Shown: in pieces, positions 1-64,000 of the stretch
How positions within the stretch are numbered: position 1 is the stretch's first letter
Layout: every line of letters starts with the position of its first letter
NCBI RefSeq assembly: GCF_029269265.1
Contig: NZ_JARIXP010000004.1
Location: 186,001-250,000 of the forward strand
DNA from: Rheinheimera sp. 1928-s
Lineage (GTDB): Bacteria > Pseudomonadota > Gammaproteobacteria > Enterobacterales > Alteromonadaceae
DNA length: 64,000 bases
Direction of reading: 5' to 3'
The notes under the pieces: generated by a model
Databases searched by the model: none
What the model saw: the letters and a program-made list of their open reading frames with translations, nothing else
What the model was told of the DNA's origin: nothing
Translations under genes and position numbers: made by a program

Positions 1-534
1 AAAGCTATGCTGGAGCTGGAGCCTAATTCAAAGGATCTGAAAAAACGTATTGGTGAGACTGAAGCCCGCTTAAATGATACCGCTGTTGGCGATATGACAG
101 TCGAAGGTTTAACCATGCCTGATAATGACAAACAAATCATTGGCATGATCCAGGGGATTAAAAAACTACGGACTATTTTGCGAAGCGAACATGCCCGCGG
201 CAACATTGATACTCAAACTGTAGTGCAGGAAGACAGACGACTGGAGATGTTGCAACTGCGCATTAATGTGGAAAGCCAGATTAAAAGAGGCAATCAGGCT
301 CGCGCAGGCAATATGTTGGGTTCAGCCCGTCAGTGTTATGAAAAAGCACTCACCACTATGTCAAACTGTGCTCACTCAGACGATTATATCACCACTCGTA
401 AAAGTGAAGTGATGACCATACTTGAAGACATTGCCACCGAGTTGAAAGAAGGTAACCTGCGCGACCGGCAGAAAAAAGCAGAGCAGGAAAACAACGATTT
501 GGATGTATTATTTGCTCCTAAACGTAAGTGGTAA
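1..534 (+). CDS. C-terminal part of an uncharacterised TPR/coiled-coil-like protein (partial)
   Basis: The reading frame is open from the first base (AAA GCT precede the first ATG at 7) and ends with TAA at 534. The gene probably begins outside the window, and Met at 7 is unlikely to be the true start. The visible part starts in the middle of a TPR-like helix (AMLELEPNSKDLKKRIG) and continues as charged, mostly helical sequence, with a second TPR-like segment near residues 95-115 (ARAGNMLGSARQCYEKAL). It has no signal peptide or membrane segment in view. I do not recognise a named family, so the function is unknown. It converges with topA across a shared terminator. Confidence 0.6.
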   Translation, partial: KAMLELEPNSKDLKKRIGETEARLNDTAVGDMTVEGLTMPDNDKQIIGMIQGIKKLRTILRSEHARGNIDTQTVVQEDRRLEMLQLRINVESQIKRGNQARAGNMLGSARQCYEKALTTMSNCAHSDDYITTRKSEVMTILEDIATELKEGNLRDRQKKAEQENNDLDVLFAPKRKW

Positions 535-535
535 T

Positions 536-562
536 AAAAAAGGCGCTTAAGGCGCCTTTTTT
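536..562. terminator. Bidirectional intrinsic terminator between the 5' partial gene and topA
   Basis: An 11-bp perfect stem (AAAAAAGGCGC paired with GCGCCTTTTTT) around a 5-nt loop has a run of T on both strands. It sits between two convergent genes and can serve both. Confidence 0.85.
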
Positions 563-574
563 AATGCTTTGAAA

Positions 575-3172
575 TTACTTCGCTTTTTCTTTTGTCACTA
601 CCCAGCGTCCATTTTCGTACCAGGCCGACCATCCAGTGGCTTTGCCATCTTTTTCCGTCATCACATACTGCTGCTTGGTCTTACGACTCCAGCGGATGAT
701 AGTCGGATTGCCTGTAGCGTCAGCTGCAGGCGCTTCTGCCAGATAATGGAACTTCGGCATAATACGGTCTTTAAAACGAGCCAGTTCAGACACCAGTGGC
801 GCTCGTGTTTCCCTCGATTTAGGGAAAGTCGCGGCAGCCAGGAATAAACCTGCAGCGCCATCACGCAGTACAAAATAAGTATCTGACTTTTCACATTTGA
901 GTTCAGGCAAATGCACCGGATCTTCTTTTGGCGGAGCGGCTTCACCATTTTTCAACAGTTTACGGGTATTTTTGCAGCTGTCATTGGTGCAACCGAAATA
1001 CTTACCAAAACGGCCTGATTTCAGCTGCATATCCGAACCACACTTCTCACATTCGATCAGTGGGCCATCATAGCCTTTGAGTTTAAACACACCAGCTTCA
1101 ACCAGATAACCGTCACAACCCGGGTTATTACCACAGACATACAGCTTGCGCTGCTCGTCAATCAGGTAATGATCCATGGCGGTGCCACATTTAGCACAAC
1201 GTTTTTTATGACGCAGTATTTCGGTTTCTAATTCGTCTTCATCTGCCACTTCTACCGCATCATCACCAGGAGTAAGGTTCATAGTGGTAGTGCAGCGCTC
1301 TTTTGGCGGCAGGTTGTAGCCTGAACAGCCTAAAAACACGCCGGTGGATGCAGTGCGGATCCCCATCTGACGACCACAGGTAGGACAGGCTATATCCGTC
1401 AGCACAAACTGATTGGTGCGCATGCCGCCTTGTTCTGGGTCAGATTCCGCCGTTTTTAGCTGCTGTGAGAAATCACCATAAAACTGGTCCAACACTTTAC
1501 GCCATTGCAATTCACCATGAGCAATATCATCAAGGCGAACTTCCATATTGGCGGTAAAGTCATAACTCATTAAATCGCCGAAATTTTCTACTAAACGGTC
1601 TGTGACTATTTCGCCCATTTTTTCAGCATAGAAACGGCGGTTGTCGACTTTGACATAACCACGTTCCTGAATAGTTGAAATAATGGCAGCATAGGTTGAA
1701 GGACGGCCTATACCGCGCTTTTCCAGCTCTTTAACTAAACTGGCTTCACTAAAGCGAGCCGGTGGCTTGGTAAAGTGTTGAGCAGGAGTTAATTGCTCCA
1801 GCTTTAAGCTTTCGCCCGGTTTTACATCCGGCAATTCCAGCTCTTCTTCGTCTTTGCGCTTCTGCGCAGGCTGCACTTTAGTCCAGCCATCAAAACGTAA
1901 TACCCGGCCTTTGGCTTTTAATTCAAAGTCTGCTGCAGCCACTGTGATCACTGTGACATCATACTGGGCTGAAGGCATTTGACAGGCCACAAACTGGCGC
2001 CAAATCAGCTCGTAGAGTTTACGGGCATCGGCTTCCATATCCTGCAGGCTGCTGGCCAAAACAAACACATCCGATGGACGAATGGCTTCGTGCGCTTCCT
2101 GAGCATTGGCTTTGCTGCCATAACTTAATGGCTGTTCCGGCAAATACTTAGTGCCAAAACTTTGTTCGATATAGTCACGACAAGCAGTCAGTGCATCGGC
2201 ACTTAAATTCGTCGAGTCGGTACGCATATAGGTAATATGGCCCGCTTCGTATAAGCGCTGGGCCAGCATCATGGTTTTTTTCACGCCGTAACCTAAACGG
2301 GTACTGGCGGCTTGTTGTAAGGTTGAGGTGATAAAAGGCGCCTGAGCCTTACTGCTCGATGGCTTATCTTCACGCTCAATGACTTCGTAGCTGGCTTTTT
2401 GCAGTACGGCAACCGCAGCATCAGTCTGAGCTTTATTTTCAGGTCTGAAGGCTTTTCCGGCCTGTTTAGCTACATCCAACTGCAGGTTAACACCAGCCTT
2501 GGTTTGCGTATCAGCAGCAACAGTCCAGTATTCTTCCGGCACAAAGGCTTTAATTTCGCGCTCACGCTCCACCACCAACCGCACAGCCACAGACTGCACA
2601 CGACCAGCAGATAAGCCCCGGGCTACTTTTTTCCACAGCAATGGCGAGACCATAAAACCAACAACCCGGTCTAAAAAGCGACGGGCTTGCTGAGCATTAA
2701 CGCGGTGCTGATTGACTTCACCAGGTTCAACAAAAGCATTTTTTATAGCATTTTGAGTGATTTCGTTAAACACCACTCGCTTAAACTTCTGATGCTCGCC
2801 ACCAATAATTTCCTGAAGGTGCCAGGCTATCGCCTCCCCTTCGCGGTCTAAGTCTGTTGCCAGATAAACGGTGTCCGCTTTTTCAGCCAGAGCTTTGAGC
2901 TCTTTGACGACTTTCTCTTTGCCGGGCAAAATTTCGTAACGGGCCTGCCAGTTATTGTTTGGGTCTATGCCCATACGTTCAACCAGAGCCTGATACTCTT
3001 TTTGCTCTTTGCTGAGCTTCGTTTTGTCTTCTTTGACTTTATCTTTGTTACTGCTGGTAGGCAGATCGCGGATATGACCAACGCTGGATTTGACGATAAA
3101 GTCATTTCCAAGGTATTTGTTGATAGTTTTAGCTTTCGCCGGTGATTCGACTATGACTAGTGATTTCGCCAT
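575..3172 (-). CDS. topA: DNA topoisomerase I (type IA)
   Basis: This enzyme relaxes negatively supercoiled DNA by cutting and rejoining one strand. The N-terminal Toprim domain starts [14 protein letters not shown] and has the acidic [11 protein letters not shown] motif near residue 110. The catalytic tyrosine lies in ITYMRTDS at residue 315. Three C4 zinc ribbons follow in the C-terminal third (CPTCG..., CAKCG..., CEKCG...), then a basic tail. At 865 aa it matches E. coli TopA in length and architecture. The ATG at 3172 is chosen because the protein begins exactly as family members do; a GGGA lies about 13 nt upstream. It is transcribed alone, divergently from astB. Confidence 0.97.
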
Positions 3173-3303
3173 TTTGTGATTGAGATCCCTGACCTTTTGG
3201 CGTGCCGGTGGGCACTTCTTTTTTAACGTATATCCGTAAACTCAAGTTGTGACAAGAGAATAAGTTCATTATTATGCCAGAAGGTCACAATTTAGTGACT
3301 TTT

Positions 3304-3479
3304 CGCTGAATAAATCAGCGGAGCCTGCATAAAGTAATAAAATCCGCAGCGCGGCGGCAAGCGAGCTAGACCCCGGGAGCATAGTTGTCCTATGTGACTG
3401 GGGTAAGTAGCGCAGCCCACAACGCTGTGGCTTTAAGTACGCAGGGTTGTTACCCAAAGTACTTAAAGCGAAAGCTTTA
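3304..3479. repeat. Multi-hairpin intergenic element upstream of astB (REP/BIME-like or structured leader)
   Basis: The 389-bp gap between topA and astB contains a chain of stems. They are CGCTGA/TCAGCG (3304-3320), ACCCC/GGGGT (3370-3404) enclosing CATAG/CTATG (3380-3394), CCACA/TGTGG (3417-3430), CTTTAAGTAC/GTACTTAAAG (3431-3468) enclosing GGGT/ACCC (3444-3455), and TAAAGC/GCTTTA (3464-3479). No coding potential fits. The layout resembles dispersed intergenic repeats of Shewanella and Alteromonas relatives, but only one copy is in this window. A structured 5' leader of astB is the alternative. Confidence 0.5.
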
Positions 3480-3561
3480 GTACACAGGGAAAAAATGAAG
3501 CAACGGCCGCAATAATAATAAAAGCAGAGCCCCTTCCCAAAAATGAAGGAATAAAGCAAAA

Positions 3562-4905
3562 ATGAAGTTCTTTGAAGCAAACTTTGACGGCCTGGTCGGG
3601 CCGACGCACAACTATGCCGGATTATCCATCGGCAATGTTGCCTCGCTAAATAACGCCAAAAACACCTCCAGTCCGAAACAAGCCGCTAAGCAGGGTTTGC
3701 AGAAGATGAAGTCTTTGTCTGAATTGGGTTTAGTACAAGGCGTACTGGCTCCACAGGAACGACCTGATGTCTATACGTTAAGACGTTTAGGTTTTACCGG
3801 CACAGACAGCGAAGTGATAAGTTTGGCGGCAAAACAAGCGCCCGCTGTACTCAAAGCCGTCTGTTCGGCTTCCAGTATGTGGACTGCCAATGCTGCGACT
3901 ATTTCACCCAGTGCAGACACAGCAGACGGTAAAATCCATTTTACGCCGGCGAACTTAACCAACAAGTTTCACCGTTCACTCGAGCCTTTAACCACAGGCC
4001 GTATCCTCAAAGCCATGTTCAGTGATGACAAACATTTTGCGCATCACCAGCATTTGCCGGATAACGATCACTTTGGTGACGAGGGCGCAGCCAACCATAC
4101 CCGCTTATGCAGTGATTATGGCGATGCTGGCGTTGAATTGTTTGTCTACGGTCGTTATGCCTTTGATTCGTCTAAACCAGCGCCAAAACGCTTTCCGGCC
4201 CGCCATACGCTGGAAGCCTGTGAAGCAGTCGCTCGTTTACATGGACTGTCAGAAAATGGTGCTGTGATGATGCAACAAAACCCTGACGTCATTGATCAGG
4301 GCGTGTTTCACAATGATGTGATCGCGGTTGGCAACCAAAACGTGTTGTTTTTCCACGAGCAGGCTTTTGTTGATACCCAAAGCAAACTGGATGAAATTCG
4401 GCGTAAGTTTGGCACAGCAGCAGATTTACACTTTATTGAAGTAAAAACCTCTGAAGTATCAGTATCAGAAGCTGTGAAAACCTATCTGTTTAACACTCAG
4501 TTGGTGACCTTGCCAAACGGCGATATGGCCATTATTGCGCCAACAGAATGCCGTGACAGCGACACTGTATCGGCTTATCTGGAGCAACTGACAGGCCGGG
4601 GTACTCCGGTACGTCAGGTGCATTACTTTGACGTGAAACAAAGTATGCAAAATGGCGGCGGTCCAGCTTGTTTACGTCTGCGTGTGGCGATGAGTGCTGC
4701 TGAACATCAGGCGGTTAATCCGGCTGTGCTGATGAACGACAGCTTGTTTATCCGCTTAAATCAGTGGGTAGACACACATTACCGTGACCAGATCAGCGAA
4801 GCAGATTTAGCCGATCCGCAGCTGTTGATTGAAAGTCGTCAGGCACTGGATGAACTGACACAAATCTTAAAACTAGGGTCTGTGTATCAGTTCCAGCGTA
4901 ATTAA
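3562..4905 (+). CDS. astB: N-succinylarginine dihydrolase
   Basis: AstB is the second step of the arginine succinyltransferase pathway. It hydrolyses N2-succinylarginine to N2-succinylornithine with release of ammonia and CO2. The 447-aa length and the start ([16 protein letters not shown]) are typical. Expected catalytic elements are present: Glu in [10 protein letters not shown] near residue 174, a His in [17 protein letters not shown] near 250, and the Cys nucleophile in [11 protein letters not shown] near residue 367. Other ast genes are not adjacent, so the pathway is scattered here. AAGGAAT lies about 12 nt before the ATG. The upstream gap is unusually structured (see 3304-3479). Confidence 0.96.
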
Positions 4906-4921
4906 TTGTTTGAAACTGAGT

Positions 4922-4950
4922 AAAAAGGCGGATTTTTTTCCGCCTTTTTT
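4922..4950. terminator. Intrinsic terminator after astB, shared with the Ig-repeat lipoprotein gene
   Basis: The stem AAAAAGGCGG / CCGCCTTTTTT surrounds a T-rich loop and has T/A runs on both sides. It lies between convergent genes and so can work in both directions. Confidence 0.85.
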
Positions 4951-4961
4951 GTATCCGTTTT

Positions 4962-7193
4962 TTAATCCGTGTTATGACAGAACGCACCAACCCCATAAGG
5001 ATTTCGGGCAGGCCCTGAGTTTTCATCTGCAACATAAGGCCCTGACACTATAGTGACAAACTCCCGGCTGGAAACGTTCTCTGTGCCATCCGCAAAACCT
5101 GATACTGTCAACAGGACCGTTGTCCAAGGAGCTATATCTCGGGGGTAAGTTAAATCAAAAGTCGCAATACCGTTTGTATCAGCCCGCACTGTCCGTGGCA
5201 CAGAGGCCACGTTTCCCGGAGTTAACTGGCCATCACCATTGAAGTCTTCACCAGGATCCAGGATGCCGTTGTTATTTACATCTTCACTGACACAACCATC
5301 TATTCCATCATTAAGATCAGGGTCAAAGGAAGTCACCACTGGATCCCAGTATTCAAAATCTACTAAGTCAGGAATAGGCTCCCATCTACCTTTTCTATAG
5401 CTGACAGGCAGCACAGAGACATTCAGGTCCTGTCCTGCCACCGGATTACCAGATGAATCAGTCACCAGAATAGAGAACTCTTTACTAAATAAAGAAGCTG
5501 TTGGCTCCTCAATGTTATTACCTGTACCAAAGCGAAAGAATAGAGTTCTGGTTCCCACAGAAACGGGAGTAGCACCACTGACCACAGGTGCAGTATTAAG
5601 TACAGTAGCCTGTACATTTAAGTTAGCTCCAGTGCCCGCTCCCGTAGTGTTGTCTGCAGTGAAAACTGTACTGGCTAAACCTTGCGAGTCTGTTATAGCT
5701 GTCGCAGGATTAATTTGTCCGCCAGGAGCGCCATCCAAAGTAAAGGCCACAGTGCGGTTTTTCACCGGATTATTGTTTCCGTCCCTTATAACTGCACGCA
5801 CCACACTCTGTTCCCCAGGTCCTAACTGAGTCGGAAAAGCTGAAACGCTTATTGTATTTGGCACTGTGGCAATAAATTCGATCTGGGTCTGGGTAGTCAA
5901 TAAATCAGTAGCGCCGGGGCGAATCTCTGTTGCGGCTACATTAGCGAAACCAGCAAAACTGGAGGTGACCAGCACTGAAGCCTGTCCTTGCAGATTGGTC
6001 GTTTGGTCAACAGATACCACAGTCAAATTGCCTGTCAGCAATCCCAAAGTGCCCCTGGTAGTGGTTAAATTCAGAGATTTATTTGTATTAGGTAAATTGT
6101 TCACCAGCCATTCCACAGTGAGTTGCTGCTCCGTGCCCAAAGGTACTTCAATCACTTCAGTATTTAAAAACTGAAACTGGTCGGATTGAACGCTGATAAC
6201 AGCAACAGCGGTAGCACCTAAACCAGCAACCGTTAGCTCATCTGTGCCGCCCTGTGTTGCTCTGTAGGTAAACGTCACCCGGCCACTATTACCGGCAGTC
6301 ACCAGTGAAGTACTGGTAATAGGGTTATTTAATGAAGAAGTCACAGCTAAGGTCCGCCCCTGAATACCTTTGCCGTCAAAGTCGGTTAAATCCGCGGTAA
6401 TAGTTACTTCATCGGACAAGACCATGGAGCGCGGAGCGCTGATCAGAATCGAGGTGCCAACTACATTAATATCAACAGTCGCGCTCTTATCCCCGACCGC
6501 AGCTGTCACTGTGACTGTGCGCAATGACGGGTCTACACTGCTGGATAAATTGGCCTTGGCGACTCCATCTGATTCTGTGACAGCACTCACCACTTCCAAC
6601 TCCCCAGAGGATGAGCTGAACTGTACTGTGACTCCAGGTTGTAAGACATTATTGGTGTCCAGAACCACTGCAGATAAAGCGACTTGTGCTGTACTGCCGG
6701 AACCTAACTGCAAAGTATCCGCAATTAAGCGCAGTGAACCGACCGGCTTTTCAGGTTCTACATCATCAGCATCCCCCGCGGAAGCAAAACTAATGGTAGT
6801 GGATTGTCCTCCTGTTAAAGTAGCGGCTATGGTACCGGCACCACTTTTGGTTCCGACCAGCACTCCTATCACAGCAACACCATTGCTGTTGGTTTGGGCT
6901 GTGCCAGCTTCATTATTAAAGTTGGCTAAAAGTGCATCATTGAGACTAAAAGTTACCAGTTGCCCTGCCATAGAGCGACCGGTTGACGAGGTTAAAGTGG
7001 CTGTTAATGTCAGGGGCTGCGCTTTACTTACTTCAGAGGATACCACTGCGGCTGCGTTGGTCAGTACCAGACTTATAGTGATCACTTCGGTTGTACCACC
7101 GTCGTCGTCATCATCAGTAATAGTGCCTCCCCCCCCACAAGCAGCTAACAGGAACAACAAAACGACGATAAAGTAGCACCTGACTCTAAGCAT
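4962..7193 (-). CDS. Surface lipoprotein with tandem Ig-like (Big_1) domains and EF-hand-like calcium motifs
   Basis: The precursor starts with a hydrophobic signal and a lipobox LLAAC (lipidated Cys19), followed by GGGG and an acidic linker (TDDDDDGG). The rest is about six repeats of 85-95 residues with the bacterial Ig-like pattern (for example ATLTSSTGRSMAGQLVTFSL and AVIRDGNNNPVKNRTVAFTL). These resemble invasin/intimin-type Big_1 domains, roughly at residues 40-130, 155-245, 246-335, 338-425, 447-535 and 565 onward. The last third carries dockerin/EF-hand-like loops (DVNNNGILDPGEDFNGDGQL). The start is supported by GGAGAAT about 7 nt upstream. It is probably surface anchored and adhesive or structural; the ligand is unknown. 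It stands alone. Confidence 0.8.
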   Translation of the reverse strand: MLRVRCYFIVVLLFLLAACGGGGTITDDDDDGGTTEVITISLVLTNAAAVVSSEVSKAQPLTLTATLTSSTGRSMAGQLVTFSLNDALLANFNNEAGTAQTNSNGVAVIGVLVGTKSGAGTIAATLTGGQSTTISFASAGDADDVEPEKPVGSLRLIADTLQLGSGSTAQVALSAVVLDTNNVLQPGVTVQFSSSSGELEVVSAVTESDGVAKANLSSSVDPSLRTVTVTAAVGDKSATVDINVVGTSILISAPRSMVLSDEVTITADLTDFDGKGIQGRTLAVTSSLNNPITSTSLVTAGNSGRVTFTYRATQGGTDELTVAGLGATAVAVISVQSDQFQFLNTEVIEVPLGTEQQLTVEWLVNNLPNTNKSLNLTTTRGTLGLLTGNLTVVSVDQTTNLQGQASVLVTSSFAGFANVAATEIRPGATDLLTTQTQIEFIATVPNTISVSAFPTQLGPGEQSVVRAVIRDGNNNPVKNRTVAFTLDGAPGGQINPATAITDSQGLASTVFTADNTTGAGTGANLNVQATVLNTAPVVSGATPVSVGTRTLFFRFGTGNNIEEPTASLFSKEFSILVTDSSGNPVAGQDLNVSVLPVSYRKGRWEPIPDLVDFEYWDPVVTSFDPDLNDGIDGCVSEDVNNNGILDPGEDFNGDGQLTPGNVASVPRTVRADTNGIATFDLTYPRDIAPWTTVLLTVSGFADGTENVSSREFVTIVSGPYVADENSGPARNPYGVGAFCHNTD

Positions 7194-7361
7194 CTGGATT
7201 CTCCATTGGATGCGCTAACTTATTGTAATTATTCTAGCTTAGTCGAAACTTATTCAGTGGGCTAAGTCAAAGCGCAAAATAATTCCGTCAGTTGCGGTTT
7301 TTCTTTTGGCTCGCAAACTGTTAGGCTAAGCAGCATTTTCCGGGCTGATAACAAAATAAAA

Positions 7362-8669
7362 ATGACTGTAAAAAAGAAATTAGGTCTAACCCCACGTATT
7401 CTGATTGGTATGGCACTAGGTGTTCTGGTTGGTGCTTTGTTTAAATTCTTGTTAGCAGGTGAAGCTGAACGAACCTTAAGTTTGTTTGGTGCAGAGCTGG
7501 GGTTAAGGGCATTTTTTGTCGACGGCATTTTTCACGCGGGCGGACAAATATTTGTCGCCAGTTTAAAGATGTTGGTCGTCCCCTTGGTTTTTGTATCCTT
7601 GGTCTGCGGTACCAGCTCGTTAAGCGATGGCAGCACGCTTGGGCGTCTGGGTGGTAAATCTGTTGGCTTGTATATACTGACCACGGCTGTCGCTATAGCA
7701 ATAGCTATCTTTTTCGCACTTCTGGTCTCCCCCGGAACTGGTGTACAAATGACTGCGGATGCACAATTCAGCGTGCAGCATGCTCCCTCTATAACGCAAG
7801 TGTTTATCAATATGTTCCCCAGCAACCCGGTTGAAGCCATGGCCAAAGGCGAAATGCTGCAGATTATCGTGTTCTCTGTGCTATTTGGTTTAGCTGTTGC
7901 GTTAACAGGGGAAGCAGGTTCCAGAGTACGGGCTTTGTTTAATGACTTAAACGAAGTGGTGATGAAGCTGGTTAGTTTTATGATGGCCCTGGCACCTTAT
8001 GGTGTATTTTTCCTGATGGCCAAACTCTTTACGACCTTAGATTTAAAAGATTTGGAAAGCCTGGGCTGGTATTTCAGCACTGTACTTTTTGTGTTGTTTT
8101 TCCATGGTTTTATTGTCTATGGCCTGTTTATCTCCATTTTAGGTCGCTTAAACCCACTGATGTTTTTCCGGAAAATGAAAGATGCTGCTCTATTTGGTTT
8201 TAGCATGTCCAGCAGCAACGCCACTATTCCGGTTAATCTGGAAACCACCACCAAAAAACTGGGGGTCAGTAACAACATAGCTTCTTTCACTATACCTTTG
8301 GGCGCAACCATCAATATGGATGGCACAGCCATTATGCAAGGTGTGGCGACTGTATTTATCGCTCAGGTGTTTCAGGTAGATTTAACCACTACGGACTATC
8401 TGATGGTGATTCTGACCGCCACTTTAGCCTCTATAGGTACTGCTGGTGTGCCTGGTGTAGGTTTAATTATGCTGGCTATGGTATTGCAGCAAGTGGGCTT
8501 ACCTGTCGAAGGTATAGCGCTGATTATTGGCGTGGACCGCTTACTGGATATGACCCGTACTGCAGTGAATGTCACTGGTGATGCTATGGTGTCTTGCCTT
8601 GTCGCCAAAAGTGAAAATCAGTTTGATGCCGAGTGCTTTAACAACCCGGATGCAGGCAGAAACGTTTAA
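7362..8669 (+). CDS. Dicarboxylate/amino acid:cation symporter (DAACS family)
   Basis: This inner-membrane secondary transporter belongs to the GltP/DctA/SstT superfamily and imports an acidic amino acid or C4-dicarboxylate with Na+ or H+. Eight hydrophobic helices and both re-entrant hairpins are visible. Signature motifs are the serine-rich SMSSSNATIP (about 281-290), the cation-site INMDGTAIMQG (about 317-327) and DRLLDMTRTAVNVTGD near the C-terminus, where Asp and Arg contact substrate. The Arg in DMTRTAVNV favours an acidic substrate (glutamate, aspartate or dicarboxylate); I cannot choose among them. Length (435 aa) is normal. It is divergent from the Ig-repeat lipoprotein gene and followed by a strong terminator. 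Confidence 0.9.
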   Translation: MTVKKKLGLTPRILIGMALGVLVGALFKFLLAGEAERTLSLFGAELGLRAFFVDGIFHAGGQIFVASLKMLVVPLVFVSLVCGTSSLSDGSTLGRLGGKSVGLYILTTAVAIAIAIFFALLVSPGTGVQMTADAQFSVQHAPSITQVFINMFPSNPVEAMAKGEMLQIIVFSVLFGLAVALTGEAGSRVRALFNDLNEVVMKLVSFMMALAPYGVFFLMAKLFTTLDLKDLESLGWYFSTVLFVLFFHGFIVYGLFISILGRLNPLMFFRKMKDAALFGFSMSSSNATIPVNLETTTKKLGVSNNIASFTIPLGATINMDGTAIMQGVATVFIAQVFQVDLTTTDYLMVILTATLASIGTAGVPGVGLIMLAMVLQQVGLPVEGIALIIGVDRLLDMTRTAVNVTGDAMVSCLVAKSENQFDAECFNNPDAGRNV

Positions 8670-8680
8670 GTTTTCCTGAT

Positions 8681-8710
8681 AAAAAGACGCCGCTTAATGC
8701 GGCGTTTTTT
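8681..8710. terminator. Intrinsic terminator between the DAACS gene and tpm
   Basis: A GC-rich stem (GACGCCGC / GCGGCGTTTTTT, loop TTAAT) has flanking A and T runs. It sits between convergent genes. Confidence 0.85.
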
Positions 8711-8725
8711 ATGTCTTTTGTGATG

Positions 8726-9376
8726 TTACCACTGGATCCAGAACGCTTTTTCAAGCAGTTGACTGACGTTAAACTGGCGCTGCGCAAAAGGTCGTCCTGT
8801 CAGATTACGTACCGCCAGCAGTTGAATTGATTCGGCAAAATCAAACAAGCTTCTGACTTCCTGCTCTGTCACCGAAAACGGCGGGCCGGACATTTCTGCT
8901 TGCGGGTATTCCAGACTCAGCAGTAACAAAGAAACAGGTGCTGTACACAAGCGTTTGATCTGCTGCACATAGTCAATTCGCATCTGAGCAGGCAAAGCGA
9001 TTAGTGCCGCTCTGTCATAAATCAGCCCGATATGGCCTAATTGTTGTGGTTCTAAAGCGAAAAAGTCACCTTGCCATATATCAACAGCCGGATGACTAAA
9101 GTGCTGAAATTCGTTTTGTAGAGAAATGGAAAACTCTTGCTGCTGCTCATGAAAAAACTGCTGACAAGCCAGTTCGGATAATTCAGCTCCAATCACTTTT
9201 CCATACCGAGCCAACCACCACAGGTCCAAACTTTTACCGCACAAAGGTGCAAAAACAGCTTTAGACTGATGCCAGTTCAGTTGAGACAATACCACAGGCA
9301 GCAGCGGGTGAATTTCATGTTGATGAAAGCCTATTCTTTGTTGCTGCCAGCAATTGTGCCAAAACTCAGACTGCAT
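8726..9376 (-). CDS. tpm: Thiopurine S-methyltransferase
   Basis: This SAM-dependent methyltransferase of the bacterial TPMT family methylates thiopurines and, in several bacteria, oxyanions of selenium and tellurium. Family markers are FWHNCWQQQRIGFHQ at the N-terminus, PLCGKSLDLWWLA (44-56), the SAM-acidic loop IGAELS (62-67) and YDRAALIALP near residue 120. Its 216 aa match the family (about 218). It starts 3 bp after the sohB stop and is probably translated from the same mRNA. The ribosome-binding site is weak, as expected for a coupled start. Confidence 0.93.
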   Translation of the reverse strand: MQSEFWHNCWQQQRIGFHQHEIHPLLPVVLSQLNWHQSKAVFAPLCGKSLDLWWLARYGKVIGAELSELACQQFFHEQQQEFSISLQNEFQHFSHPAVDIWQGDFFALEPQQLGHIGLIYDRAALIALPAQMRIDYVQQIKRLCTAPVSLLLLSLEYPQAEMSGPPFSVTEQEVRSLFDFAESIQLLAVRNLTGRPFAQRQFNVSQLLEKAFWIQW

Positions 9377-9379
9377 AAC

Positions 9380-10363
9380 TTAACGCCAGAAACTAAGTTG
9401 CGACAATTTGTTCATGCTGGCAGTCAGCGCAGAGCTTGCAGCTAAACCAACTTTTTCCGCCAGTTTTCGCTTGATCTGGTATTTCACCTGCACTACTTTT
9501 TTGGTTTTGAATTGCTGCACCAAATAGTCATCGCTGGTTTGTAACTGGTCTATTAAATTTAAATCCAGAGCCTGATAACCAAACCAATGCTCACCTGTGG
9601 CCACTTGTTCCATCACCAGTACAGGCCGGTGTTTAAATACAAAATCTTTAAATAAAATATGGGTCTGTTCCAGCTCTTGCTGAAACTTTTCGCGGCCTTT
9701 GTCGGTGTTTTCCGCAAAGACGGTCACTGTGCGTTTAAATTCACCTGCAGTAAATTGTTCTACATCTATATGATTTTTCTTCAGCAGCTTATGGAAGTTA
9801 GGCAACTGAGCCACGACGCCAATAGAACCAACAATAGCAAAAGGCGCTGCTAAAATACGGTCGGCAATACAAGCCATCATATAACCACCACTGGCTGCAA
9901 CTTTATCTACAGCGACCGTCAGACGGATATTTTGCTGCTTAATTCTGTCAAGTTGCGATGCAGCCAAACCATAACCATGCACTACCCCACCCGGGCTTTC
10001 CAGCCGGATCAGCACTTCATCTGTTTCTGTTGCAACGGCAAGCACAGCTGTCACTTCTTCACGTAATGCTTCGACTTCATGCGCATCCATACTGCCATTA
10101 AAATCCAGCACAAAAAGCCGCTCTTTTGGCTCGTCTTTTTGTTTTTGGTTTTTAACCCAAACTTTATAAGCTTTTTTATCCAGCAGCTGTTGCTGCAAAT
10201 CAGCGGTTAAATCACGATAATCTTCAGATAGATCGCTAAACTCCAACTCACCTTTTTTAGCTTTTTGTTTAGCTGACAGCACAACAGCAACAATAACTGC
10301 GACAGCAATCACCACTGTGGCTGTTTTCGCTAAAAATAAACCGTATTGATATAAAAATTCCAC
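9380..10363 (-). CDS. sohB: Inner-membrane serine protease SohB (peptidase S49)
   Basis: SohB is a signal-peptide-peptidase-like protease anchored in the inner membrane by an N-terminal helix (about 10-30). The S49 fold is visible: FNGSMDAHEVEALREEV, then the SPGG oxyanion turn, the nucleophile Ser158 in AASGGYMMA, and the general base Lys210 in GEFKRTVTVF. The 327-aa length is close to E. coli SohB (349 aa). The start codon is GTG (10363), supported by AAGGAAT about 7 nt upstream. It probably forms a two-gene unit with tpm. Confidence 0.95.
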   Translation of the reverse strand: MEFLYQYGLFLAKTATVVIAVAVIVAVVLSAKQKAKKGELEFSDLSEDYRDLTADLQQQLLDKKAYKVWVKNQKQKDEPKERLFVLDFNGSMDAHEVEALREEVTAVLAVATETDEVLIRLESPGGVVHGYGLAASQLDRIKQQNIRLTVAVDKVAASGGYMMACIADRILAAPFAIVGSIGVVAQLPNFHKLLKKNHIDVEQFTAGEFKRTVTVFAENTDKGREKFQQELEQTHILFKDFVFKHRPVLVMEQVATGEHWFGYQALDLNLIDQLQTSDDYLVQQFKTKKVVQVKYQIKRKLAEKVGLAASSALTASMNKLSQLSFWR

Positions 10364-10494
10364 TTCTATTCCTTTTAAAGAAAAACTAAGGGCATTGTAG
10401 CCTGATGTAGTATTAAAAAATATCGCTATGGTTATAACACTGTCGACACAAGTCCCGACCAGAGGCGCATCGACACTTTATTTTCGCTATAAAA

Positions 10495-10522
10495 AAAGCC
10501 CGGCATCAGAGCCGGGCTTTTA
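10495..10522. terminator. Intrinsic terminator after the VolA-like lipase gene
   Basis: An 11-bp perfect stem (AAAAGCCCGGC / GCCGGGCTTTT, 6-nt loop) lies just beyond the minus-strand lipase stop. The T run reads correctly on the minus strand. The rest of the 173-bp gap upstream of sohB shows no further feature. Confidence 0.85.
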
Positions 10523-10536
10523 CAGACGTAAAAGTA

Positions 10537-12945
10537 TTAGTTAGCAGGAGCCATTACAGCACCGTTGGCAACCACAACACCAGCACCACGACCCATAAAG
10601 AAGCTCACGCTTTGGCCTTGCATTTCAGTTGTTGCTGCTGCACTGGCGGTTGGGCTCAGGATAGAGCTGTGTCCACCTGCAATAAAGCGGCTTAACGCTG
10701 TGCCAGTCACAGGATAAGTACCTGCCACATTATTGACAGCAGAAGCACCTAATAAAGCAGCCAGAGGCTCAGTACCAGCCAAAGGCATAGCTGCAGAGCT
10801 ATTTGGGATCACCTGATCCGGTAACTGATCCGAGCCGTTGCCTACCACTTCAATGATATAAGTTGGGGTTTCAGAAGCCACCAGCATAGAAGCATAGTTA
10901 TTTGGATCACCCGCATCTGTTACTGTCTGCGCTGCAAAAGCAAAAGACGAGAACGAAGCGTTTAATGTGGCCAGTGCTGCCGGATTAGATACAGCAAGCG
11001 CCTGAACAAAGTCATTAAAACAAGCAGCATAAGGAGCTGTCTGACCTGCGCCACACGCGTTGTTTGTAGCAAAGTCTATGTAACCCTGAGCAGTTGCACC
11101 ACCAGCACCTAACAAGACGCTGGCTTTAATGGTTGGGCCAAAAGCAGCTGAATCCAACAGGAAGTTAGCAACAGCACCACCAGGCATAGCTAAGGTTGCA
11201 GAGCGAATGTTATATAAGGCATCCAGTTGTGCGCTGCCGGTTGTGCTGTTGGCTAATGCCACCATAGCAGTACCAGATATTGCACCCAACGAGTGACCTA
11301 AGAACTGCACGTCCTGAGTATTTAATAAACCAGGCTGGTTATTAAAATTCATGCCTAAACGTAAGCCCAGCATATCAGCGATACTTTGACGTAAATTGTC
11401 GCGAGTTACCAACAGGTTCGAGAGATTCATATAGTCTGTGGCGCTGTTAGTTGAAGCATTGATCACCAAATCGCCCACTGTAAAACCGCGACTACCATGT
11501 AACGGATGGTCAATCGCAATAGTGGCAAAACCACGAGCAGATAAAGCACCTGTGATGGCCAGCATATCTTCTTTTCTGGAGGTAATACCATGTTGCAGTA
11601 TCACTACAGGCCAGCCTGCTGCAGGTTTCACCAAACCTAAAGCGGCACCACGAACCTCGTCAGGTACTGTGACCTGCACAGCTAAGGTCTGAGTGCTGTT
11701 TACTTTAGGGATCACGTTAAACTTAGTCAGGTGACGTTGTTTGTCCAGACCAAAATCACGTAAAGCACCACCTGAAGCTGCCTTACAGAAGGCATCATTC
11801 CCCGCCTGAGCCGGATCAGTGATACTGTTTTCCAATGCAGTAATTTGCTCCTGACTCAAAGAAGCGATAATAGCGCCTGAATCACAACGAGCCATCCAGC
11901 GAGTGCTTAAAGGAGCCATTGCGTTTTCAGCTGTTGCAGCACCCAAATAGTACGGCAGGTTAATAGTACCGCTGTACAGTTTTGCCAGTTTAAAAATAAA
12001 ACGTGGGTCTGCCAGACTATCAGCGACGGCTTGTCCTGGGAACAACAGATCAGAGACCACTGCACCAGTATCCGCAATAGCGACTGAAGGAGGCGTATTG
12101 CCATTCAAAGGGCTTGGTGCCATCAACTGTTTGATAGTGGCAAACACCGGGGCAGTAGATTGAGTCGTAATAGCAGCAGTGTAGATAATGCCGGCTTTGT
12201 TAATCGACTGCGCCGAGACTGCATTTTCAAAACTGTTAATTACGCCTTGTAAAGCCAGCTGAGCCGCAGTACCTAAAGGTTTAGTCGCGATGTCTTGTTT
12301 GACCAACTCGTAAGTCGTCGAAGGAGCAACAGAACGGCCTTCACTATCTTTTAACGCATCAGTGAACACCAGAATATAAGTGGTGGCAGGTTTTAATGGC
12401 TTTAACGGGATCACAGCAATGCTGTTGCCACTGGCTCGGGTCACATAATCAACACCAAAGGTCAGACTGCCCACAGCCTTACAGGCAGCGCCACGAGGAA
12501 CAGTACGACAATCTGCATCAGGTGAAGCAGGGTCGCCCATCAGGGTTTCCACTAAATAAACTGAACCTGGTTGCTGCACACTGGCCGCATCTAAGCTGAC
12601 ACCAGAGGTAAAGCTCAGTGCAATAGTAAATGGGTTTTGGGTAGACCAGCCATCTAATGCGCCTAACGCTGTTGAAGGATCGGCGTAATTTGGTGCATCA
12701 AGATGGGCACCGGCTGCATTTTTTTCACCTGGCATAAACAAGGTACCATCTGTAGTGCCTTGTAATAACAAATCGTTAGGTGGTGATAACACGCCGTTGG
12801 CCGGGTCATAAACAACACGTGATAAAGGGATCTGAACCTCACCACCTGTTTGAGTATCGTCTTTAATTTCGTCCAGTGATTCGCCACCACAACCGGCTAA
12901 ACCTAACGCACTGGCAATAGCAAAGCTAAGCAAAAGCTTGTTCAT
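10537..12945 (-). CDS. Outer-membrane lipoprotein lipase / lysophospholipase, VolA (Pla-1/Cef) family
   Basis: The precursor has a signal peptide and lipobox LAGC (Cys19). An N-terminal region of roughly 300 residues matches the bacterial virulence-factor lipase N-terminal type (VVYDPANGVLSPPNDLLL). It is followed by an alpha/beta-hydrolase core with ILQHGITSRKEDM (oxyanion region) and the nucleophile elbow GHSLG, with Ser552 as the candidate catalytic residue. The C-terminal GGHSSIL could supply the catalytic His. VolA of Vibrio cholerae, a surface-exposed lysophospholipase of about this size, is the closest described relative I know; that link is by family resemblance. It stands alone with its own terminator and is divergent from yciK. 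Confidence 0.88.
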   Translation of the reverse strand: MNKLLLSFAIASALGLAGCGGESLDEIKDDTQTGGEVQIPLSRVVYDPANGVLSPPNDLLLQGTTDGTLFMPGEKNAAGAHLDAPNYADPSTALGALDGWSTQNPFTIALSFTSGVSLDAASVQQPGSVYLVETLMGDPASPDADCRTVPRGAACKAVGSLTFGVDYVTRASGNSIAVIPLKPLKPATTYILVFTDALKDSEGRSVAPSTTYELVKQDIATKPLGTAAQLALQGVINSFENAVSAQSINKAGIIYTAAITTQSTAPVFATIKQLMAPSPLNGNTPPSVAIADTGAVVSDLLFPGQAVADSLADPRFIFKLAKLYSGTINLPYYLGAATAENAMAPLSTRWMARCDSGAIIASLSQEQITALENSITDPAQAGNDAFCKAASGGALRDFGLDKQRHLTKFNVIPKVNSTQTLAVQVTVPDEVRGAALGLVKPAAGWPVVILQHGITSRKEDMLAITGALSARGFATIAIDHPLHGSRGFTVGDLVINASTNSATDYMNLSNLLVTRDNLRQSIADMLGLRLGMNFNNQPGLLNTQDVQFLGHSLGAISGTAMVALANSTTGSAQLDALYNIRSATLAMPGGAVANFLLDSAAFGPTIKASVLLGAGGATAQGYIDFATNNACGAGQTAPYAACFNDFVQALAVSNPAALATLNASFSSFAFAAQTVTDAGDPNNYASMLVASETPTYIIEVVGNGSDQLPDQVIPNSSAAMPLAGTEPLAALLGASAVNNVAGTYPVTGTALSRFIAGGHSSILSPTASAAATTEMQGQSVSFFMGRGAGVVVANGAVMAPAN

Positions 12946-13164
12946 ATCTTCTCCCCGTGTCCTGTATTTTTCTTATTCTGCCCCGATAGTTACCTAAAGG
13001 AGTCATTCGTTTTGTGATATTAGCTTTTAACAGCTACGACCAGTTAAACTTAACCCAATCAGAAAAAATTCGCTAGCTCAAATTCAAGCTTGTTGAAGAA
13101 AGGTGCAAAATTAATACAGAGCAGGTATGCTGCCGCCGTTTTTCAACGTCTGGGACCCCTTTCT

Positions 13165-13908
13165 ATGTTTAATTATCAAGCTAAGCCGCAAGCACTGGCA
13201 GACAAAGTTATTCTGGTAACAGGCGCTGGCGACGGCATAGGCAAAGCTGCAGCTCTTTGTTACGCTAAACACGGCGCTACTGTTATATTGTTAGGCAAAA
13301 CCACGTCCAAACTTACAGCAGTCTACGATGAAATAGTGGCCGCTGGCTGGCCGGAACCCGCTATTGTTCCACTGGATTTAAAAGGCGCAACAGCCAAACA
13401 CTATCAAGACATGGCGAGCACTATTAAAGCAGAATTTGGTAAATTGGACGGAGTACTGCACAACGCCGGAATTCTAGGGGTATTAAGCCCTTTTGAACAT
13501 CTTGATTTACCCACCTGGCAGGATATTTTACAGGTGAATGTTACAGCAGCCATGCTGATGAGTCAGGCTCTGATCCCAGTGCTAAAATTAGCCCCACAAA
13601 GTTCAGTTGTCTTTACCTCTTCAGGTGTTGGCCGTCAGGCCAGAGCCTATTGGGGCGGTTATGCGGTATCAAAGTTCGCCACCGAAGGTTTAATGCAACT
13701 GATGGCTGCTGAGTATGAAGGCACCACGCTAAGAGTTAATACAATTAATCCTGGAGCGACGCGCACAAAAATGCGCAGCAAAGCTTATCCGGGTGAAGAT
13801 CAGTTAAGTTTGCCGACAGCAGAACAAATTATGCCTTTGTATTTGTATTTAATGAGTGACGACAGCAAGGCCGTGAATGGCCAGTCGCTGGATGCCCAGC
13901 AGAAGTAA
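13165..13908 (+). CDS. yciK: YciK family short-chain dehydrogenase/reductase
   Basis: This is a cytoplasmic SDR oxidoreductase of unknown physiological substrate. The Rossmann motif TGAGDGIG (19-26), NAG (100-102), a catalytic Ser in TSSGVG (about 152) and YAVSK (Tyr166, Lys170) form a complete active site. The C-terminal LYLYLMSDDSKAVNGQSLDAQ matches the YciK subfamily rather than generic FabG. An upstream in-frame TTG (13090) would add 25 residues unlike the family. The ATG at 13165 gives 247 aa, close to E. coli YciK (252 aa), with GGGA 9 nt upstream. The 219-bp gap to the lipase gene presumably carries both promoters. Confidence 0.92.
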   Translation: MFNYQAKPQALADKVILVTGAGDGIGKAAALCYAKHGATVILLGKTTSKLTAVYDEIVAAGWPEPAIVPLDLKGATAKHYQDMASTIKAEFGKLDGVLHNAGILGVLSPFEHLDLPTWQDILQVNVTAAMLMSQALIPVLKLAPQSSVVFTSSGVGRQARAYWGGYAVSKFATEGLMQLMAAEYEGTTLRVNTINPGATRTKMRSKAYPGEDQLSLPTAEQIMPLYLYLMSDDSKAVNGQSLDAQQK

Positions 13909-13941
13909 CAAGCTTCGCTGTTCCAACAGCACTTTTTCAAT

Positions 13942-13982
13942 GCATAAAAAAACCGGCTCAAACATGGCCGGTTTTTTTATGC
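13942..13982. terminator. Bidirectional intrinsic terminator between yciK and the H-NS-like gene
   Basis: A 16-bp perfect inverted repeat (GCATAAAAAAACCGGC / GCCGGTTTTTTTATGC, 9-nt loop) has T runs on both strands between convergent genes. Confidence 0.9.
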
Positions 13983-13993
13983 TTCTGCGAAAA

Positions 13994-14521
13994 CTACTTC
14001 TTCGACAGAATTTCTTCGCCGTTGGCCTGAGCCCATGCGTTCCACACGTCAACTTTGCTATTGAAGTTTTCAACAGCTTGAGTACCAGCTTCAGCTAATA
14101 AAGCTTCGATGTCCTTGCTGTATTTGCCTTCCACTTTATGAAACGGCACCACTTTAATACCACGGTCAACTAAGGCCTTTTTCATCGTATGTGTTTTCAG
14201 TAAATTTAATTTACCTGCATCTACATAGAAAAATTGGCTCTCTTTATTGATGGTTTTAAATTTAGGTTTAACCGGACGTTTACCTTTTGAATCCGAATCA
14301 TCGTCATGGCTGACAACTACATCAGCATTCATTTGGTAGCCCAGCTGTTCCAGAGTAAAACCCTGAGCTTTAGCTAATGCACGGATCTGAGATAAAACTT
14401 CAGTTTCTTTCTGGCGTTCTACCAACACTGAATTTAACGTCTCAATGACTTCGTGCAGTTTAACTGTAGTGATTTCTTTCGCGGCTTTTTTCAGTTCTTT
14501 TTTATCGAGTAACAATGACAT
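13994..14521 (-). CDS. Putative H-NS-like nucleoid-associated protein with atypical C-terminal half
   Basis: The 175-aa protein has a highly helical N-terminal half (about 1-65) whose pattern resembles the H-NS dimerisation region: short helices, an ERQKETEVLSQIRAL coiled coil, then AQGFTLEQLG like the IADGIDPNEL turn of H-NS. An acidic/basic linker follows (HDDDSDSKGKRPVKPKFK). The C-terminal half (FFYVDAGKLNLLKTHTMKKAL onward) lacks the H-NS DNA-binding loop (GRGR type). The assignment rests on shape only and is uncertain. The start is good (GGGAGAT 6 nt before ATG). Two inverted repeats lie just upstream (14542-14558, 14588-14618) and could be autoregulatory. Confidence 0.45.
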   Translation of the reverse strand: MSLLLDKKELKKAAKEITTVKLHEVIETLNSVLVERQKETEVLSQIRALAKAQGFTLEQLGYQMNADVVVSHDDDSDSKGKRPVKPKFKTINKESQFFYVDAGKLNLLKTHTMKKALVDRGIKVVPFHKVEGKYSKDIEALLAEAGTQAVENFNSKVDVWNAWAQANGEEILSKK

Positions 14522-14541
14522 GAAAATCTCCCATGGATAAA

Positions 14542-14558
14542 TACTATCAAGGATAGTA
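14542..14558. promoter_or_regulatory. Short inverted repeat just upstream of the H-NS-like gene
   Basis: TACTATC and GATAGTA form a perfect 7-bp inverted repeat around AAG, some 20 nt before the start codon. It is either an operator or a 5'-UTR hairpin. Confidence 0.35.
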
Positions 14559-14587
14559 CAGAATCATTCTGCTAAATTAAAGCTTAA

Positions 14588-14618
14588 ATACAATCTTATT
14601 CACTAAATAAGATTGTAT
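14588..14618. promoter_or_regulatory. AT-rich 13-bp perfect inverted repeat between galU and the H-NS-like gene
   Basis: ATACAATCTTATT and AATAAGATTGTAT are exact complements around CACTA. There is no T run and the stem is AT-rich, so an operator for the downstream gene is more likely than a galU terminator. No other clear terminator was seen for galU. Confidence 0.45.
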
Positions 14619-14719
14619 ACAGCGAAGTAGAGATAAAATCTAACTGTGCGCCACCACTCATAGTGAGGTTAATGAAAAAAATGATAAGCCAAATAAAAAT
14701 AACCTTCATCTTTCCCGAA

Positions 14720-15622
14720 TTAGTCTTTTAACAGATACAATTCTTTCAAATAGTTACGGAATTCGTCGGACAATTTTTTGTCCTGCAGCGCATACTCCAC
14801 CACAGCTTTGAGATAGCCGATTTTACTGCCGCAGTCATGCGACTTGCCTTGTAAATGATAGGCTTCAATTTTTTCAATCAATAATAAATGATGTAAAGCA
14901 TCTGTCAGCTGAATTTCGCCACCAGCACCCGGAGCTGTTCGTCGTAACAAATCCCAGACTTTGGCCGATAAAACATAGCGCCCGGTAATCGCCAGGTTAG
15001 AAGGTGCATCTTCAATATCAGGCTTTTCCACCATAGTTCGGATTAAAGCAGATTGCCCTTGCAGCAGTTCTTCGCCCGAAATATCAACTATGCCATATTT
15101 ATTTACTTCCAGTGCCGGTACTGGCTCCACCATAATCTGGCTGGCCCCTGTGGTTTCAAAACGTTCAATCATGGCTTTTAAGTTATGAATGCGGGCATCT
15201 GCATGATACTTGTCGATCAATACATCGGGCAGAATGACAGCAAAAGGTTCATTGCCCACTACAGGTGCGGCACATAAAACTGCATGACCCAAGCCCAAAG
15301 CCACAGGCTGGCGTACCGAAATCACCGTGACATTTTTTGGGTTTATAGAGCGAACATCTTCCAATAAAGACCTTTTTACCCGTTTTTCAAGCTGGGTCTC
15401 CAACTCAAAACTGGTATCAAAATGGTTTTCTATCGAGTTTTTACTGGAATGAGTCACCAGTACTATTTCAGTGATCCCGGCAGCAGCGGCTTCCTCTACT
15501 ACGTACTGGATCAATGGCTTGTCCACCACCGGTAACATTTCTTTTGGAATAACTTTGGTGGCCGGCAACATTCGCGTGCCTAAACCCGCCACAGGGATCA
15601 CTGCTTTTTTCAGCTTTACCAT
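14720..15622 (-). CDS. galU: UTP--glucose-1-phosphate uridylyltransferase
   Basis: GalU makes UDP-glucose from UTP and glucose-1-phosphate, a precursor for LPS core, osmoprotectants and exopolysaccharides such as the one encoded at the right end of this window. The nucleotide-binding signature [12 protein letters not shown] (12-23), the [12 protein letters not shown] motif, GLGHAVLCA, and [19 protein letters not shown] identify bacterial GalU. Length is normal (300 aa). The ATG at 15622 has AAGGAA about 10 nt upstream. It is monocistronic as far as can be seen, and divergent from the carbonic anhydrase gene. Confidence 0.96.
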
Positions 15623-15809
15623 GCTGTATAGTTCCTTCAGATGAGCTTTAACTTATTGTTCTATCATACAGTGACCACAATTAAGCAGCCAGATAGATTT
15701 ACAGTCGCTGAATTTATTTGTCTGCGCCATCTCTAGATTCAGTGCTGGTCGGTGTTCTCCAACAGGTAAGATCTGTTATCGTAGCGCCAGTTTTCTACAG
15801 GGTGATTCC

Positions 15810-16466
15810 ATGCGTTCCTTAAAACATTTATTTGCCAATAACAGGTCATGGGCTGAGCGGGTTGAGCAGGAAGCTCCTGGTTTTTTTAAGCAACTCTCAG
15901 AACAACAGGCGCCTGAATATTTATGGATAGGCTGCTCCGACAGCCGGGTTCCGGCCAACGAAATCGTAGGTTTATTGCCGGGCGAACTTTTTGTTCATCG
16001 CAATGTGGCCAATCTGGTGCTGCACTCCGACATCAATTGTTTATCTGTACTGCAATACGCTATCGATATCTTAAAGATAAAGCATATTATTGTCTGTGGT
16101 CATTATGGCTGTGGTGGCGTTGCCGCTGCGATGAACAAACAGCGTATTGGTTTTGTCGATAACTGGTTGCGTAATATTAAAGATGTGTATGCGCTGCACA
16201 GAGAAGAGCTGGACGGTTTTGCCGATGATGGTGAACGAGTCAACCGTCTTTGTGAGCTTAACGTGATGGAACAAGTACGTAATGTGTGCCATACCAGCTT
16301 TGTGCAGGACGCCTGGGAGCGTGGTCAGCCTCTGACTGTACATGGTTGGGTATACAGCCTGCGCAACGGTCATATTAAAGACTTACGCGTCAGTCATTCC
16401 AGCGCTACTCAAATAGATAATATCTACGCACTGGAGCCGACTGAAGAATTTATTATCGAAAAATAA
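15810..16466 (+). CDS. can: Beta-class carbonic anhydrase
   Basis: This cytoplasmic zinc enzyme interconverts CO2 and bicarbonate, supplying bicarbonate for carboxylases. The Zn ligands are Cys42 and Asp44 in GCSDSR and His98 and Cys101 in CGHYGCGG. The Asp-Arg dyad of beta enzymes is intact. At 218 aa it matches E. coli Can (YadF, 220 aa). AGGGTGAT precedes the ATG at a good distance. It converges on the next gene with only 6 bp between stops, and no terminator is visible there. Confidence 0.95.
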   Translation: MRSLKHLFANNRSWAERVEQEAPGFFKQLSEQQAPEYLWIGCSDSRVPANEIVGLLPGELFVHRNVANLVLHSDINCLSVLQYAIDILKIKHIIVCGHYGCGGVAAAMNKQRIGFVDNWLRNIKDVYALHREELDGFADDGERVNRLCELNVMEQVRNVCHTSFVQDAWERGQPLTVHGWVYSLRNGHIKDLRVSHSSATQIDNIYALEPTEEFIIEK

Positions 16467-16472
16467 CTGCCT

Positions 16473-17000
16473 TTAGCGAAACTTCACTTCGGTTTGGGGC
16501 ACACGTTTATACAAAGCGCTGTGCCCTTTCACCCATTTACCGTTTTGTAAATACTCTGAACTAACTTCCAGTTTTCCGCTTTGATCCAGCACTGAATGTG
16601 AACGCACTTGCGTGATCCCCTGAGCATTATTTTCTACCTGCTCTACAGCCTCAATACTTTTAGTGACGGCGTTATAACTCATAGTGCCATGGGTATAAAA
16701 ACCTGCTGTTGTAAAATAATAGTAGGCAATTTTTTGTTGTTTTTGATCCCAAAAAATCATGCTCTCGCCACCATAATCCCCATCATTAATCGAATGCACA
16801 GTTTTAATGGCCTGACCGTTTAACGCCCTGCTCCAGTTGGAGCGATCAATCATTTTTTTCTCTTTGCCAGGTTCTGTTAAATCACCTTCCCAGTGGCTAT
16901 CCAAAAAAGGTCGGAATATTTCCAGTTCAGGGTGTAACACTGGCTCTGCAGCAACGGATGAAAAACTGAAAAGTACAAGAATTAAATACAAGGCTTTCAT
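16473..17000 (-). CDS. Secreted protein of unknown function, probable lipocalin-like beta-barrel
   Basis: The 175-aa precursor has a signal peptide (MKALYLILVLFSFSSVAA, cleavage after AA). The mature part is beta-rich, with HWEGDLTEPGKEKKMIDRSNW, GGESMIFWD and YYYFTTAGFYTHGTM. This pattern recalls the DUF1579/lipocalin-like fold, but I do not recognise the exact family. Its start overlaps the upstream thioesterase stop by 4 bp (ATGA), implying translational coupling. A role with that enzyme in lipid or acyl metabolism is only a guess from position. Confidence 0.6.
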   Translation of the reverse strand: MKALYLILVLFSFSSVAAEPVLHPELEIFRPFLDSHWEGDLTEPGKEKKMIDRSNWSRALNGQAIKTVHSINDGDYGGESMIFWDQKQQKIAYYYFTTAGFYTHGTMSYNAVTKSIEAVEQVENNAQGITQVRSHSVLDQSGKLEVSSEYLQNGKWVKGHSALYKRVPQTEVKFR

Positions 17001-17482
17001 TGATGTTTCTCCTGATAAAAATCCAGCATGTTTTGTTCTACTTCTTGCGAAAAGGCTTTGGTTTTTACTGCATAAGCCTGTAAAAATTTGTCTTCTTCTG
17101 TTTGTGGCACCCAGGCTGGCACTGATGCTGTGTTGCCTTGTGCATCCAAAGCAACAAAACTGATAATGCAGTGGTTGGTCTCCAGCATGTCGCCGCCTTT
17201 GGTATCACCAGAGCGCACCTGCACCAGCACATGCATACTGGTATTGCCTGTGTAGACAATACGGGCGATCAGCTCCACCTGATGCCCCACCAGAATAGGC
17301 CGGCGAAACCTGATAGTACCCACAGAGATGGTGACACAATACAAACCACTCCAGCCGGCTGCGCAGGCATAAGCGACCTGATCTATCCATTTCATCACCA
17401 TACCGCCATGCACTTTGCCACCGAAGTTGACATGGGTAGGTTCTGCTAAAAATCTGAATTCAACTTCTCTTTTACCTGACAT
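16997..17482 (-). CDS. Acyl-CoA thioesterase, hotdog fold (YciA/BACH-like)
   Basis: The protein hydrolyses acyl-CoA to free fatty acid and CoA. The hotdog fold is recognisable from NFGGKVHGGMVMKWIDQVAYACA (19-41), with the catalytic Asp34 in the WID helix typical of the BACH/YciA group, and from the strand VTISVGTIRFRRPILVGHQVEL. Length (161 aa) fits a single-domain enzyme. It heads a two-gene unit with the secreted protein downstream (4-bp overlap). Chain-length preference cannot be read from sequence. Confidence 0.85.
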   Translation of the reverse strand: MSGKREVEFRFLAEPTHVNFGGKVHGGMVMKWIDQVAYACAAGWSGLYCVTISVGTIRFRRPILVGHQVELIARIVYTGNTSMHVLVQVRSGDTKGGDMLETNHCIISFVALDAQGNTASVPAWVPQTEEDKFLQAYAVKTKAFSQEVEQNMLDFYQEKHQ

Positions 17483-17577
17483 CTGAAGGGGCCTTATTTT
17501 GTTTTCCTGAGCATAGCCGTTTTAGCGAAAAAATCGAGACAAGCCGCTGATCTGTCGTCCGTTTTATAAAACATCTG

Positions 17578-18411
17578 CTATAAAATCACTGTTTTATTGC
17601 CATGCACAAACACCCGGTCTTCGAGCACCAGCTGCAAAGCTTTACTCAACACGTTTTTCTCCACATCCCGACCCGCTTTCACCATATCCATAGCGCTGTA
17701 GGTATGATCCACCGGCGTTACCAGTTGCTTGATAATGGGGCCTTCGTCCAGATCGTCCGTGACGAAATGCGCTGTGGCGCCAATAATTTTGACGCCTCTT
17801 TTATGCGCCTGATGATAAGGATTAGCACCAATAAAAGCGGGTAGAAAACTGTGATGAATATTGATAATGCGCTCTTTGTAGTGTGCGACAAAAGCCGGGC
17901 TTAATACCCGCATAAACTTAGCCAGCACCAGATAATCAGCCTGATAAGGGTCTATCACCTGCTGCAACGCCGCTTCATGCTGTTCGCGGCTTAAGTTGAT
18001 ATGGCTGACAAAATGGTAAGGAATATCAAACTTCTCTGCCAGGCTTTGCAAATCCGGATGATTTCCCACTACTGCAGCTATATCCAGCTTTAGCGAGCCA
18101 TCGTAAACCTTCATTAAAATATCACCGAGGCAATGCGCCTCCTTAGTCACCAGAATCACGACTTTTTTTCGCCCGGCGGCTACTAGCTGACGGCTGCTGC
18201 CTTTTGGCAAGGCCCGGTCTAAATCCAGCATCAGAGTTTTGTCATTAAAAATGCCCTCGAGCTGAGTACGCATAAAAAACTGCCCTGAATCCGGGTCAAC
18301 ATATTCAGTATTACGGATAATATTGAGCTGGTGTTTGTAGCAAATATTGGTAATTTGTGCGATTAAACCTTTTGAATCCGGGCATTCAATTAATAAAACT
18401 TTCTTTTCCAT
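17578..18411 (-). CDS. purU: Formyltetrahydrofolate deformylase
   Basis: PurU hydrolyses 10-formyl-THF to formate and THF, feeding formate to PurT and balancing one-carbon units. An N-terminal ACT domain (about 1-85, LLIECPDSKGLIAQITNI) precedes a formyltransferase domain with the catalytic His in NIHHSFLPAF, the PYHQAHKRGVKIIGATAHFV loop and the catalytic Asp in DDLDEGPII. Length is 277 aa (E. coli 280). An in-frame TTG two codons upstream (18417) is possible, but the ATG at 18411 has GAGAG upstream and fits the family. It is monocistronic. Confidence 0.95.
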   Translation of the reverse strand: MEKKVLLIECPDSKGLIAQITNICYKHQLNIIRNTEYVDPDSGQFFMRTQLEGIFNDKTLMLDLDRALPKGSSRQLVAAGRKKVVILVTKEAHCLGDILMKVYDGSLKLDIAAVVGNHPDLQSLAEKFDIPYHFVSHINLSREQHEAALQQVIDPYQADYLVLAKFMRVLSPAFVAHYKERIINIHHSFLPAFIGANPYHQAHKRGVKIIGATAHFVTDDLDEGPIIKQLVTPVDHTYSAMDMVKAGRDVEKNVLSKALQLVLEDRVFVHGNKTVIL

Positions 18412-18717
18412 TATCAACTCTCGTCAAGCCATAGCAAAAACACAGCAAAGCGCTGCATAAAACAAAGTGGATTCAGGTGGTTTTGGTTATTGGTTTATGG
18501 CGGCTTTAGCCGCTCTTTGCTGCTTACTGCGAACCTGTTACCAATAAAACCGGTGCCAGATGATGCAATTGCCTGTTATTAATCCCAAGTTTTAACTCTG
18601 TTGTAAAGCTATTTTCAACTTCAGGCTTTTACCACTTTGCTTGTCCTTTAACTCTTGCAACGCCATAATAGACTTCGTTTTTTGCCGTCTGCTGGCTTTT
18701 TATCTACTGAGGATCTG
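18412..18717. other. Divergent promoter region between purU and trmO
   Basis: No gene is supported in this 300-bp gap. It contains the palindrome GCGGCTTTAGCCGC (18500-18513) flanked by GGTTATTGGT upstream and ACCAATAAAACC downstream. A larger imperfect inverted structure between two divergent genes could be regulatory. No confident promoter hexamers were assigned. Confidence 0.35.
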
Positions 18718-19467
18718 ATGCCCTCTTATCAAATGCAGGTGCTGGGCACCATTCGCTCACCCTACAAACAAAAGTTCGCCATACCCCGCCAGCCGGGCTT
18801 AATTGCCGAAGCTAAAGCTGAACTGGTGTTGGAAGCGGGTTATGACGATGATGCCATAGTACGGGGCATTGAAGCCTTCAGTCATTTATGGCTGGTGTTT
18901 GTGTTTCATGAAACCGCAGACAAAGGCTGGTCGCCGCTGGTGCGGCCGCCGCGTTTGGGTGGCAATGAAAAAAAAGGCGTTTTTGCCACTCGCGCCACAT
19001 TCAGACCAAACCCAATTGGCCTTTCTGTCGTAAAACTTGAAGGCGTAGTACGTAAACAAGGTCGTTTGATCATTCAATTGTCCGGTGTAGATCTGCTGGA
19101 TGGCACGCCCATACTGGATATTAAACCTTACCTGCCCTACGCCGATGCCTTGCCGGATGCAGCAGGTGGTTTTGCCGACGCGGCACCAGAAACTGATATG
19201 ACGGTCAGTTTTGAACCTGCAGTGTTGGAATTTTGTCAGCGGCAAAAAGATCAGCCGGAATTAGCAGTATTGATAGAAAAGGTGTTAAAACAAGACCCGC
19301 GCCCTCCTTACAAAAAACAAAAAGCGGAGCAACAAAGCTACGGCATGACGCTGTATCACTTTAATATCAAATGGACAGTGAACGGAGTACACAATCATGT
19401 TACAGAAATCAGGCATGTTAAAGAAAAACAACAGGATCATGAAGTTCAGCCTCTGTCTGACTCTTAG
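18718..19467 (+). CDS. trmO: tRNA (adenine(37)-N6)-methyltransferase TrmO (TsaA/YaeB)
   Basis: TrmO uses SAM to methylate the N6 of t6A37 in threonine tRNA. The core is a small beta-barrel with GTIRSPYKQKFAIPRQPGL at the N-terminus, FSHLWLVFVFHE, ATRATFRPNPIGLSVVKL (RPNPIG signature near residue 100) and GVDLLDGTPILDIKPYLPY. A C-terminal domain ends near DPRPPYKK. The ATG at 18718 has GAGG upstream; an in-frame ATG at 18655 would add 21 unrelated residues. The C-terminus is about 20 residues longer than usual and runs 71 bp into the next reading frame. Confidence 0.93.
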   Translation: MPSYQMQVLGTIRSPYKQKFAIPRQPGLIAEAKAELVLEAGYDDDAIVRGIEAFSHLWLVFVFHETADKGWSPLVRPPRLGGNEKKGVFATRATFRPNPIGLSVVKLEGVVRKQGRLIIQLSGVDLLDGTPILDIKPYLPYADALPDAAGGFADAAPETDMTVSFEPAVLEFCQRQKDQPELAVLIEKVLKQDPRPPYKKQKAEQQSYGMTLYHFNIKWTVNGVHNHVTEIRHVKEKQQDHEVQPLSDS

Positions 19468-20494
19468 CGCACCTTTATGGCTTCATGCTGCTGAATTACC
19501 GGCCTTACCTGAAGCCGTGAGTAATAATCTGGTGATGAGCACCAGCGTAGCGGGCCGCACTTATGTCAGCAGTTTTATGGGGCTTTCTTCAGGGAAAACC
19601 CATGCCGATGTTCATAACAGAGTCTGGCAATGGACTGTAGGTGAACCCACCTGGCTGAAAGCCCCTGTAGTGCCGAGCCGTCAACGTTTAAGTGGACGGT
19701 TAGCCAGTTCTGGCGTGACCTTACAAAATCACTTTTTTATATTTGGTGGCTACACGGTAGCGGCCAATGGCACTGAAGTGTCCAGCGCCGAGGGTTATCG
19801 CTATAGCCCTGTCACTAAAAGCTATAACAAGCTGCCAGATATGCCGGTGGCTGTTGATGACAGTGTGGCTTTGGCTTACAAAAACAGATATATCTACCTG
19901 GCCAGCGGCTGGTCTCAGGATGGTAACGTTAACTTAATACAGCTGTTTGATAACTTCACTCAGAAGTGGAGTCAGGCGACACCTTTTCCTGGCACCCCGA
20001 CTTTTGGTTTAGCAGGCGCTTTATCAGACCAGCATATGCTGTTGTGTGATGGGGTAAAAATGAATTATCAGACCTTGCCACGCCAGTATGAAACCGAAGC
20101 TCAGTGCTGGTTAGGTGAAATCAATGCATCCAACGCTAACAGAATTAGTTGGCAGCAAATTACGCACCCGACAGGCAAAGCCCGTTATCGTATGGCGGCG
20201 GCGGCCGTGAAGCAGGATGGTAAAGACTTGATTGTGTTTATTGGCGGCAGCGAAACCGCTTATAACTACAATGGTATTGGCTATAACGGCACCCCGGCAG
20301 AGCCTTCAGCCCAGGTTTGGGCTTATTCAATTACAGACAAAAGCTGGCTAAAAGCTGAAAATACCACGGCGGTGATGGATTTACGCACCTTAGTCACGAT
20401 GAACAATGAACTCTACAGTTTAGGTGGTATGGTCGCAGGACAAAATCTGACGGCTGAATGGATAAAACATCAGATTAAGCTACTGCCGCAGTGA
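19397..20494 (+). CDS. Secreted Kelch-repeat beta-propeller protein
   Basis: The protein has a signal peptide (hydrophobic [15 protein letters not shown], cleavage before AELP) and Kelch-type blades such as [30 protein letters not shown] and [10 protein letters not shown], giving a six-bladed propeller, probably periplasmic. Start choice matters: ATG 19397 has GGAG 9 nt upstream but lies 71 bp inside trmO; ATGs at 19415 and 19439 would also keep a signal peptide but have poor ribosome sites. A second Kelch protein lies at 24610-25596. Sialate mutarotase NanM is one known Kelch enzyme, but no sialic acid genes are nearby, so the function is unknown. Confidence 0.75.
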
Positions 20495-20559
20495 CAGGCT
20501 TGCTAGAATACGGCCAATTTCCAAAGCAATTAAACTTAAAAACACGGAACTATTTATTT

Positions 20560-22332
20560 ATGCGGACAAGTCAGTATTTACTCTCCACTATGAAAGAAAC
20601 CCCGGCCGATGCCGAAATTATCAGCCATCAATTGATGTTACGTGCCGGTATGGTACGTCGTCTGGCATCAGGTTTATATACCTGGTTGCCTAGTGGTTTG
20701 CGGGTTTTGCGTAAAGTTGAGAACATTGTCCGCGAAGAAATGAACAAAGCCGGTGCCATCGAAATATTAATGCCTGTAGTGCAGCACGCTGAACTGTGGC
20801 AGGAATCGGGTCGCTGGGAAAAGATGGACGCTGAACTGCTGCGTTTTAAAGACCGTCACCAGCGTGACTTTGTGCTTGGTCCAACGCACGAAGAAGTAGT
20901 GACTGATTTAGTGCGCAAAGAAATCAGCAGCTACAAACAACTGCCTATTAATTTGTACCAAATTCAAACCAAATTCCGTGACGAACGTCGTCCACGTTTT
21001 GGTGTGATGCGTGCCCGCGAATTTTTAATGAAAGACGCCTACTCTTTCCACTTAAGCCAGGAAAGTTTGCAGCAAACCTATGACGCTATGTATCAGGCGT
21101 ACTGCAATATCTTTACCCGCTTAGGTTTGGACTTCCGTCCTGTATTGGCGGACACCGGCGCCATTGGTGGCAGTATGTCTCATGAATTCCATGTACTGGC
21201 TGCATCTGGTGAAGACGCTATTGTATTTTCTGATGGCAGCGATTACGCAGCTAATATCGAAAAAGCAGAAGCCTTGCCACCTCAAGGCCAGCGCCCTGCC
21301 GCCTTCCAAAATAAAACCGAAGTGGCAACCCCAGATGCCAAAACTATTGAAGAGGTCTCCGCCTTTTTAGCAGTGGATGCCTCTGCTATCGCCAAAACTT
21401 TATTGGTACAGTTGAACCCGGAACTTAGCTTTGATGAGTTAAAAGCTTTATTGGCCAATGCAGGTGCTGAAACACTGGAAAACACCTGGCGCTCTAAAGT
21501 CGTAGCTTTGGTACTACGTGGCGATCACGATTTAAACGAAATCAAAGCAGAAAAACACCCGTTGGTTGCATCTCCGCTGCAGTTTGCTTCAGAAGAAGAT
21601 GTGATTGCAGTTACTGGTGCTAAACCAGGTTCTGTGGGCCCTGTGGGCTTAGCTATTCCTGTTATTGTGGATCATGCAGCAGCTCATTTGGCCGATTTTG
21701 TCACAGGCGCGAATAAAGACGGTTTCCACTTCACTGGGATAAACTTCGACCGCGATATCACGACTTATCAGGTTGCTGATTTACGTAACGTGGTTGAAGG
21801 CGATCCAAGCCCATGTGGCAAAGGTAATTTAGTCATTCGCCGTGGCATTGAGGTAGGTCATATTTTCCAGTTAGGTGACCGTTATTCATCAGCCATGAAA
21901 GCTGGCGTATTAAACGAAGAAGGCAAACACCAAATTATGACCATGGGTTGTTATGGCGTGGGTGTGTCCCGTATTGTTGCTGCCGCTATTGAGCAAAATC
22001 ATGACGAATACGGCATTAAATGGCCTGTGGCTATAGCACCATTCCAGGTCGCTATTGTGCCAATGAATATGCACAAGTCGGTACGCATCCAGGAAGCGGC
22101 GGAGCAGTTGTACAAAGAACTAACGGCTGCAGGCTTTGAGGTGCTGTTTGACGACAGGAAAGAACGCCCTGGTGTGATGTTTGCCGATATGGAGCTGTTA
22201 GGTGTGCCGTATCACATCATAGTAGGCGAACGTAATCTGGATGAGCAGAAAGTTGAGTTGAAGAACCGTCTGACTGGTGACAAATTAATGCTGCCACTTG
22301 GCGACGTTGTAGCTCAGTTAAAATCGCTCTGA
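20560..22332 (+). CDS. proS: Prolyl-tRNA synthetase (bacterial type, with editing domain)
   Basis: ProS is a class II synthetase that charges tRNA-Pro. It begins [19 protein letters not shown], as bacterial ProRS do, with motif 2 ([21 protein letters not shown]) and motif 3 ([17 protein letters not shown]). A YbaK-like insertion for clearing mischarged alanine lies at about 230-400 ([28 protein letters not shown]). A C-terminal anticodon-binding domain follows ([10 protein letters not shown]). The reading frame is open upstream to 20491, but homology places the start at 20560 (590 aa; E. coli 572). It follows the Kelch gene by 65 bp. Confidence 0.96.
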
Positions 22333-22346
22333 TTTTTGTTGTATGT

Positions 22347-22381
22347 AAAAAAGGCCCTGTAGTAACGGGGCCTGTTTTTTT
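22347..22381 (+). terminator. Intrinsic terminator after proS
   Basis: The stem AGGCCC / GGGCCT (22352-22373, 10-nt loop) is followed by GTTTTTTT. The Shine-Dalgarno GGAG of the next small gene follows at once. Confidence 0.8.
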
Positions 22382-22393
22382 GGAGTCTGCCCC

Positions 22394-22690
22394 ATGTATT
22401 TTAGTAGTCAGAATATTCCTGAACTCAAAGGCCTTAAGTTTGCACAGCGGATGCAGGTGATCCGTAGCGCCACAGCACAAGTGCCGATACCACAAAAACT
22501 ACTGCTGAATTTGCTCAAACTGGCTATTTTGATTCCGCTGTTTTTAGTGATAGCGCAATGGGACTCATGGCAAAGCACTGTCACCATAGCAGTGTTGCTG
22601 GCCGCTTATCCGCTACTGACCCGCCCTCTGACTTTTGCTTTATGCCGCCCCCACTTACAGCAAGCCCGTACTAAGCTGAATTTACATTAA
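22394..22690 (+). CDS. Small inner-membrane protein of unknown function
   Basis: The 98-aa protein begins MYFSSQNIPELKGLKFAQRMQVI, a soluble amphipathic N-terminus, followed by two hydrophobic helices (about 37-57 and 62-82) and a basic tail. It resembles a small uncharacterised family seen in Alteromonadales (possibly DUF6170; not verified). GGAG lies 9 nt before the ATG. A hairpin ACCCTG/CAGGGT with TTTTG (22698-22720) probably ends the transcript. Confidence 0.6.
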   Translation: MYFSSQNIPELKGLKFAQRMQVIRSATAQVPIPQKLLLNLLKLAILIPLFLVIAQWDSWQSTVTIAVLLAAYPLLTRPLTFALCRPHLQQARTKLNLH

Positions 22691-22740
22691 TGCAGTCACC
22701 CTGTTACCGCAGGGTTTTGTTATTCCAACAGACAATACAG

Positions 22741-22762
22741 CCTCAACCTGAACTGGTTGAGG
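22741..22762. promoter_or_regulatory. Palindrome upstream of the TetR-family gene, candidate operator
   Basis: CCTCAACC and GGTTGAGG are perfectly complementary around TGAACT, about 50 bp upstream of the regulator start. Size and placement fit a TetR-type autoregulatory operator; binding is inferred only. Confidence 0.4.
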
Positions 22763-22813
22763 TATGCTGCATCAGATAATGCTGATATGAATAAATAGGA
22801 AAAACTGTCTTTT

Positions 22814-23623
22814 ATGCTGAAGTTTTTGTGTGACATCGCTAATACCAGTAAAGAAAGCCGCAGTTGCCCTTTACAGCAGCGGTTCAGCAAAAAACAGCTG
22901 GCAATAGCCGATCGCGAGCAGGAACTGCTGCATATTGCTAAGCAACTGGTCGAAGCTGAAGGTTATGCCAATCTGACGATGGATAAACTGACGGCAGCCA
23001 GCCCCTATTCCAAAGGCACTATCTACAATCACTTTGCCAGTAAAGAAGATGTGATCACTGCTTTATGTAATGCCTCTTTACGGCATGAAATTAGTTTATT
23101 TAAAAAAGCCCTGCAGTTTGAGGGGAACACCAGAGAAAAAGCGCTGGCGTTGCATCAGGCTTATTTATTATCAGCGAAACTGCAACCGATTTTGTTTAGC
23201 TGTGTACTGACCGCCAAATCGCCTTGGGTACAGGAAAAAAGCTCACCTGCTCGTTTAACTGTGCAGCAGGAACTGGAAAAAGAAATCTCTCAGATGGTCG
23301 ATGTGTTGCTGCAACAAGCCATAGCTGCCAATGAGCTGCAACCTAAAACCGGTGCTACCGTCGACTTGATGGCTTTTGCGAATTGGGCTATCTCCTTTGG
23401 CAGTATAGCGCTGCTGAGCAGTGCCAGTGAAACCTACAGCATTGACCGACTGCAAGGAACTCACCCTTTTTTATTTAATTTAAACTGCATGTTAGATGGC
23501 ATGAACTGGTTACCACAGAGCTCGGACTGGGACTACAGCCAAAGCTGGCTGCGGATTGAAAAACAGCTCTTTGCCACTGAACTGCAGCAAATATCTAGAG
23601 CTATACCAGACGTATTAAAATAG
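22814..23623 (+). CDS. TetR/AcrR family transcriptional regulator
   Basis: The N-terminal helix-turn-helix is clear (about 34-84): ELLHIAKQLVEAEGYANLTMDKLTA, then the recognition helix region SKGTIYNHFASKEDVITAL. The C-terminal helical domain (about 95-265), which would bind ligand, does not identify a subfamily to me. It is 269 aa, longer than most TetR proteins (about 200), because of extended termini. The N-terminal 30 residues precede the HTH and there is no alternative internal ATG. It lies upstream of mlaA with 158 bp between, so it may or may not regulate it. Confidence 0.85.
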   Translation: MLKFLCDIANTSKESRSCPLQQRFSKKQLAIADREQELLHIAKQLVEAEGYANLTMDKLTAASPYSKGTIYNHFASKEDVITALCNASLRHEISLFKKALQFEGNTREKALALHQAYLLSAKLQPILFSCVLTAKSPWVQEKSSPARLTVQQELEKEISQMVDVLLQQAIAANELQPKTGATVDLMAFANWAISFGSIALLSSASETYSIDRLQGTHPFLFNLNCMLDGMNWLPQSSDWDYSQSWLRIEKQLFATELQQISRAIPDVLK

Positions 23624-23627
23624 GTTA

Positions 23628-23658
23628 GTCTGCCTGTTCAGGTATTTTTTCAGGCAGA
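23628..23658 (+). terminator. Possible terminator after the TetR-family gene
   Basis: TCTGCCTG and CAGGCAGA form an 8-bp stem around a T-rich loop, with a loose T run a few bases downstream. It is weaker than the other terminators in the window. Confidence 0.4.
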
Positions 23659-23781
23659 TGCAACTTTTTCTTACTAATTAGTACAAATCAGTGCAGTAAA
23701 GCGGATGATCCAAATCATGCTTTACCAGTATAATCATCAACCTGTTATCTTTATTTATCCCCAAAAAACGGATGCAAATTT

Positions 23782-24546
23782 ATGGTCTTACGCATGAAGC
23801 CTGCTTTAATGTCGTGCCTGGTACTGCTGATGGCAACGGGTTGCGCCAGCAAAAAAGCAGCAGACGAACAACAAGCACAAAGCAATTATCAGGATCCACG
23901 GGACCCTATCGAATCCGTTAACCGCAATATCTGGGATTTTAACTACGATGTGCTGGACGCTTATGTGCTGCGCCCCGTCACTGTAGGTTATATGACGGTC
24001 GTGCCGAAACCTGCCCGTACAGGTCTCGCTAACGTGGTTAATAACCTGAGCGAACCTGCCAGTTTCGTCAATGGATTACTGCAAGCCAAACCTAAAAGTG
24101 CAGCCATCAGCCTGGGGCGTTTTGTCTTAAACAGCACCTTAGGTTTATTTGGTTTATTTGATGTGGCAAGCCGTATTGATTTAAACGCGCAAGATGAAGA
24201 CTTTAATCAGACATTGGCGGTTTGGGGTGTGGGTGATGGCGGCTACCTGATGGTTCCTGCTATGGGTCCAACTACAACAAGAGGTCTGGTGGCTGGAGTG
24301 GTCGATGGACTTTATTTCCCTTTAGGCTTGTTAAATTCAAATCTGACAATCACTCGTTTTACTCTGTCTGCATTGGATGGACGTGAACAAATGATGTCGA
24401 TGGAACAGTTGCTGAACGAATCAGTAGACCCATACGCTTTCATTAAAGAAGCTTATTTCCAGCGGGTTGAATTTAAAGTCTACGACGGCAATCCACCGAA
24501 AAAAGCTGAAGAAGACGAAGCTTATCTGGATGAATATTTGCCTTAG
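23782..24546 (+). CDS. mlaA: MlaA (VacJ) family phospholipid-transport lipoprotein
   Basis: MlaA is the outer-membrane component of the Mla system, which removes mislocalised phospholipids from the outer leaflet and passes them to periplasmic MlaC. The signal peptide ends in lipobox MATGC (lipidated Cys21). Family motifs follow: DPIESVNRNIWDFNYDVLD, NLSEPASFVNGLLQ, GRFVLNSTLGLFGLFDVA, DFNQTLAVWGVGDGGYLMVP and LDGREQMM. Length is 254 aa (E. coli 251). An alternative ATG four codons in (23794) would also keep the lipobox. The other mla genes are not adjacent, as in E. coli. Confidence 0.95.
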   Translation: MVLRMKPALMSCLVLLMATGCASKKAADEQQAQSNYQDPRDPIESVNRNIWDFNYDVLDAYVLRPVTVGYMTVVPKPARTGLANVVNNLSEPASFVNGLLQAKPKSAAISLGRFVLNSTLGLFGLFDVASRIDLNAQDEDFNQTLAVWGVGDGGYLMVPAMGPTTTRGLVAGVVDGLYFPLGLLNSNLTITRFTLSALDGREQMMSMEQLLNESVDPYAFIKEAYFQRVEFKVYDGNPPKKAEEDEAYLDEYLP

Positions 24547-24548
24547 TA

Positions 24549-24604
24549 AAAATGGGGTCAGAACACATTAGTTATGCATAACTAATGTGTTCTGACCCCA
24601 TTTT
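24549..24604. repeat. Perfect 56-bp palindrome with GGGGTCAGA ends between mlaA and a Kelch gene
   Basis: Two 28-nt arms (24549-24576 and 24577-24604) are exact reverse complements with no spacer. The outer part is AAAATGGGGTCAGAACAC and the centre TTATGCATAA. Terminal A and T tracts let it act as a terminator for both convergent genes. The GGGGTCAGA...TCTGACCCC termini resemble palindromes associated with REP-type (RAYT) transposases in gammaproteobacteria; that link is from memory. Confidence 0.85.
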
Positions 24605-24609
24605 ATGGT

Positions 24610-25596
24610 TTAGCGGATAGTTACTTTTTCCAGTACAGCGCTGGTTTGCTTCAACCCAGCCACAGTAGCGCCCCCTATCACATAAATAGCATCATCCAGT
24701 GTCACAGCACCTAAACCATGACGTGGAACCGGCATTTCACTTTGCTGTTGCCAACTGTTGTGTTCTGGTGAATAAGCCCATACTTTGCTGAACACGCCCC
24801 CTCCCTGCTGAAAAAACTCTCCACCCAGTGCCCATAGTTTGCCATTGAGCACTGCTGCAGCTAAGCCAGCCTGAGCTTCCGGCATTGGGGCTAACGCCAG
24901 CCATTGCTTACTTTTTGCGTCAAAACTATGTACATCAGCTTTATTGCCAGCCTGTACTTGCCGTCCGCCCAGCAGATAACCTTTTGAGTCGTGGACCACT
25001 GCTGCAGCACTATTTTTAGCTTGCGGTACCAGTGGCGCAGTTTCCGTTGTTAAGCTATCCGGATCAAAAACCCAATGCATGGCTACATCGGCCTGATCCT
25101 GCCACTGACCATTTGCTTCGGTCGCAGGCGAGCGACCAGAAAGCAAATGAACTTTATCCTCAAGCACCCAACTGACTGTCTCGCTTAACGGCTGTGGCAA
25201 ACTGGCGACCTTTAACCAGCGCTGCTGTTGCAGATCCAGCTTCAATACATCAGCACTGGCACTCCAGTTACCGCCATTGGCCTGAATAAAACCACCAAAT
25301 AAAAACAACTGCTCGTTTACAGCCACCAACTGAGCATGGTGGCGCCCTTCAGGCAAAGCAGGGCCATAACGCCATGTATTGCTTTTTGCATTGTAAATTT
25401 GCACTGCATCTGTCATCTGGCCCTGTTGTTTTGGCAGTTCAGAACTCAGGCCACCCGCAACATAAATTTCGCCCTGAAAGACGGCCGGATAAATTTCCTG
25501 TACCGGAATTAACAGATCAGCTTTTCTCTGCCAGTTCAGCGATCCCGCCATTAGTTGAAAACTCAGGAAGCCACAGAGCACATAAACTAGTTTCAT
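24610..25596 (-). CDS. Secreted Kelch-repeat beta-propeller protein
   Basis: The 328-aa precursor has a signal peptide (KLVYVLCGFLSFQLMAGS). Six Kelch blades are visible through repeated GG pairs and W/Y positions: EIYVAGGLSSE, QLFLFGGFIQANGG, KVHLLSGRSP, KGYLLGGRQV, KLWALGGEFFQQGGG and AIYVIGGATVAG. It is probably a periplasmic propeller domain; no catalytic residues can be assigned. GGGAGT precedes the ATG. It follows the POT transporter gene but a terminator separates them. It may be a paralogue of the Kelch protein at 19397-20494, though identity looks low. Confidence 0.8.
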   Translation of the reverse strand: MKLVYVLCGFLSFQLMAGSLNWQRKADLLIPVQEIYPAVFQGEIYVAGGLSSELPKQQGQMTDAVQIYNAKSNTWRYGPALPEGRHHAQLVAVNEQLFLFGGFIQANGGNWSASADVLKLDLQQQRWLKVASLPQPLSETVSWVLEDKVHLLSGRSPATEANGQWQDQADVAMHWVFDPDSLTTETAPLVPQAKNSAAAVVHDSKGYLLGGRQVQAGNKADVHSFDAKSKQWLALAPMPEAQAGLAAAVLNGKLWALGGEFFQQGGGVFSKVWAYSPEHNSWQQQSEMPVPRHGLGAVTLDDAIYVIGGATVAGLKQTSAVLEKVTIR

Positions 25597-25610
25597 CTTT
25601 CACTCCCAAA

Positions 25611-25650
25611 AAAATAAGGCCAGAGGATTTCTCCGTCTGGCCTTTATTTA
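25611..25650 (-). terminator. Intrinsic terminator after the POT transporter gene
   Basis: The stem GGCCAGAGGA / TCCGTCTGGCC (one bulged base) is followed on the minus strand by TTATTTTTTT. Confidence 0.8.
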
Positions 25651-25663
25651 TAGCTCTACAGCT

Positions 25664-27082
25664 TTAGCTTTGCATACGCTCAGCGCCATGCATCCAGCGT
25701 ACTAAAGTACCGGACAACATCCACAGCAAAGCGGCAAAAAATACCAGTGCGACAGCTATACCACCAAACACCACCAATAAACCGGCGTGAGCGGCCTGTA
25801 CACCAAAGGATGCGGCGAACTCAACCACAGCATTGTTGTCACCGGCAGTATCTGAATAAGCGCCAACAAAACCAGCCAGATAGTGAGCTACAGCAGGCAT
25901 CAGGAACCAGACGCCCATCACCAGAGAAGCTAATTTCACCGGAGCCAGCTTGGTCATTAAAGACAAGCCGACAGGAGAAATACACAGCTCACCTAAAGTA
26001 TGGAATAAAAACGCTAAAGTTAACCACATCATGCTGGATTTAGCTGAAGGGTTCACCTGCATCTCAAATACACCCACGATCAGGAAAATAAAGCCGATAG
26101 AGGTCAGCAACATACCAAACAAAATTTTAATAGGTGCGTCAGGCTGTTTGTTCATCGCATTCAGTTTCACCCATAACCAGGCAAAAAGTGGTGCAAACAT
26201 CAGAATAAACAGAGGGTTTAATGATTGGAACCAGCCGGCCGGAACTTCAAAAGCACCTACCATACGATCGGTATGTTCAGCAGCAAACAAACTCATTAAG
26301 CCACCAGCTTGCTCAAAGGCCAGCCAGAACATAGTGACAAACACAAACAGGAATAACACCACACGTAAACGGTCAAATTCTACTTTAGTTAAAGGTGTTG
26401 GCGTACCCGAAGCGTTACGTGACGAAATACGACCTGGCACTTTCCCTAAATCACCTAAGTACTTTTGAGCAAACAACAGCTGAATAACCACAGACAAGGT
26501 CATACCAATACCGGCTGCTAAGTAGCCATAACGCCAGCCGAATGCATCACTTTCACCTAAAGAAGAGGTGACTAAAGGCGCAATAAAAGCACCTAAGTTA
26601 ATACCCATATAGAAAATAGTGAAACCGCCGTCACGACGTGCATCGCCTTGCGGATACAAGTCACCCACTATGGCAGAGATATTTGGTTTAAATAAACCAT
26701 TACCGGCAATAATAAAGCCTAAACCTACATAAAACAGCGACATGCTGTGTGGTGTGGCAGCAAACAAAGTGTACTGGCCAATGGCCATTAAAGCGCCACC
26801 CAAAATAATAGATTTACGCTGGCCTAACATGTTGTCTGCAATCAAACCACCAAACAAAGTAGCGGCATAGACCAAACCTGTGTAGTAACCATAAAGTAAT
26901 AACGCATCGCCATTACTCAAGCCGAAACCCGGGTTAGTGGATTCAGTGGCGGCAACTAAAGTCAGAATAAGTAAAGCGCGCATTCCGTAATAGGAAAAAC
27001 GCTCCCACATTTCTGTGGAAAAAAGCAGGAAGAGTCCTTTCGGATGACCGAATAAAGTCCCCGAAGCTGGCGGTTGATTCAT
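25664..27082 (-). CDS. Proton-dependent oligopeptide (POT/PTR2) transporter
   Basis: This inner-membrane MFS transporter imports di- and tripeptides with protons. The POT signature ExxER is present in EMWERFSYYGMRALL (24-38: Glu24, Glu27, Arg28), followed by GGLIADNMLGQRKSI and the second PTR2 motif FTIFYMGINLGAFIAPL. Around 12-14 hydrophobic helices span the 472 residues. AGGA lies about 8 nt before the ATG. It is downstream of, and in the same direction as, the ccm operon, but a 242-bp gap separates them. That gap holds no other recognisable feature. Confidence 0.92.
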   Translation of the reverse strand: MNQPPASGTLFGHPKGLFLLFSTEMWERFSYYGMRALLILTLVAATESTNPGFGLSNGDALLLYGYYTGLVYAATLFGGLIADNMLGQRKSIILGGALMAIGQYTLFAATPHSMSLFYVGLGFIIAGNGLFKPNISAIVGDLYPQGDARRDGGFTIFYMGINLGAFIAPLVTSSLGESDAFGWRYGYLAAGIGMTLSVVIQLLFAQKYLGDLGKVPGRISSRNASGTPTPLTKVEFDRLRVVLFLFVFVTMFWLAFEQAGGLMSLFAAEHTDRMVGAFEVPAGWFQSLNPLFILMFAPLFAWLWVKLNAMNKQPDAPIKILFGMLLTSIGFIFLIVGVFEMQVNPSAKSSMMWLTLAFLFHTLGELCISPVGLSLMTKLAPVKLASLVMGVWFLMPAVAHYLAGFVGAYSDTAGDNNAVVEFAASFGVQAAHAGLLVVFGGIAVALVFFAALLWMLSGTLVRWMHGAERMQS

Positions 27083-27324
27083 AACGTAATCCTAGATTGT
27101 GGGTTTATTTTAATTATGGTTTGGAGTAAATACATCCTTCGCAAGCCTCTATTACAGGGGCCAAAACAGCAGGACATAGTTTTTTAGCTGCCGTGTTATA
27201 GCCTATTGCAGATCAAATGAAAAGAGGCAACAGGACAGAAGGGGGAAGCAAAAGGCCAGAGCATGACCTTTTGCTTATTTAATCATCAATTTGAAGCGTT
27301 TTTTTTACTGAACTTCAGCTTGTA

Positions 27325-28533
27325 TTAAGGCTGCAAGCTAAGGCTCAGACGAAGTGCTGCTTCGTCAAAACTGAGTTCGTCAGACTGCACCTGCGGACCA
27401 TTTTCATCATTCAGCACCTGGCCTGATAAAGACAAACGAGCACTGATTTGAATACGATCTGCGTTGGCTAAAGTCCAGCCTTGCTGCATCGCCTCAGCTT
27501 CACTCAGTGTTATGGTCTGAGTGCCACTAAATACTGCCAGCTTTTGCACAGCCAAAGGCAAAGGCGGCCCAGCCACAGCTTTGGCAAATACAAACAAAGT
27601 ACCGGTTTTGTATTTCTCTGCCAGTTCAGGGCTGATGGTTAATTCAATACTGACCTGACGACCTGATACTTTTGCTGTAGTGTTTTGCTCCGGAGCTGGT
27701 GTCAGCCCAAGCTTTTGCTGCACCAGCGCATAGCGTGGGTCATTGGTCTCCAGCTTAGGCAACAATAATTTCCATGCTTGCTGTGCCTGTTCTTTATCGC
27801 CCCGCTCTTCTGCCACCATAGCCAGCATAGATAACGCATCTGTGTTATCCGGATCCTGCTGCAACACAGCAGACAAACTGCGTGCCGCTTTCGCCAGATT
27901 TTCATCACCAGCAGCCACTAATAAGGCCTGACTGTAGCTGATCAGCACATTAATACGGTTCGGCGTTAAAGCCAGCGCCTTTTCAAAAGCTTCAATAGCA
28001 TCATCTAATATGCCTTTGGATAACCAGATACGGCCAATCACAAACCAGGCTACTGCGTCATCGCCTTCTTTACTGATCTTGGTGCGCAGCGCCAAAGCAA
28101 ACAGGTTAATTTCTTCTTCAGTTAAAGGTTCACCTTTATTCAAAAGCGCACGCTCACCGAACTCTGGCAGCTGTTGCTGCGCAGTTTGCCAGTTTTGTAG
28201 CGCGGTAAAATGACCGGTCAGGCTGTAAAGCCATACGGTTCCTAATAACACCAGAACACTGGTTCCCAACACCCAGCCAGTTGCAGAACCTGAAACCCGC
28301 TGCTGATTTTGTTGCTGCTGCAGGTATTGAGTTTTTAATTCAGCAGCCGCCAGCGTGAAGTCCTGTTCGGCTAATTCACCATTATCACGCGCCTGAGACA
28401 ATAGTTGCAGTTTCTCTTCAAACTGAACCACAGGACTTAGCTGCGCTCCTGCGCCTTTGCGACGAAAAAACAGCAGTAACAAGACAATTAGTGCCAGCAT
28501 TAACCCGCCAGCATAACTTAACGACATAAGCAT
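27325..28533 (-). CDS. ccmI: Cytochrome c maturation protein CcmI (TPR apocytochrome chaperone)
   Basis: CcmI captures the C-terminus of apocytochrome c and presents it to the CcmF/H haem lyase. The N-terminal half has two membrane helices (about 8-23 and 88-106) with a cytoplasmic coiled segment rich in Q between them. The periplasmic part contains TPR repeats (WFVIGRIWLSKGILDDAIEAFEKALALTPN and following) and a C-terminal beta domain (SIELTISPELAEKYKTGTLF), as in the second half of E. coli CcmH. The start overlaps the ccmH stop (TGATG) with AGGAGA upstream. It is the last gene of the operon. Confidence 0.9.
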   Translation of the reverse strand: MLMSLSYAGGLMLALIVLLLLFFRRKGAGAQLSPVVQFEEKLQLLSQARDNGELAEQDFTLAAAELKTQYLQQQQNQQRVSGSATGWVLGTSVLVLLGTVWLYSLTGHFTALQNWQTAQQQLPEFGERALLNKGEPLTEEEINLFALALRTKISKEGDDAVAWFVIGRIWLSKGILDDAIEAFEKALALTPNRINVLISYSQALLVAAGDENLAKAARSLSAVLQQDPDNTDALSMLAMVAEERGDKEQAQQAWKLLLPKLETNDPRYALVQQKLGLTPAPEQNTTAKVSGRQVSIELTISPELAEKYKTGTLFVFAKAVAGPPLPLAVQKLAVFSGTQTITLSEAEAMQQGWTLANADRIQISARLSLSGQVLNDENGPQVQSDELSFDEAALRLSLSLQP

Positions 28534-29009
28534 CAGCTTTTTCTCCTGTACTGCTCAATCAGCTGGTCTAATTGTTTCTCTAATTGCTGCGGTGGCTGAG
28601 CTTTATCGCCAGACTCCATAGCCACAGCAGTGCGTTCTGCTTTGCGTCGCAGCAGCAATACCAGCACCAGGCCAAAGGCCATTAATGCAGGTAACAACCA
28701 TAAAATCAGCGTAAATTTATTCAGTGGTGGCTGGTAATGCACAAAATCGCCATAGCGGCTTTTCATATACTCCAGCACCTGCTCTTTGTCTTGCCCTTGC
28801 TGCACCAGCTCCAGCGTTTTATTACGCATATCCACAGCCACTACAGCATTGGAGTCGGCAATATTCTGGTTTTGACACTTAGGGCAACGTAATTCCTGAG
28901 TCAGCTCTTTAAACAAGGCTTGCTGCTCTGGGTTTTGAAACTCTATCAAAGCTTGTGAGGCTTGGGCTGTTGCAGTAAACAGCAGCAGGCTTAGAAAAAA
29001 TGCTTTCAT
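28533..29009 (-). CDS. ccmH: Cytochrome c maturation protein CcmH (CcmL-type thioredoxin-like reductase)
   Basis: CcmH keeps the CXXCH cysteines of apocytochrome c reduced for haem ligation. It has a signal peptide (MKAFFLSLLLFTATAQA), the redox motif LRCPKCQNQ (Cys42, Cys45), the conserved IADSNA and MKSRYGDFVHYQPP segments, and one C-terminal membrane helix (LILWLLPALMAFGLVLVLLL) followed by RRK. The short 158-aa form without the TPR half goes with a separate ccmI, which is directly downstream. It follows ccmG by 3 bp. Confidence 0.95.
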   Translation of the reverse strand: MKAFFLSLLLFTATAQASQALIEFQNPEQQALFKELTQELRCPKCQNQNIADSNAVVAVDMRNKTLELVQQGQDKEQVLEYMKSRYGDFVHYQPPLNKFTLILWLLPALMAFGLVLVLLLRRKAERTAVAMESGDKAQPPQQLEKQLDQLIEQYRRKS

Positions 29010-29012
29010 GCC

Positions 29013-29582
29013 CTACTCCTCTAAACTTTGATAAGCAGCGGCTAACTTCTGTTGCCAGACTTGCGGATTAATATCACCTATATGGTGATAACGAATCATG
29101 CCTTTGGCGTCGATCAAAAAGGTTTCCGGCGCACCTGTGACCCCTAAATCAAAAATCAGGCTGCGATCTTTATCCAGTATATTCCACTGGTATGGATCGC
29201 CTTGCTGTTCCAGCTTCAGTGCCACTTCCTGCTGCAGTGCGGCCAGGTTAAACACCTCGCCAAAAGCGGCATCGCTGGGTTGCTGATAATACAAACCTAC
29301 AATCATCACGCCCTGCTCACGCAGTTCGGTCAGATAAGCCAGCTCTGCATTACAGGTTACACACCAGGTGCCCCAGACATTCAGCAAATAAGGCTTACCT
29401 TTGAGTTTGTCTGCAGTCCAGAGGTTATCCGGCTGCTGCAAATCCGGTAACGAAAACGCAGGCAAGGCTTTATTTAATACCGAGGATTCACGCTCCATCG
29501 GATCAGAAAACAAGCCACTGAACAAAAATACCGACAAACCAATAAAGAGCACAAATGGGATAAAAAATGCCAGTTTACGCAT
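29013..29582 (-). CDS. ccmG: Thiol:disulfide interchange protein CcmG (DsbE)
   Basis: CcmG is a membrane-anchored periplasmic thioredoxin that passes electrons from DsbD/CcdA to CcmH and apocytochrome c. The N-terminal anchor [20 protein letters not shown] precedes the domain. The active site is WCVTC (Cys74, Cys77) in LNVWGTWCVTC, with the cis-proline loop in GVTGAPETFLID. Usual CcmG has WCxxC with variable middle residues, so VT is normal. The open frame extends 18 codons upstream, but the ATG at 29582 gives a normal 189-aa protein and an 8-bp overlap with the ccmF stop. Confidence 0.95.
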   Translation of the reverse strand: MRKLAFFIPFVLFIGLSVFLFSGLFSDPMERESSVLNKALPAFSLPDLQQPDNLWTADKLKGKPYLLNVWGTWCVTCNAELAYLTELREQGVMIVGLYYQQPSDAAFGEVFNLAALQQEVALKLEQQGDPYQWNILDKDRSLIFDLGVTGAPETFLIDAKGMIRYHHIGDINPQVWQQKLAAAYQSLEE

Positions 29583-31542
29583 CAGCAGTATCCTTCTGTT
29601 CGACGGATGCAGTGCGGCGGCGATAACGCTTATCACAAAGCGCTATTAATCCGCCCAGCGACATCAGTAAACCACCTAACCAAATCCAGCGCACAAAAGG
29701 CTTCACGTACAAACTTAAAGCCCAGCTGTCCTCAGAAAGCGACTCACCTAAAGCCACATACAAGTCACGGCTTAAACGAGCATGCACTGCGGCTTCGGTC
29801 ATGACGCTGCGCTGCACTGTATAAAAGCGTTTTTCTGCATGCAAATGCGTGACGTAGTCGCCCTGGTAACTGACATCCAGCTCAGCTGCTTCGCCGTTGT
29901 AGTTAGGGCCTTTTAAGTCATAGACTTCTACCAGCTTAAACTGATAACCAGCCAGTTCGACCTGATCACCGGCTTTCATTCTGACTTGAGTTTCCACGCT
30001 GTAGGTTTTGGTCATAGCAACCCCAACCACCAGCACAGCAAAACCAATATGCGCCAGCGTCATACCAAAATGACTGGCATTGAGTTTAGTTAAGCCTTGT
30101 TTGATCGAACCAAACTGCTGCAAACGCTGCAGCAACTCAAAAATAGCGGATGAACCAACCCAGGCGCCTAACAACAATCCTAACAAGGCTAAATTGGCCT
30201 GAATACTTTGAGTTGCCGCCATAGTTCCCAAAGCCAGAATTAACGTCGCAATGGCAATTAAACTCATCGGCTTTAACAGAGGTTGGACTTGCTGCTGTTT
30301 CCAGCGCACCCAGGGCCCTAAGCCCAGCAATAATGAAAACGGGATCACCAGGTAATAAAACAGCTGATTAAAAAACGGCTCACCAATAGAGATAGAACCT
30401 AAACCCAACTCTTTATGCACCAGCGGAAATAAAGTGCCCAATAACACCACTAAGGTAGCGGTTAGCAGGAAAATATTATTGCCCCACAGCAGCACTTCTC
30501 GGGAAAACAATTCGTAACGGGCCTGGCTGCGTACTGAGTTCATCCGAATGGCATACAGCAGTAACGACCCACCGACTACCAGCAGTAAAAAAGCAAGCAG
30601 GTACAAACCACGATCCGGATCGGCCGCAAAAGAATGCACAGACACCAGTACGCCTGAACGCACTAAAAAGGCACCTAGCAAACTAAGCGAAAAGGCGCCT
30701 ATGGCCAACAACACTGTCCAGGATTTAAAAGTACCGCGTTTTTCTGTTACAGCTAAAGAGTGGATAAGTGCAGTACCAACCAGCCATGGCATAAAAGAAG
30801 CGTTTTCAACCGGATCCCAGAACCACCAGCCGCCCCAGCCTAATTCAGCATAAGCCCACCAGCTGCCGAGCATAATGCCCATGGTCAGGAACATCCAGGC
30901 CGCTAAAGTCCAGGGTCTGGCCCAACGTGCCCAGGTACTGTCAAACTTCCCGCCCATCAGCGCTGCTATGGCAAAAGCAAAAGACACTGCAAATCCTACA
31001 TAGCCCATATACAGCATAGGCGGGTGAATGATCATGCCAAAATCCTGCAACAGCGGATTTAAGTCACGACCATCAACAGGGAAATACGGCAGACTGAGCA
31101 TAAAAGGGTTGGACATAAAAAGCACAAAGGCATAAAAACCCACAGCTATTAAACCCATCACACCTAAAATACGGCCCTGAAACTGCAATGGCAGGCTACG
31201 GGAAAACAAGGCCACTGCGGCAGTCCAACCAGCCAAAACCAGCAGCCATAACAGCATAGAGCCTTCATGTCCGCCCCAGACGGCCGTTAAACGGTAGTAC
31301 CAAGGCAATAAAGAATTCGAGTTGCTGGCTACATAAACGACAGTAAAGTCGTTGGCCCAAAAGGCGTAAGACAAAGCCCAAAATGAAAAGGCAGTCAGAA
31401 AAAACAGTGCATAGGCCAGCGGATTACCCAGCTCTAATGCAATTTGATTGCCTTTAAAGCTGCCATACAATGGCACTACAGCTAAAGCCAGAGAAATACA
31501 AAACGCAAACGTCAGCGCCAGTTGACCGTATTCTGCAATCAT
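29575..31542 (-). CDS. ccmF: Haem lyase subunit CcmF
   Basis: CcmF takes haem from CcmE and, with CcmH and CcmI, attaches it to apocytochrome c. It is a polytopic inner-membrane protein of 655 aa, about 15 helices. The WWD domain is clear: [18 protein letters not shown] at 236-253, with the haem-ligand histidine region HPPMLYMGY at 173-181. A periplasmic domain lies near the C-terminus ([21 protein letters not shown]). The start overlaps ccmE by 4 bp and the 3' end overlaps ccmG. Confidence 0.97.
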
Positions 31543-32033
31543 GGCTGCTGACCTTTATCAGACTCTTTATACAGCTGAGACGGTGGTACATGCTTAATAC
31601 CTTTCATGGCTTCAGCCACTTCAGGCGGCATATACTCTTCGTCATGTTTGGCTAATACTTCTGAGGCCAGTATAGTGGTTTTATCCACCAGTACACCTTG
31701 AGCTACTATGCCCTGCCCTTCACGGAATAAATCCGGCAGTATGCCTTCGTATTCCACAGTGACTATTGGACCTGTGTCGACTAAATCGAAGCTGACTTTC
31801 AGTGAATCAGGAGCACGGCGTACCGAGCCTTTAACGACCATGCCACCTATACGCAGGCGCTGGCCCACTTCAGGTTTTACTTTTTTATCGCCTATGCCGT
31901 CTATCAACTGGCTGGGCGTATAAAACAAATCAATATTTTGCTGCAATGCATACAGCATGGCGCCTATAGCACCACCTAACAACAACACAAAGGCCGTTAC
32001 AGCCACTAAGCGTTTCTGACGTCTCGGATTCAT
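31539..32033 (-). CDS. ccmE: Periplasmic haem chaperone CcmE
   Basis: CcmE covalently binds haem and shuttles it from CcmC to CcmF. After the N-terminal anchor (about 9-29) comes an OB-fold beta-barrel. The haem-binding His130 and the neighbouring Tyr134 lie in [13 protein letters not shown], so this is the standard histidine form rather than the cysteine variant. Length is 164 aa. It starts directly after the ccmD stop and overlaps ccmF by 4 bp. Confidence 0.97.
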
Positions 32034-32234
32034 CTACTTCTCTTTCTCCTGATGTTGCCGCACCCGTTGCTCCCGTGCTGCTTTGGCACGGATTTGTTGT
32101 TGTATGTTGTTATGTTGCCGCTTGCTGTACCACCACAAGCCAAGCAGCAATCCGTAAGTGGTACCAAAAGATAACCAGACAAAAAGCGCGTAACCGCCCA
32201 TGGCCCAAAAGTCTGCCCAGGATGTAAAAGCCAT
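32034..32234 (-). CDS. ccmD: Haem exporter accessory protein CcmD
   Basis: This small 66-aa protein has one membrane helix (YALFVWLSFGTTYGLLLGLWW) and a basic, charged C-terminal tail (RAAREQ...QEKEK in pattern). CcmD stabilises CcmC-CcmE and is needed to release holo-CcmE from the CcmABC complex. The motif SWADFWAMGGYALFVWLSF is typical. The start overlaps the ccmC stop by one base. Confidence 0.9.
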   Translation of the reverse strand: MAFTSWADFWAMGGYALFVWLSFGTTYGLLLGLWWYSKRQHNNIQQQIRAKAAREQRVRQHQEKEK

Positions 32235-33010
32235 TAGTTCTGCTCCTTCTGATGTGAAGCGGCCATTGAGTCAACCAGCTGTCGAACCCAGGGTCTATGC
32301 TGTTCAAACATCAAAATTTGACTGCGTAACCGTAAACAGGTGAGAGCAGCTAACAACAAGGCGAAACCTAACAGGCTGATCAAAAGTGGCCACAGCATCG
32401 AAGGGTCAATCGAAGGTTTGGCAAACTTCGTGATGGTGGCACCCTGATGCAAGGTATTCCACCATTCCACCGAGAAGTGAATAATGGGCAGATTCACCAC
32501 ACCCACTATGGCCAGCAAAGACGCCACTTTAATACCACGCGCCGCTTCTGAAAAAGCACCAGCTAAAGCAATGACGCCTAAATACAAAAACAACAACACC
32601 AGCTCAGAAGTTAAGCGGGCGTCCCATACCCACCAGGTGCCCCACATAGGTTTACCCCAGGCAGCACCAGTAATTAAAGCGATAGCGGTATACACAGCTC
32701 CTATAGGAGCTATGGCCAATACGGCCCATTGCGCCACCCGGATTTGCCAGACTAAGCCAATAAAAGCAGCAATAGCCATACTGCTGTATGCGCCCATGGA
32801 CCAGATGGCAGAAGGCACATGAATATAAATAATGCGGTAACTGTCGCCTTGCTGATAGTCGGCAGGGCTAAAAGCCAGGCCCCAGATATTGCCCAGCAAC
32901 AAGGTAAATAAAGCCAGTCCCATCAAATAAGGCAATAAGCGGCCACACAGATGGTACAAAGTTTCAGGTTTGGCGTAAGGATCTAACCAACGGAACATAC
33001 TACCCCACAT
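32234..33010 (-). CDS. ccmC: Haem-handling membrane protein CcmC
   Basis: CcmC loads haem onto CcmE. Six membrane helices are visible in 258 aa. The WWD motif WGTWWVWDARLTSEL (123-137) is intact, with the flanking ligand histidine in IHVPSA (His64) and the second in the IIHFSVEWWNTLHQ loop. The start overlaps the ccmB 3' end by 11 bp, within a tightly packed operon. Confidence 0.97.
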   Translation of the reverse strand: MWGSMFRWLDPYAKPETLYHLCGRLLPYLMGLALFTLLLGNIWGLAFSPADYQQGDSYRIIYIHVPSAIWSMGAYSSMAIAAFIGLVWQIRVAQWAVLAIAPIGAVYTAIALITGAAWGKPMWGTWWVWDARLTSELVLLFLYLGVIALAGAFSEAARGIKVASLLAIVGVVNLPIIHFSVEWWNTLHQGATITKFAKPSIDPSMLWPLLISLLGFALLLAALTCLRLRSQILMFEQHRPWVRQLVDSMAASHQKEQN

Positions 33011-33665
33011 TCATTCGAAGTGCCTGACGCACGGCCAGAGGCACCAGCGCTAAGGCAAATAATAAAAAAGCCAGCAGTACAGCTAGCTGCCCTGTATAAG
33101 GCAAAGCTGTGGCTGCGGCTTCCATAGCACCACTGGCAAAAATCAGCAGTGGAATATACAAAGGTAAAATAATCAGCGCCTGCAATATACCGCCTTTGTC
33201 TGCGGCCATAGTTAGCGCGGCGCCTAATACACTTAATAAACTTAATACGGGCGTACCCAGTATCAGGGTCACTACTAATACTTGCCAGCTTTGCCAGTCC
33301 AGCCCAAGTAACACCGCAATCAGAGGCGACACCAGAATTAATGGCACACCTGTCGATAACCAGTGACAACAAATTTTCGCCGTAACATAGCTAAATAAAC
33401 CTTGTCGTCCCGCCACCAACTGTTCTATCACACCATAACGATAATCATCTTTAAATAGGCGTTCAGCCGACAACAACACGCTTAGCAGTGCAGCTATCCA
33501 GACCAGACCTGGCGCTATTTGTTTCAGCATACCGGGTTCGGGTCCAATCCCCAGCGGAAACAAGCTCAGCACCAATAAAAAGAATACCAGCGGATTCAAC
33601 CAGTCGGCTTTTTGCCGTCCCAGCAATTGTAATTCGCGTTTGATTAAAGAGCTCCACATCACCAT
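33000..33665 (-). CDS. ccmB: Haem exporter ABC permease CcmB
   Basis: CcmB is the membrane subunit partnering the CcmA ATPase; the complex uses ATP to release holo-CcmE. The 221-aa protein begins MVMWSSLIKRELQLLGRQKADW and has six hydrophobic helices, with the family motif LSLFPLGIGPEP and the LLSAERLFKDDYRYGVIEQL loop. The frame is open upstream, but the start must lie at 33665 or 33659, where ATG overlaps the ccmA stop (TGATG). The longer of the two is given. Confidence 0.93.
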   Translation of the reverse strand: MVMWSSLIKRELQLLGRQKADWLNPLVFFLLVLSLFPLGIGPEPGMLKQIAPGLVWIAALLSVLLSAERLFKDDYRYGVIEQLVAGRQGLFSYVTAKICCHWLSTGVPLILVSPLIAVLLGLDWQSWQVLVVTLILGTPVLSLLSVLGAALTMAADKGGILQALIILPLYIPLLIFASGAMEAAATALPYTGQLAVLLAFLLFALALVPLAVRQALRMNVG

Positions 33666-34285
33666 CTGTACTCCAGTTCTATCGCCTGAAGCTGCGGGTA
33701 AGAAGCGGACAAGACCTGATGACTGGTCAAAACAATAACCCCGCCTGCCGACAGATGCTGTAAAAAATGCTGTTCTAGTTTGGCTATCAACTGCTGATCC
33801 AAGGAGGTAAAAGGTTCGTCCAGTATCCACAGTGGTTTAGTTGTGAACCACAATCGAGCCAAAGAGACACGGCGCTGCTGACCGGCTGAGAGCATAAAAC
33901 AAGGAATATCTTCCAAACCAGCTAAACCTAAAAAGCCTAATAACTGATAAGGATCGGCCACCTGCTGTTCGGTCAAAGCCGACCAGAAAGCTAAATTTTG
34001 TAAGGCGGTCAGTTGAGGATGAATACCACTCTGATGGCCAATAAACAGCAGTTGTTCTGCAAAAAGCTCAGCCACAGAGCTTAGAGGTTTACCGTGGAAT
34101 AAAATCTGACCGTCTTCAGGCAAGCTCAAACCCGCCAGCAGTCGCAACAGCGAACTTTTACCGGCTCCGTTTTTTCCTTGAATATAAAGCACTTGCCCTG
34201 CACTTAACTGAAAATTTAAGTTTTCAAATAACACTCTGTCCTGGCGGACACAGCTTAGTGCTTCGGCGGCCAAAATTATCGACAA
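33659..34285 (-). CDS. ccmA: Haem exporter ATP-binding protein CcmA
   Basis: This is the ABC ATPase of the CcmAB complex. Walker A is GKNGAGKSS, the signature LSAGQQRRVSLARL, Walker B LWILDEPF, and the switch His is in VLTSHQ. An in-frame ATG at 34315 gives 218 aa but has no ribosome site. A TTG at 34285 has GGGAG 7 nt upstream and gives 208 aa, aligning better with other CcmA proteins. I chose the TTG, with some doubt. It is the first gene of the ccm operon and divergent from the FliK-like gene. Confidence 0.93.
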   Translation of the reverse strand: MSIILAAEALSCVRQDRVLFENLNFQLSAGQVLYIQGKNGAGKSSLLRLLAGLSLPEDGQILFHGKPLSSVAELFAEQLLFIGHQSGIHPQLTALQNLAFWSALTEQQVADPYQLLGFLGLAGLEDIPCFMLSAGQQRRVSLARLWFTTKPLWILDEPFTSLDQQLIAKLEQHFLQHLSAGGVIVLTSHQVLSASYPQLQAIELEYRW

Positions 34286-34458
34286 AGGGCAAACTCCCAA
34301 AAAAAGTCGCGGCATCTTAGCATATTGGCAATAGAATACGAATGCGCTATAACCTTGAAACCGCAGGCATTGTCGAAATTAATGTTTCAGATCAAAACCA
34401 CAATTGCCGATATATTTGTGCAACTATGCCTGATGACCAACAATGGACCTGACTATAA

Positions 34459-36429
34459 GTGAACCAGATAACGATAGATAGCGCGTTAAGTGCCCAAACC
34501 AAAGGGTCTGTGCCCGCTGCTGTGCTGGTGGAAGAACACAACTATCAGGCGCTGTTAAACATTGGCAAAGATGGCATAGGCCAGTTAAAGCTGCACACTC
34601 CTGCGGGTATGGTGCTGATCCAGGATGCCAAACTGAATTTACCAGCCTTGCAAGGTCAGCTCATGGTGCAATTGACTCAGGCGTTGTCAGGCCAGCTGCA
34701 GTTAAAACTCAGTCAAAACGGCCCTCAGCCTATGCCTGTTCAACTGACTCAGCCGCAATTGCAACAGTTAGTGACACAGCTCAGTGCACAACTATCGACT
34801 CAACCCAGCTCCCAGCCCAGTACTCAGCTCACCACTCAACTGAACACTCAATTAGCAGCCCAGCTGCACACGCAGGCAAGCACTAACCTGGCCAAAGTCG
34901 TGCAGGTGCAGGTACAAATTCAGCGCCAGGATCAGCAACTGGTTTTGCAGTTGGGGCAAAATAAAGTTCAGTTGCCCTTACCAGCAGCGTTGCAAAGCTT
35001 GCCGCCAAGCCAATGGCTGGACGCTAAGCTGCAGTTAAAAGCCGGGCAATTAAGCCTGGTGTTGCCAAAAGCTGCTTTGCTGCCACCTTCAGCTGATACC
35101 ACTCAGGGCAAAAACTCTGGTCCATTATCAGCAAAAGCGCCTGATGTACTGACTGTTCCGCTGAAAAGCGAACCCACATCAGGCAACATAAAAACTCAGC
35201 CGCAGCCTGCTGTATCGGCATCGACAGCAGCACCATTAAAAATACCAGCAGCAGGCTCAGCTCAGCAGCAAACTATTATTCCGTTATCTGCGCCAGTGCA
35301 GCAACGCATTTTGCCTTTGGTATTGCCACAGCTTACCAACGCAGCATCTGGCACTGTGTTGAGTTTAAACGAGTTAAAAACGCTACCTATACCACAGGCG
35401 ATGAAACAACAACTGGCTGATCCTCACTATCAGCTGCAACTCACCCCACAAGGTCAGTTACAGCTCAAAGCTATACCAGAACAAAAAACCATACAGATAG
35501 ACCCTCAGCCCAAAGTGCTGCAATTGCAAAGCTCTAAAACAGACCAACCCCAAACTGTATCAGGGACAGTGGAAGCAACAAAGTTTGTAAAACCTGCGAT
35601 AGAACCCGCAGTGCTTAATCAGGCATGGCGGCAATTATTGCCTATGCTCAATCCGGAGTGGGAAAATCTGGCTGAAATGCCTGATTTACCAGAGGCAGTC
35701 AAAGCTATTTTACAACTGGTACGGCAAAGCCAGCCTGATGCCAGTAAGATGACCAATCTGACTCAGTTGCCGGCCCAACTGCAGGCCTTGTTGCAATTTA
35801 ACCCACTGCAAAATGTGACTATGCCGCAAACCGCAGCTGGCACCTTAGCTGTGGCTATTCAGTTATTATTAGGCCGTTTGGGGCAAAGTCTGCCGCAAAA
35901 TGACAAAGGCCCAAACAAAGATCATAAGCTGAAAGAATTTGTTGCACAGTTGGATCAAAGCCAAAGTAGTCAGTTGTTAAAACAGCTGTCCAGTCAAAGC
36001 TCGTCATTGCAACAAGCCCAGTTGGCTACGCTTGAGCAACAAAGCAAAGACCCGTTGCAGCAGATCTTCTTAACCTTGCCGATCCAGAATCAACAGCTGT
36101 CTGACTTTTGCCAGATAGCCATAACACAGCAAGAAGAAGAGCAGGAAAAAGGCAAAGGCAAGTCAACCCAGTGGCAACTGTCGATGAAGTTTGATTTAAA
36201 ACAGCTGGGGCAGTTGTTGGCGATCAGCAAGTTATCTGGCTCGTCCCTGTCGTTGCAGTTGTATACCGACACCACCATGCTGAAGTTATTAGCCGAAAAA
36301 TACCTGCCGCTGTTAAAAGACAGATGCAAAGCTCAGGGTATAGAGGTGACGGAAGCTCATTGTCAGCTTGGAAAAATCCCGGATAGTTTAATGCCCAAAA
36401 CCACCAGCTTGCTGGCCATTCGGGTCTAA
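34459..36429 (+). CDS. FliK-like flagellar hook-length control protein (orphan)
   Basis: The 656-aa protein is rich in Gln, Leu, Pro and Ser. A low-complexity N-terminal part (QLSAQLSTQPSSQPSTQLTT at about 111-130) is followed by a compact C-terminal domain (about 560-650: WQLSMKFDLKQLGQL, SLSLQLYTDTTMLKLL, CQLGKIPDSL) that matches the FliK C-terminal Flg_hook pattern. The start is GTG with a weak ribosome site. It is followed 9 bp later by a FlhB C-terminal domain protein. The same pair beside ccmA occurs in Pseudomonas, from memory. No other flagellar gene is in the window. Confidence 0.75.
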   Translation: MNQITIDSALSAQTKGSVPAAVLVEEHNYQALLNIGKDGIGQLKLHTPAGMVLIQDAKLNLPALQGQLMVQLTQALSGQLQLKLSQNGPQPMPVQLTQPQLQQLVTQLSAQLSTQPSSQPSTQLTTQLNTQLAAQLHTQASTNLAKVVQVQVQIQRQDQQLVLQLGQNKVQLPLPAALQSLPPSQWLDAKLQLKAGQLSLVLPKAALLPPSADTTQGKNSGPLSAKAPDVLTVPLKSEPTSGNIKTQPQPAVSASTAAPLKIPAAGSAQQQTIIPLSAPVQQRILPLVLPQLTNAASGTVLSLNELKTLPIPQAMKQQLADPHYQLQLTPQGQLQLKAIPEQKTIQIDPQPKVLQLQSSKTDQPQTVSGTVEATKFVKPAIEPAVLNQAWRQLLPMLNPEWENLAEMPDLPEAVKAILQLVRQSQPDASKMTNLTQLPAQLQALLQFNPLQNVTMPQTAAGTLAVAIQLLLGRLGQSLPQNDKGPNKDHKLKEFVAQLDQSQSSQLLKQLSSQSSSLQQAQLATLEQQSKDPLQQIFLTLPIQNQQLSDFCQIAITQQEEEQEKGKGKSTQWQLSMKFDLKQLGQLLAISKLSGSSLSLQLYTDTTMLKLLAEKYLPLLKDRCKAQGIEVTEAHCQLGKIPDSLMPKTTSLLAIRV

Positions 36430-36438
36430 AGGATACAG

Positions 36439-36768
36439 ATGAAAGACGTGACTAAAACCCCCGATGCTATAGACATAGACGCCAGCGCGGTTGCATTGGC
36501 TTATGATGGTAAAAATGCACCACAGATTGTGGCCAAAGGCCATGGCGAACTGGCGCAGGATATTATCGCCACAGCCAAAGAACATGGGGTTCTGGTACAT
36601 GAAGATGAAGAGCTGGTGAAAGTGCTGCAACGTATTGAGCTTGGCAGCGATATCCCCAAAGAGCTCTATATCATTATCGCCGAGCTTATCGCCTTTTCTT
36701 ATGTGCTACAGGGTAAATTCCCGGACGAGTGGCACAATATTCACCAGCGTATCGATTTAAAAAGCTAA
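36439..36768 (+). CDS. Stand-alone FlhB C-terminal domain protein (FlhX-like)
   Basis: The 109-aa protein corresponds to the cytoplasmic export-switch domain of FlhB/YscU without the membrane part: AVALAYDGKNAPQIVAKGHGELAQ, then IIATAKEHGVLVHEDEELVK and IPKELYIIIAELIAFSY. The autocleavage motif NPTH that precedes this region in FlhB is absent (DIDAS occupies the place), so it cannot self-cleave and resembles the already-cleaved FlhB fragment. AAAGGAT is a good ribosome site. It forms an operon with the FliK-like gene and may adjust hook or filament export specificity. Confidence 0.88.
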   Translation: MKDVTKTPDAIDIDASAVALAYDGKNAPQIVAKGHGELAQDIIATAKEHGVLVHEDEELVKVLQRIELGSDIPKELYIIIAELIAFSYVLQGKFPDEWHNIHQRIDLKS

Positions 36769-36774
36769 AACTCT

Positions 36775-37065
36775 TTAACTCTCTTTCACTTTGCTAACCA
36801 ACATAGTACGGCTGGACGATACGGCCGGATGCGAAATCTGCACCTGAATATCACTGATCAGCTGATGTAGCTCAGAATCGTCAATGGCCTGTTTCATCTG
36901 CAACTGAAACTCCAGACAAGCATGACCATGCCAGTGGGTCACACCTAATAAATCCCAGTCTGACAGCTGCGGGTGACTTAGCGTATGACCACAGTCCCGC
37001 GCTACTTCATCTAAATCGGCATCATCGTCTGACAAATCAACTTCAAGGTATAAATACAACATCAT
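36775..37065 (-). CDS. Small acidic protein of unknown function
   Basis: The 96-aa protein begins MMLYLYLEVDLSDDDADLDEVARDCGHTL, with an acidic first third and a pattern of alternating strands and helices (DLLGVTHWHGHACLEFQL). I recognise no family. The ATG at 37065 has AAGGA 6 nt upstream and is preferred to a TTG one codon earlier. It lies between convergent flhX (6 bp between stops) and the racemase-like gene upstream, whose stop is 32 bp away. Confidence 0.6.
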   Translation of the reverse strand: MMLYLYLEVDLSDDDADLDEVARDCGHTLSHPQLSDWDLLGVTHWHGHACLEFQLQMKQAIDDSELHQLISDIQVQISHPAVSSSRTMLVSKVKES

Positions 37066-37097
37066 CAATTCCTTATTCTACCCACCGCCCTAACCTC

Positions 37098-37796
37098 CTA
37101 AATAACGGACAGAGAATAGTCGGCGGCCTTTTGCGCATGCAATGCTGTGGTATCAAATAACGGCACAGCGCAATCTTCAGCGCTCACCAATAAACCTATT
37201 TCAGTGCAGCCTAAAATAATAGCTTCTGCGCCTTGCGTCACCAGATCAGCCATGATTTGTTGATACTGCAGCCGTGACTTTGGATTCACCACTCCCAGAC
37301 ACAACTCCTGATAAATGACCTGATGCACCAGGTTCCTGCCCTCTTCGTCCGGTACCAGCACTGTTAAACCATAACGCTCCGTCAGGCGTTTTTTATAAAA
37401 ATCCTGCTCCATGGTAAAACGGGTGCCTAATAAAGCGACTTTGTGAAGGCCAGCTTGTTGTATAGCTTCGGCCGTGGCATCAGCTATATGTAACAGTGGA
37501 ATAGCCACAGCAGCTTCTATGGCCGCTGCTACTTTATGCATGGTGTTAGTACAAAGCACCAAGCACTCAGCGCCAGCTGTTTGTAGCTTGAGCGCAGCAT
37601 CTGCTAACAACTGACCGGCTTTATCCCAGTCGCCACTGCGCTGCAGCTGTTCAATTTCAGCAAAATCTACACTGTATAAAATGATTTTGGCGCTGTGCAG
37701 ACCACCCAACTGTTGCTTGATACGCTGGTTAATCTGACGATAATAAGGAATAGTCGACTCCCAGCTCATGCCGCCTATTAAGCCTATGCTTTTCAT
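37098..37796 (-). CDS. Aspartate/glutamate racemase family protein (YgeA-like)
   Basis: This cofactor-independent racemase has two catalytic cysteines, Cys82 in VLCTNTMHK and Cys197 in ILGCTEIGLL. The N-terminus IGLIGGMSWEST and the NPKSRLQYQQIMADL region are typical of the broad-specificity YgeA/RacD group. Length is 232 aa. The substrate cannot be fixed from sequence; aspartate, glutamate or another amino acid is possible. It is transcribed on its own or with the small acidic gene downstream. Confidence 0.88.
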   Translation of the reverse strand: MKSIGLIGGMSWESTIPYYRQINQRIKQQLGGLHSAKIILYSVDFAEIEQLQRSGDWDKAGQLLADAALKLQTAGAECLVLCTNTMHKVAAAIEAAVAIPLLHIADATAEAIQQAGLHKVALLGTRFTMEQDFYKKRLTERYGLTVLVPDEEGRNLVHQVIYQELCLGVVNPKSRLQYQQIMADLVTQGAEAIILGCTEIGLLVSAEDCAVPLFDTTALHAQKAADYSLSVI

Positions 37797-37859
37797 TGAT
37801 ATTTCTCTAAGGGGATGATGGAGTTACAGTAGCAAGGTACGCAGATACAAGTAAATAAC

Positions 37860-37889
37860 AAAACCCGTTGAAAGGTTCAACGGGTTTTT
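37860..37889. terminator. Intrinsic terminator downstream of the small gene at 37916
   Basis: The 13-bp stem AAAACCCGTTGAA / TTCAACGGGTTTT with a 3-nt loop is bracketed by A and T runs. It lies downstream of the minus-strand small gene. Confidence 0.85.
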
Positions 37890-37915
37890 ATCAATGACGG
37901 AGCGCTATCACAAGC

Positions 37916-38110
37916 TCAGTAATAAATATCCGCTTTTTGATGCAGCTGAGGTTCGTCCTGCAGATCATCAAAAGACACTGCAATGTGCTGATCTTTATTA
38001 TCCAGATCAGATAAATACACAGCTCTATCTTGTGCGTCTATCCAACTCACTACACCTATGCCTTTTTTGGTCTGGCACACCATGCCTAATTTCAGCTCTA
38101 ATACATTCAT
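37916..38110 (-). CDS. Small protein of unknown function (SH3-like/YodC-like pattern)
   Basis: The 64-aa protein begins MNVLELKLGMVCQTKKGIGVVSWID and is beta-rich, like small SH3-fold proteins that start with a KxGxxV/MVC strand, followed by VYLSDLDNKDQHIAVSF. No family is assigned with certainty. The ATG at 38110 has GAGGAG at ideal distance; the longer frame from 38131 has no ribosome site. It has its own terminator and is probably a real short gene. Confidence 0.6.
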   Translation of the reverse strand: MNVLELKLGMVCQTKKGIGVVSWIDAQDRAVYLSDLDNKDQHIAVSFDDLQDEPQLHQKADIYY

Positions 38111-38229
38111 CGCACATCTCCTCAGGCTCAATAACTTAACTTCAGTACTAAGTTAGACGCCCAAAGATGTCATTTTGATGTCCGACCAGATAAATTAATG
38201 CTAACTGAATGAAATAAGGTGAAATTTAG

Positions 38230-38259
38230 TTTGGGTCAGAGTGTTTACCCTGACCCAAA
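38230..38259. terminator. Hairpin after rluB, probable terminator
   Basis: TTTGGGTCAG and CTGACCCAAA form a 10-bp stem with a 10-nt loop. The T run is weak on the minus strand. The GGGTCAG ends recall the palindrome at 24549. Confidence 0.55.
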
Positions 38260-38281
38260 AGATACAAAAGTTAGGGCTGGA

Positions 38282-39223
38282 TCAGATGCGGGTACGTTTT
38301 TTCTGAGTTTGTTTTGGCTTTTTCGCTTTGGCTTTTTCGGCTGCTGCTGCTTTTTCTGCTCTCACCACTTCTGGCTTAACACCCGACTGCACCATGATTT
38401 GATGTTTACGCACTGCACGTTTTATGCCTGCCATACGACGACGACGCTCATCGCGGTCTTCCGGTTTCATCAAGCTTTCAGTTTCAGCCGATAAATGCAC
38501 CAGCTTACGTAAATAGTTCACATCTTCCAGCGGATATTCGGCATAACCACCTGCTGGTAAATGTTTAGGCAATAACAAATCACCGTAACGAATACGAATT
38601 AAACGGCTAACCACAGCCCCCTGCGATTCCCACATACGGCGAACTTCACGGTTACGGCCTTCAGTCAACACCACATGGAACCAGCGATTAATGCCTTCGC
38701 CGCCCATAGCTTTTACTTTTTTGAAGTTGGCTTTACCATCTTCCAGCTCCACGCCTAAACGTAATTTCTGGATCATCGCATCGTTGACATCACCAAATAC
38801 CCGTACTGCATATTCACGTTCTACTTCAAACTTTGGATGCATTAAACGGTTGGCCATTTCACCATCTGTGGTGAACAGCAATAAACCACTGGTATTGATA
38901 TCTAAACGGCCAATGGCAATCCAGCGTGAGTCTTTAATTTTTGGCAGGCGGTCAAATACAGTAGGACGACCTTCAGGGTCGATACGCGAACAAATCTCAC
39001 CTTCTGGTTTGTGGTAGGCAATCACACGGCATACCTGTTCAGCTTCTGCTGCAATTTTGACCGGATGGCCATCGACTCGCACTTGTTGATTTGCATTGAT
39101 GCGGTCGCCTAATGTCGCCACTTTGCCATCCACAGTCACACGTCCAGCACTGATGTATTCTTCCATCTCGCGGCGGGATCCAACACCGGATCGCGCCAGC
39201 ACTTTCTGTAGTTTTTCACTCAT
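38282..39223 (-). CDS. rluB: 23S rRNA pseudouridine(2605) synthase RluB
   Basis: RluB converts a uridine in helix 93 of 23S rRNA to pseudouridine. An N-terminal S4 RNA-binding domain ([22 protein letters not shown]) leads to the RsuA-type catalytic domain with Asp108 in [14 protein letters not shown] and the [12 protein letters not shown] motif. A long Lys/Arg/Ala-rich tail (about 255-313) is typical of RluB and probably disordered. It is the last gene of the rnm-yciO-scpA-scpB-rluB run, 3 bp after scpB. Confidence 0.95.
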
Positions 39224-39226
39224 GAT

Positions 39227-39808
39227 TTAATGTATCTCTTCAGTCATCACGACTGGGTTAAAAAAATCCGGCGTTGCTTGAAACTCGGCCAGAGCAGGTA
39301 AATCGCTTAAATCCTTTAAGCCAAAATAATCTAAAAATGTCGGCGTCGTGGCATACAAACCAGGACGACCCGGTACTTCTTTATGCCCTACCACTTTGAC
39401 CCAACCCCGGTCGAGCAAAGTCCGCATAATCTGACTGCTGACAGTCACACCCCGCACTTCTTCAATTTCGCCGCGGGTAATAGGCTGACGATAGGCAATC
39501 AACGCCAACGTCTCGAGCACAGCACGGGAATAACGGGGTGAACGTTCTGGCCAGAGTAAAGCCAGATATTCACTTAAATCAGCGCGGGTCTGAAACCGAA
39601 AACCTGAGGCGGTTTCAATCAACTGAATACCCCGGCCTAAATAATCCTGTTGCAACTGACTTAAGGCCTGCTGCAGACGTTTTCGGGTTAACTCAAAACT
39701 TTCCAGCACAGTACTTTGTAAGTCATTGACAGACAAAGGTTTGTCAGAGGCAAAAATAGCGGCTTCGACTAACTGCAGCAGTTGTTGCTCGTTAATTTTT
39801 TTCGCCAT
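39227..39808 (-). CDS. scpB: Segregation and condensation protein ScpB
   Basis: ScpB is the winged-helix kite subunit of the Smc-ScpAB condensin. The 193-aa protein shows two winged-helix domains: LLQLVEAAIFASDKPLSVNDL at the start and VLETLALIAYRQPITRGEIEEVRGV in the second, followed by GRPGLYATTPTFLDYFGL, all characteristic. AAGGAG stands 7 nt before the ATG. Its partner scpA is immediately upstream (38-bp gap). No smc gene is in the window. Confidence 0.95.
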   Translation of the reverse strand: MAKKINEQQLLQLVEAAIFASDKPLSVNDLQSTVLESFELTRKRLQQALSQLQQDYLGRGIQLIETASGFRFQTRADLSEYLALLWPERSPRYSRAVLETLALIAYRQPITRGEIEEVRGVTVSSQIMRTLLDRGWVKVVGHKEVPGRPGLYATTPTFLDYFGLKDLSDLPALAEFQATPDFFNPVVMTEEIH

Positions 39809-39846
39809 GCCCGCTCCTTAGTCTGTAGCTTCAAATACGCCGGTTA

Positions 39847-40668
39847 TTATGCCAATTTCACGTGGATCTGACCATAAGCTTCTACTTGTATGACTTGTAT
39901 CAGCTTTTCTTTGACCAGCTCCAGAATAGCTAAAAAGCTGACGACTACACCTTGTCGCCCTTCAGCTAACTCAAAACATTCAGCAAACTCAAGGTAGTCA
40001 GAGCGGCCTTTAAGCAACTCCAAAATCTTACTCATGCGCTCACGAGTGGATAAATGCTCTTTTTTAATTTGGTGATGCTGAAAATCTTTGGCGCGTTTGG
40101 CAATGTCTTTCAGTGCCAGCAAAATCTCCTGCAACGACACTTCAGGTAAAATCACATAAGGCTCAAAGTTATCATCCAACCCTGCTTTGGCAGGGAAATA
40201 ATCCCGCTCCTGGCGTGGCAATAAATCCACGTCAGTGGCTGCTTTGCGGATAATTTCGTATTCCTGCAACCGCCGGACTAAATCAGCTCTGGGGTCGGTT
40301 TCTTCATCGGCTTTATGGTCGTGCTGCGGCAGTAATAAACGTGATTTAATCTCCGCCAGCATAGCCGCCATTAACAAATACTCCGCTGCCAGCTCAAAGT
40401 TCATATCCTGCATTAAATCAATGTATTCCATATACTGCAGGGTGATTTCGTTGATGGGCAAATCGACAATATCAAAACGGTGACGACGAATTAAATACAG
40501 CAAAAAATCCAGCGGACCTTCAAAACTCTCCAGCAATACCGACAGCGCTTCAGGCGGAATATACAAATCTTCTGGCTTATCCAGCACAGCCTCACCGCGG
40601 ACAAAAGCCAGCGGCAAAGGCTGCTGTATCGTCAGGCTGGCAAAGCTGTCGGCGAGTGGCTCAGACAT
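39847..40668 (-). CDS. scpA: Segregation and condensation protein ScpA
   Basis: ScpA is the kleisin that bridges the Smc heads. The N-terminal Smc-neck-binding helices are recognisable in SFEGPLDFLLYLIRRHRFDIVDLPI and AAEYLLMAAMLAEIKSRLLLP. The C-terminal winged-helix segment that contacts the Smc cap is VVVSFLAILELVKEKLIQVIQ. Length is 273 aa. The first 40 residues are a less conserved extension. GGAG precedes the ATG. It lies 14 bp after yciO. Confidence 0.95.
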   Translation of the reverse strand: MSEPLADSFASLTIQQPLPLAFVRGEAVLDKPEDLYIPPEALSVLLESFEGPLDFLLYLIRRHRFDIVDLPINEITLQYMEYIDLMQDMNFELAAEYLLMAAMLAEIKSRLLLPQHDHKADEETDPRADLVRRLQEYEIIRKAATDVDLLPRQERDYFPAKAGLDDNFEPYVILPEVSLQEILLALKDIAKRAKDFQHHQIKKEHLSTRERMSKILELLKGRSDYLEFAECFELAEGRQGVVVSFLAILELVKEKLIQVIQVEAYGQIHVKLA

Positions 40669-40682
40669 TACTGCTCCACAGA

Positions 40683-41303
40683 TTATAGGAAAGCACTGCT
40701 ATCGCCTGCGCCCTGACGAATAACTACTGGATTGTCTTCGGATAAATCAATCACTGTGGTGTGGTTTTCAGCTATCACGCCACCGTGAATTATTAAATCC
40801 ACCTGACGTTCTAATTGATCGCGCATTTCTTCCGGATCCGATTCAGCAAAGTCATTGCCTGGCAACACTAAGGAACTCGACATCATAGGTTCACCCAGCT
40901 CTTCGAGTAACGCCAGCGCAATTTTATTTTGCGGAATACGTAAACCTACGGTCTTTTTCTTTTCATTTAACAAACGCTTAGGCACTTCTTTGGTGCCACG
41001 CAAAATAAAAGTATAAGCACCAGGTGTATGGTTTTTGATTAAGCGAAAGGCGCTGTTTTCGACCTTGGCATACACAGACAGCTCGGAAAAATCGCGGCAC
41101 ATCAAGGTAAAGTGATGTTCTGTGCTCATCTGACGGATTTGCAAAATACGCTCAAGCGCGGCTTTGTCACCTATATGACACCCCAGCGCATAGCCTGAAT
41201 CTGTCGGGTAAATCACCACCCCACCTTGCTTGATAATATGCACAGCCTGTTTAATTAAACGTTGCTGTGGATTCTCAGGATGAACATAAAAAAACTGGCT
41301 CAT
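40683..41303 (-). CDS. yciO: YciO family Sua5/YrdC-like protein
   Basis: This protein belongs to the Sua5/YrdC/YciO family of threonylcarbamoyl-AMP synthases. The YciO subgroup is a paralogue of TsaC whose role in t6A synthesis is unproven or weak. Family motifs are GGVVIYPTDSGYALGC, the KNHTPGAYTFIL loop and VGLRIPQN. At 206 aa it lacks the Sua5 C-terminal domain. Its position beside rnm (trpH) and the trp operon is the same as in E. coli. Confidence 0.92.
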   Translation of the reverse strand: MSQFFYVHPENPQQRLIKQAVHIIKQGGVVIYPTDSGYALGCHIGDKAALERILQIRQMSTEHHFTLMCRDFSELSVYAKVENSAFRLIKNHTPGAYTFILRGTKEVPKRLLNEKKKTVGLRIPQNKIALALLEELGEPMMSSSLVLPGNDFAESDPEEMRDQLERQVDLIIHGGVIAENHTTVIDLSEDNPVVIRQGAGDSSAFL

Positions 41304-41371
41304 AAATTCTTCTTATTCTCTGCACTTGTCACTAAAGTATGTTTAAGAAATAGCAATAAATTTGTTAAAAA

Positions 41372-42235
41372 TCAAGATGAAAGCCGTGCTGATTCAGGCT
41401 CTGGCAACTGCCAGTCATGCCATACTGGAGTGACATCGTCGGTAAAGTACAACTGGCGTCCCAGCTCATTCCATGGCGTTTCCTGATGAAAATCAGAACC
41501 CGCCGACGCCGTTAAACCAAACTTTTGACACAGCATCCAGACCTGACGTTTTTGCACTGGCGTCATTTGAGCTGACGCCACTTCCATGGCTTTGCCGCCA
41601 GCGGCAGAAAACTCTTCCGCTAAACGGGTGAGCCAACGGCCATTTAGTTTGTATTTGAGCGGATGGGCTAAAACAGGAGTGCCGCCTGCAGCTAAAATCC
41701 ACTGAACAGATTCTTGCAGCGGCACCCAGTTATTCGGCACATAACCTGTATTACCGCGGCTTAAGTACTTTTTAAATACGGTATTCATCGAACTGGCTTT
41801 ACCAATCTGCACCAGATAACGGGCAAAGTGAGTGCGGGTTAACGCAGCGCCATTGGCAATTTTTAATACATTTTCCAGCACGTCCGGTATTTTGTTTTTC
41901 TCTAATCGACGTGCCATCTCTTCAGCCCGTTCGACACGGCGTTGCTGCTGGGCAGCTAAATGCTGTAAAAACAGCGGGCAGTCGGTATTGATATTTAAAC
42001 CGACAATATGAATTTCAAACTCGTACCAGCTGGTCGAAATTTCCACACCTGGGATCAAGGTCAAAGGCAGCTTTTTTTCAGCAATAGCGGCGCGGGCTTC
42101 GGCGAGTCCTGCAATAGTGTCGTGGTCGGTAATGGCAAGCACATCCACGCCTTTACTGACAGCACGCTCAACCAGTTCGGTTGGGCTTAATACGCCATCT
42201 GAGCAATAAGTGTGGCTGTGTAAATCAATTTTCAT
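41372..42235 (-). CDS. rnm: RNase AM, 5'-3' exonuclease / 3',5'-nucleotide bisphosphate phosphatase (YciV/TrpH, PHP domain)
   Basis: This PHP-fold metallo-phosphoesterase trims 5' ends of short RNAs and 5S/16S/23S rRNA precursors in E. coli, and also hydrolyses pAp-type nucleotides. The metal-binding motifs are DLHSHTYCSDG (4-14), ITDHDT, GVEIS, VLAHPLKY and the final GSDFH. Length is 287 aa (E. coli 293). It is divergent from the trp operon; the 600-bp gap between contains the trp leader region. Confidence 0.93.
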   Translation of the reverse strand: MKIDLHSHTYCSDGVLSPTELVERAVSKGVDVLAITDHDTIAGLAEARAAIAEKKLPLTLIPGVEISTSWYEFEIHIVGLNINTDCPLFLQHLAAQQQRRVERAEEMARRLEKNKIPDVLENVLKIANGAALTRTHFARYLVQIGKASSMNTVFKKYLSRGNTGYVPNNWVPLQESVQWILAAGGTPVLAHPLKYKLNGRWLTRLAEEFSAAGGKAMEVASAQMTPVQKRQVWMLCQKFGLTASAGSDFHQETPWNELGRQLYFTDDVTPVWHDWQLPEPESARLSS

Positions 42236-42374
42236 GAGAAGTACCTAAATAAACGGCCGTCATTGTGCCACAAAAGCGCTGGCTGAGCTTGGGTTTCTGC
42301 AGCGCTACACTAAGGTGCTTTTTAGCCATCTATCCGCTTATACGTTTTTTTTTGGACTTATAACTAAACAAGGC

Positions 42375-42404
42375 TTGACGGCCATTTGATTTCAGGGTTT
42401 TATA
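42375..42404 (+). promoter_or_regulatory. Probable sigma-70 promoter of the trp operon
   Basis: TTGACG (42375-42380) and TTTATA (42399-42404) are separated by 18 bp, or TTTTAT by 17. Transcription would start about 50 nt upstream of the first leader peptide. I see no clear TrpR operator over it. The stretch 42236-42374 between rnm and this promoter shows nothing else certain. Confidence 0.55.
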
Positions 42405-42462
42405 GAGGCGTTTTCAGAGCGACTCACTTCAGAGTTGCCGACTAACAACGGATTTATAGCCA

Positions 42463-42516
42463 ATGCAATTTCAGACAACAACTCAAACTCACATTTGGTG
42501 GTGGCATACTCCTTAA
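42463..42516 (+). CDS. First trp leader peptide (WWW)
   Basis: This 17-codon frame encodes MQFQTTTQTHIWWWHTP, with three consecutive Trp codons at positions 12-14 and a stop at 42514-42516. The stop runs directly into ACGGGC, which can pair with GCCCGT 33 nt later. That is the arrangement of a transcription attenuator: ribosomes stalled at the Trp codons expose the antiterminator segment. The ribosome site (CGGA, about 11 nt upstream) is modest. It is too short for normal gene callers. A second leader of the same kind follows at 42637. Confidence 0.8.
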   Translation: MQFQTTTQTHIWWWHTP

Positions 42517-42550
42517 CGGGCGTGTGGAGGCGTTGTATTCGCTATAAAAC

Positions 42551-42582
42551 CAGGCCCGTTTCGAAAGATGCGGGCTTTTTTT
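42551..42582 (+). terminator. First trp attenuator terminator
   Basis: GCCCG (42554-42558) pairs with CGGGC (42571-42575), followed by seven T. The competing antiterminator is ACGGGC (42516-42521) with GCCCGT (42554-42559). It cannot end an upstream gene, because the neighbour rnm is on the other strand. Confidence 0.75.
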
Positions 42583-42636
42583 ATGTCTTTTTACAGAGTT
42601 TTATCAAGGCTTTTAACAAAAAACGGGTTAGAAAAA

Positions 42637-42687
42637 ATGAAAATAGCACAACAAAGATTCTGGCGTTGGTGGCGATTTCCTGGTTAG
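42637..42687 (+). CDS. trpL: Second trp leader peptide (WRWW), trpL
   Basis: This 16-codon frame encodes MKIAQQRFWRWWRFPG, with Trp codons at 9, 11 and 12 interleaved with Arg, and stops at 42685-42687. GCGGGC begins at the last base of the stop codon (42687-42692) and can pair with GCCCGC (42724-42729), which otherwise forms the terminator stem with GCGGGC further on. This is the classical E. coli trpL layout. A second stem CGGACAA/TTGTCCG (42694-42710) lies between. GGGTTAG upstream is a weak ribosome site. Confidence 0.85.
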   Translation: MKIAQQRFWRWWRFPG

Positions 42688-42718
42688 CGGGCCGGACAAT
42701 TATTGTCCGAATACAGCC

Positions 42719-42746
42719 AAAAAGCCCGCTTGATGCGGGCTTTTTT
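42719..42746 (+). terminator. Second trp attenuator terminator
   Basis: AAAAAGCCCGC (42719-42729) pairs with GCGGGCTTTTT (42735-42745) around TTGAT, followed by a T run. The antiterminator alternative is 42687-42692 with 42724-42729. A small hairpin CAACGC/GCGTTG (42780-42794) without a T run lies between this and trpE. Confidence 0.88.
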
Positions 42747-42843
42747 ATTCGCAGCCATCCATGGCGCTCCCCTATGGGCCAACGCTTCGCGTTGTTAAAA
42801 ATAGTTCCTGACGATTTTTTGTTTCAAGAATTTAGGAAAAACC

Positions 42844-44454
42844 ATGAATTTACAGCAAATCACCACCACCACGGGCCAAGTAGCCAGCTTCAGTCAAACA
42901 CTGAGCATTCAGCCTGATCCGCTGCAAAGTTTCAGAGCCTTAACCAGTCAGGGCCAAATGGCGTTATTACTGGAATCGGCAGAAATTGACAGCAAAAACA
43001 GTTTAAAAAGTCTGATGCTGATTGATGCTGCTTTGCGTATTGAATGCAATGCCCTAAAGGTGCAGGTTGAAGCTTTAACCGAAAACGGTAAAACCCTGCT
43101 GCCTTATCTGGCGTCTTTGCTGCAAGGCAAAGCTGAACTTGATTTGTCGTCCAACCAACTCAAAATAGAGTTTGCCAAAGCAGACCCTTTGCTGGATGAA
43201 GAAAGCCGTTTATTACTACCTAACTCACTGACGGTTTTACGTTTACTGCAGCAAAAGCTGCACAACAACAGCGACGAGCCATTAGCCATCTTTTTAGGGG
43301 GTGTCATAGGCTACGATTTAGTGGCCATGGTAGAAGACTTGCCCCAAGTGCCTAGCGCTGAAAACCAATGTCCTGACTACCTGTTTTATCTGGCTGAAAC
43401 TTTGTTAGTGGTGGATCATCAGGCAGGCAATAGCCGTCTGATTGGCAATGTGTTTTGTGGTGCGGCAGCCCAGCAGCAGTATTTTGTGATTGGTCAGCGT
43501 TTATCAGAGTTGCAGCAGTTATTACAGCAAGCAAAGAATACAACAACGGCGCAGACCATAACAGCAGGGCCTTCAGCCAAAACTGAAGTCAAAGTAGATA
43601 TCAGTGATGCCGACTTTGTCGCCCAAGTCGAAGCATTGAAACACAACATAGTGGCCGGTGATGTATTTCAGGTGGTGCCATCGCGCTGTTTCAGCCTGCC
43701 CTGCCCTGATCCACAAGCGGCTTACGCCAAACTGAAACAACAAAATCCCAGCCCTTATATGTTTTACCTGCAAGACAGAAACTTCAGCCTGTTTGGTGCT
43801 TCTCCTGAGTCGGCGTTGAAATATGAAGCCAAAACCGCACAAGTAGAAATTTACCCTATTGCAGGCACCCGTCGCCGTGGTTTTGCCGCCAACGGCAGTA
43901 TTGACCGCGACTTAGACAGCCGCATTGAGCTGGAACTGCGTCAGGACGAAAAAGAGAAAGCCGAACACTTAATGCTGGTCGATTTAGCCCGTAACGACGT
44001 AGCCCGCATCAGTGTGCCGGGCAGTCGTTATGTCAAAGAGCTGCTGAAAGTAGACAGATACTCCTATGTGATGCATTTAGTCTCCCGAGTCGTTGGTACC
44101 TTAAAACCAGAACTGGACGCTTTGCATGCCTATCAGGCCTGTATGAATATGGGCACTTTAGTGGGTGCGCCAAAAGTGCGGGCAGCGGAACTGATACGTG
44201 GTGTCGAGAAAAAACGCCGTGGCAGTTATGGTGGCGCAGTAGGTTATTTAGCTGGCAATGGTGATTTTGACAGCTGCATCGTCATTCGTTCGGCTTATGT
44301 GCAAAACGGCATGGCTTATATTCAGGCCGGCGCTGGTGTGGTCTACGACAGCGTAGCGCAAGCCGAAGCGGATGAAACCCGTAGCAAAGCTCAGGCGGTG
44401 ATTAATGCGATTCAATCTGCAGGCCAAGCTGTTGAACAAGGAGTATCAGCATGA
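42844..44454 (+). CDS. trpE: Anthranilate synthase component I
   Basis: TrpE makes anthranilate from chorismate using ammonia delivered by TrpG. The N-terminal feedback-binding motif is LLESAE (42-47). The C-terminal chorismate-binding core carries YPIAGTRRRG, DEKEKAEHLMLVDLARND, VMHLVSRVVG and GGAVGYLAGNGDFDSCIVIR. Length is 536 aa (E. coli 520). It is first in the operon and overlaps trpG by 4 bp. Expression should be set by the double attenuator upstream and activity by Trp feedback. Confidence 0.97.
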   Translation: MNLQQITTTTGQVASFSQTLSIQPDPLQSFRALTSQGQMALLLESAEIDSKNSLKSLMLIDAALRIECNALKVQVEALTENGKTLLPYLASLLQGKAELDLSSNQLKIEFAKADPLLDEESRLLLPNSLTVLRLLQQKLHNNSDEPLAIFLGGVIGYDLVAMVEDLPQVPSAENQCPDYLFYLAETLLVVDHQAGNSRLIGNVFCGAAAQQQYFVIGQRLSELQQLLQQAKNTTTAQTITAGPSAKTEVKVDISDADFVAQVEALKHNIVAGDVFQVVPSRCFSLPCPDPQAAYAKLKQQNPSPYMFYLQDRNFSLFGASPESALKYEAKTAQVEIYPIAGTRRRGFAANGSIDRDLDSRIELELRQDEKEKAEHLMLVDLARNDVARISVPGSRYVKELLKVDRYSYVMHLVSRVVGTLKPELDALHAYQACMNMGTLVGAPKVRAAELIRGVEKKRRGSYGGAVGYLAGNGDFDSCIVIRSAYVQNGMAYIQAGAGVVYDSVAQAEADETRSKAQAVINAIQSAGQAVEQGVSA

Positions 44455-45059
44455 GCGTGGTATATCTGTTAGATAATTTAGATTCCTTCAGCTACAACCT
44501 GGTGGATGAAGTGGCGCAATTAGGCTTTAGCTTAAAGCTGTACCGCAATACGGTGCCTGCTGCTTATATATTTGAAAAAATGCAGCAGGAACAACAGCCT
44601 GTGGTGTTGTTATTATCACCAGGCCCGGGGGCACCTTCACAAGCAGGCTCAATGCCGGATCTGATCGCACTCTGTGCTGGCAAATTCCCCATGCTGGGCA
44701 TTTGTTTAGGCCATCAGGCGCTGGTGGAACATTATGGCGGAGTGGTCGGTCGTGCCGGCGAGACCGTACATGGTAAAACTTCTATTATTGAACTGAGTGA
44801 TCATCCGGTGTTTGGTGCTTTACCTAAACAATTCCCTGTGGCGCGTTATCACTCTTTAATGGCGACTGAAGTGCCCAATTCTTTGCAAGTCATAGCTGCC
44901 TATCAGCATATTCCTATGGCGATAGTGCATGAGGAGCACAAAGCTTTGGGTTACCAGTTCCATCCTGAGTCTATCCTGACCACTTTAGGTAAACCGTTGC
45001 TAAAACAAAGTCTGGATTACTTAATGGCTACAGCACTGGATAACGGAGATACAGAATGA
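44451..45059 (+). CDS. trpG: Anthranilate synthase component II (glutamine amidotransferase)
   Basis: TrpG hydrolyses glutamine and channels ammonia to TrpE. The class I amidotransferase triad is present: Cys85 in GICLGHQAL, and His and Glu in QFHPESILT. The oxyanion motif is SPGPGAPSQAG. At 202 aa it is a free amidotransferase, unlike the fused TrpGD of E. coli. It overlaps trpE and trpD by 4 bp each, implying coupled translation. Confidence 0.96.
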   Translation: MSVVYLLDNLDSFSYNLVDEVAQLGFSLKLYRNTVPAAYIFEKMQQEQQPVVLLLSPGPGAPSQAGSMPDLIALCAGKFPMLGICLGHQALVEHYGGVVGRAGETVHGKTSIIELSDHPVFGALPKQFPVARYHSLMATEVPNSLQVIAAYQHIPMAIVHEEHKALGYQFHPESILTTLGKPLLKQSLDYLMATALDNGDTE

Positions 45060-46087
45060 GCCAATCGATTTTAGGCCTGGTGCAGCAAAGCCTGAAAGGT
45101 GAAGCCCTGTCCTTTGAGCAAAGCCATGCTTTTTTTAGCGCAGTTGTTCAAGGTGAAGTGGAACCTGTGTTATTAACAGCGCTTTTAGTGGCGCTGAAAA
45201 TGCGTGGCGAAACAGCAGATGAAATTGCCGGAGCTGCCGCTGCGATGCGCGCTGCCGCCACCGAATTCCCAGCTAGTGTTGCTGGCGCTATAGATTGCTG
45301 TGGCACAGGCGGTGATGGCTCCAATACCATCAATATTTCCAGCACTGCAGCTCTTGTGGCAGCCAGTATGGGATTGCCAGTGGCCAAACATGGCAACAGA
45401 AGCGTATCCTCTCAGTCCGGTTCAGCCGACTTGCTGGAGCAATTAGGCATCAACATTCAGATGAGCCCGGCAACAGCAGCCAAAGCTTTAAGCCAAAGCA
45501 ACAGCAGCTTCTTATTTGCGCCTTTGTACCATGCAGGTATTAAGCATGCGATGCCGGTGCGTACAGCATTAAAAAGCCGCACTATTTTTAATTTATTAGG
45601 GCCGCTGATTAACCCGGCGAAACCTGATTATCAGCTGCTTGGTGTCTATGATCCGGCTTTAACGCCAGTGATGGCAGAAGCACTGCAGCAACTGGGGGTA
45701 AAAGCCGCCTGGGTCGTGCATGGCAGCGGTTGTGATGAAATTGCTTTACATGGTGTGACTAACGTCAGCGCAGTGACCAGCGCAGGCGCTATTGAACACT
45801 TTGAACTGACACCAGCAGATTTTGGTTTACCTTCGGTAAGCTTGTCCGAGCTTGCCGGGGGAAACCCTGCACAAAATGCAGCAGCCACTTTGGCGATTTT
45901 ACAAGGCACTGGCCAAACAGCGCACAATCAGGCTGTGGCGGCTAATGTAGCTGCAATGCTGTATATCAGTGGCGCAGATATAAAGCGCAAAGATCTAAAA
46001 CAGCTCACCCAATCTGTGCTTGAGCATTTAGCTTCAGGCCAGGCTTTTTCGACATTGACGCAGTTAAGGGAACTTAGTCATGGCTAA
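45056..46087 (+). CDS. trpD: Anthranilate phosphoribosyltransferase
   Basis: TrpD transfers phosphoribosyl from PRPP to anthranilate. The PRPP-binding loop is DCCGTGGDGSNTINIS, followed by KHGNRSVSSQSGSADLLEQLG and the NLLGPLINPAKP region. It is 343 aa, normal for the stand-alone enzyme. It overlaps trpG by 4 bp and trpCF by 8 bp. Confidence 0.97.
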   Translation: MSQSILGLVQQSLKGEALSFEQSHAFFSAVVQGEVEPVLLTALLVALKMRGETADEIAGAAAAMRAAATEFPASVAGAIDCCGTGGDGSNTINISSTAALVAASMGLPVAKHGNRSVSSQSGSADLLEQLGINIQMSPATAAKALSQSNSSFLFAPLYHAGIKHAMPVRTALKSRTIFNLLGPLINPAKPDYQLLGVYDPALTPVMAEALQQLGVKAAWVVHGSGCDEIALHGVTNVSAVTSAGAIEHFELTPADFGLPSVSLSELAGGNPAQNAAATLAILQGTGQTAHNQAVAANVAAMLYISGADIKRKDLKQLTQSVLEHLASGQAFSTLTQLRELSHG

Positions 46088-47462
46088 TGTGTTAACCACT
46101 ATTATCGATCACAAAAAACTGGAAGTGGCAGAGCGCAAGCAAAAGCTGCCACTGGCGCAGTTTCAGCAGTTGGTGCAACCCAGTCAGCGTAATTTCTTAA
46201 AGGCACTGCAGCAAAAAGGCCCGCGTTTTATTCTGGAATGCAAAAAGGCGTCGCCTTCAAAAGGTTTAATTCGCAGCCCTTTTGATTTAGAAGAAATTTG
46301 TGCCGCTTATGGTCAATATGCCGACTGCATTTCTGTGCTGACCGACGAGAAGTTTTTTCAGGGCAGTTACGATTATCTGGCGAAAGTGCGCGCCAAAGTT
46401 AACCAACCGCTACTGCATAAAGATTTTATTATCGACGCCTATCAGATTTACCTTGGCCGTTTGCAAGGCTCTGATGCTGTGCTTTTGATGTTATCCGTGC
46501 TGAACGATTTAGAGTATCTGGAACTCGCCGCTGTTGCGAAAAGCTTAAATCTGACGGTACTGACCGAAGTCAGCAATGAGGCGGAAACCTTAAGGGCTGT
46601 GGCTTTAGGTGCTGAACTGATTGGTATCAATAACCGCGACTTACGTACTTTAGATACCAACTTAGAAACCAGTTTCAAGCTCGCTCGCCTGATCCCTGAT
46701 GGCATTACTATCGTATCCGAATCAGGCATCTATAGCTCGCAGCAGGTTCGGCAGCTGGCCAAAGTGGCAGATGCTTATCTGGTGGGTAGCTCGTTAATGG
46801 CACAGCACGACTTAGCCAATGCCTGTCGCTCGCTTATTCGGGGCGAGCATAAAGTCTGTGGTTTAACGCGAGCCGAAGACAGCAAAGCTGTGTTTGCCGC
46901 AGGTGCTTATTTTGGCGGTCTGATTTTTTATCCGAAATCACCCCGTTTCGTCACAGTAGAACAAGCCAAAGCTGTGCAGCAAGGCGCACCAGCTCTGCAT
47001 TATGTTGGTGTTTTTGTTGATGAAGCAGTGGACACTGTGGCTGCAACAGCACGGGATTTAAAACTGGCCGCAGTGCAGTTGCACGGTGATGAGTCCGACT
47101 TGTATTTACAAAAACTGCGGCCTTTATTGCCCAAAACTACAGAGATTTGGAAAGCCTACCGCGTACAACACAAGCTGCCAGAGCTGACACGTTATGCCGA
47201 CCGTTACTTACTCGATGCTTATCATCCAGAGCAGGCGGGCGGCACAGGGCAACAATTTGACTGGCAATTATTGGACGAACAGCTGCTGGATAAAAAAGTG
47301 ATGCTGGCTGGTGGCTTAACACCGGACAATGTCATTGCAGCACTGAAACATCAGGTACTGGCCGTGGATCTTAATTCTGGCCTCGAATCCGCTCCCGGCA
47401 TTAAAGATACGGGCAAAATTCAACACGCTTTTGTGAACATCAGAGAATTCAGTCATGACTAA
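46080..47462 (+). CDS. trpCF: Bifunctional indole-3-glycerol-phosphate synthase / phosphoribosylanthranilate isomerase
   Basis: Two TIM barrels are fused, as in E. coli TrpC. Residues about 1-255 are the synthase ([43 protein letters not shown]). Residues about 257-460 are the isomerase ([40 protein letters not shown], and a final LDLNSGLE-like [12 protein letters not shown]). They carry out the third and fourth steps of Trp synthesis after anthranilate. The isomerase CGLTR replaces the more common CGxT/R, as in E. coli. It overlaps trpB by 8 bp. Confidence 0.97.
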
Positions 47463-48672
47463 ACTCAATTTAAACCCTTATTTTGGCGATTTTGGTGGCA
47501 TGTTTGTGCCTGAATTGCTGGTCCCTGCTTTAGTGCAACTGGAGCAAGCTTTTGTTGATGCGCAGCAGGACCCGGCTTTTATTGCTGAATTTCAGGCGCT
47601 GCTAAAAGACTATGCAGGTCGCCCTACTCCTTTAACTTTATGTCGTAATGTATCACCTAACCCACTGGCAAAAATTTACCTAAAACGTGAAGACTTATTA
47701 CACGGTGGTGCGCACAAAACCAATCAGGTATTAGGTCAAGCCTTATTGGCTAAACGTATGGGTAAAAAAGACATTATTGCTGAAACCGGTGCCGGTCAGC
47801 ATGGCGTAGCTACAGCCCTTGCTTGTGCTTTGTTGGGCCTCAATTGCAAAATTTATATGGGCGCTAAAGATATTGACCGTCAGCAGCCGAACGTATTTCG
47901 CATGAAGCTGATGGGCGCTACTGTGATTCCTGTGACAGCAGGTTCTGGCACTTTAAAAGATGCTGTCAACGAAGCCATGCGTGACTGGTCCGGCAGTTAT
48001 GCCACCAGCCATTATTTATTGGGTACTGCGGCTGGCCCTCACCCATTCCCGACTATAGTGCGCGAATTCCAGAAAATGATTGGTGAAGAAGCCAAACAAC
48101 AAATCCTGGAAGCTGAAGGTAAATTACCGGACGCTGTGCTGGCTTGTGTCGGCGGAGGCTCCAACGCCATTGGTATGTTTGCTGATTTCATCAAAGAAGA
48201 AGGTGTACGCTTAATTGGTATTGAACCTGGTGGTATGGGCATTGAAACCCATCAGCATGGTGCGGCGTTAAGTACCGGCAGCTTTGGTATTTTGCACGGT
48301 GCTTATACCGCTATTATGCAAACCAAAGATGGCCAGATTGAAGAGTCGTACTCTGTCTCTGCAGGTTTAGATTACCCGGCTGTAGGGCCACAGCACACTT
48401 ATCTGCAAAGCATAGGCCGTGCTGAATATGTGGCTATTAACGACGACGAAGCTTTAGCGGCTTTCCAGCATCTGGCAAAATCAGAAGGAATAATTCCAGC
48501 GCTTGAAAGCTCTCATGCTTTAGCTCATGCGCTGAAAATGGCCGCTGCTGCCACAGAACCTTTGGTGCTTTTAGTCAACCTGTCAGGCCGTGGTGACAAA
48601 GATTTAAACCACGTCTATTCCATTATTGGCGAAGCCCATATCAAACCTAACAACATGGCAGAGCGCAGCTAA
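47455..48672 (+). CDS. trpB: Tryptophan synthase beta chain
   Basis: TrpB condenses indole and serine on PLP. The PLP Lys88 lies in HGGAHKTNQ; the phosphate loop is GGGSNAIG, and Glu in ETGAGQHG is the catalytic acid. Length is 405 aa (E. coli 397). The overlap with trpCF and the 10-bp gap to trpA keep the operon compact. Confidence 0.98.
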
Positions 48673-48682
48673 GGAGATTTTC

Positions 48683-49483
48683 ATGCAACGTTATCAGCAG
48701 TTATTCAGCCGCCTCGATAGTGCCAAACAAGGTGCTTTTGTGCCATTCGTCACTATGGGCGATCCAGGCCTTGAGCTGTCTTTTGACATTATCAAAACTT
48801 TAATAGATGCAGGCGCCGATGCGTTAGAGCTGGGTATTCCCTTCTCCGACCCAATAGCTGACGGCCCTGTGATCCAAAACGCCAATATCCGCGCTTTGGC
48901 CGCTGGTGTGACGCCAGCTCAGTGTTTTGAGTTGATTGGCCGTATTCGTCACTACAACAAAGACATTCCTATTGGTTTGTTGCTGTACAGTAATCTGGTG
49001 ATGGCTAAAGGCATAGATAGTTTTTACCAGCAGGCGCAGCTGGCTGGTGTCGATTCTATTCTGATTGCCGATGTGCCACTGCATGAAAGCAAGTTATTCA
49101 GAAATGCGGCGATGAAACATGACATAGCGCCTATTTTTATCGCACCGCCGAATATCACCGATGACAGCTTACGGGAGCTGGCCTCTTATGGCCGTGGTTA
49201 TACGTATCTGTTGAGCCGCGCCGGTGTTACAGGCACTGAAACTCAGGCTACTATGCCCGCCAGTACGCTGATTAATCAGTTAAAAGAATACAATGCGGCC
49301 CCTACGCTTTTGGGTTTTGGCATATCCAAACCAGAGCATGTCAAAGCTGCTATTGAAAGTGGTGCAGCAGGTGCTATTTCAGGTTCGGCTATAGTGCAGA
49401 TTATTGAAAAACATCAACATCAGCCAGAAACTTTACTCAGCGAACTGGCAACTTTTGTTCGTGCCATGAAAGCCGCAACCTGA
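48683..49483 (+). CDS. trpA: Tryptophan synthase alpha chain
   Basis: TrpA splits indole-3-glycerol phosphate and tunnels indole to TrpB. The catalytic residues are Glu49 in [11 protein letters not shown] and Asp60 in ADGP. The phosphate-binding end is [10 protein letters not shown] and GAISGSAIV. The start at 48683 has AAGGAG at ideal distance and gives 266 aa (E. coli 268). A frame open from 48626 inside trpB is not used. It is the last gene of the operon. Confidence 0.97.
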
Positions 49484-49518
49484 CCTATCACCTCAGCCAA
49501 AAGCTGAGTCAAAAGCAA

Positions 49519-49552
49519 AACAAAGCCTGGCCATCGCTGGGCTTTGTTGTTT
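49519..49552 (+). terminator. Terminator of the trp operon
   Basis: AACAAAGCC and GGCTTTGTT form a stem (12-nt loop) followed by GTTT. A second small stem CTCAGC/GCTGAG precedes it (about 49492-49508). Confidence 0.7.
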
Positions 49553-49857
49553 CTGCATATGAATTTTTGCCTGTTAAATAATTTCAGTTACAGCCTGCCG
49601 CAAAAAAAATCTCCTGAATCAACAACCTTTGCTCCAACACCCCAGTTCCAGGATCTGGATCAACAGCACCAAAGATCAAGTGTGTGCGGCTGCGCACACA
49701 GTTGTCAGATATGGCTGTGTATGGTGGCAGTGAGGACTTGTGATCACAGTCATTGGAATGGCAAAAAATGAAGCCAATATCTTATTGTTTTATTTTTTGC
49801 TACAGCAACTTCACCCTAAGACAGTCAAGCTCTAAGGGTGGTTAACAGGATGTAGCT
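49553..49857 (+). promoter_or_regulatory. Upstream control region of the exopolysaccharide operon
   Basis: No gene is supported here. The region holds a perfect hairpin TGTGTGCG/CGCACACA with loop GCTG (49681-49700), a perfect 10-bp palindrome TGTGATCACA (49739-49748), and an imperfect stem CACCCTAAGA/TCTAAGGGTG (49812-49840) just before the first ribosome site. Together they suggest regulated expression. Promoter hexamers could not be fixed. Confidence 0.4.
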
Positions 49858-51255
49858 ATGAACACGCCCACAAGTTTCAAAAAGGAAGACAGTGGTTTTG
49901 GCTTCCTGAACAGGTTTTTAGACATCATCGCTATAGGCGCAGCTTTATACCTGAGTCTGAAGTTATATGGCGAGGTCGTAACGACAAGTTACATTATGTT
50001 GTATTTTTCTGTCATGGCCGTTTATCTGTATACAGCGGAGTCGGTTCAGTTGTATCGCTCCTGGCGTATCGGCAGCGTGACCAGCAATATCGCTGTTGTC
50101 ATGCTGTGTTTATTCGTCGCTTTTAGTTTGATGCAACTTGTTACCTTTGGCTTAAAAAGTACCGCTGACTATTCAAGAGTGGTGATAGTCGGCTGGTTTG
50201 CTTTGTCTTTTTGTTACACCTCAGTCTGGCGTATCGCTGCCAGGTTCCTAAAAAACACCCTGCATAAAAATGGCTACAATCTGCGCCGTGTGGCAGTGAT
50301 TGGTTGCACCTTCAATGCAAAACGCCTGATTGATGAAATGACCAATAAACCACAACTTGGACTGCAATTTTGTAATGTGTACGACGACAGAGAAGTGGAT
50401 CGTCTGCCTGAATGCGGTAAAACCATCACAGGGAAAATTGATGAATGCGTCGAGTCCGCCCGAGATGGTGCCTTCGATAAACTTTACATTACCTTACCTT
50501 TATCCGCAGATAAGCGTATTGCCGACATTATTCAGCGCCTGGGGGATACCACGGTCGATGTACACATAGTGCCTGATTTCCTGCTGTACAACCTGATGCA
50601 TGCACGACTTGGCACTATAGGTGATGTCGAAACCTTAAGTGTATTTGAGTCGCCCTACTACGGTGCCCATGACTGGTTAAAGCGCTCCTTTGATGTCACC
50701 GTCAGCTTTATCGCTTTGCTAGTACTGGCTATTCCTATGCTGGTGATAGCAGCAGCCATCAAAATCACCAGCCGTGGTCCGGTGTTGTTTAAACAGGATC
50801 GTTACGGTTTGGACGGTAAAGCGATCCGGGTGTTCAAGTTTCGCAGCATGACAGTGCAGGACAACGGAGCCAATGTGGTCCAGGCAAAAAAAGGCGATGC
50901 CAGAATAACGCCCTTAGGCGCCATGCTGCGCCGCACCTCACTGGACGAGTTACCGCAGTTTATCAATGTACTCAGAGGGGAAATGTCTGTGGTTGGACCT
51001 CGCCCTCATGCTGTTGCGCACAATGAACAGTATCGAAAGCTGGTCGCCTTTTACATGCTCAGACACAAAGTGAAACCAGGCATTACCGGCTGGGCACAAA
51101 TCAACGGCTGGCGTGGTGAAACGGATTCATTAGAGAAGATGGAAAAACGTGTCGAATTTGACCTGACGTATATCAAAAACTGGTCATTGTGGTGGGATAC
51201 AAAAATTGTATTTTTAACTTTTTTTCGCGGTTTTACAGGAAAGAACGTTTATTAA
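49858..51255 (+). CDS. Undecaprenyl-phosphate sugar phosphotransferase (WcaJ-type initiating transferase)
   Basis: This polyprenyl glycosylphosphotransferase transfers a sugar-1-phosphate (often glucose) to undecaprenyl phosphate and so starts the repeat unit. Four membrane helices fill the first 125 residues, then a CoA-binding-like cytoplasmic domain (RRVAVIGCTFNAKRLIDEM), a fifth helix (about 283-305), and the catalytic domain with DRYGLDGKAIRVFKFRSM, RRTSLDELPQFINVLRGEMS and VVGPRPHAV, then KPGITGWAQING. Length (465 aa) matches WcaJ. It is the first gene of the plus-strand unit. Confidence 0.93.
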   Translation: MNTPTSFKKEDSGFGFLNRFLDIIAIGAALYLSLKLYGEVVTTSYIMLYFSVMAVYLYTAESVQLYRSWRIGSVTSNIAVVMLCLFVAFSLMQLVTFGLKSTADYSRVVIVGWFALSFCYTSVWRIAARFLKNTLHKNGYNLRRVAVIGCTFNAKRLIDEMTNKPQLGLQFCNVYDDREVDRLPECGKTITGKIDECVESARDGAFDKLYITLPLSADKRIADIIQRLGDTTVDVHIVPDFLLYNLMHARLGTIGDVETLSVFESPYYGAHDWLKRSFDVTVSFIALLVLAIPMLVIAAAIKITSRGPVLFKQDRYGLDGKAIRVFKFRSMTVQDNGANVVQAKKGDARITPLGAMLRRTSLDELPQFINVLRGEMSVVGPRPHAVAHNEQYRKLVAFYMLRHKVKPGITGWAQINGWRGETDSLEKMEKRVEFDLTYIKNWSLWWDTKIVFLTFFRGFTGKNVY

Positions 51256-51265
51256 AGGACTACTT

Positions 51266-52447
51266 ATGAAATCAAGGTTAACTATGATGACAGTACTGGC
51301 ATGTGCCAGTATTGACGCATTTGCAGTCGATCCTCAGTCTATTCAGACAGAGTCGGGTTTCGATATTACGCCGCTTCTGAGCAGCGGCTTAAAATACGAT
51401 AACAATATCGCCAGCAGCAGTAGCAACGAAACCGAAAGCTGGATTTTTACTCTGACCCCTTCTGTCAGGGCTGTGCTGGATGACGGCGTCAGCAAAACAG
51501 AACTTAGCGCTGCGGCCTTTAACGGTACTTACTTTGACAGCAGTCGGGACAATTTCACAGACGTCTTGCTAGGCGGCCTTTTTGATACCAGTTTGTCAGA
51601 ACAAGGCAAAATAAACCTCAAAGCCGACTTAGTCTGGGGCCATGAAGACAGAGGCACTGGTATTACAGAAGGTCTGAATACGGATCAGGACCAACCAACC
51701 CGCTTTAACACTCAAACGGCCTCTGGTTATTATGAATATGGCAGTACAGCAGCTCCTGCCCGGGTGCGTTTCGGCACAAAGTACTATAACAAAGAGTATA
51801 TGAACCAACACGAAGTGACGCAGTACCGTGACTACGACGCGCTGCTCGGCGGAATTAACTTTTATTACGATACCCAGTCCGGCACTACCGCTGTTCTCCA
51901 AAGCAGCATTGAGCATATCAACTACGACTTAATTGACCCACAAGCAACACGCGATAACAAAGATACTCATGTCAAAGTGGGAGCCGAATGGCAAATCACG
52001 TCCATCACTTCGGGTGACGCCAAAATTGGCTATCAAAATAAGAAATTTGATGACAGTAGCAGAGAAGACTTCAGTGGTTTGGCCTGGACTATCAACGCCA
52101 AATGGTCGCCATTCACCTACAGCCACTTTAACCTTGGTACAGGCCGCAGAGCCAAAGATCCGTTGCAAGACGGAGATTACGTCAAGGAAACCACCTTCTT
52201 GCTGGGATGGACCCACAACTGGACAGAGTCCGTTCAGACCCAACTGCACTACAACAGAATGGAAGAAGACTATGTCGGAGTCAGCCGTGAAGACAAAAAC
52301 AACGCATACACCGCAAGCGTAAAGTATGCGTTTCGCCGTTTTATTGATGTCACGTTCTTTACCACTGTAACAGACAAAACCTCCTCTGTTCCGGGCATAG
52401 AATTTGATCGAAACATCATAGGTCTGAGTTTCGACTTTTCGCTTTAA
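51266..52447 (+). CDS. Outer-membrane beta-barrel protein of the exopolysaccharide locus
   Basis: The signal peptide (MKSRLTMMTVLACASIDAFA) is followed by alternating amphipathic strands with aromatic ends over 370 residues, and the protein closes with FDRNIIGLSFDFSL, an outer-membrane C-terminal strand ending in Leu. The GLKYDNNIASSSSNETESWIF start is typical of the BBP2_2-like barrels in Vibrio and Shewanella polysaccharide loci (VpsM/EpsL-like). It probably serves polysaccharide export or surface retention; the exact role is not established. It lies 10 bp after the initiating transferase. Confidence 0.8.
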   Translation: MKSRLTMMTVLACASIDAFAVDPQSIQTESGFDITPLLSSGLKYDNNIASSSSNETESWIFTLTPSVRAVLDDGVSKTELSAAAFNGTYFDSSRDNFTDVLLGGLFDTSLSEQGKINLKADLVWGHEDRGTGITEGLNTDQDQPTRFNTQTASGYYEYGSTAAPARVRFGTKYYNKEYMNQHEVTQYRDYDALLGGINFYYDTQSGTTAVLQSSIEHINYDLIDPQATRDNKDTHVKVGAEWQITSITSGDAKIGYQNKKFDDSSREDFSGLAWTINAKWSPFTYSHFNLGTGRRAKDPLQDGDYVKETTFLLGWTHNWTESVQTQLHYNRMEEDYVGVSREDKNNAYTASVKYAFRRFIDVTFFTTVTDKTSSVPGIEFDRNIIGLSFDFSL

Positions 52448-52471
52448 CTTACTTTATTACAGGCTAAATTC

Positions 52472-52999
52472 ATGCAACAACATGCATTATTGCTGGTTAC
52501 TTTGTGTCTGAGCTTCTCGTCATGGGTCTTTGCCCAGGATGATATGGCATATCTGTTAGGTCCTGGTGACAAAATCATCATTCAGGTCTACGGCGAAGAA
52601 GAGCTGAAAATAGAAACACAGCTAACCGACAGCGGTAAAATTAACTACCCATTCCTTGGTGAAATAGCAGCCAAAGGCCTAACCATCAAACAGCTGGAAA
52701 GCCGCATTTATACTGGCTTAAAAGGCGATTTTTTTATTGAACCTAATGTCTTTGTTGGCATGGTGGAATACCGGCCGTTTTTTATTCACGGCGAAGTGAA
52801 AGCTCCGGGCGGATTCCCTTACAAACCCGGCATGACAGTCAATCAGGCCGTAGCTTTGGCCGGAGGACTGACTGAACGAGCCTCGAGGGAGAAAATATTT
52901 ATCACCCGCGAAGCCAATAAAAGCAAGCAAGAAAACGCCAACCTGAACACTAAAGTGAATGCAGGCGATACCATCACCATCGATCAGAGATTCTTTTAA
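52472..52999 (+). CDS. Polysaccharide export protein, Wza-like (Poly_export/SLBB)
   Basis: This is a periplasmic/outer-membrane export component. A signal peptide (cleavage in VFA-QDD) precedes the Poly_export domain (YLLGPGDKIIIQVYGEEEL, ..GKINYPFLGEI) and one SLBB domain (FFIHGEVKAPGGFPYKPGMTVNQAVALAGG). At 175 aa it is less than half of Wza (about 379 aa) and lacks the transmembrane helix domain. No lipobox is seen. The neighbouring beta-barrel may supply the outer-membrane pore. The stop overlaps the kinase start by one base. Confidence 0.9.
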   Translation: MQQHALLLVTLCLSFSSWVFAQDDMAYLLGPGDKIIIQVYGEEELKIETQLTDSGKINYPFLGEIAAKGLTIKQLESRIYTGLKGDFFIEPNVFVGMVEYRPFFIHGEVKAPGGFPYKPGMTVNQAVALAGGLTERASREKIFITREANKSKQENANLNTKVNAGDTITIDQRFF

Positions 53000-55188
53000 T
53001 GACAGCCTTAACGGATTTAACGGGCTCCTCCCAGCAGAATGTTATCGATCTGCGCAAATACATGTCCATCATCAATATCAATAAATGGCGCATTCTGAGC
53101 ATGGCTGTACTGGTCAGTATTCTGGCGGTATTGGTGGTGCTGAATATCCAGTCCAGATATGCTTCTACGGCTACCTTATTGATAGAAAGTCAGCAGGCAA
53201 AAGCTGTCTCTATTGAGGAAGTCTATGGCATGAACTCTAGCCAGCAGGAATATTACCTGACTCAGTTTGCCATATTAAAATCACGCTCTATCGCAGAAGA
53301 TGTAGTCGATAAACTGAATTTAAAAAACCACCCTGATTTTGTAGCAAAGCCTGATGTCATCGACAACCTCAAAGATTTGTTGGCTTTTATTCCTAAAAAA
53401 GATACTGAGTTAACGGCAGAGCAAATTGAGTTTCGAGCCAGAGAAAAGCTGATCACTGAATTTCAACAGCGCTTAACTATTAGCCCAATTGCAAAAACCC
53501 AGTTGGTACAAATCGGCTTTACCACCTTTTCAGCAGAGCTGGCCTCACAAGTCGCCAATGCGGTCGGAGAAGCTTATGTCCATAGCCAACTCGAAGCTAA
53601 ACTCGGCATTACCCAAAGAGCATCCAGCTGGCTTGGCAGCCGTTTAGCGGAATTACGCATTGAGTTGGACGAGTCTGAAGCGCAACTGCAAGCCTATCGT
53701 GAAAAAGAAGGCCTGATTGATGTTGAAGGTGTACGTGGTTTAGGTGGAAAAGAGCTGGCAAGATTGTCGGACGAATTAACCGAAGCCAGATCCCGCAAAG
53801 CGCAAATCGATGGCTTTATCCGGGTAATACGCCAGTACGGCATCAACAATATGGAACAACTGGAAAGTCTGCCGGAAATTACCGCGCATAAAGGCGTACA
53901 GGATGTAAAAACTCAGTTGGTACTGACAGAACGCAGGGTATCAGAGCTGTCAAAAGTTTATGGCGCCAGGCACCCTAAACTGATGGCAGCCCAAAGTGAG
54001 TTGACAGCGGTGCAGGATAATCTGCATGGCCAGATCAGAAAGCTAATTTCCGGTATTGAAAATGAAGCCCGCGCTGTGCAGGAGAATGTTAGCTCGCTGG
54101 AAGCTGAACTGTCGAAAGCTAAAATCCAGTATCAGGATGTAAGCTTAAAGGAAACTTCCTACCAGCGGCTGGAGCGTGAAGTGTTAACTAACCGCCAGCT
54201 GTATGAAACATTTTTAGCCCGGCAAAAAGAAACCCAGGTGACCAGTGACTTTAATTCAGCTATTGCCCGTTTTACGGATATAGCGGTAACGGCAACAGAG
54301 CCAGTCGCGCCCAAACGCAAGCTGATCGTCATACTGGTTTTTATCGCCACCTTGGGTCTTGGCATACTGGTGGCTTTTGTTCTGGATGCGTTAAACGACA
54401 CCATTAAATCGCCTTATGATGTAGAAAATCATTTAGGTCAGCGAGCCCTGGGGTTTATGCCTGAACTTTCACATAAAAAACACCAGGATTTGCCTTTATA
54501 CAGTTTCTTTTCCGATCAGCAGAAACAATATGCCGAAGCAGTTCGCAGCATCAGAACCAGTCTGACGCTGCTGTCTCTGGACAAGCCCATGAAGTTAATA
54601 GAGCTGACCTCTTCAGTGCCCTCAGAAGGTAAATCTACGGCGGCTGTCAATTTAGCCTTTGCTTTTGGCCAGATGGAAAAAGTACTGCTGATTGATGCAG
54701 ATATGCGCCGGCCTTCGCTGGCTAAACGATTTGGCTTACCGGCCTATCAACCTGGTCTTGCCAATTTAATTGCCGGTCGTGAACAGCTCGATGATTGTAT
54801 TGTGCTGGATGAAAAATCAGGGATCAGTGTATTGCCTGCCGGTAACGTACCGCCCAATCCACTGGAGCTGTTGTCCTCTCCCCGCTTTGCTGAACTATTA
54901 AAACAGCTGGCACAACGCTACGACCGAATTATTATTGATACGCCGCCAGTGCAGGCAGTAAGCGATGCTTTACTGATCGCCAAGCAGGTAGATGCAGTGA
55001 TCTATGTTGTGGCAGCTGACCAAACCCGCGGCACTGCGGTACAAAACGGTATAGCCAAGCTGCTGCAAACCGAAAATAACTTCTCTGGTGTGATACTGAA
55101 CAAAATAAACATGAAAAAAATAGCACAAAGTTATGGTGACTACAGTCACTACGGCTATGAGCATTACCACAGCAACGAGAAAAACTAA
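52999..55188 (+). CDS. Polysaccharide co-polymerase with tyrosine autokinase domain (Wzc-like)
   Basis: Chain-length control and BY-kinase activity are combined in 729 aa. The Wzz domain has membrane helices at about 33-52 and 435-456, with a long periplasmic coiled coil (about 210-400, ending in the GNVR-type LEREVLTNRQLYETFLARQKE). The cytoplasmic kinase has Walker A VPSEGKSTAA (Lys545), Walker A' LLIDADMRRPS and Walker B IIIDTPP. A C-terminal Tyr cluster (YGDYSHYGYEHYHS) is the expected autophosphorylation site. It overlaps its neighbours by one base on both sides. Confidence 0.95.
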   Translation: MTALTDLTGSSQQNVIDLRKYMSIININKWRILSMAVLVSILAVLVVLNIQSRYASTATLLIESQQAKAVSIEEVYGMNSSQQEYYLTQFAILKSRSIAEDVVDKLNLKNHPDFVAKPDVIDNLKDLLAFIPKKDTELTAEQIEFRAREKLITEFQQRLTISPIAKTQLVQIGFTTFSAELASQVANAVGEAYVHSQLEAKLGITQRASSWLGSRLAELRIELDESEAQLQAYREKEGLIDVEGVRGLGGKELARLSDELTEARSRKAQIDGFIRVIRQYGINNMEQLESLPEITAHKGVQDVKTQLVLTERRVSELSKVYGARHPKLMAAQSELTAVQDNLHGQIRKLISGIENEARAVQENVSSLEAELSKAKIQYQDVSLKETSYQRLEREVLTNRQLYETFLARQKETQVTSDFNSAIARFTDIAVTATEPVAPKRKLIVILVFIATLGLGILVAFVLDALNDTIKSPYDVENHLGQRALGFMPELSHKKHQDLPLYSFFSDQQKQYAEAVRSIRTSLTLLSLDKPMKLIELTSSVPSEGKSTAAVNLAFAFGQMEKVLLIDADMRRPSLAKRFGLPAYQPGLANLIAGREQLDDCIVLDEKSGISVLPAGNVPPNPLELLSSPRFAELLKQLAQRYDRIIIDTPPVQAVSDALLIAKQVDAVIYVVAADQTRGTAVQNGIAKLLQTENNFSGVILNKINMKKIAQSYGDYSHYGYEHYHSNEKN

Positions 55189-55928
55189 TGTATGACCTGC
55201 ATTGTCATTTATTACCAGGTCTGGATGATGGTGCCCAAACCGCAGCAGAGGCGCTGAGCCTGCTGCGACTGGCTCAGCACAATGGCATCAGCCATATGGT
55301 GATCACACCTCATATCAACCCTGGCCATTTTGACAACACCAAAGCCATGATCCACAAGGGCCTGGTGGCTTTAAAACAACTGGCGAAAGAGCATCAACTG
55401 ACAGTGCGACTGGCCGCTGCGGCAGAAGTGCGTTTATGTGCAGAGCTGCCCAGCTGGGTGGAAACATCGGTCTTACCTTATCTGGGCGAATATCAGGGCT
55501 ATAAGGTATTACTGCTTGAGTTGCCGCATAGCCATGTACCCGAAGGCACGGATCGCTTAGTGAAATGGCTGTTGGGTAAAAATGTACTGCCGATGATCGC
55601 TCATCCGGAGCGGAACAGGGAAATCCAGAGCGATCTGAAAAAACTGCAGCCCCTCCTGCGTTTGGGCTGCTTAATGCAGTTAACCGCCAGCTCAGTGCTG
55701 GGCGACATGGGTGAGCGCAGTCAACAGACTGCACTTGAGCTGTTGCGTCAAAGGACTTTTCATATAGCGGCCACCGATAGTCACAATCAGCACCGTCGCC
55801 CCCCAAAACTGGCCGAAGCTCGTGACCTTATCGCTTCCTTGTGCGGTGATGACTATGCACAGCTATTGGTTGTAGAAAACCCCAAAGCAATCAGCCAGAT
55901 CCACTTTAATGATAAGACTTATGTCTGA
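55188..55928 (+). CDS. PHP-type protein-tyrosine phosphatase (CpsB/YwqE family)
   Basis: This metal-dependent phosphatase probably dephosphorylates the tyrosine cluster of the upstream kinase. The PHP motifs are DLHCHLLPGLDDG (3-15), ITPHINPGHF, AEVRL, MIAHPERNRE and AATDSH. At 246 aa it matches B. subtilis YwqE and pneumococcal CpsB. The start overlaps the kinase stop (TAATG), strongly suggesting a kinase-phosphatase pair. The usual gammaproteobacterial partner, the low-molecular-weight phosphatase Wzb, is absent here. Confidence 0.93.
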   Translation: MYDLHCHLLPGLDDGAQTAAEALSLLRLAQHNGISHMVITPHINPGHFDNTKAMIHKGLVALKQLAKEHQLTVRLAAAAEVRLCAELPSWVETSVLPYLGEYQGYKVLLLELPHSHVPEGTDRLVKWLLGKNVLPMIAHPERNREIQSDLKKLQPLLRLGCLMQLTASSVLGDMGERSQQTALELLRQRTFHIAATDSHNQHRRPPKLAEARDLIASLCGDDYAQLLVVENPKAISQIHFNDKTYV

Positions 55929-56694
55929 ACCTTGCCTCTCGTCCGGTGACAAGCTAAAAGTACCGCGCTTTGGCACCACCATAAGCCGTACTCTGGCCAT
56001 CCCTGCGTTGTTGTTGCTGGCAGCCACAGCCTGGTACATAGCTCCGACTGGGCTTGCCAGTGTCTGGTATTTTAAAGCCAGCAGCTCGCTGGAGCTTTGG
56101 TCAAAGCAACCGACTTTATTGAGTCTGGGTAGCTGGCAGCAAGCAAGTAGTGCTATCGATCAGGCCGTCCGGCTGCACCCCAAACATCCGCATTATTTGT
56201 TAACCAAAGCAAAAATCAATGAATGGGGCTGGTATGCGGGTTTTATGACAGGGAAAGAGTTGAAAGCAACTGAGCAGTATTATCTGGCTGCCATCAAAAC
56301 CAGACCCAACTGGCCTAATGCCTACGCAGACTATGCTTATTATCTGGCCGTAACTCAGTTACGGCTCACTGAAGCTTTTGAGCAATTAAAACTGGCGAAA
56401 CGTTACGGTCCTTATACGCCGGAAACCTTATTGCGTCAGTTAGCCGTCGGATTTTTGCGTTGGGACTCCCTAAACCCTGTGCAAAAAACAGAAACTCTTC
56501 AGACATTAAAAACAGTAGTGCTGACGGGCTACCCCATGCATAGTCAGGCCAGGATCCTTGTCAAAGAGACAAAACAACAGCAGGTGGCTTGCATTTATCT
56601 GACGGCCAATAAAAACGACTTTCCGGCGGATATTCAACAACGCATCCAAAAAGACTTTTGCCTTAAGGGTGCAGACTCAACGCAAGCACTTTAG
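55921..56694 (+). CDS. VpsP-like TPR membrane protein of polysaccharide synthesis
   Basis: The protein has an N-terminal membrane helix (ALLLLAATAWYIAPTGLASV) and then helical TPR-like repeats (SLGSWQQASSAIDQAVRLHPKHPHYLL; TRPNWPNAYADYAYYLA; LTEAFEQLKLAKRYGPYTPE). The combination and place at the end of a Wza-Wzc-PHP run match VpsP of Vibrio polysaccharide loci. Function is not known; it may scaffold the synthase. ATG 55921 overlaps the phosphatase stop by 8 bp; ATG 55909 is also possible. Its 3' end overlaps the convergent phosphomannomutase gene by 32 bp. Confidence 0.75.
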   Translation: MSEPCLSSGDKLKVPRFGTTISRTLAIPALLLLAATAWYIAPTGLASVWYFKASSSLELWSKQPTLLSLGSWQQASSAIDQAVRLHPKHPHYLLTKAKINEWGWYAGFMTGKELKATEQYYLAAIKTRPNWPNAYADYAYYLAVTQLRLTEAFEQLKLAKRYGPYTPETLLRQLAVGFLRWDSLNPVQKTETLQTLKTVVLTGYPMHSQARILVKETKQQQVACIYLTANKNDFPADIQQRIQKDFCLKGADSTQAL

Positions 56695-58093
56695 CCAGAA
56701 CTTTCCCGACCAGCGCTTTGGCTTTTTGTTCAGATACAGACTCCGCATAACATCGCAGTTCAGGCGCATTGCCAGAAGGGCGTAAATGCACTATGTCGCC
56801 ATTACTCAAACTTAACCGCAGCCCATCTGTGGTATCGACAGACAGCACTTTTGCATCCAGCCCTAACGCAGAGACAAAAGCCTCAGTGTTGATCGCCGCT
56901 TCGCTCAGCAGTTGCTGACTCAGCTCTGTTGCAAAGTGACTCAAGCGCTGACTTGCAGTAAAGCGCTCTGGTAACTCTGATAACAGCTCTGACACCACTC
57001 TGCCTTTGGCAAGCTCTATCAGGGCCAGTAAAGGTAATACCGCATCCCGTGTCGGTAACGCAGTCAAACGTCTTGCCTGCTGTTGCAAATCACTGGCCAG
57101 TAAAAAACCACCATTGGCTTCAAAACCCGCCACAGCCTGATGCTGCTCTAGCTGACCGAATGCTTCAATCACATAAGGTGAGCCAATACGACTGCGCAGT
57201 ACCTGCAAGAAATAACCAGACTGTTCAATGGCAGTATTGCAACTGACAGGTACAGCCAAAGCCTGAATGTTTAATGCTTTGGCAGCCAGCAAACCAAGCA
57301 TATCCCCGCGCAGCCAACGGCCCTGCTCGTCCGCTACCAGTGGCCTGTCGCCATCCCCATCGGTAGAAAACAGCAGATCCAGTTGATGTGCCTGAGTCCA
57401 CTGCACAGCTTTTTGTTCATCTTCTTCAGATACAGCTTCGGTATCTACAGGCACAAAGTGATCTGAACGCCCCAGTCTGATCACACAAGCCCCTAACTGC
57501 TGCAGCAACTCAGCGTAAATATCACGTCCTGCGCTGGAATGCTCATAAATGCCTATGGTTAAGCCTTTGGCCAAATCCTTTGGAAACCAATCCAGATACC
57601 GTTGTTTATAGTCTTCGGCAGCAGCAGGGTTCGCCGTCAATGTTGCAGAGTGAGCAGGCCGGCTGAATGGCACCTCCACAGCAAGCATCTGCAGTTCGTC
57701 CTGCTTGGTAATTTCACCTTGGGGACGATAAAACTTCAGGCCATTGCGGTCAAAAGGAATATGGCTGCCTGTCACCATAATGGCTGCTATACCCTGCTTC
57801 ATCGCGGCGTAAGCCAAAGCTGGTGTAGGAATAACCCCATAATAATCCAGCTGAATCCCCAACTGCTGCACAGCAGCGGCACACCAGGCAGCTATTTCAG
57901 GGCTGCTGGGTCTGTTATCTATGGCCAGAGCTATACGCTGTACATCAGCGTTTTGTTGCAGCAATTGAATAAATGCCAGAGTAAAGGCACAACACAGCTG
58001 TGGTGTAAAATCGACGACCAGACCACGGGCTCCACTGGTGCCAAATTGCACTGAGCTTTGCCGGATCAGCTCGCTACTGATGAAGTGAGCCAT
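56663..58093 (-). CDS. Phosphomannomutase / phosphoglucomutase
   Basis: This alpha-D-phosphohexomutase interconverts mannose-6-P and mannose-1-P for GDP-mannose. The active Ser110 lies in VTGSHIPFDRNG, the metal loop is DGDGD (245-249), the sugar-binding loop is FEANGG, and the phosphate-binding loop is RPSGNAPELR. The variant TGSHIP (instead of TASHNP) occurs in some sugar-nucleotide mutases. Length is 476 aa. AAGGAGG precedes the ATG, 9 bp after the manC-type gene. It is the last gene of the minus-strand unit. Confidence 0.92.
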   Translation of the reverse strand: MAHFISSELIRQSSVQFGTSGARGLVVDFTPQLCCAFTLAFIQLLQQNADVQRIALAIDNRPSSPEIAAWCAAAVQQLGIQLDYYGVIPTPALAYAAMKQGIAAIMVTGSHIPFDRNGLKFYRPQGEITKQDELQMLAVEVPFSRPAHSATLTANPAAAEDYKQRYLDWFPKDLAKGLTIGIYEHSSAGRDIYAELLQQLGACVIRLGRSDHFVPVDTEAVSEEDEQKAVQWTQAHQLDLLFSTDGDGDRPLVADEQGRWLRGDMLGLLAAKALNIQALAVPVSCNTAIEQSGYFLQVLRSRIGSPYVIEAFGQLEQHQAVAGFEANGGFLLASDLQQQARRLTALPTRDAVLPLLALIELAKGRVVSELLSELPERFTASQRLSHFATELSQQLLSEAAINTEAFVSALGLDAKVLSVDTTDGLRLSLSNGDIVHLRPSGNAPELRCYAESVSEQKAKALVGKVLAKVLALSLHP

Positions 58094-58102
58094 CTGGCCT
58101 CC

Positions 58103-59524
58103 TTAAGTTCTGCCATACCTGTCTTCAAAACGCACTATATCGTCCTCACCTAAATAACTGCCCGATTGCACCTCAATCAGTTCCAGCAGCACTTTTCCCG
58201 GATTCTCCAGTGCGTGCACTGCGGTGACGGGAATATACACCGACTGATTTTCAGTAATAAATTGTTCAACCCCATTAATAGTTACTCTGGCAGTACCAGA
58301 AACCACTATCCAATGCTCGGCTCTGTGATGATGCATTTGTACCGACAGTTTAGCACCTGGCTTGACGCTAATACGCTTGACCTGAAAACGTGGGCCCAGA
58401 TCCACAGAATCATACTTGCCCCAGGGACGGTACACTTCACGGTGAACATTCACTTCAGGACGGCAGGCCGCTTTTAGCTGGCTGACAATATGTTTAATGT
58501 CCTGGGTATGATCTTTGTGAGCCACAAGCACCGCATCCTTGGTATTGACGATCACCAGATCCTGTACCCCAACCACAGCAATCAGTTTGTCGTCAGAATG
58601 CACATAAAGATGATGCGAATTGTGCAGGAATACTTCGCCGCGCAGTACGTTATTTTGCTCATCTTTGCTGGCCACCTGCCATAAGGCAGCAAAGCCCCCG
58701 ACATCATTCCATCCTGCGTCTAAAGGCACCACCACAGCATCTTTAGTTTTTTCCATCACCGCATAGTCGATAGACTCTTCAGGGCAACGACGAAAAGCTT
58801 CGTTATCAATGCGGATAAAATCCAGATCTTCGGCCAGTTGCGCAACTGCATCCTGACAGCATTGGTAAATGTCAGGCCTGAACTGCTTCAGCTCAGCTAA
58901 ATAACGGGATGCTTTAAACATAAAGATGCCGCTGTTCCAATAGTAGTCACCACTGGCCAGATAAGCTTCAGCAGTTGCCATATCTGGCTTTTCAACAAAA
59001 GCCATCACCTTATAGACAGGATCATCCAACAGACCTGTCGCTGTCACCTCACCCCGCCTTATGTAGCCATAACCTGTTTCAGCATGAGCAGGCACCACAC
59101 CAAAAGTAACCAGCTTACCCTGCTCTGCCAACTCAGTGGCCTGAGCCACAGCGGCATGAAAAGCCGCAGCATTCTTTATAAGATGATCAGCAGCCAGTAC
59201 CAGTAACAAAGGGTCCTCGCCTTGTTTGCGGGCGATAAAAGCGGCGAGCGCTATGGCTGGCGCTGTATTGCGCCCTACAGGTTCAAGCAAAATAGCGGTC
59301 TTCAGCAGTTTTAACTGTTTCACCTGCTCCGCGGTAATAAAGCGGTTCTCTTCGTTACAGATAATCATCGGCGCGTGGTGATCCATGCCATTTAACCGCA
59401 ATAAGGTCTCCTGCAACATACTGTATTCACCACAAAGCGGGATAAACTGCTTTGGATAATTACTGCGCGATAAAGGCCACAAACGGGTGCCGGTTCCGCC
59501 AGCAACGATAATGGGATAAATCAT
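58103..59524 (-). CDS. Mannose-1-phosphate guanylyltransferase / mannose-6-phosphate isomerase
   Basis: This is a bifunctional type II enzyme (ManC/AlgA/XanB). The N-terminal pyrophosphorylase has [19 protein letters not shown] (9-27) and [20 protein letters not shown]. The C-terminal cupin isomerase has [29 protein letters not shown] and VSGTARVTI. It makes GDP-mannose for the polysaccharide. Length is 473 aa. The start overlaps the flippase stop by 4 bp, with AAGGAAG upstream. Confidence 0.95.
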
Positions 59525-60981
59525 ATAACTTCCTTGTCAGACTTTCTGTGCATCAAATCGAATCCATACTGGCCAGCAAATACGACAGCACAGATGGCCA
59601 GTGACAATAACGAAGCTTGAACAAGCATTAGTGTGGACGACAGGTAATCCGGCTCTGGCAGCGGAAAAATCGGCTCGAAACTGTACATCACAAAAGGCAG
59701 CATGATTAAAAAGCACACCTTGTAAAAGACATAAGAAGGCTTGACCTGAAAAATAAAACGGTACATCACAAAAAAACAAAACAGGTAATTGATGACAAAA
59801 GAACAGACGATTAACTGACAAAGTAACAAAATATTTTCCACATAAGCACCGACAGAAATTGCAATGAAGGTGCTGATGACGGAAAAAAGACCACAATAAA
59901 ACTGCAGTCTGGATTGGCCAAAAGATTGATAGATGGCTCCGGTTGCACTCAATACCATCTGCAGCGGAATGGAAACGGAAAAAACAGTCAGAATTGGATT
60001 AACGCTCTCCCAACCCGGACCAAATAACAAATACACTAAAGCACCAGAGCCATTATAAAAAACCATGGATACAAAAAGGCCTAAATAAGCCAGAGGTTGC
60101 AGTACCCGCAAAAACTCCGAAGCCACAAAACTTACATCCGCTTTGTGTTTAGTAAGCGTTGGCTGAAGAGCAGGCGTAATTGCAAAGGTAAAGAGTTGCA
60201 ACGGATATCGCATCACCTGATAGGACTTGTCGTAAAAAGCAGTCACATTCAGGCCAAAAAATTTCGCAACAATAATGGTATCGAGGTTTCTGGAGAAAAA
60301 ATTCACCAGGTTAAACAAAAACTGGAATTTGACAAAACTCACTATAGTTTTAAACACCACAAGGTCGCGGCCTAAGGCCGGCCGTCCGACTTCGGTTTGC
60401 GCAGACATCTGATAGTAAAAAATAAATCTGAATACAAAAGGAGAGCAGACTTTGAATAGCAGCGCATAAAATCCATAAGAAAAGTAAAACAGCACCAGAC
60501 ACATCAGTAAAGACACTGTTTCTGCATAGATTTCTGCTCGTGCAATCAGGATAAATTTGGAGCCACGCTGCAGTGAAGCCAATGGCGACGTAGTCAGACA
60601 GACAAAAAATACCGTGACAGCAATAAAAAGCGCTGCATAAGGCATGTCTTTCATACCAATCCAAAAGCAAACCAATGGAAACGCAAAGAAACTTAAAGTT
60701 GCCAGCAACAACCCCAGCAACAGGCTTAATGACATCAGGCCATTGCGCTGACTGACCGAAACATCATCCAAATACACCATGGCCGGAACAATGGAGGTGG
60801 AGCTGATTAGCACCATCAGGGTGATAAATACCTGAACAATAGCCACATAACCGAAATCGCCAGGGGCAAACAACCTGGCCAGCAGCACCATGGAAAAAAT
60901 CTGAAATGCATAGAGACTGTACTTGCCTAACAAGCTGCGTTTTATCGCTCGGTTTAACTCCAAACCAGATTGCTTCCTCAT
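59521..60981 (-). CDS. Polysaccharide flippase, MOP superfamily (WzxC-like)
   Basis: The 486-aa protein is hydrophobic throughout, with about 12-14 helices, and starts with [25 protein letters not shown], the typical beginning of Wzx/RfbX proteins. It continues with [20 protein letters not shown] and [23 protein letters not shown]. It would flip the undecaprenyl-linked repeat unit across the inner membrane. It overlaps both neighbours by 4 bp. Its presence indicates a Wzx/Wzy-type pathway, although no polymerase is in view. Confidence 0.9.
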
Positions 60982-61964
60982 AGGACCTCTGCCAGATTTC
61001 TGATTTCCCCGGCAAACTTATGATTCACAATATCGATAGGAGTTTGAATAATTTTAGTTGCGGCTAATTCTTCATAACTGATGTCAGGAAGTTCGGTTTG
61101 ATTACTGACGATATAAAACTTGTCGCTGACCAACTCGTCGGCGATCTGTAGCTGATGGTCATCAGAAAACTCGTCAAAAGCCTGCAATCGTGGAATAAAA
61201 ATCACGGTTTTGCGGTAAGACAGCATTAAATTAATACTTCCTATGCCGCAATGACTGATCACCAGCGCCGACTTTTGCACATAGTTTTCCACGTCCTGCC
61301 GGCTCAAAGTGCTGATCATCCTATGATTAGTTTCTGTAGCAGAAATGAGATTAGGACCAGTCTGGATCACCCAATCGACTCGTTTGTCTTGGTACAGCGG
61401 CATAGATGCGATGTACTCAAAGAGTCGGGCAAACATGTACACATTTGTCCCTACGGTTACAAAGATAAGCGGTCGTTCGACAGCAACTTCTGCCTCTTTT
61501 GGATAGCTGTTTTCCGATAAGATATCAAAACATTTGCCTAAATACAGGCAATCAAATTTCTCTGCCATAGCTTTCCACTGACAAATAAAATAATTTGCCA
61601 GTTTCAATTTTTTAATCATTTTTCCTGTATTTGACAGCTCCTTTACACGAGACAAGGTATCGATAAATATCACCTTGCAACCAAACAATCTGGCCAATAC
61701 AGCAAAAGGTAAAAATATCGGGCCACCCGTGCTTATCACCACCTTAGGCATAAAACGGGCAAATAAATAAAACCCGATAAAGAAGTTCATCAGATGGATA
61801 AAAAAGTTAAACTGAGTACTTCTAACCACAATAACTTTGTTTGGAGTCCCGATCAGATTATTTATATTGGTAACAATAATAAAATCATCCAGCGCTGAGC
61901 ATGCACACAATGCTTGGGTCATATGACCACCCGATGTCGCAATAACAAATATTTTATTCGACAT
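60978..61964 (-). CDS. Fused Alg14/Alg13-like (PssD-PssE) glycosyltransferase
   Basis: The first half (1 to about 160) is Alg14/PssD-like: IATSGGHMTQAL, a hydrophobic anchor (FFIHLMNFFIGFYLFARFM), VVISTGGPIFLPFAVLARLFG and IDTLSRVKELSNTGKM. The second half (about 165-328) is Alg13/PssE-like (GT28 C-terminal): PLIFVTVGTNVYMFARL, VISHCGIGSINLML and FDEFSDDHQLQIADEL. In most bacteria these are two genes that work as a membrane-bound pair, adding a sugar such as glucuronic acid or GlcNAc to the lipid carrier. Donor and acceptor are unknown. Confidence 0.85.
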   Translation of the reverse strand: MSNKIFVIATSGGHMTQALCACSALDDFIIVTNINNLIGTPNKVIVVRSTQFNFFIHLMNFFIGFYLFARFMPKVVISTGGPIFLPFAVLARLFGCKVIFIDTLSRVKELSNTGKMIKKLKLANYFICQWKAMAEKFDCLYLGKCFDILSENSYPKEAEVAVERPLIFVTVGTNVYMFARLFEYIASMPLYQDKRVDWVIQTGPNLISATETNHRMISTLSRQDVENYVQKSALVISHCGIGSINLMLSYRKTVIFIPRLQAFDEFSDDHQLQIADELVSDKFYIVSNQTELPDISYEELAATKIIQTPIDIVNHKFAGEIRNLAEVL

Positions 61965-62487
61965 GACTAGCTCCCATTGGGTCTCTGAATCGCACTATTT
62001 TTGCCGGCACACCAGCCACAATGGCAAAATCAGGAACGGAATGGGTCACTACAGCACCAGCACCGACAATAGCTCCTCTGCCAATGATCACTCCGGGGAG
62101 TACCACTGCATTTCGGCCAATCCACACATCATCAGAGATGGTTACTGCACGTTCCTGGCTATAACCTTGCAGGCTCATCGGAGTGTCTGTTCGATCAAAC
62201 GCATGCATCCGGCTTAAAATGGAAACATTAGGTGCTATAAGGACATTATTGCCCAACGTTACTTTTTCTAAATAAACATTTTCATTGATCCGGCAACCGG
62301 ATCCGATTTTGATATTCTTACCATTCCCTATATAAAGATTAGGACCGATCATGGAAGGATTACCTCCGGGTTGAATAATTTTCATCACCCTTGTCAGATA
62401 GGCCACTCTCAAGTCACAGAAAAAAGAAACAAATCGTGCCGAAGGAAGTTTTGATATCAGCAAATAATATAAAATCAACTTAAACAT
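61954..62487 (-). CDS. Hexapeptide-repeat acyltransferase (WcaF/maltose acetyltransferase-like)
   Basis: The protein forms a left-handed beta-helix: repeats such as IGNGKNIKIGSGCRINENVYLEK and VWIGRNAVVLPGVIIGRGAIVGAGAVV, with the acetyl-CoA loop AFDRTDTP and the terminal PDFAIVAGVPAKIVRFRD. The catalytic His is in RMHAFD. It probably O-acetylates a sugar of the repeat unit. The first 40 residues form an N-terminal helical extension. It overlaps the next gene by 11 bp. Confidence 0.87.
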   Translation of the reverse strand: MFKLILYYLLISKLPSARFVSFFCDLRVAYLTRVMKIIQPGGNPSMIGPNLYIGNGKNIKIGSGCRINENVYLEKVTLGNNVLIAPNVSILSRMHAFDRTDTPMSLQGYSQERAVTISDDVWIGRNAVVLPGVIIGRGAIVGAGAVVTHSVPDFAIVAGVPAKIVRFRDPMGASHVE

Positions 62488-62490
62488 AGG

Positions 62491-63651
62491 TCACCCATTC
62501 AGAGCATTAATATAACGTTCAACGATGTGTTCAGATGTAAATGTCTTAAAAAAACCTGAATCAATCAGCTCAGTAATATGATGACGAAACTCATCTCCTC
62601 TCTCGGTCAAAACTAAAATGGCCTTGGCGATCTCCTCCGGGTCTTGTGTTGTGACAGACACACCAATTAAATCATCAGAGAAAATGCCGTCTATTCCGGT
62701 TCCTTTCATATATAAAACAGGAGTTTGGCTGGCGATCGACTCTAGATAAACCATGCCAAAGGTCTCATCCAACGCCGGAAGTAACATGCCATCTGATCGG
62801 GCAATAATACGCAGAAGCTCAGCATGCTCCAGCAATCCGCTATATAAAATCCGATCAGACAACAGCAGAGAAGAAACGTGGGATTGTATAATTTTAAGGA
62901 CTGAATCATCTCCACCACCTATAATATTCAGTCTGATATGAAGTGTCGGAAATCTATCCTTTAATACGCTGATGGCACTTATAAGGTTTAATATGCCTTT
63001 CCTTTTATACTGATGAAAACTCAGTACAGTGGTGTACTCAAAATGAGTTTTTTTCTTTTTATCATCGTCACTGTCAGTTTGACTGCCACGTTTGAGCTTG
63101 AATCGGCATAAATTAGGCATAACAATCGCATTGTCTAAATGAAGACCACTTAGTTTTTCCATACTTTGTTTTGCGGCCGGGGTTAAAAATATGACTTTTT
63201 TCGCATCGGTCAGAACTTGGTTAAATATCGCCTTACAGTCATGCATTCTGCTGTAAAACCTGAAATCAGTTCCGCCTCTGATGGTAACCAGATAGCCTAC
63301 AGACCAGGCCGCTGCTAAGTACTTTGCAACTAGTCCCTCAGCGGTTAATTTATGGGCATGAATGACATCAAACTTCATTTGATTCAGGTAAAAAAAGCGG
63401 ATCAAAGTAGCCCAAAAAAACAGCAGAAACCTATGCACATAAGGCAGCGGCAAAGAAAAATAAACCACACAAAGCCCACGCTCAAAGGGCTTTACAGATA
63501 TCCTGAACGGATTGCTGGTTCTGTGTAGCGACAATACATAACTGCTGATATTGCTGTTTGCTTCAACAGCTTCAATCAAATTCAGTACAGCCTTGGTATA
63601 GGGATAAGAACTGCCGTCCGGAAAATCCTGATGGATATGCAAAATGTTCAT
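62491..63651 (-). CDS. GT4-family glycosyltransferase
   Basis: The 386-aa enzyme has a GT-B fold. The N-terminal domain starts MNILHIHQDFPDGSSYPYTKAV and has DVIHAHKLTAEGLVAKYLAA. The C-terminal donor-binding domain has TTVLSFHQYKRKGILNLISAI, IIGGGDDSVLKII and the EX7E element in PALDETFGMVYLES. The donor sugar cannot be told. The insert RGSQTDSDDDKKKKTH (about 193-208) is a charged loop unusual for the family. It overlaps the preceding gene by 4 bp. Confidence 0.9.
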   Translation of the reverse strand: MNILHIHQDFPDGSSYPYTKAVLNLIEAVEANSNISSYVLSLHRTSNPFRISVKPFERGLCVVYFSLPLPYVHRFLLFFWATLIRFFYLNQMKFDVIHAHKLTAEGLVAKYLAAAWSVGYLVTIRGGTDFRFYSRMHDCKAIFNQVLTDAKKVIFLTPAAKQSMEKLSGLHLDNAIVMPNLCRFKLKRGSQTDSDDDKKKKTHFEYTTVLSFHQYKRKGILNLISAISVLKDRFPTLHIRLNIIGGGDDSVLKIIQSHVSSLLLSDRILYSGLLEHAELLRIIARSDGMLLPALDETFGMVYLESIASQTPVLYMKGTGIDGIFSDDLIGVSVTTQDPEEIAKAILVLTERGDEFRHHITELIDSGFFKTFTSEHIVERYINALNG

Positions 63652-64000
63652 CTTGCCACCAACTGGAGTAATGCAATGCGGGACCTCAACTTCTCTCTGA
63701 ACGCGACATCAGAAAATGTTTCGCTATGGGTCCGGATCGCCGCGACATTAAATGCGACCGGCATCTGCTCAAATCTGTTGATACATTCAATAATACTTTC
63801 TGTTGACTGTTCACTGAAGAATAACCCTGTCACTCCATCCACTACGGTTTCAAGACTGCCGCCTTTGCCAAAGGCCAGAACCGGTGTACCTGTGGCCTGC
63901 GCTTCAACAGGCATGATGCCAAAATCTTCTTCAGCCGCGAAAACAAAGGCTTTGGCATTTGACATGTAAGCCAGCAGACTGACATCGTCCTGATACCCCA
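63648..64000 (-). CDS. GT4-family glycosyltransferase, C-terminal part (partial)
   Basis: The frame is open to the right edge of the window, so the gene begins beyond it. The visible end includes the EX7E donor site in FAAEEDFGIMPVEAQATGTPVLA and GKGGSLETVVDGVTGLFF. This motif set is close to WbaZ-like mannosyltransferases, which would suit the GDP-mannose genes downstream; that is an inference. It runs into the next glycosyltransferase with a 4-bp overlap. Confidence 0.88.
   Translation of the reverse strand, partial: GYQDDVSLLAYMSNAKAFVFAAEEDFGIMPVEAQATGTPVLAFGKGGSLETVVDGVTGLFFSEQSTESIIECINRFEQMPVAFNVAAIRTHSETFSDVAFREKLRSRIALLQLVAR

Follow-up and report, generated by a model that had tools for sequence, protein, structure and literature searches.

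The question raised by this locus is whether the mRNA leader of the trp operon in Rheinheimera sp. 1928-s holds one attenuator or two complete ones in series. Trp attenuation is the textbook example of a single switch. In the window (the whole stretch of 64,000 nucleotides that was analysed), a first-pass annotation made from the letters alone had placed two units between a promoter and trpE, each with its own Trp-rich leader peptide and with the antiterminator logic of E. coli trpL. On direct reading the coordinates of both units are correct, and two serial attenuators with this logic are supported by anatomy and conservation, by two covariance models and by folds computed with the ribosome in place. 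The leader of the window holds a real and conserved serial attenuator, most likely a two-step Trp checkpoint.

Two groups of Rheinheimera genomes are compared throughout. Clade A consists of 12 genomes, including that of the window, whose TrpE proteins are at least 93% identical, while the 10 genomes of clade B have TrpE identities of 70-74%. The parts of the switch lie on the forward strand, and the promoter-like pair and both ORFs were read directly. The pair TTGACG-N18-TTTATA (42375-42404; TTGACG at 42375-42380, TTTATA at 42399-42404, spacer of 18 bases) stands 5' of both units and is identical in 12/12 clade-A leaders. Leader ORF1, MQFQTTTQTHIWWWHTP (42463-42516), contains three consecutive Trp codons, WWW, at 42496-42504 (starting at 42496, 42499 and 42502). 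Its stop codon is overlapped by segment 2 of unit 1, ACGGGC (42516-42521), the 5' arm of the antiterminator, which is complementary to GCCCGT in the terminator of unit 1 (42553-42582; GGCCCGT as segment 3, a loop, GCGGGC as segment 4 and a T run). Leader ORF2, MKIAQQRFWRWWRFPG (42637-42687), has the pattern WRWW, with Trp codons at 42661, 42667 and 42670. Segment 2 of unit 2, GCGGGC (42687-42692), again overlaps the stop codon and is found in 12/12 clade-A genomes; it is complementary to GCCCGC of terminator 2, AAGCCCGC-TTGAT-GCGGGCTT plus a T run (42722-42746), whose stem is likewise found in 12/12. Within the antiterminator loop of unit 2 lies an inner hairpin, CGGACAA-TTA-TTGTCCG (42693-42709), with a single mismatched position in 2 of the 12 clade-A genomes (L016 and L020). 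The leader is followed by trpE, the first gene of the operon (42844-44454, forward strand; Pfam Anth_synt_I_N and Chorismate_bind), and on its other side it is flanked by a divergent gene with a PHP domain (Pfam). None of the leader peptides tried matched a family in NCBIfam or Pfam.

Two further features were observed in this region. A copy of a dispersed repeat, which starts at the end of terminator 2 and runs in the direction of trpE (42737-42824), is not part of the switch. The element measures 80-90 bases, contains the inverted repeat CAACGC-TTC-GCGTTG and has 24 other matches in the genome, several of them head-to-tail; parts of it also lie between terminator 2 and trpE in four clade-A loci (L011, L012, L016, L017), and the spacer between terminator 2 and trpE varies among relatives. 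The start region of ORF1 (window 42450-42550) can pair with the bases that separate segments 2 and 3, giving a long helix whose two strands are nearly invariant in clade A. A comparable hiding of the leader start site exists in E. coli. Such a hidden start site of ORF1 could limit re-initiation.

The presence of two Trp-rich frames is far from what base composition provides: among 3000 dinucleotide shuffles of 42405-42843, none holds even one ORF of 7-36 amino acids with WWW, WxWW or WWxW, and the real sequence holds two. A simple consensus scan for promoters and terminators gave no excess over shuffles and is for this reason not taken as support; it left the TTGACG/TTTATA pair unflagged and returned one promoter on the opposite strand together with only part of terminator 2. 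The Rfam Trp_leader model (RF00513) aligns over its full length with unit 1 (24.9 bits, E 0.01) and with unit 2 (36.2 bits, E 1.1e-5), both below its gathering threshold of 41 bits, which no match within the window reaches. A covariance model named R1 was built from 55 single-unit leaders of the family, hand-picked from 113 candidates, with Rheinheimera sensu stricto, Pseudoalteromonas, Algicola and others excluded from training. On the sense strand of the window it matches 42496-42581 (49.1 bits) and 42664-42746 (47.3 bits). A weak R1 match elsewhere, on the minus strand at 10492-10577 (27.1 bits), covers a gene end and a terminator and is probably due to chance. Each unit thus possesses a short ORF with clustered Trp codons 5' of a trp gene and, as judged from sequence and folding together, a terminator whose 5' arm alternatively pairs at the stop codon of that ORF.

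Folds were computed at equilibrium from the start of each ORF, with an assumed ribosome footprint. In the transcript that ends before segment 4, the probability of the antiterminator pairing, P(2:3), is 1.00 in both units whichever Trp codon occupies the A site, and 0.00 once the ribosome has reached the stop codon; the E. coli trpL control, folded in the same way, gives 0.99 and 0.00. In the full transcript, the probability of the terminator, P(3:4), for stalls at the first, second and third Trp codons is 0.79, 0.43 and 0.16 in unit 1 and 0.46, 0.49 and 0.99 in unit 2, and for stalls at the first and second Trp codons of E. coli it is 0.95 and 0.87. The value of 0.99 in unit 2 speaks against the serial reading, though the E. 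coli values are high as well. Free of ribosomes, P(2:3) is 1.00 in unit 1 and 0.98 in unit 2, compared with 0.08 in E. coli. The ribosome-free antiterminator is thus favoured, unlike in E. coli, so that a protecting 1:2 hairpin is unsupported by these folds; small stems over segment 2 do occur in the minimum-energy folds. In these models the pairings of both units fit the classical attenuator logic, and the untranslated state is possibly different.

The closest named relatives of the window are R. faecalis, R. mesophila, a MAG and Rheinheimera sp. A13L. Among the genus genomes searched, that of the window included, TrpE is present in 22/22 and both Trp frames are also present in 22/22. Two sense-strand units are found by R1 in 12/12 clade-A loci and one unit in 10/10 clade-B loci. 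The units differ little in sequence from one clade-A genome to the next, which tempers the support from their conservation. The first-pass annotation had suggested a comparison of relatives for the conservation of both units, and this comparison bears it out for both Trp frames throughout the genus and for both terminator-type units in clade A, but not for the second such unit in clade B. The nearest other relatives, R. pacifica, R. baltica, Alishewanella, Arsukibacterium and Alkalimonas, have a single leader.

Double units are not restricted to clade A. The statement in the first-pass annotation that single attenuators are the rule in enteric trp operons needs a limit, as doubles were found in six lineages: clade A, Pseudoalteromonas, an Algicola-like group, genus g23, and f7 and f15 (here f7, f11, f12, f15 and f25 denote families of the order outside the family of the window, and g-numbers denote genera). 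Of 35 Pseudoalteromonas loci (33 so named and 2 of genus g19), 34 have two sense units according to R1; in the exception, L053, a second R1 match of 14.2 bits appears in a smaller search. The Algicola-like loci have two units in 3/3, two of these with identical TrpE, and genus g23 has two units in one genome. In an evenly drawn sample of family genomes with TrpE, two units occur in 9 of 146 (2 Rheinheimera, 4 g19, 1 g23 and 2 g30), seven of them found in the main searches and L174 and L053 in the smaller search only, and at the thresholds used and in the stretch taken R1 found no unit in 24 of the 146. An order-wide R1 search of 394 genomes showed further pairs among the best matches listed. 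Counted as same-strand matches starting at most 250 bases apart with E up to 3e-4, pairs of units occur in 5/5 genomes of f15 and 26/34 of f7. Nine of these loci were read (5 of f15, 4 of f7), each with two Trp-rich ORFs and two R1 matches, and in all nine the units stand before the gene that precedes trpE, which encodes DAHP synthase in 3/3 tested (Pfam). A TrpE tree with 71 rows, made by a quick method with no bootstrap before g23, g50, f7 and f15 were recognised, and with g23, f7 and f15 outside it, requires at least 3 changes of the double-terminator state. A different arrangement was observed in locus L395 of family f3, where near-identical Trp leaders at 229-345 and 2591-2709, each scoring 52.2 bits with R1, stand one ahead of an apparent trpE and the other further along that operon, between apparent trpG and trpD genes (gene names by eye).

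In several other lineages, the position of ORF2 is occupied by a different kind of frame. A short W-R-W ORF lies between terminator 1 and trpE in f11, f12 and f25; no terminator was seen by eye after it, and R1 finds one sense unit each in 23 such loci. The ORF TGGCGATGG is present in 21/24 genomes of f11 and 4/4 of f12. For f25, 33 loci were examined of 57 genomes with TrpE; leader 1 is present in 29 of the 33, and among these 29 loci 26 have TGGCGATGG and the other 3 have AGG in place of the first Trp codon. In the family of the window itself, genus g50 has a W-R-W ORF with a GTG start in 3 of 4 genomes, and in the fourth it is decayed. Two additional features were observed in f25. A third short ORF lies between the W-R-W ORF and trpE in several loci (L273, L362, L360 and others), with a stop that overlaps the trpE start (ATGA), and this overlap may couple the translation of trpE to that of the third ORF. 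The W-R-W ORF of genus g76 in f25 (L287, L289, L293, L385) is longer, with 44 amino acids and a conserved tail, TDDDIASQVIRQIPDDQH, and the one member compared has no Pfam or NCBIfam match.

Several measures relate these ORFs to the translation start of trpE. Complements of the trpE Shine-Dalgarno (SD) region at or just 5' of the Trp codons, counted without a chance control, are 5-10 bp long in f11 and clade B; found in the same way, those of clade A measure 4-7 bp and those of f25 3-5 bp. In clade B, f11a, f11b and f12, a stall opens the trpE start region by a larger mean change than in shuffles (0.17-0.21 compared with 0.02-0.05). Single sequences are mostly not significant, the mean fraction of 40 shuffles that are as good being 0.07-0.17 and in one case up to 0.78. 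Neither clade A nor the two f25 groups showed opening beyond shuffles; for f25, the start of the extra ORF before trpE was used, and the own start of trpE was analysed separately. When ORF2 was tested against the SD regions of other groups, the effect was weak: the own SD is favoured over most others in f11a, f12, f25 and clade B, and no such preference appears in f11b or clade A. With moderate confidence, these models suggest that the W-R-W ORF of clade B and of two of the three other families may pair near the ribosome-binding site of trpE and act on translation. Translational attenuation by ORF2 is accordingly a hypothesis for some lineages, and in f25 it is unsupported. A broader reading, which we regard as tentative and rather doubtful, covers f11, f12, f25, Rheinheimera clade B and g50, whose W-R-W ORF is mostly TGGCGATGG with no clear terminator. 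The second Trp ORF would be an overlooked and widespread second sensor of trpE; in some lineages a stall in it would free the ribosome-binding site of trpE, joining transcriptional and translational attenuation in series, and in the clade of the window it would have become, or would always have been, a second terminator. If true, one ORF position switches between two levels of control.

The repressor TrpR was also considered. No genome out of 147 in the family has a Pfam Trp_repressor match over the cut-off (8 weaker matches lie below it), and the E. coli control is positive. The control is positive in B. subtilis as well, so that this model is not strictly specific for TrpR. Over-cut-off matches are present in 35 of 109 genomes of the order and in 4 of 24 of f11; the 34 genomes of f7 have none (one weaker match), and the five f15 genomes are absent from the order-wide matches. 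In f11, the genomes with TrpR are G197, G267, G272 and G280; ORF2 is kept in three of them (L340, L339, L352) and decayed in G197, and it is likewise decayed in G274, a genome 79% complete in which TrpR was not found. The terminator-type doubles recorded here are confined to lineages where TrpR was not found. The loss of TrpR is not established as the cause of doubling: an over-cut-off match is missing from all 147 family genomes whatever their number of units, and since the single-unit relatives are without TrpR too, this loss alone does not explain the doubling.

Taken together, the established anatomy, conservation and compatible pairings make it quite probable that the trp mRNA leader of the window comprises two independent, complete, ribosome-mediated transcription attenuators that act one after the other on a single transcript and multiply repression. 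A ribosome that completes a short ORF would cover segment 2 at the stop codon and leave the 3:4 terminator to form. With charged tRNA-Trp in short supply, the ribosome would stall at the Trp codons and the 2:3 antiterminator would form instead. A polymerase that passes unit 1 would then meet ORF2, where a new ribosome must load, and would undergo a second test. The readthroughs of the two units would multiply, giving trp control a wider range and higher sensitivity in a lineage without detectable TrpR. What we infer here is that both ORFs are translated, that transcription terminates at both sites and that the effects multiply, and the multiplied or steeper repression proposed in the first-pass annotation is a reasonable inference.

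Four other explanations need to be weighed, of which an unlikely one is that regulation is exerted by unit 1 only, unit 2 being a duplicate that is idle or in decay. Clade B offers evidence in its favour. By eye, L021, L022 and L024 have no terminator 2, that of L023, L025 and L026 is weak, L027, L028 and L030 have the hairpin but no T run, and L029 is ambiguous, in keeping with the one unit found there by R1. The first-pass annotation had named relatives that keep one leader while the other frame decays as evidence against serial attenuation, and clade B shows this picture in part, for the terminator but not for the frames, as both Trp frames are retained. In clade A, selection on the peptide of ORF2 is barely evident (pN/pS 0.83). 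However, segment 2, segment 3 and the W-x-W-W Trp codons of unit 2 are kept in 12/12 amid variable flanking DNA; R1 also scores unit 2 about as highly as unit 1. In clade B, LISWRWWQFS is retained in 10/10, and the pN/pS of ORF2 is 0.34 in frame, compared with 0.97 and 1.29 in two shifted frames and 0.64 for ORF1. Control of trpE translation as the chief role of unit 2 in the clade of the window, by hiding the ribosome-binding site, is quite unlikely. The W-R-W ORFs of f11, f12 and clade B do fold in this manner on average, but in clade A the trpE start barely opens on a stall (mean unpaired 0.53 to 0.56), a third of shuffles match this opening (mean fraction 0.33), and a full terminator is present there instead.

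The two remaining explanations concern the promoter and the signal. A TTTACA at 42590 had been put forward as a possible second promoter, by which unit 2 would serve a separate shorter transcript and the units would act in parallel. This hexamer occurs between the units in 2/12 leaders of clade A and 0/10 of clade B, and an internal promoter is rejected on these counts; the upstream pair, by comparison, is kept, being similar in 10/10 clade-B leaders (second hexamer TTTATA in 5, TTGATA in 3 and TTTATG in 2; spacer 18-19), and the sole match of the promoter scan lies on the opposite strand. Parallel units are thus very unlikely. Least likely of all is that the units sense different signals, Trp in one and Trp plus Arg in the other, as the W-R-W-W pattern in the window had led the first-pass annotation to suggest. 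In favour of Arg, its codon in W-R-W is CGA in 58 of 60 ORF2s outside clade A (a count that leaves out L263 and g50), although in the longest frames at these loci CGA accounts for 0-12% of the codons for Arg. Yet ORF2s without a third Trp were picked by a CGN pattern, so that Arg is partly built into the selection and the third base is the sole free count. Within clade A the residue in W-x-W-W varies (His in 8, Arg in 3 and Leu in 1 of the 12), which leaves a response to arginyl-tRNA unsupported. Two serial attenuators for the same signal, Trp, are accordingly the preferred reading.

The control of trp is described as attenuation alone in B. subtilis and as regulated initiation plus attenuation in E. 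coli in the accessible part of a 2026 paper (PMC13178558), and double attenuation would constitute a third layout beside these two. Elf and Ehrenberg have modelled why attenuation is sensitive (PMC1183508, in part), a sensitivity to which another unit, acting independently, would probably contribute. No report of serial Trp attenuators was found in the open-access literature searched, a scope that leaves most subscription papers outside. They are undescribed in the accessible parts of PMC3641672, PMC10314930, PMC13178558, PMC1183508, PMC2659441, PMC4833913 and PMC11995493, and a term search within PMC1262725 gave no match in the text available. Conserved serial copies in several lineages where TrpR was undetected offer a natural experiment on how repeated sensing of a single signal sets the range and sensitivity of repression, and on whether a repressor can be replaced by a second attenuator. 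Where annotation assumes a single leader for each operon, the second ORF would be overlooked, and the wider distribution of the W-R-W ORF makes the second leader position a subject in its own right.

E. coli trpL has the same kinds of parts as each unit, with a leader ORF containing Trp codons, segment 2 as ACGGGC right after the stop, and a GCCCGC/GCGGGC terminator with a T run. A divergent gene lies upstream in both cases, the PHP-domain gene here and, across trpL from trpE, rnm in E. coli, whose product, RNase AM, is a PHP protein. The differences are the two full units in series, the fact that TrpR was not found, and the different ribosome-free fold; unlike the members of RF00513 at threshold, both units of the window also score below the gathering value. 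The mefA/msrD operon, as far as the accessible part of PMC10314930 describes it, similarly has two attenuators, the second ribosome-mediated with an intrinsic terminator, and its authors speak of a double-lock system. There, macrolides are sensed and the second attenuator acts on msrD only, and the two are not in series before the same gene. The tandem attenuators of Salmonella mgtCBR, according to the part of PMC3641672 that was available, resemble the leader of the window in having two short ORFs, each acting on transcription. The two ORFs of mgtCBR sense different signals, ATP and proline, and its stem-loops are unlike intrinsic terminators, whereas in the window clustered Trp codons occur in both units, judged on sequence only, and both ORFs are accompanied by intrinsic terminators.
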